Shown here in pieces: positions 1 through 36,100 of a stretch of DNA of 36,100 bases (positions are counted from its first letter, which is position 1; each line of letters opens with the position of its first letter). The DNA comes from a virus, in IMG/VR virus record IMGVR_UViG_3300005511_000043, positions 1 to 36,100 of that record. One strand, given 5' to 3'. The notes beneath the pieces were generated by a model. The model ran no database searches, was not told the DNA's origin, and worked only from the letters and a program-made list of their open reading frames with translations. A program made the translations under genes and the position numbers.

Positions 1-406
1 GATCGAAGGCGGCGTTCACCCTCGATGAAGCGATCATGGCGTCCTCTCGGCTCCGAAAGGTCGTTTCAGCCAGCGCCTGCCCAATCCCCACCAGCGCGAA
101 TTGAATGCAGGCCGTCCGCGCTGCCAATGCGGCCTTACTCACCATCGACGCCGCAACCGCTAGGACGCGCACACGGTCGAAGCCCGTGAAGCCCACGTCT
201 GCCGCCAGAGCAGCGGAGAATGCCGCCTGCAGAGCGGTGCCCATCGTCTTCGCTCGGAGATGTTGCTCGGCTCGGCCGACCAAATCGCCCACAGTGCGCC
301 GAAGGTCGGCAGCCACGTCGATTTCAGTCGTGGTTGATGCTTCGAGCAAAGCGGCTCCGACGCCCTCGATGAGCGCGACGGTCTCGGCAATGGCAGGAGA
401 ATTCAT
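1..406 (-). CDS. DNA circularisation protein, C-terminal part (Mu gpN/gp43-like), cut by the window edge
   Basis: The 135 visible codons begin at an ATG at 406 and run off the left edge with no stop. No earlier start codon lies in frame before a stop at 500-502. The protein is alanine-rich and helical, and its last visible part, with the motif TFRSREDAMIASSRVNAAFD, resembles the C-terminal region of Mu-type DNA circularisation proteins (often written FxSRxxAxxxRxRxxxALD). In Mu this protein is a tail/baseplate component. The N-terminal domain of the same family is encoded separately at 3094-3561, with the tape measure gene and a plus-strand gene in between, so the function appears split over two genes. 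It is the last gene of the visible virion operon. The family call rests on remembered motifs. Confidence 0.55.
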   Translation of the reverse strand, partial: MNSPAIAETVALIEGVGAALLEASTTTEIDVAADLRRTVGDLVGRAEQHLRAKTMGTALQAAFSAALAADVGFTGFDRVRVLAVAASMVSKAALAARTACIQFALVGIGQALAETTFRSREDAMIASSRVNAAFD

Positions 407-484
407 GCGGCCCGTTGCCTTCCGGCATTTGAACCCGATCGCCGATCCATGCGAATGATGGCTACCGAGCTCGGAGATCCGTAG

Positions 485-850
485 ATGATGCGTCTCGCCC
501 TATTGCTGGCCTTCGCCGCCGTCGTCTCCACAGCCGGAGCAGCGGAGAAACTGCCCACGTTTCCGAAGCGCACCAGCTACGAGCAAGCGCGCCAGTCGCT
601 GATTGCTATGGAGTGGAGCCCTGTAAAGCAGACTGCCACCCGCTGCGAAGGCAGCGACTGCGGTCTAGCCAGATGCCTGCCTGGCGATGAGCGCTGCTCG
701 GCATTCCCTGAGGCCGAGATATGCCGAGGCACCGGCGCCGCTGCATGCGATTTCGTTTGGCGCCGGAAAGACACGATCATAGAAATCCGGGCTATCGGCG
801 AAGAGCAACAAGTCGTCGACCGCGTTCGTTGCCGCGCTGGCTGCCGCTAA
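485..850 (+). CDS. Small secreted cysteine-rich protein, function unknown (accessory gene)
   Basis: This 121-residue protein begins with a clear signal peptide: Met-Met-Arg, a hydrophobic core of about 15 residues, then an STAGA-type cleavage site near residue 20. The mature part of about 100 residues holds eight cysteines (in RCEGSDC, RCLPGDERC, EICRG, ACDF and RCRAGC), an even number that suits four disulfides in the periplasm. A GGAG sequence sits 8 nt before the ATG. It is on the strand opposite to the surrounding tail genes, and its stop overlaps the stop of the tape measure gene by 3 nt. That position is typical of an added gene expressed on its own, possibly in the lysogen. I do not recognise a family. 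A periplasmic or envelope role is inference from the signal peptide only. Confidence 0.7.
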   Translation: MMRLALLLAFAAVVSTAGAAEKLPTFPKRTSYEQARQSLIAMEWSPVKQTATRCEGSDCGLARCLPGDERCSAFPEAEICRGTGAAACDFVWRRKDTIIEIRAIGEEQQVVDRVRCRAGCR

Positions 851-3075
851 ATATCGATTCCAGCCTTCGGGATCGCCGTCTGGCGACGAACGTTTAGGTC
901 CTTGAGGATTCCTTCGGACGAGCCGCTAGTTGAAGTTCCAGGCGGGAATCCCTTCAACGTAATGTCGAGATTTGCCCCACCTTGAACGTCAACTGTCTGG
1001 CCGCCCATAAGCGGTGACCGGAGGGCCTTGCGGAGAAGATCATCTGCGCTTCCGAGCGGTGGCAAGCTGAAGCCTGGACCACCACCGCCTTGGCGATTGC
1101 GGACTTCGCTATCAAACCCTGAGCCGTCCGCCCGCGACGCCGTCGGAAGAGCGTATCGACCTCCACGCCGAGCTTTGGCCAACTGGTCGGGGTGGTTCTT
1201 GAAGCCTTCCCAAGCACCAAGCCCCTGTCTCCGGCGAATGGCTTGGGCCATGCGCATCTGATTTTCGGGCGTGAACTTGTCGTCCCAGGTCAAACCGGTG
1301 TCGGGCATGCCGACGTCTTTCATGGTCTGCCCGACGATCTGAAACGCCCCGAGCGCTGAGCTGCTGCCGTGCCGTCGGCGAACCTCGCGGCCGAAGGCAT
1401 AAGCCTCTCGAAGCGTCATCTCGGTCAGGGGCTTCGATGGCGTGCCGTACTTTCCATAGCCGAGAACGGTATTGAAGGGATCACGACCGCCCTTTGCTGT
1501 GCCCTCCGCGGCGATGATGGCGTCAAGGGTGTGATCGCCGGTTCCAGCGAACTTGCCCCCGACATAGCCTGGGGACCCAGCATCGCCAACGAGAGCCTCG
1601 CGCGTCCTTCGCATCCCCTGCGACCCGCCGCCAAGCAGCGACGGAAAACGCCCCCCTCCGCCCCAAGGAGACGACAGGCCGCGCGCCGCGCCGCCCGAGG
1701 CGACCATTGCACCGAATGCCGCGTTTTGGATCAGGCCGCCGCCGACGCCGCTACCCCTGAAGCTCTGCTGTTGGACCTTGGCGTCCTCGCCCTGGCGCCG
1801 AAGCTGTTTGATTTCCTCGGTGAGCGATTCCAGTTCCTTCACCAGGCGATCGCGCTGAGCTGACCCATCAGGGTCGCGACGATTGGCCGGGTTCGCGTCG
1901 AAGACGGTGAGTAGGCGCTGGATCTGATCGCGGCGCGCCTCCAAGGCCTGCGCCCGGGTGTCAGCCTCGGTGCGCGGCTTGCCCAGGGCGCCAGGCGGCA
2001 GGACAGGCTTGCTGTCGAGCAACTTGATCGCATCTAGGATGCGGCCCTCACCAAGCGCATTGAACACCTGGGCGAACAGCTTGACGGTCTCGATCGCTCC
2101 TTTGCCCTCCGACACGACGACGCCGAAGAAGTCGGCCATCTCCGAGCGGAACTGCTTCCAGTCGAACTTTCGCAGCGCCTCCTGCAGGTCATTGAAGGCC
2201 GTCGCCAGCCCATTTTTCACGGCCGGATCGCTCAGCCACTTGCTCGTCGTATCGAGCAGATCCCTGAACATCGGCAGGACCGTCATGCCGACGGTGTCGC
2301 GCAGGCCGATAAGGCTTGAGGTGACGTCGTCCCAGGCACGCTTGAACGCGAGCGCGCTCTCGGCAGCGTTTTTCGGGAGCTTGCCAAGCTGACGCTCTAC
2401 GTCAGCGAATATGCGACCGAGATCCTCACTGCCGAGCAGGCCGAATTGCCTGCTGCCGAAGAGCTTCTCGGCGAAGCGGCTCCGGTCAATCGGGTCCTCG
2501 ATGCGGCGCATGAATTCCAGCGCGCGCTTGTAAGCTTCGTCCGGGTTAAGGCCGTTATTCAGATCTCGCCGAAGATCAGCCGCCCACTTCGCCACCGCTG
2601 GGCTCTGCGAAGTCAGGAACCCGGTGACATCACCGATGCCCTTCCGCAGTTGCTGCGCGTTCTCGGCGAACGTCCGGAAGCTCTGCTGCATCGCCTCAGG
2701 GGCGATGTCGAACCGCTTTCCGACCTCCTCAAGCACTCGCATGTTCTGGACGAGCATGCCGGTCTCACGGCCGATCAGAGCCAGCCCAGCCGTCGAACCG
2801 GTGAAGGCGCGTAACGCCGCACCTGCGGCCAGCAGACCACCCGAGATGCTGAGACCCGCGATACCAGCGGCGTTGAGCGCGGGTGTGAGGGTGTTGTTGA
2901 CCTCGCGACCGAGTGCAGTCGCAGCCTTTTGCGTGCCCTCGAACCCGGCCTTCATCTTCTCGACGGCGGCGGGGTTCTGAACACCCTGCAGCATCGTCCG
3001 AAGATTGCGGAGCGGCGTCGAGAACTTGTCGACGACCTCAGCTACGAGCCGAAGCGATTCATCCTGGGCGGCCAT
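847..3075 (-). CDS. Tail tape measure protein with C-terminal cell-wall hydrolase-like domain
   Basis: This is a 742-residue protein. The first 60 residues (SLRLVAEVVDKFSTPLRNL and following) and a Gly/Ala-rich hydrophobic stretch at about 65-95 are typical of tape measure proteins, which set tail length and are ejected into the host. The middle is helical and charged, ending in a coiled segment (RRQGEDAKVQQQS). Residues about 510-635 look like a lysozyme or transglycosylase domain: DAIIAAEGT with a candidate catalytic Glu, then a PFNTVLGYGKYG segment, and GSSALGAFQIVGQT, which resembles the GxYQI motif of phage muramidases. Such domains let the tail cross peptidoglycan. The gene sits downstream of the circularisation N-domain gene with an 18 nt gap. 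In Mu the tape measure comes earlier, before the hub and spike genes. Confidence 0.85.
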   Translation of the reverse strand: MAAQDESLRLVAEVVDKFSTPLRNLRTMLQGVQNPAAVEKMKAGFEGTQKAATALGREVNNTLTPALNAAGIAGLSISGGLLAAGAALRAFTGSTAGLALIGRETGMLVQNMRVLEEVGKRFDIAPEAMQQSFRTFAENAQQLRKGIGDVTGFLTSQSPAVAKWAADLRRDLNNGLNPDEAYKRALEFMRRIEDPIDRSRFAEKLFGSRQFGLLGSEDLGRIFADVERQLGKLPKNAAESALAFKRAWDDVTSSLIGLRDTVGMTVLPMFRDLLDTTSKWLSDPAVKNGLATAFNDLQEALRKFDWKQFRSEMADFFGVVVSEGKGAIETVKLFAQVFNALGEGRILDAIKLLDSKPVLPPGALGKPRTEADTRAQALEARRDQIQRLLTVFDANPANRRDPDGSAQRDRLVKELESLTEEIKQLRRQGEDAKVQQQSFRGSGVGGGLIQNAAFGAMVASGGAARGLSSPWGGGGRFPSLLGGGSQGMRRTREALVGDAGSPGYVGGKFAGTGDHTLDAIIAAEGTAKGGRDPFNTVLGYGKYGTPSKPLTEMTLREAYAFGREVRRRHGSSSALGAFQIVGQTMKDVGMPDTGLTWDDKFTPENQMRMAQAIRRRQGLGAWEGFKNHPDQLAKARRGGRYALPTASRADGSGFDSEVRNRQGGGGPGFSLPPLGSADDLLRKALRSPLMGGQTVDVQGGANLDITLKGFPPGTSTSGSSEGILKDLNVRRQTAIPKAGIDI

Positions 3076-3093
3076 GGATCACTCTGCTCGGGC

Positions 3094-3561
3094 TTAGACG
3101 GAAATGGTCTCGTTCGCGGTGGCCGCGGTGTTGGCGCCCGCCTTCTCGGCGGCTTCCTTCACCTTTGCCTGTGTATCCTCGGCCGGCCGCATCGGTTCAC
3201 GCGATCCGGCCTCGAGGAACTGCATGTCGATCTCGACGAAGCCGCCGCGCTCGCGTCGTTCGGCCGCATTATAGGTCGAGCACTTGACCTGCATCGACTG
3301 CCCGGTTGGCAGGCGAAGCTGCCCCGCGCCTTCGGTTTCAAGCGCCTCAATCAGCGCATCTCTCGCTCCGCGAAAGCCGGGCCCGACAAGATAGCCCGTG
3401 ACGGAGAATGCGCGGCCGCGTCGGCCCATATCCTCGGTGTAGGGATCGTCTCGCTTCGGAAACTCGTGCGGCGCGAGGCGGCGACCACCGCTGCGGGCTT
3501 GAACCTCGACGTGGAATTGCACACCGCGGAACGAAGCTGGGACCAGACGCTCGCGCCACAT
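3094..3561 (-). CDS. DNA circularisation protein, N-terminal domain (Mu gpN/gp43-like)
   Basis: The 155-residue protein matches the N-terminal domain of Mu-type DNA circularisation proteins. It starts MWRERLVPASFRGVQF, followed by SGGRRLAPHEFPKRDDPYTEDMGR, then a segment ending FSVTGYLVGPGFRGARDALIEALE and a GAGQLRLPTG turn. These track the family pattern of W, SFRG, GGRR, HExP and EDxGR. In Mu the family protein is about three times longer; here the gene ends soon after the domain with an alanine-rich tail, and the C-terminal part appears at 1-406. The start overlaps the spike gene stop in TGATG. The product probably belongs to the tail hub or baseplate of the contractile tail. Confidence 0.8.
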   Translation of the reverse strand: MWRERLVPASFRGVQFHVEVQARSGGRRLAPHEFPKRDDPYTEDMGRRGRAFSVTGYLVGPGFRGARDALIEALETEGAGQLRLPTGQSMQVKCSTYNAAERRERGGFVEIDMQFLEAGSREPMRPAEDTQAKVKEAAEKAGANTAATANETISV

Positions 3562-3998
3562 CAGGCTTGCTCGAATTTGATCGCCGCGGCGGCGAAGGTG
3601 ATGCTGCCGCTATCAATGGTAACCGTCGAAGACCCGACCTTCAGCGTCAGCTTCTTCGGCGACTCGATGACCACGCCGTCGTCGGAAAGGTAGACCTTCT
3701 GGTTCTGGTTATCGTGGACCTGAACCTCACCCTTCTTCATGCCCTTCGGCCGGTAGCGGCGATCCGAGACCATCAGCACGACGGGATGCGACCGGGAACC
3801 GTCAGCGTGCGCGACGATTGCCTCGGCGCGCTTCGTCGAGCTGTCGCTCTCCTTCGAAGGGGCAACAGGGTTCGAACTGAAGCCGTACGGCTGAACATGC
3901 TCGACCCCGCGGGCCTTCTCGCCGTGCGAGAGGTTGACGTCGACCTCCTGCAGCTTGGGGTCATCGTTGGACGTTTCAAGGGTCGCTCGGGTGATCAT
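3561..3998 (-). CDS. Baseplate spike / assembly protein (Mu gp45-like)
   Basis: This 145-residue protein resembles Mu gp45, the small trimeric spike that tips the contractile tail and pierces the outer membrane. Seen directly: an N-terminal segment with DVNLSHGEKARGVEHVQPYGF, a middle VVLMVSDRRYRPKGMKKGEVQVHD that matches the family's OB-fold region, and a C-terminal run of short beta repeats (KVYLSDDGVVIES, KLTLKVGSSTVTIDSGSITFAA) as expected for a beta-helical tip. The length is close to that of other gp45 homologues. Start and stop overlap both neighbours in TGATG arrangements (hub upstream, circularisation domain downstream), which indicates tight translational coupling. Confidence 0.85.
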   Translation of the reverse strand: MITRATLETSNDDPKLQEVDVNLSHGEKARGVEHVQPYGFSSNPVAPSKESDSSTKRAEAIVAHADGSRSHPVVLMVSDRRYRPKGMKKGEVQVHDNQNQKVYLSDDGVVIESPKKLTLKVGSSTVTIDSGSITFAAAAIKFEQA

Positions 3999-5131
3999 CA
4001 GACGCTCGTGACCTCGCCGACATCGGGCGTCTCAGGCTTCGCCGGGCTTGCGGCCGCGGCAGCCGGCTCGCCTGAAACCTTGATCTGCGAGCCGCCGACA
4101 AGCCGATACGGGATGACCAGGCTGAGAGTCGTCAGCGATCCGGCCGGCGACTGGCTATGCACCACGCCCTGTACAGACAGGCTCATCTTGTCGGGGAAAA
4201 GCATCGGCGATTTCACCGTCACTTGCTTCCCGCAGTGCTTGATCCAGAGGCTACCGTCAGGAGCGTGCCAGCCCTGGACCGTGATCTCCGCCTGCAGCAT
4301 CGTCGCAGTCGTCACAGCGGCCTGATGCTCGGCTCGCATCTTCATATCGTCGCTATCGCCTGGCTCCTCTGCCTTGACGGTCAGCGTTCGGTTGCGGCCC
4401 CCAGGCGCGGAATTGGTCACGGCGGCGGATGAATCGCGGGCTGGGTCGCTCCAGCGCTCGTCCTTGCCTGGCTGTGATCCCAGCGCTTGGATCTTGCTGA
4501 ACGGGTTCTCGTCGCTCATCACGCACGACGCAGAGAGGATGTTTCGACCCTCTTCGAGATGCGCGACCGCTTCGCCTGTGCCGTCTAGACGCTTGGCAAT
4601 CAGCGTCCCGCTCTCATCGTCCATCAGGAACAGGTTGCGCATCCGGCAGAGGCGCGCGATTGCCGACGCAATCGACTCGCCCGGCCAGGGATGAAAGCGG
4701 GGGAACGGCTTGTCGGCCCCCGATGGGCTCCCGTCGATCTTAAACTTGATTCCGGAGCGCTCGGTGAGCTTAGAGCCGATTTGCGCCAGCGTTTTGTTCT
4801 GGAAGCCGCTGCCCTGCTCAACCGTGTCATAAAGAAGGTCCGCGACCTTCGAGCAAGCCTGCAGCCGGATCGAGTGCTGCCGAGCATCATAGGCGACCTG
4901 CCGAAGGAAGATGATACCGTCTGCGACCTTCACGCCCGCGAGGAACGCTTCGAACTTGTCGCCGACCTTCAGCTTCTGATCGGACCAGGTGCTGCTCTCG
5001 ATCGGCGACGCTGCGGAGAAGGTGGCGGTCGTCGCAGGATTGCCGAAGACCTTTTCGACGGTGACAGAGGTCCAGTCCCGATACTTCGAGCCGTTGACAC
5101 GGAGTTCGGCGATTTCGGCAGGATCAGGCAT
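3998..5131 (-). CDS. Baseplate hub protein (Mu gpP / gp44-like)
   Basis: The 377-residue protein fits the Mu gpP family, the central hub of the contractile tail baseplate, related in fold to T4 gp27. It starts PAEIAELRVNGSKYRDWTSVTVEK and continues with VEKVFGNPATTATFSAAS, LKVGDKFEAFLAGVKVADG, a conserved LYDTVEQGSGFQNKTLAQIGSKL segment and ARLCRMRNLFLMDDESGTL, all in the expected order. The C-terminal half carries the DMKMRAEHQAAVTTA helix and a WHAPDGSLWIKHCGKQVTV segment common to the family. The ATG overlaps the end of the frameshift-encoded tail chaperone by 8 nt. The spike gene follows directly, as in Mu. Confidence 0.85.
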   Translation of the reverse strand: MPDPAEIAELRVNGSKYRDWTSVTVEKVFGNPATTATFSAASPIESSTWSDQKLKVGDKFEAFLAGVKVADGIIFLRQVAYDARQHSIRLQACSKVADLLYDTVEQGSGFQNKTLAQIGSKLTERSGIKFKIDGSPSGADKPFPRFHPWPGESIASAIARLCRMRNLFLMDDESGTLIAKRLDGTGEAVAHLEEGRNILSASCVMSDENPFSKIQALGSQPGKDERWSDPARDSSAAVTNSAPGGRNRTLTVKAEEPGDSDDMKMRAEHQAAVTTATMLQAEITVQGWHAPDGSLWIKHCGKQVTVKSPMLFPDKMSLSVQGVVHSQSPAGSLTTLSLVIPYRLVGGSQIKVSGEPAAAAASPAKPETPDVGEVTSV

Positions 5132-5264
5132 CGGGCTCTGACGTCTCTTCCAGCCAAGCCATCGTGACGCGATGAAGCTCGGTCAGAGCGAACGGCGACA
5201 GGCCGAACATCCAAGGCAGCATGCCGCCGCCGTGGACCTTGTTCAGCGTCAGTGCCACCCGCAT
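5124..5264 (-). CDS. Downstream frame of the tail-assembly chaperone (gp41'/GT-like extension)
   Basis: This short frame can be made in two ways. An ATG at 5264 overlaps the stop of the upstream chaperone gene (TGATG) and has GGGGAGG 5 nt before it, giving a separate 46-residue protein (MRVALTLNKVHGGGML...). The same frame is also open upstream past the slippery site at 5288-5294, so a -1 frameshift would add 54 residues to the chaperone and give a fusion of about 147. In many tailed phages the chaperone is made in both short and frameshifted forms, the extended one contacting the tape measure protein. The residues FGLSPFALTELHRVTMAWLE look helical. The frame ends inside the start of the hub gene. 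Confidence 0.7.
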   Translation of the reverse strand: MRVALTLNKVHGGGMLPWMFGLSPFALTELHRVTMAWLEETSEPDA

Positions 5265-5566
5265 CAGATCCTCCCCGGCCTCGGAATGAAAAAAGGGGTG
5301 AGCAACCACTCCGCCTCAAGGAAGTCGCTGTGGTGCATCTTCGCGATCGAGGACGGGGGAACCGCTGCCAGACGCGCCATCATCTGCGCCATTCGGCGCT
5401 CGTCATGGCTGACGCCCGGAGGGTCACTGGCCATATCGAGCTTCACCGGTGAGCCGATGTCGATGATGTCCTGCGAGGTCGGGACGCGGAAACTGAGCTC
5501 CGTCACGTCCTCGCCATGCGCCGGGATCGGCTGTCGAAGGGCGATCGAGACTTTATCGTCAGCCAC
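5264..5566 (-). CDS. Tail assembly chaperone (Mu gp41 / P2 gpE-like)
   Basis: The 100-residue protein starts with GTG at 5566, preceded by AAGGTG. It begins with DDKVSIALRQPIPAHGEDVTELSFRVP, the typical opening of Mu gp41-type and P2 gpE-type tail assembly proteins (a short beta hairpin around LxxPI, then a helical region). It contains MMARLAAVPPSSIAKMHHSDFLEAEW, the conserved helical part. Near its C-terminus it crosses a run of four C and six T that forms a slippery heptamer for -1 frameshifting, and it ends at TGATG with the next frame. It lies between the tube gene (8 nt away) and the hub gene. Its usual role is to coat the tape measure protein and help the tube assemble. Confidence 0.8.
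   Translation of the reverse strand: MADDKVSIALRQPIPAHGEDVTELSFRVPTSQDIIDIGSPVKLDMASDPPGVSHDERRMAQMMARLAAVPPSSIAKMHHSDFLEAEWLLTPFFIPRPGRI
5288..5294 (-). promoter_or_regulatory. Programmed -1 frameshift site (slippery heptamer T TTT TTC)
   Basis: On the minus strand the chaperone codons read CCT TTT TTC, so the heptamer T TTT TTC fits the X XXY YYZ rule for -1 slippage. After the slip, reading continues as CAT TCC GAG in the frame that stays open to 5124. The location, near the end of the tail-assembly chaperone gene, is where lambda G/GT-type and P2 E/E'-type frameshifts occur. Confidence 0.75.
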
Positions 5567-5574
5567 GGGTCACC

Positions 5575-5934
5575 TTAAAGCTGCGTGCAGGATTCGCCTT
5601 CGAAGCGAACCGAGAACTGGCCTTCGCGCGCATTGATCTCCGAGGACTGCGCGCGCCAGGCATTGCGCAGGACCCAGACGTCGCCGTTCGCGAGCTCGGC
5701 CGTGACGGTTTCGTCGACCATGTCGTCGATGTCCTCGACCGACGTGCCTTCGACCAGCGAGACGTCGCCGGCGATGAACGGCACGCGGGGCACTTCGGAA
5801 AAGCCGTGGACATAGTCCTGCCCCGCGATGCCGGCGCGATCAAACGCGCTCGGTGAGATCGTGAAATTGCCCCGGAGGGCGAGCTGCCGGCCGTTCACCT
5901 TCCAATAGGCGACGCCAGCGATGCGCTTGGCCAT
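5575..5934 (-). CDS. Tail tube protein (Mu gpM-like)
   Basis: The 119-residue protein matches Mu-type tail tube proteins, which stack as hexameric rings inside the contractile sheath. It starts AKRIAGVAYWKVNGRQLALRGNFTISPSAF and continues VPFIAGDVSLVEGTSVEDIDDMVDETVTAELANGDVWVLRNAW, the pattern and order seen in the family. The length is close to the usual 115-120 residues. A GGAG lies 9 nt before the ATG. It directly follows the sheath gene, as in all Mu-like tails, and precedes the tail-assembly chaperone. Confidence 0.9.
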   Translation of the reverse strand: MAKRIAGVAYWKVNGRQLALRGNFTISPSAFDRAGIAGQDYVHGFSEVPRVPFIAGDVSLVEGTSVEDIDDMVDETVTAELANGDVWVLRNAWRAQSSEINAREGQFSVRFEGESCTQL

Positions 5935-5958
5935 GTGATAGGACTCCTATTGGATCGT

Positions 5959-7482
5959 TCAGACGGCGGTCGCCAGCTCAGCCGTGCTGTACTGCAGGCG
6001 GAACTGGGCGAGCACGGCGAGGTGGCGGAGCTGATTGACGAGGTCCGGCGGGTAAAGAACGTTTGCGCGGTTCGGGTCCTGGCTGTCGCGCTCGACGATC
6101 AGGTTCTTCTTGAAGGCCTTCACGTTCTCGACCAGGCCGTCGTACTCGCAGATCTCGTACTGGGCGACGATCTCAGCGCGCAGCACGTTCGGCGTGACGA
6201 TCGCCTGCCCCGGCGAGAAGCGCGTCCCGTCGTTCGCAAGCTTGTGGCGCGGATACTTCGACGTGATCGCCAGCCGCAGACGGCGCAGCACCTCGGCCAG
6301 CGTCGCGAGAGTGGTGGCAAGCTCGTAGGCGCCGTCCGGCTGCCCGTAGCTGTTTTTCTGGTAGGTCGTCTGCTCCCGGAGGATCATCGGAACGTTGTCG
6401 GGCGACGGCCCCTGAACTGCGAGGCCAACGCCGGCCAGACCGTTCAGCTCGGTCTTACTGAACCGGCCGGAGCGAGGCGCCAGAAGGATGCCGTCCTGCG
6501 TCAACGTCTGCAGCGGTCGGGCCGGATCAATCGACAGCGCCTGGGCGGCGCGAGCCGTGTAGGTCGCAGCCCATTCCCAGACTGGAGACGGCGACTGGAC
6601 CTCGAAGGCCTCGACCGAGATGACGGGGTTGTTGTTGTTCACGCCCCAGGACATGAGGTTGGCGTAGGTGTCGCGACGCGCGCTCCAGACTTGGCCGAAC
6701 ATCTCGCGGAGCCAGCCCCATCGCCCCGAGTCGCTGAAACCGTACTCGGTGCCCCAGGCCAGCAGCGAGCCGCTATCGGTATGGGCCATCGCGACGAAGT
6801 CGTACGGCGCATCGCCCAGGTTGGCGATGGCGTTGGTCCAGTCCGGGACGCCCGTGCCGTTGGCGAGCACGTTGCTGGCCGGGAACGTGAGGCCCAGGCC
6901 GGTCGGTCGGATCTCGTTACCGTTCGGGCCGAGGATGTTCTCCTCGATGCGGATGTCATTGCCGGTGACGCCCTTCCACTTCGCTGTGATCGTCACGGTG
7001 CTGGTCGAGACCGTCGATGTGACCGGCAGCGTCGTCTTCGCATTGATTGCGGTGTTGATCTTGGTCGCGACCTGCGCTTGCGTGTCGGACGCAGTCACAC
7101 CGACGACGACCTTCTGCCCGGCGATATACAGCGACAGGGTTCCAGCGGCGGTCGGCGCGGACGATACGACGAGCGTGCCATTCGCCGCGACGCCGGCGCC
7201 GGGCTCGGCGATCGGGAGAACGAAAACCGGCGTTCCCTTATTGATCGCCTGAAACTTCTCGAAGGCCTGAGCGAGGGGCGAGCCGATCCCGCCGAGCGCG
7301 CGGGCCTGGGCGACCGAACCGCAGGCGATGGCCTGATCAGCAACGCCGCTGCCGGCTGCGATCTTGTAATCCGCGATCAGCGCATACTTCGGCTGGTTGG
7401 GCGTGCTGGCCTGCGAGCCGTCGAGCTCGATCGAAACGAGAGGCAGCTTCCAGCCGGCCGGGATCTGGTTGAAGGAGACCAT
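5959..7482 (-). CDS. Contractile tail sheath protein (Mu gpL-like)
   Basis: This 507-residue protein is the contractile tail sheath. It begins VSFNQIPAGWKLPLVSIELDGSQA, a near-signature N-terminus of Mu gpL homologues, followed by NQPKYALIADY and the AQARALGGIGSPLAQAFEKF segment. The C-terminal third carries GRFSKTELNGLAGVGLAVQGP and a long helical end (FKKNLIVERDSQDPNRANV and LYPPDLVNQLRHLAVLAQF) that binds the neighbouring sheath and tube subunits. The length matches Mu gpL (about 495). AAGGAG lies just before the ATG. With the tube gene downstream it defines a myovirus-type tail. Confidence 0.93.
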   Translation of the reverse strand: MVSFNQIPAGWKLPLVSIELDGSQASTPNQPKYALIADYKIAAGSGVADQAIACGSVAQARALGGIGSPLAQAFEKFQAINKGTPVFVLPIAEPGAGVAANGTLVVSSAPTAAGTLSLYIAGQKVVVGVTASDTQAQVATKINTAINAKTTLPVTSTVSTSTVTITAKWKGVTGNDIRIEENILGPNGNEIRPTGLGLTFPASNVLANGTGVPDWTNAIANLGDAPYDFVAMAHTDSGSLLAWGTEYGFSDSGRWGWLREMFGQVWSARRDTYANLMSWGVNNNNPVISVEAFEVQSPSPVWEWAATYTARAAQALSIDPARPLQTLTQDGILLAPRSGRFSKTELNGLAGVGLAVQGPSPDNVPMILREQTTYQKNSYGQPDGAYELATTLATLAEVLRRLRLAITSKYPRHKLANDGTRFSPGQAIVTPNVLRAEIVAQYEICEYDGLVENVKAFKKNLIVERDSQDPNRANVLYPPDLVNQLRHLAVLAQFRLQYSTAELATAV

Positions 7483-7488
7483 GTCGGC

Positions 7489-7695
7489 TTAGCTCCGCTT
7501 CGAGGGGGCGGCCGCGGCAGACTTCGGCTCTTCGGCCTCCGGCTCGTCCTCGACGCGCTTGATGTCTCCGTCGCGCAGGCGGCGGAAGGTGAACTGATCG
7601 GCAGGCCAGAGCCCGCCCTCGTCGGCGAGCAGGCCAGCGGACGGGTGCGAAAGGCTCGTGCCTTTGCGCGCCGGTTTCACGGCGATATCGGCCAT
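7489..7695 (-). CDS. DUF2635 family protein (Mu gp38-like)
   Basis: The 68-residue protein resembles DUF2635 proteins, small conserved proteins encoded just upstream of the sheath in Mu-like phages. It opens with a KPARKG motif and has SHPSAGLLADEGGLWPADQFTFRRLRDGDI, matching the family pattern in which a G-x-W-P segment precedes xxRRLRDGDV. The end is acidic then alanine-rich and probably disordered. GGAGG lies 5 nt before the ATG. The stop is 6 nt from the sheath start. No molecular role is established for the family; its position suggests tail assembly or the neck. Confidence 0.8.
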   Translation of the reverse strand: MADIAVKPARKGTSLSHPSAGLLADEGGLWPADQFTFRRLRDGDIKRVEDEPEAEEPKSAAAAPSKRS

Positions 7696-7707
7696 GCTGG
7701 CCTCCTC

Positions 7708-8304
7708 TCAGGGATTGTCAGGGAAGGTGATGTCGACGCCGGACTGCGGTGTCTGGGCAGTGCCGCGCCGGGTCCGGATGCTCACGGTCTGAAGCGGCTC
7801 AGCATCGACGCAGACCTCGAAATCGATCGAGGTGCGGAAAGAGAATTCGAGACGCACCTCGACGAAATAGGCCTCGCCGCTCTGCGGATAGTTGCGGCGG
7901 CGGGTGATGCCTGTGATCGCCTCGAAGAACGGCTCGTAGTTCGGATCGTCTTCGGGAAGGCTCGTATCGACGCCGAACCGGGTGAAGTCAGCGTCGCTGA
8001 GCAGCATGCGTTGGATCAGATCGGCATCGGCATCGACCTTTACGTCGAGATCAATTGCTTTCGCCGCAAATCCACGCACGACCGAGACGCCGATCGTCAC
8101 CTCGCTATCGAAGTTGAAGGCCCCCGCGTTGTCGTCGCCGTTCGGCGTCAGGCGCTCGTTCAACAGCGCAATAGTGATGGCTGGCAGGTCATCCGGCTGA
8201 AGCAGCCCGACCGGCACGCACCGGATCGTCTTGACCGATGAATTCTCAAGCGGACGCAGGATCTCGTAGATCTTGTTCCTGATGCGGGTGGCTGGTGTGA
8301 TCAT
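7708..8304 (-). CDS. Probable tail terminator / neck protein (Mu gp37-like)
   Basis: The chosen ATG at 8304 overlaps the upstream stop (ATGA) and gives 198 residues; an upstream extension in the same frame would lie inside the previous gene. The start ITPATRIRNKIYEILRPLENSS is the opening helix common to tail terminator and minor capsid proteins that prepare the top of the tail. The body is beta-rich (AITIALLNERLTPNG, AFNFDSEVTIGVSVVRG, AYFVEVRLEFSFRTSIDFE). It lies between the head-closure gene and the tail genes, where tail terminators usually sit. Assignment rests on position and general pattern rather than a specific motif. Confidence 0.55.
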   Translation of the reverse strand: MITPATRIRNKIYEILRPLENSSVKTIRCVPVGLLQPDDLPAITIALLNERLTPNGDDNAGAFNFDSEVTIGVSVVRGFAAKAIDLDVKVDADADLIQRMLLSDADFTRFGVDTSLPEDDPNYEPFFEAITGITRRRNYPQSGEAYFVEVRLEFSFRTSIDFEVCVDAEPLQTVSIRTRRGTAQTPQSGVDITFPDNP

Positions 8305-8648
8305 GGGCCGATGATCTTGACCACGAGGGCATAGCCGCCCTGCCCGTCCTCGCCATCGTCGATCATTTCGCACATGCCTATACGCGTGAGCGATCCTGCG
8401 GCCGGTATTTCGATGCGGTCGCCAGCGACGGGTACGATCGGGAACTCGCCGATCCGAATGCCGACTGTCAGTTCATCGGTACCGAGGAAGCTGCCGTCAT
8501 CGAGCGGCATGTCCTGAGGACGTCGCGCCCAGATGCCGCGAGCCTCGTAAGACGGCTGCCCAGGCTGCGAGTAATCTGGGAAGACGGTGATCGGCCGAGC
8601 GAAAGCGTCCATCGCAGGGCCGAGCACCAGAGCGTCGAAGTCGATCAT
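8301..8648 (-). CDS. Head-tail attachment / head closure protein (lambda gpFII-like)
   Basis: This 115-residue protein is probably the head-closure protein that sits between the connector and the tail. Its pattern, an N-terminal DFDALVLGPAMDAFARPITVFPD, a middle GIWARRPQDMPLDDG and a C-terminal region with PVAGDRIEI followed by DGEDGQGGYALVVKI, fits small beta-barrel head-tail joining proteins such as lambda gpFII, which have a P-x-x-G-D-x-I motif before a D-G-x-G turn. The gene order (capsid, DUF2190 protein, this gene, tail terminator) is consistent. The stop overlaps the next start in ATGA. Confidence 0.6.
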   Translation of the reverse strand: MIDFDALVLGPAMDAFARPITVFPDYSQPGQPSYEARGIWARRPQDMPLDDGSFLGTDELTVGIRIGEFPIVPVAGDRIEIPAAGSLTRIGMCEMIDDGEDGQGGYALVVKIIGP

Positions 8649-8657
8649 TGCGATCGA

Positions 8658-8990
8658 TCAGGCCGCGCGCGGTACCAGGCGGACACGGCCGACGCTGCTC
8701 GGGTTGGCCGCCGGTTCAGCTGCGTAGCCGATGAGGGTATTGGCCGAGGAGGTCGTGGTCGCCTGCTTGTTGGTGGAGTCCCAGTAGATTGCGGCGCCGA
8801 CCGTCCAGGCCTGAGCCGAAACCTTGGCGAGCTCGATGACGCCGGTGGTCTTCACAGCGACCGGCGCGCCGGACAGCGCAGTGGTCGTCGCGATGCCGAT
8901 CATGAGGCCGATGATGACGACGTCGCCGGAGGCCACGTTCGCCGGGGCTGCCACCGTCAGGGTGTCGCCCGGCTGGATGAAATTCTTCAT
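8658..8990 (-). CDS. DUF2190 family capsid decoration-type protein
   Basis: The 110-residue protein matches DUF2190: KNFIQPGDTLTVAAPANVASGDVVIIG at the start, then GVIELAKVSAQAWTVGAAIYWDSTNKQATT and a short end, SVGRVRLVPRA. Family members are encoded right after the major capsid gene in many phages and are thought to bind the capsid surface as cement or decoration proteins. The length is normal for the family. It starts 68 nt after the capsid gene stop, with only a short untranslated gap. Confidence 0.85.
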   Translation of the reverse strand: MKNFIQPGDTLTVAAPANVASGDVVIIGLMIGIATTTALSGAPVAVKTTGVIELAKVSAQAWTVGAAIYWDSTNKQATTTSSANTLIGYAAEPAANPSSVGRVRLVPRAA

Positions 8991-9058
8991 GGGTAGATTC
9001 CCGAGATTGATGAAGGGGAACCGACGGCGCGGGGCGCGCCGCCGGGATCAGTCCGGGC

Positions 9059-11197
9059 TTACGCGCCAGCGTTCTTGTACAAGCCGCGCCAGTGAAGGGC
9101 CTTCACGCCGGCGTCCATGCGGACCTTGAACTCGGTCCCATCGACGTTCCAGCCGTCTCGCTGGTCGAGGAAGGGCTCTTCAACACCATCCAGGTACGTG
9201 ACTTCGATCGTGTCGGTCTGGCTCGGATCGGCGGCCATGAACCAGGAGGTGCCCGACAGACGGGAATCCGCGATCGGGGTGAACATGCCCTGGATGGGGT
9301 TCTTCAGCTGGGCGGCATCGCCCGGAACCGTGGCCGAGTTCAGCGCATAGGCCGTGGGCAGCCAGAGCGCTGGCGGGGTGAGGATATACTTCGGCTGGAT
9401 GCCGCCGCCGGTGCCGACGCCAGCATCATCCTTCTGGACCTGCATCGCAGCCATGGCAGCGGCAATCGCCGCGACCGAGGGCGCCGCGCCGCTGCCCGCC
9501 AGGTTGGCGTGGTTGGCGTGGAACAGGGCGACGCCGTCCTGCATCGTCGGATTGCCGTTGAGGATGGCATAGACGAGGTTGCCGATGGTCCTCTTCGCAG
9601 CACGGCCCATGCGCTCCGGGACGCGCTGGAAGAACTGCAGGTCATCGTTGACGATCGCCTGGCGGGTGATGGCGAACATCTTGCCGTAGGTTGCGACCTG
9701 CACGACGGTGCCGTTGTCGCCGAGCGTGGCGAAGGTGTACTCGGCCCCCTCTTCGACCTTCGACAGCGCCGGAAAGAGCCCCATGTCGACGCGGTTGATC
9801 GGGCGGAAGTCCGACGCGGTGCCCTTCCCGGTCCAGAGCTGGAAGGTCTCGTCGACCTCGGTATAGCCCTTGAGCACGGCCCGGTATGCGACGTTCTGGA
9901 TGACCGTCGGGAAGTCCGAGGTCGAATGCATGCCGGGGCCGGCGTTGCGCACCGTGAAGGCCGTGCCGACCATGGTCATGCGATCCATGGAGCCGGTCTT
10001 GATATTGCGCACGGACAGCGAGGAGCGCGCGAGCTCCAACAGTGTCAGGCCGGTAAACTCGTTGCCGCGATCGGCGTCGGTCGGCTTCTCGATGCCGGCG
10101 CGGATCATCAGGCCGCGCTGAGCGCCCTGAGCCCACTTGTCGACGGCGTCGGCAGTCACCTCGACGCGGCCGGCCGGCAATTCATTGCCGGGAGGGTTGT
10201 CGACGCGGGCCTCCTGGCGCTTGGACCACTCACCGATGATGTCGTTGCGAGCATCTGCTAGCGGACGGGTCGAAGACAGTAGGTTGGCGATGAAGGGGTC
10301 TTCGGCCGGGATTTTCGCGGTGCGGGCCTGGGCGAGAATACCCGACACGCGGTCGCGCTCGGTCTGAGCAGCCTCGGCGCGGATAGCATTCAGATCGGGA
10401 GCGGGTGGGACGACAGCGGGGGTCGGCGCAACCGGGTCGATCCCGCCGTTCTGCGTGATAGGGTCCATCTTGGATCCTTCCTTTGGGGTTGCGGCGGGCG
10501 CCGCGGCGTTCGAGCCGTGAATGGCTCGAGCTGAGACCGGCGCGTTGAGGCGCGCCAGATGTTCGGGGGTGAGCTTTTCGCAAGCAGCGATGGCGAGGGC
10601 CGCCTCGACAGCGTCTGCGAAGCCGCGTTCGACCGCGTCGGCGGCAGACATGTAGGTCTCGGCCGTCATCAGCGCGTCGATCTCTTCCGCGCTTGCTCCG
10701 GTCCGGTTCACGTAGATGTCGACGATGATGGCCTTCAGGCGATCGATCTCGTCGGCACGGTTGCGCATGTCCTGAGCATCGCCAACCGCGACATCCCAGG
10801 GATTGTGGATCATGACCGTGCCGGTCTCGGCGATCGAGATCGTGTCGCCGGCCATGGCGATCACCGAAGCGATCGAGGCGGCCATCGCGTCGATGTGGAT
10901 GTCGATCGGCTTCCCTGCATTCCGCAGGGCGTTGTAGATCGACAGGCCCTCCATGACGTTGCCGCCTGGAGAGTTGATCCGAACGCTGAGACGCGGCTGA
11001 TCCGCAAGTTCGATGATCGACGCCATGACGTCGAGCGAACGCAGGCATGACGGCGCATCATCGTACGGATCGACGTAAGAATCGACGATCCCGTAGAGCA
11101 TGATCTCGCCGTTCATCACCAGCGAGCGGGTGCCTTTCAGTTCGGCGCGAGCGCCGTTGGCCCGGCCCTTTCGGGCAGGCTGTTTCGCATTCGTCAT
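9059..11197 (-). CDS. Head maturation protease fused to major capsid protein
   Basis: One 712-codon frame joins two head functions that are usually separate. Residues about 25-200 form a ClpP-type (S14) protease: VRINSPGGNVMEGLSIYNALR, the nucleophile Ser108 in AMAASIAS and His131 in VMIHNPWD. After an Ala/Pro-rich linker, residues about 340-712 form the capsid protein, with FQLWTGKGTASDFRPINRVDM, FAITRQAIVNDDLQFFQRVPERMGRAAKRT and a C-terminal VRMDAGVKALHWRGLYKNAGA. The region around residues 260-330 is helical and could act as scaffold. An internal ATG (residue 244) with a strong ribosome-binding site could make the capsid part alone as 469 residues. Maturation presumably cleaves the linker. 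Protease-capsid fusions are known in some lambda-like and Mu-like prophages. Confidence 0.9.
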   Translation of the reverse strand: MTNAKQPARKGRANGARAELKGTRSLVMNGEIMLYGIVDSYVDPYDDAPSCLRSLDVMASIIELADQPRLSVRINSPGGNVMEGLSIYNALRNAGKPIDIHIDAMAASIASVIAMAGDTISIAETGTVMIHNPWDVAVGDAQDMRNRADEIDRLKAIIVDIYVNRTGASAEEIDALMTAETYMSAADAVERGFADAVEAALAIAACEKLTPEHLARLNAPVSARAIHGSNAAAPAATPKEGSKMDPITQNGGIDPVAPTPAVVPPAPDLNAIRAEAAQTERDRVSGILAQARTAKIPAEDPFIANLLSSTRPLADARNDIIGEWSKRQEARVDNPPGNELPAGRVEVTADAVDKWAQGAQRGLMIRAGIEKPTDADRGNEFTGLTLLELARSSLSVRNIKTGSMDRMTMVGTAFTVRNAGPGMHSTSDFPTVIQNVAYRAVLKGYTEVDETFQLWTGKGTASDFRPINRVDMGLFPALSKVEEGAEYTFATLGDNGTVVQVATYGKMFAITRQAIVNDDLQFFQRVPERMGRAAKRTIGNLVYAILNGNPTMQDGVALFHANHANLAGSGAAPSVAAIAAAMAAMQVQKDDAGVGTGGGIQPKYILTPPALWLPTAYALNSATVPGDAAQLKNPIQGMFTPIADSRLSGTSWFMAADPSQTDTIEVTYLDGVEEPFLDQRDGWNVDGTEFKVRMDAGVKALHWRGLYKNAGA
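10466..10481 (-). promoter_or_regulatory. Internal ribosome-binding site and in-frame ATG for the capsid half
   Basis: On the minus strand GGAAGG is followed by 7 nt and an ATG (codon at 10468-10466), in frame within the protease-capsid gene. It falls exactly between the protease domain and the scaffold/capsid part. This resembles the nested in-frame start of lambda gene nu3 inside gene C. It predicts a 469-residue scaffold-capsid protein made in excess over the protease fusion. Confidence 0.65.
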
Positions 11198-11209
11198 CGC
11201 AATGTCCTG

Positions 11210-12733
11210 CTATTTGTCCGCCGGATCGGGCGCGTTTGGATCCGCGTTCTTCTGCGCGACGCCGCGGGTGGTCACGCGGCGCGGGTCGATGTCGAGGATC
11301 AGACCCAACTGATCGAGGCGGTCGAAGTCTGCCTTCATTCCGGCGAACGCCTCGTCGGGGTCATAGCCCTGCAGCCGAAGCTCCTCGCTCTGCCAGGAGA
11401 GGCCGTTTCGGATGGCTTTCGCCGAGCTCTCGATCTCTGCGGCCGGATCCAGCATCTCCCACCGAGGCGGCGTCCAGCCGAGACGGAACGGCTCAGAAGA
11501 ACCCGTCACCACCGAGGCCGCTTCCTGCGTCCATGCCGCGATCGGGTCCAGCATCTGGGGAACCAGCATGTTCCAGCGCCAGCTATCCACCGCAGCGCGA
11601 AATTCGATCCGCCCGAGGCGACCAGAAATGAAACTCACCTGGGATAGGTCGCTCGCCAGTGCCTCGTATGGGACGTTCAGCCCGCTCGCGATCTCGTGGA
11701 GCGTGGCGTTCTGATAGGGGCCGAAGTCGGCGGTGGTCGGTGGCGTCGCAAAGGTGACCTCTTCACCGTTGCGCAGCCTCTCGATCATCCCGGGCTCGAA
11801 GGATTCGACGGGGTAGCCGCTTGCCGATGTCGCGCCGGTATCGTCTCCGTTGGGATCGGCGTAGCCTTCCTCTGACGTGATGAAGGCAGCAAAGCATGCC
11901 GCAATTTTCTGCCGGACCAGTTGCGCGTCGGTGTAGTCGGCCAGGTCGCGCATCCGGATCATGACGGGTGCGAACCAAGTCACGCCCCTCACCTGCCCCG
12001 GCCGATCGATCCGATAGACATGGGCGACGAAGTCGGCCGACACGCGACGGCTGGACGATGAATAGCGGCCTGTTCCGGCTAGCGCTCCGGGATGCTGATC
12101 GAACAGGTGATATGCGACGCGCTTGCCGCGGAGATCGAATTCCACACCTTGAAGAGCGAAGTTGCCATTCGGCTGCGGTCCCTCGACGGCGGTATCGAGG
12201 TAATCCGCCTCCAGCACCTGTATCTGGAATGGAAGCGCGTACCCGTCGGTCGGACGGCGGATGCGTTTGCGGATCAGGACTTCGCCCGATTCCACGATCG
12301 TCGCCATGGCGAGGGATTGCAGGCCGTATAGGTTCAGGCGGCCATCGGCATCGATGTCGGTGGATTCGAAGTGACGGGTGACGAGCCCCTTGATCTCCGC
12401 CAGCCGTTCGGGACGGGAGGTGAGGACGCGAGGCAGGATACCAGCGCCGACGGCGTTATGCGGGATGACCGATCGGGCGCGGGCAGCGAACGGGTTGTTT
12501 CGGACCATATCGCGAGAGGCATCGCGAAGCCGCCCCAGCGCGGTTCGGTTCTCTGCATTGACGTCAGACGAGACCGCGCGCCAGCCTTGCGTACGGCGCC
12601 CCAGCGACGCGGCCTCATATAGGTTACGCGTTGTGGCGATCCGCGCCATGCGAGCGCGCGCAGCAACGCGCTTCTCGGCAGCAACCGGCGCCACAAAGCC
12701 GATGGCGCGATCGAGCCAATTGGACGAGGCCAT
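11210..12733 (-). CDS. Portal protein (lambda gpB family)
   Basis: The 507-residue protein is a lambda-family portal, which forms the dodecameric ring through which DNA enters and leaves the head. It shows the family order: an N-terminal RATRNLY-like helix with EAASLGRRTQGWRAVSSDVNAEN, then RDASRDMVRNNPFAARARSVIPHNAVGAGI, VESGEVLIRKRIR, IQVLEADYLDT, a WFAPVMIRMRDLADYTDAQLVRQKIAA segment and the late SQVSFISGRLGRIEFRAAVDSWRWNMLVPQ. The length agrees with lambda gpB (533). The ATG overlaps the connector gene stop in TGATG. Confidence 0.92.
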   Translation of the reverse strand: MASSNWLDRAIGFVAPVAAEKRVAARARMARIATTRNLYEAASLGRRTQGWRAVSSDVNAENRTALGRLRDASRDMVRNNPFAARARSVIPHNAVGAGILPRVLTSRPERLAEIKGLVTRHFESTDIDADGRLNLYGLQSLAMATIVESGEVLIRKRIRRPTDGYALPFQIQVLEADYLDTAVEGPQPNGNFALQGVEFDLRGKRVAYHLFDQHPGALAGTGRYSSSSRRVSADFVAHVYRIDRPGQVRGVTWFAPVMIRMRDLADYTDAQLVRQKIAACFAAFITSEEGYADPNGDDTGATSASGYPVESFEPGMIERLRNGEEVTFATPPTTADFGPYQNATLHEIASGLNVPYEALASDLSQVSFISGRLGRIEFRAAVDSWRWNMLVPQMLDPIAAWTQEAASVVTGSSEPFRLGWTPPRWEMLDPAAEIESSAKAIRNGLSWQSEELRLQGYDPDEAFAGMKADFDRLDQLGLILDIDPRRVTTRGVAQKNADPNAPDPADK

Positions 12734-12939
12734 CAGAAGCCGCCGTTGTAGCTGGCGACGGTTCGACGAGCTCGCACGGGCTCTCCAAGCTGGCGGCGAA
12801 TATCGTCACGCACCGACCTCATCTCCGCGAGCGACCGGTACTCCGTCGACTTGCCGTCATAGCTGACGCGGGTGACGCCGGAGAAGATGGCGTTCTCGAT
12901 GGCTTCCAGCCTGGCACGAAGTTGCAGTTCTGTGGCCAT
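12733..12939 (-). CDS. Head-tail connector protein (lambda gpW-like)
   Basis: This 68-residue protein resembles gpW, a small helix-hairpin-helix connector that binds the portal after DNA packaging. It has an N-terminal helix (ELQLRARLEAIENAIFSG), a short hairpin (VTRVSYDGKSTEYRSLAEM) and a second helix (RSVRDDIRRQLGE), the layout of gpW and of the lambda portal-adjacent family, with the conserved turn around Y-D-G-K-S. The gene sits between the large terminase and the portal, exactly where gpW is found in lambda. Its stop overlaps the portal start. Confidence 0.85.
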   Translation of the reverse strand: MATELQLRARLEAIENAIFSGVTRVSYDGKSTEYRSLAEMRSVRDDIRRQLGEPVRARRTVASYNGGF

Positions 12940-12948
12940 CGGTCACCG

Positions 12949-13062
12949 TCATCGTCCCTTGCGGGGATCGTTCGTCGAGATCGGCTCACGGCGCCAAGGT
13001 GGCGTCGCGTAGCGATCGTCAGGATTGGGCTGTGGGCGCGGGGTCTCGGAACCCTCGGCCAT
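12949..13062 (-). CDS. Tiny virion-operon protein, unknown
   Basis: This 37-residue frame starts at an ATG that overlaps the upstream gene's stop (TGATG) and ends 9 nt before the gpW-like gene. It reads MAEGSETPRPQPNPDDRYAT and then PPWRREPISTNDPRKGR: polar, proline-rich and probably disordered. I do not recognise a family. The main support is the stop-start overlap with the gene before it and the close spacing to the gene after it, in an operon where most genes are packed the same way. Confidence 0.5.
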   Translation of the reverse strand: MAEGSETPRPQPNPDDRYATPPWRREPISTNDPRKGR

Positions 13063-13499
13063 CAGCGCTTCCCGCGGCTCTCGGCGGGCTTGTCAGCGGC
13101 TGGCGCCGGCGGGACGCGAGCAGCATCGGCCGCTGCGGCAAGGACCTGCTTCTCGACATCCCGAGCCTTGACCGGGCTGGCGCCAGCATCGCTTTCGACG
13201 CGCGAGCCTTCCGGCAATTCGGTGCCCATCTCCGGCGTGCCAGCCTGACCGGCGAGGATGACTGCCGGAGCATCGTCGGCCGCCAGGCGAACGCTGGTCA
13301 CCACGCCAGCCGGGCTCATCACCGCAGCGACGAGATCACCATCGGCCAAAGCCTTCTGCACCTCTGCGTCGGAGACGTACTCCAGCGGCAGTACCAGATT
13401 GGTGCCGGAGGCGTCGTTGGCGCAGCCGGGATAGGTCCAGACGCCGTTTCGGCGCGACAGCAGGTCCTCGCCCTTCTTGATGAGTTCCTTGACGCTCAT
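13062..13499 (-). CDS. Hypothetical protein between terminase and connector
   Basis: The ATG at 13499 has AGGAG 6 nt upstream and is preferred over the in-frame ATG two codons earlier, which overlaps the terminase stop. The product is 145 residues: an ordered start (SVKELIKKGEDLLSRRNGVWTYPGCANDASGTNLVLPLEYVSDAEVQKALADGDLV), then an alanine- and proline-rich tail ending in KPAESRGKR. I do not recognise the family. The location between large terminase and gpW suggests a head or packaging accessory role. Confidence 0.7.
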   Translation of the reverse strand: MSVKELIKKGEDLLSRRNGVWTYPGCANDASGTNLVLPLEYVSDAEVQKALADGDLVAAVMSPAGVVTSVRLAADDAPAVILAGQAGTPEMGTELPEGSRVESDAGASPVKARDVEKQVLAAAADAARVPPAPAADKPAESRGKR

Positions 13500-13501
13500 G
13501 G

Positions 13502-15562
13502 TCATCTCCTGGGTGAGAGCCAGCCTGGCCGGCGTGGCGGGATGAATGCAGGCTTGCGAGGCACGACGGGCTCAGGCCGCTTCTCAGCGGTAGGCTCTTG
13601 AGGTTGAGGCTCGTCTTTCGCTCGGAATTCCAGCGATGCCTCGACTGTTCGGGGCAGAGACCGTCGGACGGCCAGAGCCCCGACGAAGGTATCGAGCGCC
13701 TCGTTGCGCTTGCCCTGCGGCAGCATCCAGACGGTAACCGCCTGCCCCATACGTCGCCGGGTCTGCCGAACCTCCGACGTGAGCTGGGCGAAATACTCCG
13801 GTCCGAAGCCGTCGCCGATTGGGAAGTGGATCAAGCCAGGCTTGCGGCCGCCGCCTTCCGGAGGCTGGATGCGAAGCCGGGCATAGATCGTGTCTTTCGC
13901 AGCGTTCGTGCCGATGAACCACAGCGGGTCGTTGGTCCTCGATCGTGTGGCTCTGCCGCTCCAGAGCGGCTTGCTTGCGTTGCCCATGCAGGCGAACACC
14001 CGGCGGCGCTTGCGGCGCCGACAGAATGAATGGACCTGGGCGCCGTGATGACCGCCCGTGTCGATGCCGAACGCAGCGATGCGGAGGATCCGCCCCTCAC
14101 CCGTCCGGAACTGCCGGCCAAGCAGATCGTCGAGCTCCTTCCACGCGGCCGGCTGAGCCGGATCCTGATGGATGATCTCATAGAGGAATGGCCACGACTC
14201 CTCGTTGTCGCCCCACCCTACAAGCTGGACCTCAAGCCGATCGCCTTGGACGTCACAGAAGCCGGTGATGACCTTCACCGCGTCGGGAAGATCATCGGGC
14301 CCGTATGCCTCGACCCGGTCGATCAACCGCTCGCCATCGAGCGATTCCTGGCCAGTTGGCTTCCACAGTTCGGCGAGGCCGGTGTTCGTGAACTTCTTCA
14401 GAAGCTCAGGGTCTCCCTTGGCGCCAAGGAATTCCCTGACCAGCGTCGAGAGCCTGTGCCGCGCCGAATAGATCTTCGAGATATGGAAGCCTGCGTGCCC
14501 CTCGTAGGCTGACGGGGCGTGGCAGTGCTTGCAGAGCGACCGGCCGGTATCCGACCATGTTTCCGGCGTTTGCGCTTCCTCGCAACAGAAGAACGTGGCG
14601 GTCTGCCGCCAGCCATAGTCGGAAAGCTTCTCCAGCGAGGCCAACGCGTCCAATCGGTCGCGCTCACTCCAGAGCGTTCCGCAGTCGGCGCACATGATCT
14701 GCGCGGTGTTTGGCCGATGCTCCCTGACAGCAGCGCCTTCGGGCACGTCGATCGTGATCGTGCCGTCAGCGAGTACCTTCTCCCATTTGATATTGGCCCA
14801 GGTGAGCACCTGACGCGTACCGCAATGCGGGCAGGCGACGTAGCAGCGGCGCTGGTCGCTGGCGGCATACTCGCGGCCAATCCGGGATTTTCCCTCCTCG
14901 GTCGGCGAGCAGACCCGTACGAACTTGGCGAGCCCGAGCTCCTCATAGGTTGAGGCGCGCTCCTCCGCGAGCTTGAGCGGGTCGCCCTCATCGCCGGCGC
15001 TGACCGGATACTTGTCGATCTCGTCGCAGAGGATTATCCGCTTCGGACGGGACGCCAGGTCGTTCGGGGCGTTGGCTCCGACGAAGTCGAGCGGCCCGCC
15101 CGGAAACTCCTTATGGATGATCGTGTTTTCGTTCTCGCGCGACTTCGCCGCGTGAATGACTTCAGCTACTTCCGGCATCTTCCGGATGTCAGGCGCGAAC
15201 CGTTCCTTCGAGAAATCGGCAGCCGCTCGCTGTGACGGCTGGACGAATAGGATCGGGGATGGCTCCTGGTGGATGTAAAAATAGCAGACGTTCTTGAGGA
15301 ACTCGCTCTTCAGAAGCTGCGTGCCCGACATCACCGTGATGCGGACGGTGTCCTTTTCCGAAAGCGACATCATCGGGCCGAAAGCGATCGGCTGCGATTT
15401 CGTCTTCCACTTTCCCGGCGACGACGACAGGCTCACATACCGATAGCGATCAGCCCACTCGACCAGGTTCAGCCGCGGCGGCGGCTTGAGCGCGCGCCGA
15501 GCCTTCCGCAGCCTCAACGCCAGGTTCGTCGCCCCCGTCGAAATCGGGGTCATGAAGTTCAT
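13502..15562 (-). CDS. terL: Terminase large subunit (lambda gpA family)
   Basis: The start at 15562 has GAGG 6 nt upstream and gives 686 residues. An upstream extension would run inside the small-subunit gene and reads as a Ser/Arg-rich shadow. The protein packages phage DNA using ATP and cuts it with a nuclease domain. Visible motifs are a Walker A-like SGTQLLKS (79-86), Walker B-type RIILCDEID (175-183), Cys pairs CPHC (244-247), CADC (291-294) and CKHC (344-347) as in gpA-type enzymes, and a nuclease-type Asp at 437 in FCDVQGDRLEV. It overlaps the small subunit gene by 113 nt, longer than usual but seen in gpA/Nu1 pairs. Confidence 0.93.
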   Translation of the reverse strand: MNFMTPISTGATNLALRLRKARRALKPPPRLNLVEWADRYRYVSLSSSPGKWKTKSQPIAFGPMMSLSEKDTVRITVMSGTQLLKSEFLKNVCYFYIHQEPSPILFVQPSQRAAADFSKERFAPDIRKMPEVAEVIHAAKSRENENTIIHKEFPGGPLDFVGANAPNDLASRPKRIILCDEIDKYPVSAGDEGDPLKLAEERASTYEELGLAKFVRVCSPTEEGKSRIGREYAASDQRRCYVACPHCGTRQVLTWANIKWEKVLADGTITIDVPEGAAVREHRPNTAQIMCADCGTLWSERDRLDALASLEKLSDYGWRQTATFFCCEEAQTPETWSDTGRSLCKHCHAPSAYEGHAGFHISKIYSARHRLSTLVREFLGAKGDPELLKKFTNTGLAELWKPTGQESLDGERLIDRVEAYGPDDLPDAVKVITGFCDVQGDRLEVQLVGWGDNEESWPFLYEIIHQDPAQPAAWKELDDLLGRQFRTGEGRILRIAAFGIDTGGHHGAQVHSFCRRRKRRRVFACMGNASKPLWSGRATRSRTNDPLWFIGTNAAKDTIYARLRIQPPEGGGRKPGLIHFPIGDGFGPEYFAQLTSEVRQTRRRMGQAVTVWMLPQGKRNEALDTFVGALAVRRSLPRTVEASLEFRAKDEPQPQEPTAEKRPEPVVPRKPAFIPPRRPGWLSPRR

Positions 15563-16118
15563 CGAGAGCCTCGGTGACTTCCTCCTGCAGCGCCGCCTCG
15601 ATCTCGGATCGTGTGCGATCAACGAGCTTGGCGGCGAGCTTGCCGGGGATTGCGAGCAGCCGCTCACGTACGACCGCATATTCTTGCTCGACCAGACGGG
15701 CGACCGTCTCGATGTCGACCAGCTTTCCCTGCTCTCGCTCGAACGCCTGCATCTGGCGCCGGGCAAGTGCAATTTCCTTCACCCGGGCAGCGTCCGCATG
15801 GGTGAGCCCCTGCGTCATCGCCTGCCCTTCGGGCGTGCTGTCGAGCACGGACGATCGAGGAGCTTCCTGAGCGCCAGCCGCTTTTGAACGTGTCGTCTTC
15901 GCGCTGTTACCCTTGGCCGGTTTCGGCGCTGATGGGGTAACGCCGCCCCTGTTTAAAGCCGGGCGTTCATCGAGCCGCTCGTTGGTGGCGGCTACGACAA
16001 CCAGGCCGGCGTCTGTCAGCACCAGCAGCCCGCGCGATTTCCACTTCGTGACCGCCTTGCGAGAGACGCCGCGCAGTCGAGCGAACTCAGCCTGCGTTAC
16101 CTCTTTCGCCGCCGCCAT
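15450..16118 (-). CDS. terS: Terminase small subunit (lambda Nu1-like)
   Basis: The 222-residue protein starts with a helix-turn-helix (TQAEFARLRGVSRKAVTKWKSRGLL), the DNA-binding head of Nu1-type small terminases that recognise the packaging site. After a flexible stretch (about 50-90, rich in Ala, Lys and Ser) comes a long helical segment (HADAARVKEIALARRQMQAFEREQGKLVDIETVARLVEQEYAVVRERLLAIPGKLAAKLVDR), the oligomerisation part typical of the family. The C-terminal end is acidic then alanine-rich and overlaps the large subunit gene in another frame. The gene is placed first in the packaging pair, as expected. Confidence 0.85.
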   Translation of the reverse strand: MAAAKEVTQAEFARLRGVSRKAVTKWKSRGLLVLTDAGLVVVAATNERLDERPALNRGGVTPSAPKPAKGNSAKTTRSKAAGAQEAPRSSVLDSTPEGQAMTQGLTHADAARVKEIALARRQMQAFEREQGKLVDIETVARLVEQEYAVVRERLLAIPGKLAAKLVDRTRSEIEAALQEEVTEALDELHDPDFDGGDEPGVEAAEGSARAQAAAAAEPGRVG

Positions 16119-16275
16119 CGCTTGTTACCCGTTCGGTGTTACCCGGTTTCGTGGAAATCTGCCGTGTTATGGGCCGGGGTCGCGCGTTACCCCCGTCCCA
16201 CCCCCCTTCTGGAAGGACCCAGGATTTTTGTGAGGGCTTGGTCGATTTGTCAGGGCCTGGGCCGCTTTCTGTGGC

Positions 16276-16464
16276 CTACGGCCAAAGCTCCTCGCTTAGG
16301 CGGCGCCTGTTCTCGTTTAGAAAGACCGTGATGCACTTGAGATCGGAGGCTTCACAGAAGAACAGCTCGCGCTCTCTAATGGGTAGTATGATCGGGCGCA
16401 CCGGCGAGGGGGAGACGAGCGACCTGCGGCATTGCTCACAGGTTATCTCAACCGTCTTTGGCAC
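16276..16464 (-). CDS. Small protein with a Cys pair, unknown
   Basis: A GTG at 16464 with GGAAGG 7 nt upstream is chosen; an earlier TTG in frame abuts the preceding gene's stop but has a poorer site. The 62-residue protein begins VPKTVEITCEQCRRSL and contains a lone further pair of cysteines (FFCEASDLKC), so it could bind one zinc ion as a small zinc ribbon. It ends ENRRRLSEELWP. The 157 bp downstream of it, before the terminase small subunit, contain no recognisable gene. No family is recognised. Confidence 0.55.
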   Translation of the reverse strand: MPKTVEITCEQCRRSLVSPSPVRPIILPIRERELFFCEASDLKCITVFLNENRRRLSEELWP

Positions 16465-16479
16465 GGGGTTTCCTTCCAA

Positions 16480-17109
16480 TTACCGACGGGTCGCCATCGC
16501 CCGCGCCATGCGTGTGGGGAAGCTGCGCCTCACCTCCTCGAGCACCACGCGGTTGAAGTCCTCGATGAAGGGAACGTCCTTCTTCATCTGAGCAGCGCGC
16601 TTGAGCGTGAAAAGCAACTGCACGCGGCGCTTGTCCGTTGGCGCTGACGATCTGCGCTTCGCCTTCCCTGCCCCCTTTGGCTGCCAGCCCACGCGCTGGA
16701 AGATGGCGTCGCCTTTGCGGAAGGTGTTCGGGGCTGATGCGGGGCGGAGCCGGCGAGGCACTCCCTTGGCGCCGCGCTGTCCCTTCACTGCGGTGCTGGG
16801 GATGGCGAGGTTGCCGCGTGCTGTCTTGGTCCCGCCCTTGGCGTGGAGTTTGAGATGGCCGCGGCCAAGGCGGTCGATGATGGCGCCGCGGAGCTGCGTC
16901 TTGTTCGCCTTCTCTACGTTTAGGGCGGCGCGGATGAAGCTCGGGTTCCGGACCGTGATCGAATTCGGCCAGGTCTGGTTGATCAGATGATCACGCGCTT
17001 TGAAGAGCGCGTCGTTCAGGGCGCCCGCCAAAGCGAATGGCACCTGATCGATTGCACCTCCGATGGTCCTGGCCTTCCGCTCGAACTCACTGAGGTCGAG
17101 CTGTAGCAT
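16480..17109 (-). CDS. Tail completion protein (lambda gpZ-like, tentative)
   Basis: The 209-residue protein is rich in Lys and Arg. It starts LDLSEFERKARTIGGAIDQVPFALAGALNDALFKARDHL, followed by SFIRAALNVEKANKTQLRGAIID and a long basic stretch. This layout (helical ALN-A-F-x-AR start, then an SFIR-ALNV segment) resembles lambda minor tail protein Z, which acts late at the tail-head end. The C-terminal part, with RAAQMKKDVPFIEDFNRVVLEEVRRSF, also fits that family. In lambda the Z gene lies among the tail genes; here it sits upstream of the terminase, so the location is unusual. No clear Shine-Dalgarno sequence is seen; translation may couple to the gene 3 nt upstream. Confidence 0.6.
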   Translation of the reverse strand: MLQLDLSEFERKARTIGGAIDQVPFALAGALNDALFKARDHLINQTWPNSITVRNPSFIRAALNVEKANKTQLRGAIIDRLGRGHLKLHAKGGTKTARGNLAIPSTAVKGQRGAKGVPRRLRPASAPNTFRKGDAIFQRVGWQPKGAGKAKRRSSAPTDKRRVQLLFTLKRAAQMKKDVPFIEDFNRVVLEEVRRSFPTRMARAMATRR

Positions 17110-17112
17110 GCG

Positions 17113-18318
17113 TTAGAAGTCCTTCTTCGGCGCAGCCGCCTCTGGAGCGACCTCTTGAAATGCCGCCATCAAAAACGTCAGCGAGTACTGGCATGAGGCG
17201 CGGTCTGGTACGACGTTGATGCTCGTCGCCGCCTCCGCCCAGGCCTGGTCGGTATTGATCGATGGGTCGATCTTTCGGACGCGATCTTCGATGATCTTGA
17301 TTGCGTTACGGGCACGTGTGAATTCGGACTCTGAGATGAAAATGTCGACGTACCCGGTCCGGTAATCAAAGCACCGCTTAACGTAGCCGTACTGAGAGTA
17401 CAGCTTCTTGAGGACATTGACGGGTCGGCGCTCTTCACGCTGCCGCTCTTCCTCCGCTCGTTGGGCTTCGGCCCGTTTGCGCTCTGCTTCCTCTTGTACC
17501 AACCTCCGCCGCTCTTCCTCCGCCCGCTGCGCCTCTGCGCGACGCAGCTCCGCAATGCGGAGTTCTTCAGCCCTCCGCTGATCAGCCGCGCGCTGCTCCT
17601 CAGCTCTGCGCTGCTCGGCTTCCACGCGCAAGCGCTCTGCTTCAACCCGCTGCCGCTCCATCTCTTGACGCTGGAGTTCCAGCTGAGCAGCGATTTGTCG
17701 GGCTTCCGCTACGACCGGGCGAAGCGTTGGGAAGCACGCTTCGAGCCCGGCCTGGGGAAGCCTGCGGAATTCCTCCAGGACCGGGCCGGCCATGGCATGG
17801 CGCGCTTGGCGAAGCCGTGCCTCCATTCGCCGAGTGAAGGCTGCGAGGAGGTCCAACTCTGTTTTAGGGTTGCGCTGCAGATCATCGCGTTCGGCCATTG
17901 CGATATCGCGGCCGGCGTCTTGAACCTCGTAAATCTCAAGCATGTCCGGGCAGCGCATCGGCTTGCTGACCGTTACCGTCAACCCGCCCGGCGCGTTCAT
18001 CCGAACGCGAGCCGCCCGCGGAAAGTCGGCGAAATATGGTCCATCGACGAAGGAGCGACCGGTTCCAGCGCCATAAAGACGATCGTGTTCGCTCGCTAGA
18101 AGAAGACCTTCTGCACGGCATTGCCCCCCAAAGGCTCTTCGCGCCGCTTCTCGGATCTGGTCATCGCTAGCGGTGGGCAGCACGCCCTGGCTGGCAATAA
18201 CCCGGCTGGCACAATCGGTGGCTGCGCGAACCGTGGGAGCGAACAGTTTCCGCGATTGATCCTGAGCATTGGCCGCGCTGGCCAAGACACACACTACAAA
18301 TGCAACCGACAGACGCAT
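17113..18318 (-). CDS. Secreted coiled-coil protein, unknown
   Basis: The start at 18318 has GAGGG 5 nt upstream and gives 401 residues. An in-frame extension upstream is out of keeping, because a signal peptide begins exactly here: MRLSVAFVVCVLASAANA then QDQS, with an A-N-A cleavage site near residue 18. Residues about 205-310 form a long charged coiled coil full of RAEEERR- and RVEAERL-type repeats. The rest is mixed, with several cysteines (for example FGGQCRAEG, PMRCPDM, KRCFDYR). Phage virion operons rarely encode such a protein, so it is probably an acquired envelope protein. Codons run directly into the gpZ-like gene with a 3 nt gap, so the two are co-transcribed. Confidence 0.75.
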   Translation of the reverse strand: MRLSVAFVVCVLASAANAQDQSRKLFAPTVRAATDCASRVIASQGVLPTASDDQIREAARRAFGGQCRAEGLLLASEHDRLYGAGTGRSFVDGPYFADFPRAARVRMNAPGGLTVTVSKPMRCPDMLEIYEVQDAGRDIAMAERDDLQRNPKTELDLLAAFTRRMEARLRQARHAMAGPVLEEFRRLPQAGLEACFPTLRPVVAEARQIAAQLELQRQEMERQRVEAERLRVEAEQRRAEEQRAADQRRAEELRIAELRRAEAQRAEEERRRLVQEEAERKRAEAQRAEEERQREERRPVNVLKKLYSQYGYVKRCFDYRTGYVDIFISESEFTRARNAIKIIEDRVRKIDPSINTDQAWAEAATSINVVPDRASCQYSLTFLMAAFQEVAPEAAAPKKDF

Positions 18319-18471
18319 GATCGCCCTCTCCCCTCGCGACGCTATACTCGATGGGCGGCAAGAATCCAGACGTCTGAAAGTCTTGTCTGTCGCTAACCTT
18401 ACTGACGCTCCAAAGCAGGAGAAATAATTCGGCGGGTATGCAACGATTGGCCGATTCCACCCGAGGTCATT
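18319..18471. other. Divergent intergenic region with probable promoters
   Basis: This 153 bp gap separates the secreted coiled-coil gene (leftward) from the DUF2441-like gene (rightward), so both need promoters here. I see no confident -35/-10 pair. CGAGG lies 8 nt before the rightward ATG as a ribosome-binding site. No copy of the repressor operator is present, so expression need not be under the phage repressor. Confidence 0.35.
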
Positions 18472-18954
18472 ATGAGCGGCGAATTCGCGTACCACTTCAA
18501 TAGCACAGGGCTAAACCCCGGCTCCGTGATCTTGCCCGGAAACTGGGGGCGGATCATCCGAAAGGCGAAGCATCTGCACAATCTGTGGACCAGGGAAACA
18601 GCCCTTGAGCAGATCCGATTGGCGGAATTCGCTTCGTGCCCATCAAGGCTTGACTGCGCCTTCTTCTTTGAGCGAGCGGACGACGCCATTGTCTATGCGC
18701 AGGCTGATTTCTCGCGCTACGTCACGATGCTGCTTTACCAAGTCAGGGTTTTGGAGCCGACCGCTGCACGGCATCATGCGGATTGGAATGCCCTTCCCGG
18801 ACCGTCAAACCCAACCGACCCGACTGCCTGCCGCGCCTATTGGAATGGCGTACCTTTGCGGCCCGAGCCAATGCGTAGAGAAACTCTGTCTATCACGCCG
18901 CTAGAGATCATCAGCGTGGTGGAAGTAGCGCCGCGTGCAGACTGGAATTGGTGA
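18472..18954 (+). CDS. DUF2441-like protein, possibly ADP-ribosyltransferase-type (accessory gene)
   Basis: This 160-residue protein matches the DUF2441 pattern as I recall it. It has YHFNSTGLNPGSVILPGNWGR near the start, then TRETALEQIRLAEFASCPSRLDCAFFF, a DDAIVYA segment, LLYQVRVLEP, and a C-terminal AYWNGVPL followed by ETLSITPLEIISVVEV. The spacing of the YH start, the R-E-x-x-x-E helix, the PSR motif and an LYxVRV strand resembles small ADP-ribosyltransferase-type folds, but no catalytic activity is shown. It is on the plus strand between virion and early operons, so it is likely an added gene. It ends 35 nt before a terminator hairpin. A role in defence or host modification is inference. 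Confidence 0.6.
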   Translation: MSGEFAYHFNSTGLNPGSVILPGNWGRIIRKAKHLHNLWTRETALEQIRLAEFASCPSRLDCAFFFERADDAIVYAQADFSRYVTMLLYQVRVLEPTAARHHADWNALPGPSNPTDPTACRAYWNGVPLRPEPMRRETLSITPLEIISVVEVAPRADWNW

Positions 18955-19264
18955 CCGCGCCGACGGCCGGCACGGCATTCTGAAACGCAAAAGCCCGACC
19001 GCAGGGGCCGGGCTCGCTGGCGGCGTCTCATCCAGTACATCCGTGGAGAGACGATTCGCCTTGTAGGATTCGTATGAATCACTTCGCAGATTGCGTCAAT
19101 CGGCAATTTTTAGAAATCCTCTGCGGACCAATCCGCCGCAGACGCAATTATCGCGCGAATTCCTTGCAGACACTGCAATTATCGGCGCCGGCGTGCCTGT
19201 GGATTTCCTGCGATGACCGGCCGCGGCTATCTCGCTAGGCTGCCCCTTCTTTGCGGGATCCGAA
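18955..19264. other. Intergenic region of 310 bp between the two accessory genes
   Basis: The region holds a minus-strand terminator (18989-19014) and then about 250 bp without a supportable gene. The second half is less GC-rich than its surroundings and has short inverted repeats such as CTGCGG with CCGCAG around 19120-19141. It probably contains the promoter of the AlbA_2 gene, which I cannot place exactly. Confidence 0.4.
18989..19014 (-). terminator. Rho-independent terminator on the minus strand
   Basis: On the minus strand a 9 bp stem (AGCCCGGCC pairing with GGTCGGGCT, one G-U pair) with a 5 nt loop is followed by TTTT. The T run is only on this side, so it acts on leftward transcripts. 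The nearest leftward genes upstream are those of the early operon that ends at 20207, so it probably ends that operon after it has crossed the AlbA_2 gene in antisense. Confidence 0.65.
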
Positions 19265-20200
19265 ATGCTGAAGTTGGAAACTAGAGACGACCTTTTCTCG
19301 CTCATTATGGAGAGCGAGCGTGAGAGCCTGACGCTTGAGTTCAAAGCCGGCGCGGCCATCGCTAACGAAAAGAAAGGCGAAATCGGCAAGGACGTGTCGG
19401 CAATGGCCAACGCCGCCGGTGGTCAGATCATCTACGGAATTAAGGAAAGGGATCACGCCGCCGCCGACTTCCAGCCGGTCGACGTCCGACGCTTCAACCA
19501 CGAGTGGCTTGAGAAAGTCATCCGAAACAACATCGCGCCGTCTGTGGAGGGCGTGACGATCAAGATGATCGAGGTGGGCCCCGAGCCCACAGACGTTGCA
19601 TACGTCGTCTCGATCCCGCAGGCGACCACCCTTGCCCCGCATCAGGCGAAGGTCGATCTCAAGTACTACCGCCGCCATAATTTCATGGCCGACCCAATGG
19701 CCGATTATGAAATTCGGGAAGCAATTAACCGAATTCGCTCGCCATCATTAGTCTGCGATTTCGCGATTTTCCGCCCCAAGGCGGAGGGCTTGATGCAAGG
19801 CTCCGAGATGTGCGGGCTTCGCGTGACGCTTAGCAATGATGCGGCTGAGCCCGCTCTATACACGTCGCTAGCGGTGTATTTCGATGAGAACCTGCAGCCT
19901 AGTTCCATCCCCCCTATATTTTCGCGCCAAGCCACTACCTTGTCGCATCCCGAAGGGCCCACTTTATGGGCCTGGAAAACAGAGCTTAGCGTTCCTAAAA
20001 ATTTTCCGATTTTCCGGGAGATATCAATGTCAGTCGGCGACTTTGTATTCACGATCCCGTCTCACTACAGCGGTTCAAGACTAGCATTCGGTTACCAGAT
20101 CGCTTGCCCTGGCTTCACTGACCGTCGCGACTTCGATTTGATCCGACGCCCGGGTCGATCATCCTTCACGATTGAGCGGCGACAGTTCGATGGGCAATAA
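19265..20200 (+). CDS. AlbA_2 (Schlafen-type) domain protein, accessory gene
   Basis: The 311-residue protein has an N-terminal AlbA_2 domain (about residues 10-125): ESERESLTLEFKAG, then EIGKDVSAMANAAGGQIIYGIKE and further VAYVVSIPQATTLAPHQAKV with YYRRHNFMADPM. This matches the E-x-L-E-F-K and A-N-x-x-G-G-x-I-x-x-G-I hallmarks. The domain is related to Schlafen proteins; many members are DNA- or RNA-binding and are found in defence and accessory loci. The C-terminal 150 residues are mostly beta-type and unknown. The gene runs against the early leftward operon, ending 6 nt before the end of that operon's last gene. Only a weak GGGATC ribosome-binding site is seen. It is probably a lysogen-expressed gene. 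Confidence 0.8.
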   Translation: MLKLETRDDLFSLIMESERESLTLEFKAGAAIANEKKGEIGKDVSAMANAAGGQIIYGIKERDHAAADFQPVDVRRFNHEWLEKVIRNNIAPSVEGVTIKMIEVGPEPTDVAYVVSIPQATTLAPHQAKVDLKYYRRHNFMADPMADYEIREAINRIRSPSLVCDFAIFRPKAEGLMQGSEMCGLRVTLSNDAAEPALYTSLAVYFDENLQPSSIPPIFSRQATTLSHPEGPTLWAWKTELSVPKNFPIFREISMSVGDFVFTIPSHYSGSRLAFGYQIACPGFTDRRDFDLIRRPGRSSFTIERRQFDGQ

Positions 20201-20206
20201 CCCGAT

Positions 20207-21373
20207 CTACGCATTATCCGCTCGCAGGACGTAATGGGCTCTGATGGCTTCCAACTCTAAGCGCCCGGCTTCTCGATAGGCCTCATCCAGAGTACTGCCC
20301 GGACGGCGAGATCGGATCCCCGACGGCGCCATGTTCCGGGCGATTGCAACCTCTTGCAGCGCCTCGTTCAGGAACTTGCTCGGTGAGCCGAGGCCCGCTG
20401 GAAGATCGAGCGTTCTGAGGGACCGGTCCAGTCTCACGACATGGTCGAGAGTGAGCCAGCGCCACTCGGCCGTGCCATCTGGTCGGAAGGCTGCGAGAAC
20501 GTGCTCCTTGATCCGAGCTTGGATTTTGATGGCGTCGATGGAGGATTCGGCAGCATCGCTGGCCCCACCCCCGTCCACGAATTCTCGTGTCGGATCGAAG
20601 CCCTTCATCCCACCGACCCCGATGCGGCCGAAAAGCACGCTGAGCCAGACGCCAGCCTGCAGGCAGTATTCCTCGATCCCGCCGGCGCTGGCCTCGGCAT
20701 GAAGAGCTGAAGCGTTCGGGTTCCAGATGCGCTCAACACCGCCTCGGAGCTTCTGCTTCATGGGCTGGAACTCGGGCTTGGTGTCCAGAGCCGCCTGCAG
20801 ATGGCGGTGCAGTCCCCGCGGTGAACCTTGTGCTGCCCAGTACAAGGCGAAGCCATCCATGCCGTGCGGAGCCTTGCTGGCGAGGTCCGCCAGCCGGTTG
20901 ATCCGCTGGGTGCTCTTCCTGACGGCTTCCAGTTTTCCCTTGGTGACGATCCGATTGATCGGACCACGCCTCTCGTTGGCGCCGATCTTCGAGTCGATCT
21001 CGTCGATGGTGAAACCACACAGGTACATGACCGAGACCTGCCAGCGCTCGACCTCTCGGAGCTTCGAGCGACGATCCTTCATTTCGAACTGGATCGAGGC
21101 GACCTCAGCCTGATAGGCGGCAGTCTGGCTAGCGTTGACGTTGGCGATCGAAGCCGCCCTCGCCTTCTGAGAGCGTTCGCGCTGAGCCTTCTTTGCCTTG
21201 GCGAGCTTGCGAGCCGTGGCAGCGCGCCGGCAACCCTTCGAGCAACCGCCCAGGCACGGCACGTTGTAGACCGATGCGCACTTCGCCTGCCGGCCAGCAA
21301 GCCGCTCTGCCCGCTTGGTCTCGATCTCGGCGCGAGCCGCAGCGACTTCCTCTGGTGTCCGATGTTTGCCCAC
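20207..21373 (-). CDS. Hypothetical early protein with N-terminal Cys/basic region
   Basis: The GTG at 21373 has a perfect AGGAGG 6 nt upstream, so it is preferred to a TTG 25 codons earlier that overlaps the HU stop. The protein is 388 residues. Residues about 1-90 are very basic and helical, with a cysteine cluster (KCASVYNVPCLGGCSKGC) that might bind metal. The rest is mixed, with a possible helix-turn-helix around CGFTIDEIDSKIGANERRGPINRI. The C-terminal half has two Trp-rich helices (GIEEYCLQAGVWLSVLFGRIGVGGM and TAEWRWLTLDHVVRLDRSLR). No family is recognised. It is the last gene of the early leftward operon, so a role in switching to late gene expression is possible but unproven. Confidence 0.75.
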   Translation of the reverse strand: MGKHRTPEEVAAARAEIETKRAERLAGRQAKCASVYNVPCLGGCSKGCRRAATARKLAKAKKAQRERSQKARAASIANVNASQTAAYQAEVASIQFEMKDRRSKLREVERWQVSVMYLCGFTIDEIDSKIGANERRGPINRIVTKGKLEAVRKSTQRINRLADLASKAPHGMDGFALYWAAQGSPRGLHRHLQAALDTKPEFQPMKQKLRGGVERIWNPNASALHAEASAGGIEEYCLQAGVWLSVLFGRIGVGGMKGFDPTREFVDGGGASDAAESSIDAIKIQARIKEHVLAAFRPDGTAEWRWLTLDHVVRLDRSLRTLDLPAGLGSPSKFLNEALQEVAIARNMAPSGIRSRRPGSTLDEAYREAGRLELEAIRAHYVLRADNA

Positions 21374-21444
21374 GGCCGCCCTCCTGATGCGACAGCGGCC
21401 GGTGACGGGATGCCACCGGCCGACGGGTAATCCTCGCGTGATCG

Positions 21445-21717
21445 TCAAGCGACGGTGTCAGCGAGATCCTTGGTGACCTTGAACTTCACGACGGTTTTCG
21501 CCGGGACCTGGATGGTCGCGCCGGTGGCGGGGCTCCGTGCCTCCCGCGCTTCGCGCTTGGCCGTCGAAAGCTTGCCGACGTTCGGCAGCGTGACGTCGTC
21601 GCCGGCCTTCAGCGCCTTGCGCAGGACGAGAGCCTGAGCGGCGAGAAAGGCTTCAGCCTCGGTCTTCTTGACGCCCGCCTCGGCAGCCAGCGCAGCGACG
21701 AATTCATTCTTGGTCAT
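21445..21717 (-). CDS. HU-family DNA-binding protein
   Basis: The 90-residue protein is a typical HU/IHF-type dimeric DNA-bending protein. It starts MTKNEFVAALAAEAGVKKTEAEAFLAAQALVLRKALKAGDDVTLPNVGKLSTAKREAREARSPATG, ends with the conserved VPAKTVVKFKVTKDLADTV, and has the usual helical N-terminus followed by beta arms; the R-N-P-x-T-G-x-x-I motif reads RSPATGATI. Phage-encoded HU proteins may help replication, recombination or packaging. It is 71 nt upstream of the hypothetical gene and part of the early leftward operon. Confidence 0.93.
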   Translation of the reverse strand: MTKNEFVAALAAEAGVKKTEAEAFLAAQALVLRKALKAGDDVTLPNVGKLSTAKREAREARSPATGATIQVPAKTVVKFKVTKDLADTVA

Positions 21718-21771
21718 GGTCTTCTCCGTTAGGGCCGCTATGGGCCGGGATATTCCGCCGATGACGGAATG

Positions 21772-22071
21772 CTAGATGGCGATGGCGCGGCGGTTGCGGC
21801 CGGTGCCGACGGCTTGGAAAACCTGAGCGGCGGGGCTAGGCGGCCGCCGATGGCGATCCTCGGCAAAATCCTTGGCCCGAGCCGCAGCCATCTCGGCTTC
21901 GATCTTCGTTTCGAAGACTTTTGCCACCGGCTTGCCGCTCTCCCGGAGCACCGCGCCCTCGACCTTCACGGTGCAGACACCGACGCCCGGCGCCTGATAC
22001 CGGCCGATCCAGCCGTTTCGCCTGGGTGACGGTTCGGCCCAGAAGTCGCGGATGAGCTTCGTGTCGGTCAT
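21772..22071 (-). CDS. Hypothetical early protein
   Basis: The 99-residue protein has no family I recognise. It begins TDTKLIRDFWAEPSPRRNGWIGRYQAPGVGVCTVKVEGAVLRESGKP, a beta-rich segment, and continues with a helical VAKVFETKIEAEMAAARAKDFA and a basic end. The ATG overlaps the stop of the replication-initiation-type gene (ATGA). It lies between replication genes and HU in an operon with overlapping starts, which supports it being translated. Confidence 0.7.
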   Translation of the reverse strand: MTDTKLIRDFWAEPSPRRNGWIGRYQAPGVGVCTVKVEGAVLRESGKPVAKVFETKIEAEMAAARAKDFAEDRHRRPPSPAAQVFQAVGTGRNRRAIAI

Positions 22072-22970
22072 GCAGCGGGCCTTTCGAGGTTAAATTCGCG
22101 GAGGATGTTTTTCGGGCAGATGGCTTGGAATCCGGGAGTTTCGGGGTGATTTCCCCAATGCCCATTCCACTCACCCGTCTCGCGCCAGCGCTTGAGCTTT
22201 CGGCGCCATTGGGCGTCTTCGTCGGCTGGGGCAGGCGCCGGCGGTGCAGCTGGAGCGAGCGACTGGGCTGGAGCCCAAGCCGGGTCGAAGCCGCGCCAGC
22301 CGCGCTCGATCATCAGATCAGCCGCTGAATTTGGGTTCTGAGATCTGGCTAGGCTCTTCGCGAGCAGCTTGGCGGCATGCGCTCCGAGCGGGGCCTTGAT
22401 GCGCTTCCGATGATCAACGATGGCCTGCGCTCGCTCGGGACTGACAACAGCCGTGAGTTCTTCCAGGACAAGCTGCCGCTCTGGCTTCGCCTTCTCGCCG
22501 GCATCGGGCGCGGCAGCGCTCCGAAGAGACGAAGTCTCTGAGGATATTTCCTTGGTTTTCCTGTCTTCTAATCTGTATCGCTCGCGTATCGGTTGCGTAT
22601 CGCCAGCCGTATCGGATGGCGTATCGCTTGGGAGACTGACTTTCTGATATTTGTCGTAATTGCAAATAGTTACGACGAGCGCGCCTGTATCGGATTGCGT
22701 CTCGATGATCGTATCGGTTTCGAGGCGCTTGAGAAATCGCTGCACCTTTCCGAGTGACCACTTCCAGCGCTCTGCCATGAAACGATAGGAGTGGGCGACT
22801 TGGCCTCGGGCCAGATCCACGACGACCGAACCAACGCGCGCCTTCCTTTGCCGATACGAGGCTTCGCCCACGAGCCAGATGAAGGCCTCCCGCTCGGTGA
22901 ACGGGTCCTTCGCGAAGCTCTCGTGATCCCAGATGCCCCGATCAACTGCAAAGACGCCGCGTTCGCTCAT
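22068..22970 (-). CDS. Replication-initiation-type protein (phage replisome organiser-like)
   Basis: The start at 22970 has GGAGG 6 nt upstream and overlaps the helicase stop in ATGA, giving 300 residues. Residues about 1-110 contain a winged-helix-like segment with the phage pattern GQVAHSYRFMAERWKWSLGKVQRFLKRLE, then TDTIIETQSDTGALVVTICNYDKYQ. Such domains bind origins and load the helicase in phage replication initiators. A Pro/Ser-rich linker follows, then a helical C-terminal part ending GGWRGFDPAW-type and a final FQAICPKNILREFN. The pairing with a DnaB-like helicase directly upstream supports this role. The exact partner and origin are not visible here. Confidence 0.7.
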   Translation of the reverse strand: MSERGVFAVDRGIWDHESFAKDPFTEREAFIWLVGEASYRQRKARVGSVVVDLARGQVAHSYRFMAERWKWSLGKVQRFLKRLETDTIIETQSDTGALVVTICNYDKYQKVSLPSDTPSDTAGDTQPIRERYRLEDRKTKEISSETSSLRSAAAPDAGEKAKPERQLVLEELTAVVSPERAQAIVDHRKRIKAPLGAHAAKLLAKSLARSQNPNSAADLMIERGWRGFDPAWAPAQSLAPAAPPAPAPADEDAQWRRKLKRWRETGEWNGHWGNHPETPGFQAICPKNILREFNLERPAA

Positions 22971-24391
22971 CGGCCACCTCCGAAGCGCGCTGCGACGATC
23001 GAGCGGCCTGGGTCGCACCACAAGTTGACGCGGCCGGTCTGCCCCTGTCGGCTCTTCTCGACGCCGACCTCTAGGTCGTTCTTGATCGCGTCCGCTTGTT
23101 CCTGCGCGGCTTCGTTGCCGCGACGGTAGGCTTCCGTCCGCGTGGCGTAATAGTGCTCGCGGTAGAGCATCAGGACGGCATCAGCAGCCTCTTCGATCTC
23201 GCCAGAGGCACGCAGGTCCGAGAGGTTCGGTCGCTTGTCATCGCGCTGCTCTACCGCTCGGGCGAGTTGGCAGCAGAGCATGACGGTGCAATCTAGGTTT
23301 TTCGCCATGACCTTGGCGGCGTTGGCGATCTCGCCGAGCTCGTTGACCTTGTTTCCCTGATATCGGCCGGATGGCTTTACCAGCATGGCGTGGTCAACGA
23401 TGGCGAGGCGGAGGCGCTTGCCCTGCTTGTCGAGCCGATCGGCATACTTCCTTCCCTCGACGAGGATATCGGCCATGCTAAGGCCGGGCGTATCGTCGAG
23501 GTGGAGCGGCTCCTTCTTCGATTCATGGGCGGCCCAGAGATAGCTCTCCAGTTCGTTCTCGGTTGCGTGCCCGGAGAGAACGTTACCGTAGGTTGGCCCC
23601 TTCCCGCCGAGACGCTCGCAAATGATGCGGGCAGCGATCTCCTTCGATGGGACCTCAAGCGAGAAATAGAGCGCGCCGTCACCACGCCGGCACATCTTCG
23701 AGGCGAGAGCAGCCCCCATCATCGTCTTGCCCTGCCCAGTCCGCCCGGCGAGAACGTAGAGCGCTCCAGGTGCCAGACCGCGCAACGGGAGATGGCGATC
23801 AAGGTCCTCAATGCCTGTCGATGGTGGTCGCTGGACCTCGCCGCGAAGCATCGCCTCGGCTTCGCGGCCGACCTGCTCTGCGATCGTCGATAGGCTTCCC
23901 CGGTTCGAGCGGCGCTGGTCATTGGCCGCGTCTCGAAGCTCATCGACCGCGTCGATCAGCCCCTTCGCCATGTTAGTGACGTCGGCTGTCGCGATCTGAC
24001 TGCGGGCGCCATCGGCCGCGTCGAAGATGCGTCGCAGCACCCAGGCGCTACGAATGATCTTGGCGTACTCCGCTAGAGAGCCGGGTGGAGCTGCGATTGC
24101 CGCCATGCGAGCCATCAGGTCATTAATCGTGCCTGACTCGCCCATCAGGAGAGATGCGCCGCCCTGAATGACGGTCCGGAAGTCGATGACACCGCCACGC
24201 GCGACGATATCCAAGGTGCGGCGGTAGAGGGCCGCCGCGGACATGTCGCCGAAATGCTCCTCGGTCAGGCCAGTCAGCATCACCGAGCTGATCGCCGGCG
24301 GCGCCATCAGCATGCCAGCCACAAGCGCCATCTCCGTTTCGGAGATTTCACGGAACCAGTCGGAGAATTGGTCTGGCGCGTGGACGTTCAT
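22967..24391 (-). CDS. DnaB-like replicative helicase
   Basis: The 474-residue protein has the two-domain layout of DnaB. Residues 15-130 form the N-terminal domain (SETEMALVAGMLMAPPAISSVM, LYRRTLDIVARGGVIDFRTV). The RecA-like core contains the Walker A AGRTGQGKT (215-223) and a Walker B LRLAIVDH with Asp333, followed by LARAVEQRDDKRPNLSDLRASGEIEEAADAVLMLYRE, the conserved helicase motif region with an arginine finger-type stretch. It ends QTGRVNLWCDPGRSIVA. The length is about that of DnaB (471 in E. coli). It unwinds DNA at the phage fork. It lies between an unknown 86-residue gene and the initiation-type gene, with overlaps at both ends. Confidence 0.9.
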   Translation of the reverse strand: MNVHAPDQFSDWFREISETEMALVAGMLMAPPAISSVMLTGLTEEHFGDMSAAALYRRTLDIVARGGVIDFRTVIQGGASLLMGESGTINDLMARMAAIAAPPGSLAEYAKIIRSAWVLRRIFDAADGARSQIATADVTNMAKGLIDAVDELRDAANDQRRSNRGSLSTIAEQVGREAEAMLRGEVQRPPSTGIEDLDRHLPLRGLAPGALYVLAGRTGQGKTMMGAALASKMCRRGDGALYFSLEVPSKEIAARIICERLGGKGPTYGNVLSGHATENELESYLWAAHESKKEPLHLDDTPGLSMADILVEGRKYADRLDKQGKRLRLAIVDHAMLVKPSGRYQGNKVNELGEIANAAKVMAKNLDCTVMLCCQLARAVEQRDDKRPNLSDLRASGEIEEAADAVLMLYREHYYATRTEAYRRGNEAAQEQADAIKNDLEVGVEKSRQGQTGRVNLWCDPGRSIVAARFGGGR

Positions 24392-24648
24392 CGCGCTCTC
24401 GCCTGGAAATGGCCAACGAGGACGCCGACGAGGACCGGCACATCTAGAGGCGATACGCCACCGTTACGCACAACCCGATTCAGCACGGTTTCGAGCGCGG
24501 CAGCCGGGCTTCCCATGCCCACATGGAAGTCTGGGTTCAGCTTGCCTTGGCCGTCCCAGGTGAGCTTTGCCTCACCACTGCCATTGGAGCGCGTGGATAT
24601 CCCGAGCGTCCAGCCGAGAGCTCCGCTATCTACGATGTCGGGGATCAT
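24388..24648 (-). CDS. Hypothetical early protein
   Basis: The 86-residue protein is not recognised. It begins MIPDIVDSGALGWTLGISTRSNGSGEAKLTWDGQGKLN, beta-like, and ends with a Val-rich helix (PLDVPVLVGVLVGHFQARAR). Start and stop overlap both neighbours by 4 nt (methyltransferase upstream, helicase downstream), which supports translation. Confidence 0.65.
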   Translation of the reverse strand: MIPDIVDSGALGWTLGISTRSNGSGEAKLTWDGQGKLNPDFHVGMGSPAAALETVLNRVVRNGGVSPLDVPVLVGVLVGHFQARAR

Positions 24649-25244
24649 TCCGAGGCTCCGTCTCGCTGGAGGTCGTCGATCGTTGGGATTCCTTCGTAGC
24701 CCTTGAGCCAGACGAGGATGACGAAGTCCTGTTTCCCGCCCGATGGCGTCCTGCCAACGGCCTGGAGTTCAACGTACTCGTGCCCTGGCGGCATGGATGG
24801 CCGGGGGCACAGCAGCCAGACGCGGTAGAGCGGCGTGGCCTTCAACCACTTCCATGCAGCAGGAAGACGACGCAGCGGGTATACGAAAGCCACCTTGCGC
24901 TCAGCGAGGGACAAGGCATGCAGAGCGAATTCTCGGCCAAGTTCGAACGGCGGGTTTCCCACGAAGTTTGGGAACCGATCCGTCGAGGTCAGGAAGTCTC
25001 GTGTTGCCTCAAGCTGCGGCGCCCCGCGGTCGACTAAGTCATAGCCTTCCGTTGGAAGGCCAGCTGCCTCTGCACCCGCGAGCATATTGCCGAGACCGCA
25101 ACAGGGGTCGCACACCAATCCGTCGAAGCGCTCCACGTCGAACAAGCGACGCCCAACCCACAGCGGTTCGACGTAATGCTCGTTCTCCTCGCGATCCCAG
25201 ATATGGGCGGCCTCGGGCCGGCGGTTCTGAATCACGGCCGTCAT
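24645..25244 (-). CDS. DNA adenine methyltransferase-type protein
   Basis: The 199-residue protein has motif I for S-adenosylmethionine binding in VCDPCCGLGNMLAGAEAAG (residues 44-62) and the catalytic motif NPPF (97-100), preceded by a TSTDRFPNFVG segment. The order and the NPPF motif mark an amino-methyltransferase, most likely N6-adenine. There is no separate recognition domain, as in many small phage methyltransferases. It might protect phage DNA from host restriction, or alter gene control. It sits between a LexA-type regulator and a small unknown gene. Its target sequence cannot be read from this protein. Confidence 0.8.
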   Translation of the reverse strand: MTAVIQNRRPEAAHIWDREENEHYVEPLWVGRRLFDVERFDGLVCDPCCGLGNMLAGAEAAGLPTEGYDLVDRGAPQLEATRDFLTSTDRFPNFVGNPPFELGREFALHALSLAERKVAFVYPLRRLPAAWKWLKATPLYRVWLLCPRPSMPPGHEYVELQAVGRTPSGGKQDFVILVWLKGYEGIPTIDDLQRDGASE

Positions 25245-25576
25245 ACCGCGCCCCCGAAGTAGCTTTCCAAGGCCACCGCGACAGCTTGCTCGCGCGATAC
25301 TCGGTGACGCTGGCAGTAGGCCTTGAGATGGATCTCGGCGGCGTGGGAAAGCCGGTCAGGCTCGTCTATCAGCACGATGGCCCGCGCCCGATTGTGCAGC
25401 CGACGGATGTAGCCACGCTCTTCCAGGCTATCCACGAGCCGATGGATGCCGCTTTTCGACTTGAGGTCGACCGCCGAGAGCATCTGCTGGAACGATGGCG
25501 AGTGGCCTTCGCGCCGGATGAAGTCGCGGAGATATTCCAACAGGTCGAGCTGGCGCGGCGTTAAACCACTTTGCAT
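25241..25576 (-). CDS. LexA-type winged-helix DNA-binding protein without peptidase domain
   Basis: The ATG at 25576 (overlapping the resolvase stop) gives 111 residues; a GTG one codon earlier has GGAGG 6 nt upstream and is an alternative start. Residues 1-65 resemble the LexA DNA-binding domain: LTPRQLDLLEYLRDFIRREGHSPSFQQMLSAVDLKSKSGIHRLVDSLEERGYIRRL, with the typical S-P-S-x-x-Q-x-x start of the recognition region. The LexA peptidase is absent; the tail is a separate helix (AVAVALESYFG). It may regulate the early operon or bind host LexA sites. Stand-alone LexA-type domains are seen in alphaproteobacterial phages. Confidence 0.75.
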   Translation of the reverse strand: MQSGLTPRQLDLLEYLRDFIRREGHSPSFQQMLSAVDLKSKSGIHRLVDSLEERGYIRRLHNRARAIVLIDEPDRLSHAAEIHLKAYCQRHRVSREQAVAVALESYFGGAV

Positions 25577-26139
25577 CACGCGGCACCTCCCAGCAGAGAA
25601 ACCCCAGCCGGGCGTCGGCGCGCATAGGTCGCAACCCCAAAATCCCAACAGCAGATTGCGTCGGACTGGTCACGCTTGGCCTTCGGAAGGATGACGTCGG
25701 TATAGCCGAGCAGGTAGCACTGCCGGGCGACAAGCTGCTTGATGTCCTCGTCCGACCCTTTGCGCTTACGACCTTGGCCGATGAAGTGAACGCAGGCCGT
25801 CGAACGCGCGACACGCTCAAGACGGACGCTGAACCGCTTGCAGAAATTGAATAGACCCTGGTCCAGCGAGACCGCGACCATCGCCGCGTCGTCTGACTTC
25901 TGAGCTGCGATTGGGATCATCGCTTCTGCAATGATGAGATCTGGCTTCGAGTAATGCGGCAGCGGCTTGATGAACGCCTGCGTCAGCCATGCCTCGATAT
26001 TGAAGCCAGCCATCTGAAACGGCTCATGAGGCTTACGGAAGCGCATCGAAAAGCTCTCAAGCTGCGAGGGGTGGTTGATGCGTGAGTCGCCTATGGCGAC
26101 CCCCGACACCGTTCCGAGATCGAGGCCGACCGTGAACAT
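25576..26139 (-). CDS. RuvC-like Holliday junction resolvase
   Basis: The 187-residue protein has an RNase H-like fold signature: Asp7 in GLDLGT, Glu72 in IIAEAMIP, and a C-terminal pair Asp157 and Asp160 in KRDQSDAICCWDFG, the pattern of RuvC-type resolvases. It begins TVGLDLGTVSGVAIGDS, typical of phage RuvC. Its role would be to cut branched DNA made during replication and packaging. The size fits the family. It overlaps genes on both sides by 1-3 nt within the early operon. Confidence 0.85.
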   Translation of the reverse strand: MFTVGLDLGTVSGVAIGDSRINHPSQLESFSMRFRKPHEPFQMAGFNIEAWLTQAFIKPLPHYSKPDLIIAEAMIPIAAQKSDDAAMVAVSLDQGLFNFCKRFSVRLERVARSTACVHFIGQGRKRKGSDEDIKQLVARQCYLLGYTDVILPKAKRDQSDAICCWDFGVATYARRRPAGVSLLGGAA

Positions 26140-26651
26140 CAGTGGACGCGGGAGAACGTGCCGCCCTGCTCTTCTGCGGGCTCGGCCTTTGGCTCGCGAC
26201 GCTTGCGGCCTGGCTTCGCCTTCAGTCCATCCAGATCGAGGGCCTCTCCGGCGTTCTCGCGGTTCTGCTCGGTGAAAATTCGGTCGGCGGCCTCGGCAGC
26301 CGTCTCCGCCGGCTCATCTTCGCCTTCGTCGCCTTCCTGCGCCATGGAGGCCAGGTCACCGACGTGACCCTTGTTGAACATGTCCTCCTCGACCCAATCG
26401 AGGTAGGCACGGAGGTGATAGAGATGCTCCTTCGCCTTCAGTTCGTTGTTCCGGGCCTTCTTGAAGATCGACGCGGCTTGCCGGAAAGCGGGGCCGCAGA
26501 GGTTGCCGATCTCGATCTGGGTCTTGATGCGGTCTCCGAACGACCCGGAGATGCTGGAAAGCTGCTCCTTGACCTTATTAGCCTCGGCGAACAACGCCTT
26601 CACCACCGTCGCCGATGGCAGTTTGATTGGGGCTTCCGATTCCTGTGTCAT
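26139..26651 (-). CDS. Hypothetical early protein with disordered acidic tail
   Basis: The 170-residue protein is not recognised. Residues about 10-95 look helical (ATVVKALFAEANKVKEQLSSISGSFGDRIKTQIEIGNLCGPAFRQAASIFKKARNNELKAKEHLYHLRAYLDW), and the rest is acidic with many glutamates, then a basic KPGRKRREPKAEP patch. A superficial similarity to GapR-type helical DNA-binding proteins is not convincing. The stop overlaps the resolvase start (TGATG), so they are coupled. Confidence 0.7.
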   Translation of the reverse strand: MTQESEAPIKLPSATVVKALFAEANKVKEQLSSISGSFGDRIKTQIEIGNLCGPAFRQAASIFKKARNNELKAKEHLYHLRAYLDWVEEDMFNKGHVGDLASMAQEGDEGEDEPAETAAEAADRIFTEQNRENAGEALDLDGLKAKPGRKRREPKAEPAEEQGGTFSRVH

Positions 26652-26676
26652 GTCTGCGTGCTCCTGCTGCTGATAG

Positions 26677-27108
26677 TCAGTGGTGGAGTTGTTCGGGAAG
26701 GCCGGGCTCGGGCAGCTTGCCGGCGCGGATCATCGCCCGATGGACCTGCCGCCAGCGCTCGGCTCCATCCGAGGACGACGAAACGCGAGTGCGAGGGGCG
26801 AACCGGATGGCTCGCTGATCTTCGTCAGTCTGGGCGAGAAGACTGATGCGAGGCAGTGTCAGTGGCCGCTTGATAGGATCAGCGCCGTAGGATCCAATTG
26901 CGTGCCGCTCACGCAGCTTTTCGTTCGCCTTCGATTCAACCCGGTTGCGGGTGCGCCATGAAGCTCTCCGCTCCTTCGCGCCATTGATGTCGAGCGCCAC
27001 CCGGATCGTGGATTCATGCTTTCCGACCGCAGCAGATGCTGCCTTGACCGACATACCGCTATTGATCAGGCGGCGAGCCTCGTCTTTCCAGGATCGCGCG
27101 TCAGTCAT
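26677..27108 (-). CDS. Early protein with helix-turn-helix, unknown
   Basis: The 143-residue protein starts TDARSWKDEARRLINSGMSVKAASAAVGKHESTIRVALDING, a clear helix-turn-helix of the resolvase/transposase type. The middle and end are basic (KERRASWRTRNRVESKANEKLRERHAIG) and then carry a second region, DGAERWRQVHRAMIRAGKLPEPG. No family is recognised. Probably a DNA-binding regulator or a replication accessory protein. The ATG overlaps the next upstream stop (ATGA). Confidence 0.7.
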   Translation of the reverse strand: MTDARSWKDEARRLINSGMSVKAASAAVGKHESTIRVALDINGAKERRASWRTRNRVESKANEKLRERHAIGSYGADPIKRPLTLPRISLLAQTDEDQRAIRFAPRTRVSSSSDGAERWRQVHRAMIRAGKLPEPGLPEQLHH

Positions 27109-27254
27109 GGTGCCGGCTCCGAAAGATTACGGGCCTGCCGGTCGCACCATTCCGCGCCGTCGGCGAAGACCGCTGCTGGAAACATCGTCAGGCGGGACGC
27201 CCAGGCTAGGAGCCAAGACAATCCGACCAATAGAAGGGCGAGAAGGCCCCGCAT
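27105..27254 (-). CDS. Small membrane protein
   Basis: The ATG at 27254 has GGAGAGG just upstream and gives 49 residues; a longer in-frame version would begin in a poorly coding Arg/Ser-rich stretch. The protein starts MRGLLALLLVGLSWLLAWASRL, a single membrane segment of about 20 residues, followed by a short tail ending NLSEPAP. No function is recognised. It overlaps the helix-turn-helix gene by 4 nt. Confidence 0.55.
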   Translation of the reverse strand: MRGLLALLLVGLSWLLAWASRLTMFPAAVFADGAEWCDRQARNLSEPAP

Positions 27255-27271
27255 GGCCTCTCCTTTCGGGT

Positions 27272-27616
27272 TCAGACGCCTAGAGCGTCGAGTTGTTCTT
27301 GAATGCGTCGCTGTTCGGCGCGCAGAGCGTCGTGGCGCTCGCGGCGATGGGCTTCGTCGAGCCAGGCCGGAGCCTTGGGATAGACCGCGATCAGGAACGC
27401 TGGACCGTAGGCGAAGATCAGGCGGGATAGGCCGGCCCATGAGGGCTTTGAGATGCCCTCGAACCACTTGCGGACCGTGTCCGATGGGATGCCGGTATCG
27501 TACGCGACATTCTCGACCGTCTTGGACGGATAGAGACCGCGCAGAAAATCAAGGGCCTTCTCGGGGCAAGCCTGGGGTGAACTGACCCCAATCTTTCCGA
27601 ACTTCTGACCAGTCAT
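27272..27616 (-). CDS. Helix-turn-helix early protein, unknown
   Basis: The ATG at 27616 has CGGAG 6 nt upstream and gives 114 residues. An in-frame ATG at 27781 would add 55 residues rich in Pro, Ser and Ala that look non-coding and lack a good ribosome-binding site, so the 170 bp upstream are taken as spacer. Residues about 15-45 (SPQACPEKALDFLRGLYPSKTVENVAYDTGIPSDTVRKWFEGISKP) contain a helix-turn-helix. The C-terminal part is a charged helix (RRERHDALRAEQRRIQEQLDALGV). It is probably a regulator of the leftward operon. Confidence 0.65.
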   Translation of the reverse strand: MTGQKFGKIGVSSPQACPEKALDFLRGLYPSKTVENVAYDTGIPSDTVRKWFEGISKPSWAGLSRLIFAYGPAFLIAVYPKAPAWLDEAHRRERHDALRAEQRRIQEQLDALGV

Positions 27617-27786
27617 TCCAAGCTCCGACTGCGAATGTGGCTTCACAGACGAGGACGGAACTGCAGAGCGCTGAGCGGCGCAGGCGGGATCGGCCTTCCG
27701 GGGAGAGCCGGCTGCAACCCGCGCCCCACCGGCATTCGAAGGAGAGAGAAACGATGGACGGGGATGCGCGAGGCCCACCATGATGA
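27617..27786. other. Short spacer, no confident gene
   Basis: This 170 bp lies between the helix-turn-helix gene and a small membrane-protein gene. The only open frame is the Pro/Ser-rich extension described above. I see no promoter or hairpin that I can support. Confidence 0.3.
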
Positions 27787-27903
27787 TCAGGACCTCACGA
27801 TGACGGTCGCGATTAGAGCGGCCGGGGCGAGCACAAGGAGTGCTGCCATCGCCAGAACGGCGCCGATGACGGCGTCGACAAACATGTCCAGAAAGACATC
27901 CAT
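27787..27903 (-). CDS. Very small membrane protein
   Basis: The ATG at 27903 overlaps the stop of the first gene of the operon (TGATG) and has AGGAG 8 nt upstream. The 38-residue protein is mostly one hydrophobic segment (DAVIGAVLAMAALLVLAPAALIATVIV). No family is recognised. Such genes are common near early promoters of phages and may act on the host membrane. Confidence 0.5.
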   Translation of the reverse strand: MDVFLDMFVDAVIGAVLAMAALLVLAPAALIATVIVRS

Positions 27904-28148
27904 CAGACCGTCTCCTCCGCCGTATGCGGCCGCGTTACATCGGCCGGCCACTGCGCGCCGTTCGGCCAATTCGCCGAGAGCCAGGACAATCCACGCGCGA
28001 CGCGCCGGGCGCCCATGTCTCCACCTTCGCGAAGGTGTTTGAGCCGCGTCCCCTCCCCGAAAACGAGCGTTGAAACCCTCGATTCCGAGAGCTGTCGGGC
28101 CTCCGCGAAGGCGCTGACCACGGCGAGGAGTTCATCAATCGCGTTCAT
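27903..28148 (-). CDS. First gene of the leftward early operon, small HTH-type regulator candidate
   Basis: The preferred start is the ATG at 28148; another ATG at 28160 lies where the promoter -10 region is expected. The product is 81 residues, beginning MNAIDELLAVVSAFAEARQLSESRVSTLVFGEGTRLKHLREGGDMGARRVARGLSWLSANWP. This looks like a short helix-turn-helix (SESRVSTLVFG) and may be a Cro-type antirepressor. It is divergent from the repressor gene, with three operators between. If the promoter assignment is right its mRNA has almost no leader. The family is not certain. Confidence 0.6.
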   Translation of the reverse strand: MNAIDELLAVVSAFAEARQLSESRVSTLVFGEGTRLKHLREGGDMGARRVARGLSWLSANWPNGAQWPADVTRPHTAEETV

Positions 28149-28155
28149 GCGCGAA

Positions 28156-28185
28156 GACATGGAGCTATTTTTAGCTCGCTGTCAA
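28156..28185 (-). promoter_or_regulatory. Leftward early promoter overlapping an operator
   Basis: On the minus strand TTGACA (28185-28180) is a perfect -35. Following it by 17-18 nt is a weak -10-like hexamer at about 28161-28156 (CATGTC). Operator 28162-28177 lies between the two. The -35 is convincing and the -10 is poor, so transcription may start close to the ATG at 28148. Confidence 0.5.
28162..28177. promoter_or_regulatory. Repressor operator, perfect palindrome
   Basis: GAGCTATTTTTAGCTC is a perfect palindrome with 6 bp arms and a TTTT centre. It is identical to the copy at 29707-29722 and overlaps the leftward promoter. Confidence 0.85.
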
Positions 28186-28200
28186 GGCTATTCTTAGCCC
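28185..28200. promoter_or_regulatory. Repressor operator, variant
   Basis: AGGCTATTCTTAGCCC has palindromic arms GGCTA and TAGCC around TTCT. It is 23 bp from the first operator, centre to centre. A further half-site (TTTTAGCTC, 28205-28213) lies just downstream without a matching left arm. Confidence 0.75.
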
Positions 28201-28219
28201 GCGCTTTTAGCTCGCCTGC

Positions 28220-28235
28220 GGGCTAATTTTGGCTC
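28220..28235. promoter_or_regulatory. Repressor operator adjoining the repressor ATG
   Basis: GGGCTAATTTTGGCTC is an imperfect copy of the palindrome and ends immediately before the repressor start codon. Binding here would block repressor expression, so autoregulation is expected. Confidence 0.7.
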
Positions 28236-29009
28236 ATGGCTGCTGAGACTGAAAAGCTTCCCAATACGCTGATCGAACGGATCGATCGACGCCTGACTGC
28301 GACCGGGAAAAGCGCAAAAGGTGCATCTCGCGAGGCTGGGCTGAGCGAGAGTTTTATCAAGAATATCCGGCTAGGCGCTTCGAAATCCCCCCGTGCCGAT
28401 GGCCTTCAAGCCCTTGCGCGCGTCCTCGGGACAACGATCGATTGGCTTACAGAAGGTCGAGGAGCCGAGACGGCATCATCAGACAGCGGATTAACCGCGC
28501 CTGCATCTTCGACGGTCACGCCTGTGGACCTCGGTGAGCTTGTCCCGGTCAAGATCGCCGGCAAGGTGAAGGCCGGGGAGTTTATCTCGATCGAGGATCT
28601 CGGGGACTGGGAAGAGCCGGAAGAATTCCTCGACACGCGCGACCCGCGCTTCCCTCACGCTCGGCATCTCGGCTTCGAGGTCGAGGGGGACAGCATGAAC
28701 GCGCTTAAGCCGCGGCCGATCCAAGACGGCGACCGACTATCAGCGCTCGCATATGAGGACATCGCCGATCGCTACCCGCTACGCGACGGGATGATCGTTG
28801 TTGTCGAGCGAACCCGCCACGGCGGACACGAGCGCGAGTGGTCAGTGAAGCAGCTGGAGATCTACGAGGATCGGATGGAGTTCCATCCACGGTCCACCAA
28901 CCCGCGTTACAAGCCGATCATCATCAAGCGGGACAGCCTGGCTGACGACGGCGTGACCGTTGAGATCATCGCCATCGTCCGCCGGCTCGTGGCGGAATTT
29001 AATCTGTAG
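28236..29009 (+). CDS. CI/LexA-type phage repressor (S24 self-cleaving)
   Basis: The 257-residue protein has an N-terminal XRE-type helix-turn-helix (about residues 12-72, with SAKGASREAGLSESFIKNIRLG) and a C-terminal S24 peptidase domain. Catalytic Ser153 is in EGDSMN and Lys205 in WSVKQL. Two Ala-Gly bonds (108-109 and 113-114) lie in the linker where self-cleavage usually occurs, so the repressor should be inactivated by RecA after DNA damage. The start is at the ATG directly after an operator, which suggests autoregulation. The gene is on the plus strand between the two early operons. Its 3' end overlaps a minus-strand gene by 11 nt. Confidence 0.9.
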   Translation: MAAETEKLPNTLIERIDRRLTATGKSAKGASREAGLSESFIKNIRLGASKSPRADGLQALARVLGTTIDWLTEGRGAETASSDSGLTAPASSTVTPVDLGELVPVKIAGKVKAGEFISIEDLGDWEEPEEFLDTRDPRFPHARHLGFEVEGDSMNALKPRPIQDGDRLSALAYEDIADRYPLRDGMIVVVERTRHGGHEREWSVKQLEIYEDRMEFHPRSTNPRYKPIIIKRDSLADDGVTVEIIAIVRRLVAEFNL

Positions 29010-29295
29010 CGATCACGATGCGGCTCAGCGCCGCTTCGATCTCATCATGCCTCCGCCGCGAGGGTGGCGCGGCGTAAATGCCCCGGCCGCCCTCACCCGC
29101 CTCGCCAAGGATCGGGATGACCACCGGTTTTACGTCGATAGCGATGTCGGTGATCGCGAACGTGAGGTCGGGAAAGACTTCGCGCAGCCGCGCCTTGGTT
29201 CGCTCCTTATCCTCGGCCCAGGCTCGAACCTGGCCGGCCGGCGGGAACAGGCTGAATTCGGTTGCCTCGGGGAAGCCCTTGCACCAGTCCTTCAT
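28999..29295 (-). CDS. Hypothetical protein convergent with the repressor
   Basis: The ATG at 29295 has AGGAGG 7 nt upstream and overlaps the upstream stop (ATGA), giving 98 residues. It begins MKDWCKGFPEATEFSLFPPAGQVRAWAEDKERTKARLREVFPDLTFAITDIAIDVKPVVIPI. No family is recognised. Its end overlaps the repressor gene by 11 nt on the opposite strand, so strong transcription from here would run antisense to the repressor. Confidence 0.65.
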   Translation of the reverse strand: MKDWCKGFPEATEFSLFPPAGQVRAWAEDKERTKARLREVFPDLTFAITDIAIDVKPVVIPILGEAGEGGRGIYAAPPSRRRHDEIEAALSRIVIATD

Positions 29296-29531
29296 GCCAA
29301 AACCTCCTCGCACTTCCAGACAGTGACGGCGATCAGCCGGCCTATGAAGCTTTCGCAGCCGTCGCATTGCGCGCGGACGTTCTGCAGGAAGGCGCTGTCG
29401 AGCAGCTCCTCCACGTCGTATGGCGCATCGTCGACATCAGGGACATCGAGGCGCTTGAACACGTTCCGTTGGCAGTTTGTGCAGCGGTAGTGGAGCTTGA
29501 AGCTCGCACGAATTCCGGCGTCTTCCGGCAT
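29292..29531 (-). CDS. Small zinc-ribbon-like protein
   Basis: The 79-residue protein contains two Cys pairs, CTNC (about 17-20) and CDGC (about 56-59), which fit a zinc ribbon, and a beta-rich end (GRLIAVTVWKCEEV). It starts MPEDAGIRASFKLHYRCTNCQ. No family is assigned. It is the first gene of a two-gene minus-strand unit that runs toward the repressor and starts 148 nt left of the rightward-promoter operators. No promoter for it is clear. Confidence 0.65.
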   Translation of the reverse strand: MPEDAGIRASFKLHYRCTNCQRNVFKRLDVPDVDDAPYDVEELLDSAFLQNVRAQCDGCESFIGRLIAVTVWKCEEVLA

Positions 29532-29647
29532 GACCTGATACTCCGAACTCTGTTGATGATGCCCTGTCGCAGCAGCCTCTTTGTTCTGCTTGCGTTCTCA
29601 TTTGAGCCATGCCGTCAGCAGAGAGTCGATATGCGACTTGGCGGCTG

Positions 29648-29664
29648 CTGACTCTGGGAGTCAG
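29648..29664. repeat. Isolated 7 bp inverted repeat
   Basis: CTGACTC TGG GAGTCAG is a perfect inverted repeat with a 3 nt centre and differs from the repressor operators. It may be the site of another regulator, for example a Cro-type protein. A hairpin in RNA is also possible, but no T run follows. Confidence 0.5.
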
Positions 29665-29678
29665 TAGAATGGCAGGGC

Positions 29679-29694
29679 GAGATATTTTTAGCTC
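29679..29694. promoter_or_regulatory. Repressor operator, variant, upstream of rightward promoter
   Basis: GAGATATTTTTAGCTC matches the consensus except one base in the left arm. Its centre is 28 bp from the next operator. Confidence 0.75.
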
Positions 29695-29701
29695 TTTACC
29701 C

Positions 29702-29730
29702 TTGACGAGCTATTTTTAGCTCTGCATACT
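29702..29730 (+). promoter_or_regulatory. Rightward early promoter
   Basis: TTGACG (29702-29707) and CATACT (29725-29730) are spaced 17 bp apart. An operator fills the spacer. The predicted start near 29737 precedes the first rightward gene. Confidence 0.75.
29707..29722. promoter_or_regulatory. Repressor operator within the rightward promoter
   Basis: GAGCTATTTTTAGCTC is the perfect palindrome, identical to 28162-28177. It lies between -35 and -10, so a bound repressor would block RNA polymerase. Confidence 0.85.
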
Positions 29731-29760
29731 ACCCCCATCAACCATCCGATGGGGAACGAC

Positions 29761-30024
29761 ATGGGAAGGCCGCCACCATTTTCAGCAAGGCAGCTAGAGC
29801 GTGCGGCGCGTGCGTTCGTGGCCGGCGCTTTAGAAGGATTCGATCCACGTCTATGCGATGGGATCGAGGTTCCGGAGCCAGCGGGGCGCGACAGCGAAGA
29901 TCGCTGCGCACATGGGATGCCATCGGTTGGCGAGATCGACCGAAGCCGGCGCCTCGCCGCACATGCCCGCTGCTTGGAGATGGCGGACCGCAGCCGACGC
30001 CTTCGTCATGCTCGGGCAGCTTGA
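29761..30024 (+). CDS. First rightward early gene, hypothetical
   Basis: The ATG at 29761 has GGGGA 5 nt upstream; an ATG 12 nt earlier leaves a leader of about 12 nt and is less likely. The 87-residue protein begins GRPPPFSARQLERAARAFVAGALEGFDPRLCDGIEVPEPAG and is Arg-rich at the end. No family is recognised. As the first gene after the promoter it could be a regulator or an anti-host protein. Confidence 0.65.
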   Translation: MGRPPPFSARQLERAARAFVAGALEGFDPRLCDGIEVPEPAGRDSEDRCAHGMPSVGEIDRSRRLAAHARCLEMADRSRRLRHARAA

Positions 30025-30027
30025 GCC

Positions 30028-30168
30028 ATGAGAAAGCTCTACATCCCACGCTCTGAGCCGCGGCCAGTCTGGCGCTTTGATAGCGTCGGAGATCTGTTCG
30101 CGATCGCGACGATCTTCGGCCTGATGTTCATCGTCGGCATTTCCTCCTGCTGGGAGGTGATCCAATGA
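30028..30168 (+). CDS. Small membrane protein
   Basis: The 46-residue protein starts 3 nt after the first gene and ends at the ATG of the next (stop and start overlap in ATGA). It reads MRKLYIPRSEPRPVWRFDSVG followed by a hydrophobic segment (DLFAIATIFGLMFIVGISS). No ribosome-binding site is obvious, so coupling to the upstream gene is likely. No family is known. Confidence 0.5.
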   Translation: MRKLYIPRSEPRPVWRFDSVGDLFAIATIFGLMFIVGISSCWEVIQ

Positions 30169-30449
30169 CGCGGATCGTCTTTGTCCCAGCGGGATATTCT
30201 GAGGCTGCTGACCGCATCGCAGCCTCCGTCGACCGCGGCCTCATCAAGGTCATGCCGCACTGGCTGACCAAGGCCGCCTGCCAAACATTCATCGACAGCC
30301 TGCCGGCCTATCAGCGGTGCGAGTACGCGCCCACTGCGGCTGTCATCCGAGTTGCCGGAGATGCGGCGCCAGCCGTTCCCCTCCCCCCAACCCAGGCCAG
30401 GTTGGCCCGCGTCTCCGGCAAACCCAGGGGAGAGAGCCATGCGGCTTAG
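30165..30449 (+). CDS. Hypothetical early protein
   Basis: The 94-residue protein begins TRIVFVPAGYSEAADRIAASVDRGLIKVMPHWLTKAACQTFIDSLPAYQRCEY and ends in a Pro-rich tail. GGGAGGTGA lies just upstream of the ATG as a strong ribosome-binding site. No family is recognised. It overlaps the next gene by 11 nt. Confidence 0.6.
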   Translation: MTRIVFVPAGYSEAADRIAASVDRGLIKVMPHWLTKAACQTFIDSLPAYQRCEYAPTAAVIRVAGDAAPAVPLPPTQARLARVSGKPRGESHAA

Positions 30450-30585
30450 CCCACCATTCCAGAGCTTCGATATCGGCTGGGCGGCGCTCGTCGTCGCAGG
30501 AGCGATCGCGCTCTTCTACGGCATCGTGTGCTTCGTCGACTGGCTGGTGGAGAACGCTGACACCGACTTCGAGGACCCGTTCTGA
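30439..30585 (+). CDS. Small membrane protein
   Basis: The ATG at 30439 has GGGGAGAG just upstream and gives 48 residues. It has a clear membrane segment (IGWAALVVAGAIALFYGIVCFVDWLV) and an acidic end (ENADTDFEDPF). No family is recognised. It overlaps both neighbours by a few nucleotides, with TGATG at its stop. Confidence 0.6.
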   Translation: MRLSPPFQSFDIGWAALVVAGAIALFYGIVCFVDWLVENADTDFEDPF

Positions 30586-30848
30586 TGGCGGAGCACCAGC
30601 GCTTTTACGTGGTGATCGAGGCGGGAGCTCCAGCTCCAATCGCTCGGACGTTCGACGATTTCATCCAGGCTGGCAAGGCAGCTCAGGAATTGGCTGTCGC
30701 GCATCAAGGAAAGACCTTCGTCGTTTTCATACCGGAGGAAGCTTACCGCTCCACAGAGCCCACTGCGCAGAGAGTCTACCTCTCCTGGCCCGTACAGGAC
30801 GTTGCCGCGGCCGAGCCGCCGCCGACTGCCGCTCCTCTCGAAATCTGA
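30585..30848 (+). CDS. Hypothetical early protein
   Basis: The 87-residue protein begins AEHQRFYVVIEAGAPAPIARTFDDFIQAGKAAQELAVAHQGKTFVVFIPEEAYRS, which suggests a compact beta-alpha fold, then has a Pro-rich tail. No family is recognised. It overlaps the previous stop in TGATG and precedes the recombination genes by 21 nt. Confidence 0.65.
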   Translation: MAEHQRFYVVIEAGAPAPIARTFDDFIQAGKAAQELAVAHQGKTFVVFIPEEAYRSTEPTAQRVYLSWPVQDVAAAEPPPTAAPLEI

Positions 30849-30869
30849 CCGTCTAAAGAAAGAGCCGCC

Positions 30870-31922
30870 ATGAGCGACGCTGCCACGATCGAAAAGCCAG
30901 CCGGGATCGGCCACAACTCCGCAGCCGTTGGTGAGATGGTACGAGACGATCCGGCTATCATCTATCGCGATGATGAGACACTGCCGGCTCTCCTGAGGGA
31001 GATCGAGGCCGAGATCGCCGCTCATGTGCCGGATGTGAGCACGAAGTCGGGACGGGATGCGATCAACTCCCTCGCCTACTCCATCTCGACGCGGAAGACC
31101 GCGATCTTGAAGAAGGGCGACGAGCTCACCGAGGACTGGCGGAAGAAGACGAAGGCCGTCACGTCGCTCAAGAGCACGGTCGAGGCGCAGATGGACGCGC
31201 TGCGCGATAAGGCGAAGGCGCCGTTCACGGCATGGAAAGCGGCCGACGATGCCAAGCAGTCCCGCGTCGCCGATACTCTCGCCTTCTTCGATACGGTCTG
31301 GCGCATTCCCACAGGATCGACGGTGGAGCATGTCGACGGGCTGATCGCCCAAGTCGAGGCGAAGGTCATCAACGACGACTTCGGAGATTCCAAGGACCGC
31401 GCTCTTGCGAGCCGCGCCGACGTCTTGGAGCGCCTTCGGTACGCGCGAGGCGAGATCGTCAAGGCGGAAGCTGATCGCCAAGAACTCGAGCGCCTTCGAG
31501 CCGCGCAGGAAGAGCGCGACAGGTCCGCGCGCGAGGCCGAGGCCAAGAGGCTGGCAGACGAGGCTGAGCGGGAGCGCATCGCCACAGCAGAGCGTCGCGC
31601 TGCGGAGGAGGCTGAGGCCCGCACGAAGGCTGCCGCCGAGGCTGCGCTCGCTGAAGAGCGTCGCAAGACCGAAGCGGCACAGCAGGCGCTTGAGGCCGAG
31701 CAGCGGCGACAGCGCGAAGAGCGTGAAGCGGAAACTCGACGGCTGGCGGCCGAGGCTGCCGAGCTGGAGCGCCGGCAGAAGGACCGAGAGCATGCCGGTC
31801 GGGTCATGGGCGCCGCCAAGGAGGCCCTGATGGAGCACGCCGAAGTCGACGAGGAAGCTGCCCGCCGCGTCGTCAAAGCCATCGTCGCGGGCTCCGTCCC
31901 ATCCGTCACCTTGAGCTTTTGA
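30870..31922 (+). CDS. Coiled-coil protein associated with ERF recombination
   Basis: The 350-residue protein has an N-terminal GIGHNSAAVG motif, seen near the start of several alphaproteobacterial phage proteins, then a globular part (about 30-190, with SLAYSISTRKTAILKKGDELTEDWRKKTKAVTSLKSTVEAQMDALRDKAK), and a long charged coiled coil (about 195-305) of EAERERIATAERRAAEE type. It ends with a short domain (AAKEALMEHAEVDEEAARRVVKAIVAGSVPSVTLSF). AAAGAG precedes the ATG. It is encoded directly upstream of an ERF-type annealing protein. Its molecular role is unknown; it may assist recombination or bind nucleic acid. Confidence 0.75.
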   Translation: MSDAATIEKPAGIGHNSAAVGEMVRDDPAIIYRDDETLPALLREIEAEIAAHVPDVSTKSGRDAINSLAYSISTRKTAILKKGDELTEDWRKKTKAVTSLKSTVEAQMDALRDKAKAPFTAWKAADDAKQSRVADTLAFFDTVWRIPTGSTVEHVDGLIAQVEAKVINDDFGDSKDRALASRADVLERLRYARGEIVKAEADRQELERLRAAQEERDRSAREAEAKRLADEAERERIATAERRAAEEAEARTKAAAEAALAEERRKTEAAQQALEAEQRRQREEREAETRRLAAEAAELERRQKDREHAGRVMGAAKEALMEHAEVDEEAARRVVKAIVAGSVPSVTLSF

Positions 31923-31929
31923 GGCTGCC

Positions 31930-32736
31930 ATGACCGATTCCGCAATCACCGTCCATCACGGCGAGATCGAACCATCGAGGGAGATTGCTGCGGCGCCGGA
32001 TACCGCCACCTCCAACCCGATGCAGTTGCTGGCGGGCGCAATCAGCCAGGGCGCTAGTCCTGAATCTTTGGAGCGCTTAATGGCGATGCAGGAGCGGTGG
32101 GAGGCCAACCAGGCTCGCAAGGCGTTCGACGCCGCGATGTCTGCGGCGAAGGCCGAGATCCCTGTGATCGTGAAGAACCGAATGGTCGGATACGAAAACC
32201 GGGATGGGAAGAGCAGCACTAGCTACTCCCACGAGGACCTGGGCGAGATCGCGCGGACCGTCGACCCGATTCTTTCGAAACACGGGCTCTCCTACCGCTT
32301 CCAGACCACGTCGGAGATCAACCAGCCGATCGAGGTTACCTGCATCGTTGCTCATCGCGATGGGCACAGCGAGCGGAACACGCTGAAAGCCGGGCGAGAC
32401 GACAGCGGCAAGAAGAACGCCATCCAGCAGATGGGGAGCACGATCACCTATCTGCAGCGATACACGCTGAAAGCGGCTCTGGGCCTCGCCGCTGCGCGAG
32501 ATGATGACGGCAAGGCGTCAGGCAGCGCCGAAGACTTCATCTCGGATGAGCAACTCGACACGCTTCAGACGCTGATCCGAGAGACCGAAACCCGGATCGG
32601 GGAATTCCTCATGGCGATCGGCTTCGAGTCGCTGAGCGATATCCCGACGACAAAGTTCGATGAGGTCCTGGCCAAGCTGGAGAAGAAGAAGCGTCTCCTC
32701 GCAGAGCGCAGGAGCAAGGAGACCTCCGATGCTTGA
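31930..32736 (+). CDS. erf: ERF-family single-strand annealing protein
   Basis: The 268-residue protein matches the ERF family of phage recombinases. It has SLERLMAMQERWEANQARKAFDAAMSAAKAEIPVIVKNRMV, then SYSHEDLGEIARTVDPILSKHGLSYRFQTTSE, VTCIVAHRDGHSERNTLKAGRDDSGKKNAIQQMGSTITYLQRYTLKAALGLA, the central hallmark with the QxxGSxxTYxxRY-type core. It anneals complementary single strands in phage recombination and circularisation. The C-terminal part is helical. It overlaps the exonuclease gene by 8 nt, the common pairing of annealing protein and exonuclease. Confidence 0.93.
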   Translation: MTDSAITVHHGEIEPSREIAAAPDTATSNPMQLLAGAISQGASPESLERLMAMQERWEANQARKAFDAAMSAAKAEIPVIVKNRMVGYENRDGKSSTSYSHEDLGEIARTVDPILSKHGLSYRFQTTSEINQPIEVTCIVAHRDGHSERNTLKAGRDDSGKKNAIQQMGSTITYLQRYTLKAALGLAAARDDDGKASGSAEDFISDEQLDTLQTLIRETETRIGEFLMAIGFESLSDIPTTKFDEVLAKLEKKKRLLAERRSKETSDA

Positions 32737-33349
32737 GGTCTTCGACATCGATCAGGGCAGCGATGCTTGGCTCCGCGCCAGGGCCGGCATCCCAACGGCG
32801 AGTGAGTTCGCCACCATTCTCGCCAAAGGGCGCAGCGGTGGCGAGAGCAAGACGCGCCAATCCTACATCTGGACGCTTGCGGGCGAGCTCATCACGGGCG
32901 AGCCGACCGAGAGCTTCAGCAACGCTCACATGGAGCGGGGCAAGGCGATGGAGGCTCAGGCTCGGGCCATGTACGCCTTCGAGCGCGACGCCCGATGCAC
33001 GCCTGTTGGCTTCATCCGGAATGGCCGTGCTGGGGCATCGCCCGACAGCCTTGTCGGCGAGACTGGTCTTGTCGAGATCAAGACGAAGCTCCCCAAACTC
33101 CTGATCGAGTGCATCCTGCGTGACGAGTTCCCGCTTGAGCACAAGGCTCAAGTCCAGGGACAGCTTTGGATCAGCGAGCGCGAGTGGTGCGACATCGCCG
33201 TATTCTGGCCGGGCATGCCACTCTTCGTGAAGCGCGCCTATCGCGATGAAGACTACATCGCCGACCTCAGCCGGGCCGTCTCCATCTTCAACGCCGAGGT
33301 CGACATGGTCGTCGACAAGATCCGCGCGTACGACAAGAGGGCTGCGTGA
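32729..33349 (+). CDS. YqaJ/lambda Exo-type 5'-3' exonuclease
   Basis: The ATG at 32729 overlaps the ERF stop and gives 206 residues. It begins LEVFDIDQGSDAWLRARAGIPTASEF, the typical start of YqaJ-family enzymes (Q-G-S-x-x-W-x-x-x-R-x-G-x-x-T-A-S). The catalytic core has MERGKAMEAQARAMYAF, ASPDSLVGETGLVEIKTK with Asp106, Glu116 and Lys118, and HKAQVQGQLWIS. It resects double strands to produce single-strand tails for ERF. The gene is followed at TGATG by the NinB-like gene. Confidence 0.92.
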   Translation: MLEVFDIDQGSDAWLRARAGIPTASEFATILAKGRSGGESKTRQSYIWTLAGELITGEPTESFSNAHMERGKAMEAQARAMYAFERDARCTPVGFIRNGRAGASPDSLVGETGLVEIKTKLPKLLIECILRDEFPLEHKAQVQGQLWISEREWCDIAVFWPGMPLFVKRAYRDEDYIADLSRAVSIFNAEVDMVVDKIRAYDKRAA

Positions 33350-33795
33350 TGGCGGGCCGCGGCCAGATCGTCGCCAGGATGGAAGCCGGGCAACTCGTGC
33401 CCGCGGCCTGGGGCGACCGTCAGGAGTTGGCCAAGGCGGAGGAAGGCGCGCTCTTCACGCTGACCAAGTACCGCCCGCGCTCAGACCGCCAGAACCGATA
33501 TCTGCACGCTCTGCTCAAGAAGGGTGCGGAGAGCGCTGCGACCTATTGGCCGGAAGAGAAAATCAAGGCCGAGGTGAAGCTCGCCAACGGCTGGATCGAA
33601 GGCGCCCGCGTCGAGCTCAACGGCGTCGTCTATGCGTCTGTCCGCTCCACCGCTGACCTCAACATGGAAGAGATGAAGCTCTTCATCGAGCAGACCAAGG
33701 AATACATCCTGACGGCGGTCTGCCCGGGCATGGATGAATCCGAGCTAGAGCGTGAAGTCGAAGCTGACATCGCTCCGTCCGGAGGGCTCGGCTGA
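33349..33795 (+). CDS. NinB-like recombination accessory protein (tentative)
   Basis: The ATG at 33349 overlaps the exonuclease stop (TGATG); a GTG one codon upstream is an alternative. The 148-residue protein has TKYRPRSDRQNRYLHALLKKGAE, then LANGWIEGARVELNGVVYASVRSTADLNMEEMKLFIEQTKEYILTAVCPGMDESE. The order of a QNRYLHAL-type helix and STxxLxxEEMxxxI near the C-terminal end resembles NinB of lambdoid phages, which acts with recombination proteins. The match is by remembered pattern only, so the name is tentative. It could also be an unrelated family. Confidence 0.5.
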   Translation: MAGRGQIVARMEAGQLVPAAWGDRQELAKAEEGALFTLTKYRPRSDRQNRYLHALLKKGAESAATYWPEEKIKAEVKLANGWIEGARVELNGVVYASVRSTADLNMEEMKLFIEQTKEYILTAVCPGMDESELEREVEADIAPSGGLG

Positions 33796-34217
33796 TGACC
33801 CTTGCGCGTGATCACCGCAAGTCGATCCCGCTCGGCGCCAAGCTTCACGCAGCTCTGCTGCTTTTGGGCTTCACCGACGAGCAGATTCCGCTCCTCCAGT
33901 GGGACCACGAGCCCGCCCTCGGTCTGCGCGCTATCGACGCTGAGACCGGCGAGATGACGCCGCATCCGAATGACCCGCGATTCCTGCGGCCGATGCTGCC
34001 CGATGCCCACGCGGTGAAGACCCGCGGCGCCGGCGCGACAACTGCGGGCTCCGACGTCGGCAAAATGAAAAAGCTTCGGCATCTCATCGCGAAGGAGGCC
34101 GCGTTCCGCGAGCGCGTTCTAGCGAAGGGCGGCCAGGCCAAGCCCGCAGAACCCCGCAAGTCCAAGAGGGCCTGGCCTTCCCGTCCATTCCCCAATCGCA
34201 AGAGGAGCAAGCCGTGA
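33795..34217 (+). CDS. HNH-like nuclease-type protein
   Basis: The 140-residue protein contains an HNH-like core: LLQWDHEPALGLRAID (His in WDH), HPNDPRFLRPMLPDAHAVKTRG (Asn and second His, with KT after). The three motif residues and their spacing fit the beta-beta-alpha nuclease motif. Upstream is a basic helix (DHRKSIPLGAKLHAALLLLGFTDEQIPLL); after it a basic end (KSKRAWPSRPFPNRKRSKP). Such proteins occur beside recombination genes in alphaproteobacterial phages, with unknown substrates. It could process recombination intermediates. The start overlaps the previous stop (TGATG). Confidence 0.65.
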   Translation: MTLARDHRKSIPLGAKLHAALLLLGFTDEQIPLLQWDHEPALGLRAIDAETGEMTPHPNDPRFLRPMLPDAHAVKTRGAGATTAGSDVGKMKKLRHLIAKEAAFRERVLAKGGQAKPAEPRKSKRAWPSRPFPNRKRSKP

Positions 34218-34555
34218 GCAAACGCTGCATCTACACAGCCGACGACGCAACTCGCTTCTTTAAGCCGAGCGCCGGCAAGGCATATCGCCCTTCAAACGGG
34301 ACTGAAGGCGAAATATTCCAGGAGACGTGGTGCGCTCAATGCGAGGCCGATCGCGGGTTTCGCGAGGACCATGAGCGGTTTGACGGTTGCCCGATCATCG
34401 CCAACGCTATGGCCATGTCGATCGATGATCCCGCCTATCCGAAGGAGTGGGTCTATCGCAGCGACGGACAGCCCATGTGCTCATCCTTCGTCGAGATTGG
34501 CACGGCACTCACGCCGCGCTGCCCGGCCACCATCGATATGTTCTCGGGGGGCTAA
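34214..34555 (+). CDS. Hypothetical protein with a Cys pair
   Basis: The GTG at 34214 has AGAGGAG 7 nt upstream and overlaps the previous stop. The 113-residue protein begins SKRCIYTADDATRFFKPSAGKAYRPSNGTEGEIFQETWCAQCEADRGF and has a CAQC pair plus three further cysteines, suggesting metal binding. No family is recognised. It precedes the excisionase candidate by 2 nt. Confidence 0.65.
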   Translation: MSKRCIYTADDATRFFKPSAGKAYRPSNGTEGEIFQETWCAQCEADRGFREDHERFDGCPIIANAMAMSIDDPAYPKEWVYRSDGQPMCSSFVEIGTALTPRCPATIDMFSGG

Positions 34556-34557
34556 CC

Positions 34558-34866
34558 ATGGCCCGCGCACGTCTAATGCTCGTCAGCGAAATCCTGGGCG
34601 ACGGCACACTCGCCGAGGCCGGCCGGCTGATGAACATCAGCGAAGCTGACATGCGCGCCAAGCTGGCGGCTCTGATCGCGCGTGGTTTTCCCCAGCCCGA
34701 CGACACCACCGGGATGATCGACCTCGATGCCGTTGTTCAGTGGCGCCGCTTGCGGAACCCATCCCTATTCGGCCTGAATAGCGACCAGCCTGGCGCACAA
34801 GGCGCCGGCTCGGTCATTGCGGACCGATTGAAGAGGATGCGTGCCAATGCCCAGGCGAGGCGGTGA
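34558..34866 (+). CDS. Excisionase candidate (AlpA/MerR-like helix-turn-helix)
   Basis: The ATG at 34558 gives 102 residues; a longer in-frame version would overlap the previous gene by 110 nt. It begins ARARLMLVSEILGDGTLAEAGRLMNISEADMRAKLAALIARGFPQPDDTTGMIDLDAVVQWRRLRN, a winged helix-turn-helix with a GFPQP hinge and a final VVQWRR helix as in AlpA/MerR-type regulators and excisionases. The location directly before the integrase strongly suggests Xis, which would bind near the attachment site and promote excision. Confidence 0.65.
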   Translation: MARARLMLVSEILGDGTLAEAGRLMNISEADMRAKLAALIARGFPQPDDTTGMIDLDAVVQWRRLRNPSLFGLNSDQPGAQGAGSVIADRLKRMRANAQARR

Positions 34867-34870
34867 CGCG

Positions 34871-35986
34871 ATGAAGGTGCCCTACTACTACGAGCGCAAG
34901 GGACGCGCCTATTGGGAGCCGCGAGGGAAGGTGCCCCCGGGCTTCGCTGCGCGCCCGTTGGGACCCGCCGGCGATCAAGCACGGATGGTCGCAGCCAAGC
35001 TCTACAACGCCATGTGGAAAGCTCGCCGCGGCGGCGCCGGAGACGAGCAGGACAACAAGCCGAAGTACCCGAAGGGCTCGATCGGCGAAGCGTGGGAGCT
35101 CTACCGCCGCACGCCCGAATGGCCGAAGAAGCAGCCGCGCACCCGCGAGGAATGGGATCGAGTCTGGGCCCGGATCGAGCCGGTGTTCGCAGACCAGAGG
35201 CCGAAGACCATCACGCTCATCGACGTGAGCGAGTGGCGCCAGCTTGTCGAGGAGACGGTGTCTCTTCGCGAGGCGCATCGCTGCATCAAGATCTGGCGTG
35301 CGCTCTGGCAGGTCATGGCTGCGATGAAATATTGCGACGCTGAGAACGATCCGTCGTTCGGCGTCCGCAACACCGAGCCGGCGCCGCGGTCCCAGGAATG
35401 GCAGCTCGCGGAGATCGTTCGGATCGGTAAGCGGGCATGGCGCGAGGGCTACAAGGGCCTCGCCGCGATCCTCGCGGTGATGTGGGATGGCATGATGTCG
35501 CCGGTCGACGCGCGGACCATCAAGCCCGGCCAGCGGATCAGGCACGGCAACCTGCAGGCATTCGCCATCACTCGCGGCAAGACAGGCGCCCTCGCCTACG
35601 CACCGATCACACGGCGCGCAGCGAAGGTCATGGATGCCTATCTCGCTGATCGGAAGGTGGTCGACCTGGAGCGGCCGTTGTTCAGGACGCGGCGGGATTC
35701 GGACTACCGGAAGAACAGCCTCGCTGAGGACTTTCGGGACATCAGGAATCTCGTTTACCCGGGAGACACAAGGACCCTCACCGACATCCGTCGGTCGGGC
35801 GCGCTCGAAGCGTCGGCCGGCGAGGTCGACCCCAAAGCGCTATCCGATGTGATGGGTAACACGCTGGCTCAATCGAAGGCTTTGCAGCGCACTTACACGC
35901 CTGCTCAGATCGCGACGGCGTCCACCGTTCCTGAAGCTAGACGACGCGGCCGGCGGGCAAGGTCCGCGAACGAAAGCAGCTCGTAA
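34871..35986 (+). CDS. int: Tyrosine integrase, divergent catalytic residues
   Basis: The ATG at 34871, 4 nt after the excisionase candidate, gives 371 residues; an ATG 30 nt earlier overlaps that gene and is an alternative. Residues about 65-165 form the core-binding domain (SIGEAWELYRRTPEW). The catalytic domain has MWDGMMSPVDARTI (Arg215), RGKTGA (Lys237), LTDIRRSG (Arg307), MGNTLAQSKALQRTY (Tyr342). The usual first Arg position in the L-T-G-x-R-x-x-E box is replaced by M-M-S-P-V-D-A-R, the His before Arg307 is Thr-Asp, and the second His is Asn330. Similar degenerate boxes seem to occur in other alphaproteobacterial phage integrases. The protein should integrate into the adjacent tRNA gene. 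Confidence 0.85.
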   Translation: MKVPYYYERKGRAYWEPRGKVPPGFAARPLGPAGDQARMVAAKLYNAMWKARRGGAGDEQDNKPKYPKGSIGEAWELYRRTPEWPKKQPRTREEWDRVWARIEPVFADQRPKTITLIDVSEWRQLVEETVSLREAHRCIKIWRALWQVMAAMKYCDAENDPSFGVRNTEPAPRSQEWQLAEIVRIGKRAWREGYKGLAAILAVMWDGMMSPVDARTIKPGQRIRHGNLQAFAITRGKTGALAYAPITRRAAKVMDAYLADRKVVDLERPLFRTRRDSDYRKNSLAEDFRDIRNLVYPGDTRTLTDIRRSGALEASAGEVDPKALSDVMGNTLAQSKALQRTYTPAQIATASTVPEARRRGRRARSANESSS

Positions 35987-36025
35987 TTCCGAAATTGCCG
36001 GCTAGGCGATTCCGAATTAACCGGC
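35986..36025. repeat. Direct repeats, possible integrase arm sites
   Basis: ATTCCGAAATTGCCGGC (35986-36002) and ATTCCGAATTAACCGGC (36009-36025) agree in 14 of 17 bases and are spaced 23 bp apart, just over two helical turns. They lie between the integrase stop and the tRNA end, where arm-type binding sites of an integrase are expected. Confidence 0.5.
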
Positions 36026-36056
36026 CCCCGTTGAGGGAGGGATTTGTAAGATGATG

Positions 36057-36073
36057 ATTTTCTTGAAGAAAAT
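36057..36073. repeat. Palindrome next to the tRNA 3' end
   Basis: ATTTTCTTGAAGAAAAT is a perfect 8 bp inverted repeat around one G. It starts immediately past the tRNA CCA on the minus strand. It may be part of the attachment core or a tRNA-related terminator. Confidence 0.5.
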
Positions 36074-36100
36074 GGCGCGGGCGACGGGGCTCGAACCCGC
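36073..36100 (-). tRNA. Partial tRNA gene, 3' end only
   Basis: On the minus strand the last 28 bases give a T arm (GCGGG TTCGAGC CCCGT), the 3' acceptor strand CGCCCGC, a discriminator G and CCA. The rest lies beyond the window, so the isotype cannot be called. It is the likely integration target, since integrases commonly use tRNA 3' ends. Confidence 0.85.

Follow-up and report, generated by a model that had tools for sequence, protein, structure and literature searches.

One set of predicted operators for both early operons and the repressor gene: a probable lambda-plan switch in a Bosea prophage

Can one set of operator sites serve both early operons of a prophage and the gene of its own repressor? 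This question is raised by the DNA around the repressor gene of the virus record IMGVR_UViG_3300005511_000043 in IMG/VR. The window analysed here (36,100 bp) is the entire record, and the close relatives of its phage are prophages in Bosea (Alphaproteobacteria). A sequence-only reading had proposed that five copies of a 16-bp palindrome make up a lambda-like switch acting on both early operons and the repressor. The analysis reported here supports, with high confidence, a Bosea prophage immunity region built on the lambda plan, in which the repressor CI would bind five G[A/G]GCTA-N4-TAGC[T/C]C sites and control both early operons as well as itself.

Five 16-bp sites with arms of the form G[A/G]GCTA and TAGC[T/C]C around a T-rich centre are present in the window. 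GAGCTATTTTTAGCTC occurs exactly at 28162-28177 and at 29707-29722, with one mismatch at 29679-29694 and with three at 28220-28235. These four matches at up to three mismatches compare with 0.08 expected, and four were reached in none of 100 shuffles. The fifth site, AGGCTATTCTTAGCCC (28185-28200), differs from GAGCTATTTTTAGCTC at 4 of 16 positions; it was too divergent for the pattern and was detected by a matrix. When a matrix was built from the three repressor-proximal sites, the rightward pair ranked first and fifth in 36 kb, and two downstream sites of equal quality were found in 0 of 300 shuffles. The next-ranked place, at 34549, scored below all five operators. The five copies are thus the five best matches in 36 kb, which confirms their earlier count, the identity of the two perfect copies and, within the window, their restriction to this region. 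The word palindrome was shown to fit the 6-bp arms (GAGCTA/TAGCTC) and not the 4-bp centre (TTTT), which is asymmetric. This T-rich centre points the same way in every site of the window and in related phages of the class, despite the opposite directions of the promoters.

Three of the sites precede the repressor gene. O1 (OR1-like; GAGCTATTTTTAGCTC, 28162-28177), which is kept in four related phages, lies within the spacer of the leftward early promoter (PR-like; 28157-28185, minus strand). This promoter is made up of TTGACA (28185-28180), 17 bp and a weak -10 (CCATGT) assigned by spacing; a TTGAC-type -35 is found at the same place in most relatives. O2 (OR2-like; AGGCTATTCTTAGCCC, 28185-28200) overlaps the leftward -35 by one base. 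O3 (OR3-like; GGGCTAATTTTGGCTC, 28220-28235) adjoins the repressor ATG at 28236 and covers the likely -10 of the repressor's own promoter (PRM-like), a possible GCTAAT at 28222-28227 on the plus strand, 8 nt before the ATG. This promoter is a weak match as a whole and lacks a good -35. The spacing is 23 bp for O1-O2 and 35 bp for O2-O3. The stretch between O2 and O3 (28205-28226) holds two further elements kept in the four closest phages: a conserved half-site, TTTAGCTC, and a hairpin resembling a terminator (28207-28226). The half-site could be read as a possible sixth one (TTTTAGCTC, 28205-28213) that the sequence-only reading had left unmentioned. Both elements were set aside as functional candidates because a further relative, L094, is without them.

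The other two sites were blind matches of the OR matrix at the rightward early promoter (PL-like; TTGACG-17 bp-CATACT, 29702-29730, plus strand). OL1 (GAGATATTTTTAGCTC, 29679-29694) lies just 5' of the -35, and OL2 (GAGCTATTTTTAGCTC, 29707-29722) lies between the -35 (29702-29707), with which it has one base in common, and the -10 (29725-29730). No other consensus-like promoter was found in the region, where 0.6 were expected in shuffles, and this one is supported by its conserved position: a similar promoter stands in the same place in the 13 other loci examined. OL1 in the relatives usually lies 15.5-17 bp before the start of the -35. The OL spacing of 28 bp corresponds to about 2.7 helical turns, so that a same-face arrangement is not obvious, and no third OL site was found among the best matrix matches, leaving three sites at OR and two at OL. 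These placements bear out what had been described for the three sites before the repressor, one of them adjoining its ATG and one over the leftward promoter, and for the two at the rightward promoter.

Most relatives with a clear TTGAC-type -35 have their first start codon 7-9 nt after the -10 (with a 17-bp spacer), L038 and L058 being exceptions. From this spacing, the start of the cro-position gene (27903-28148, minus strand; 81 aa, phrog_7669) was moved from 28160 to 28148, 9 nt after the predicted -10, which suggests that the cro-like mRNA is leaderless. The repressor ATG usually adjoins O3, except in L038 and L058 as O3 was placed there, and none of 14 loci has a Shine-Dalgarno motif before it. 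In the three closest relatives, the start codon must lie downstream of O3, which itself contains an in-frame TAA. An ATG that adjoins O3 without a ribosome site indicates that the repressor mRNA is probably leaderless as well.

The repressor gene itself (28236-29009, plus strand) encodes a protein of 257 aa that was assigned by Pfam, PHROG, profile and fold as a 434/P22-type helix-turn-helix domain followed by Peptidase_S24. The matches include Pfam S24 (1e-6, above cut-off), HTH_3 (slightly under cut-off) and the PHROG transcriptional repressor family (7.7e-23). By profile, the DNA-binding domain is closest to the solved repressors of 434 (1.7e-7) and P22 (c2, 3.3e-5). The fold agrees; this comparison used the DNA-binding domain only (pLDDT roughly 80-89), the model of the whole protein being poor (mean pLDDT 63.6, below 50 at residues 183-240). 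A113 and S153 (in GDSM) are invariant in the repressor alignment, and a candidate cleavage pair, A113-G114, and a lysine, K205 in SVKQLE, were read by eye. By analogy with this family, we infer that CI may undergo RecA-induced self-cleavage.

Is the same arrangement found in related phages? The sample was composed of 15 loci, the window and 14 relatives. For each locus, OR palindromes were picked by hand from the intergenic sequence and turned into a matrix, which was used to search the DNA downstream of the repressor. The two best downstream places formed a pair 28-41 bp apart in 13 of the 15 loci (12 of 14 relatives and the window), a result limited by the manual choice of OR, in which OL was not used, and by an earlier automatic repeat search that had already exposed some OL copies in L039, L040 and L044. 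Equal or better pairs were obtained in 0 of 300 shuffles for 12 loci and in 1 of 300 for one. At L037, an OL pair (5664 and 5689, around TTGACA-17-TATTAA) was missed by the matrix and recognised by eye. No OL pair was found within 4.7 kb downstream of the repressor in the distant relative L063, where three GGTA-type OR sites lie beside the repressor (L063:4911-4982), perhaps as a one-cluster version of the switch. Cross-scoring of the matrices yielded seven operator classes, of which the TGTGCGA and TGTACGA classes are partly alike.

Within the class of the window, four other phages carry the same 3+2 set with spacings of 23/35 and 28 bp, although O1 and OL2 lie between 1,545 and 3,074 bp apart. 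Among four close phages, 1 of 48 positions varies in the OR operators (none in O2). By comparison, the O2-O3 linker varies at 4 of 19 positions and the cro-like gene at 30 of 81 third codon positions. The centre of O2 lies 43.5 bp before the repressor ATG in the window and 42-48 bp before it in relatives. Searches of more distant relatives with the window motif gave essentially no matches; this was at first taken to speak against conservation, a view that was overturned when the OR palindromes of each relative were used for its own search. An initial automatic scan for repeats had accepted only near-perfect palindromes and so missed the sites of most loci. The exact 16-mer was also found in 32 stretches of IMG/VR, one copy each, of which about 14 (more for AT-rich sequence) are expected by a rough chance estimate with an assumed collection size. 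Most of these stretches were attributed to chance on that estimate, and only L025 (same contig as L036) had near-copies in the window pattern.

The strongest evidence comes from two natural swaps. L037 matches the window over the C-domain and the genes that follow before OL (28509-29003 and 29197-29636) with 86-87% nucleotide identity, and the C-domains of the two repressors are 98% identical. Their DNA-binding domains share only 30% identity, and the cro gene, OR and OL are all different. L094 shows the reciprocal pattern: its nucleotide matches are confined to 27941-28393 (cro, OR and DNA-binding domain; 70%) and 29679-29723 (OL; 89%), the DNA-binding domains are 62% and the C-domains 24% identical, and nothing else is common between OR and OL. 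These reciprocal swaps indicate that the operator sequence follows the DNA-binding domain at both clusters, which would make CI or its cro partner the reader of the five sites. Together with the blind prediction of OL from OR, they give strong comparative support to the earlier proposal of one operator set for both early operons and the repressor. The L037 repressor gene is followed by a second, diverged repressor 3' end (L037:5067-5126; 77% to window 28951-29010), possibly a recombination scar. A literature search on the exchange of DNA-binding domains in prophage repressors found no reports.

The sites might instead serve chiefly as operators of the cro-like protein (27903-28148) or of some other phage regulator, with CI bound at just a subset. 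Because the cro-like gene travels with the CI DNA-binding domain in both L037 and L094, the comparison cannot separate the two proteins as readers. The predicted fold of the 81-aa protein weakly resembles helix-turn-helix domains (Foldseek E 0.5 or worse; best match VIA, Z 5.2); beyond phrog_7669 and these generic matches, it could not be placed clearly in any family by sequence or fold, and a search of IMG/VR for further homologues recovered only an already known contig. L037 has a YdaS/Cro-type protein in the same position (Pfam YdaS, 4.1e-11). CI and Cro use common sites in lambda-type systems, so operators for Cro would not exclude CI, and the adjoining of O3 to the repressor gene and the position of O2, which is that of lambda OR2, point to self-control by CI. 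Sites used mainly by a regulator other than CI are therefore considered unlikely.

The same swaps bear on whether the palindromes act as RNA hairpins, either terminators or attenuators, and not as protein-binding sites. The terminator-like hairpin predicted at 28207-28226 would fit such a role, but it is missing from L094, which retains the operators. Four of the five sites lie within or just upstream of promoter hexamers, ahead of any transcript start, and site sequence tracks the DNA-binding domain of the repressor, which runs counter to a function in RNA. The probability of this explanation is judged to be minimal.

Host genomes provide a further comparison. A motif borrowed by the phage from a host regulator, such as an SOS box, would be in line with the general habit of prophages of using host signals, and nothing beyond this habit favours it. 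In two genomes of Bosea that carry related prophages (5.7 and 4.9 Mb), every place within one mismatch of the 14-bp core AGCTATTTTTAGCT was a prophage operator. A looser pattern gave 21 and 23 matches, fewer than the 51 and 53 of a reversed control pattern. The scan of host genomes that had been suggested earlier thus revealed no enrichment outside the prophage and no excess at unrelated loci in these two genomes. The window operator is also unlike GTTC-N7-GTTC, the alphaproteobacterial LexA box, and this counts against an SOS box. A host origin of the motif is accordingly regarded as extremely improbable.

Binding by CI is the reading that best fits these comparisons, and a mechanism can be outlined on the lambda model. 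The N-terminal helix-turn-helix domain of CI would bind all five sites. At O1 and O2, CI would block transcription of the cro-like/replication operon from the leftward promoter. When bound at O2, it would probably also activate the repressor's own promoter by contact with polymerase, as at lambda OR2, and its binding at O3, over the repressor -10 and touching the ATG, may limit repressor output; both roles are proposed from position. Bound at OL1 and OL2, CI would silence the recombination (Erf/exonuclease) operon at its rightward promoter. The switch may be completed by competition from the cro-like protein, looping between OL and OR and RecA-dependent cleavage, as suggested by knowledge of the family.

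The leftward operon runs from OR and includes the cro-position gene, a methyltransferase gene and a DnaB-like helicase gene (22967-24391, minus strand). The rightward operon includes genes for an Erf-type annealing protein (31930-32736, plus strand) and an exonuclease (32660-33349, plus strand), and it ends with an integrase-like gene (34841-35986) that was assigned by position and by eye and had no Pfam or PHROG match at E 0.01. Two genes on the minus strand lie between the repressor and OL and run toward the repressor. One (28999-29367; 122 aa), opposite to the repressor, has homologues in relatives, and the other (29292-29531; 79 aa, CxxC-rich) is kept in nearly all relatives, even with differing repressors and operators. 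Among the late genes is one for a contractile tail sheath (1.6e-150), which indicates a myovirus-like virion. This differs from the overall lambda-like virion genes (non-contractile tail) taken as a mark of lambdoid descent. The switch is predicted to work like that of lambda, and the phage is not classed as lambdoid.

Taken together, the loci likely represent an alphaproteobacterial prophage family that shares one switch chassis. At OR this chassis would have three sites, O2 lying about 43 bp ahead of a cI ATG that lacks a Shine-Dalgarno motif; at OL it would have two, placed at a strong rightward promoter. The cI and cro mRNAs would be leaderless. The DNA-binding domain, cro, OR and the distant OL appear to be replaced together, giving at least seven repressor-operator pairs. 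Apart from its new operator sequence, the switch is biologically ordinary, and more interest attaches to the set of matched repressor-operator pairs on a shared chassis. The approach predicts operators for related prophages, including phi3LM21, from sequence alone. The matched relatives also provide a natural set of DNA-binding domains and partner sites that is useful for studies of specificity and for asking how two operator clusters separated by more than 1 kb come to be exchanged together.

How does this switch compare with known systems? Lambda (J02459) has the same gene order, mirrored in the window, with an S24-type repressor gene between two operator clusters, a cro-position gene divergent from cI and three OR sites. 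The centre of OR2 lies 42 bp before the cI ATG in lambda, close to the value for O2, and OR1 and OR2 are 24 bp apart compared with 23 bp here. The lambda plan and an operator sequence of its own thus stood from the earlier description of a lambda-like switch with new sequence and layout, whereas the layout is not new, since the same order is found in lambda and phi3LM21. Nor does a repressor placed amid two operons 1.5 kb apart set the window apart, as lambda cI also lies between OL and OR, with the recombination operon beyond; the distance is 2,407 bp from OL1 to OR1 in lambda and 1,545 bp from O1 to OL2 in the window. Lambda differs in its operator sequence, in having three OL sites rather than two, in a gap of 10 bp between OR3 and the ATG, which O3 adjoins in the window, and in an OR2-OR3 spacing of 23 rather than 35 bp. 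The cro-position proteins are unrelated, and the genes of the window between cI and OL face opposite to cI, unlike in lambda. The repressors of 434 and P22 resemble CI in their DNA-binding domain by profile and fold, and their operator sequences differ from those of the window.

Two rhizobial phages offer further comparisons. Genes of the Sinorhizobium phage phi3LM21 (MF614628) have been annotated as CI and Cro-like in the same order as in the window, in a report that mentions no operator (PMC5537653), and no published operators for this phage were found in the literature examined. It has a CI homologue (46%) with a Cro-like gene opposite; cI is followed by two leftward genes, and a rightward operon reaches the integrase. 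The present analysis places a two-cluster operator layout there as well, with candidate operators GGATTTTAAATCC and GGAAATTATTTCC and, at OL, GGAAAATAAATCC and GGATTTAATTTCC (L058:8583-10007). These belong to a different class (GGAT-N5-ATCC), and the DNA-binding domain is 29% identical to that of the window. The C repressor of Rhizobium phage 16-3 has operators oL1, oL2, oR1 and oR2, and a 2025 survey of phiLM21-like Sinorhizobium prophages found no operators matching those of lambda or 16-3 (PMC12429752). Phage 16-3 shares an alphaproteobacterial host and two operator clusters with the window and has another operator set, as compared by description only. What is specific to the window is its operator sequence, its two OL sites, an O3 that adjoins the ATG, the 35 bp between O2 and O3 and the two reverse-facing genes between cI and OL.
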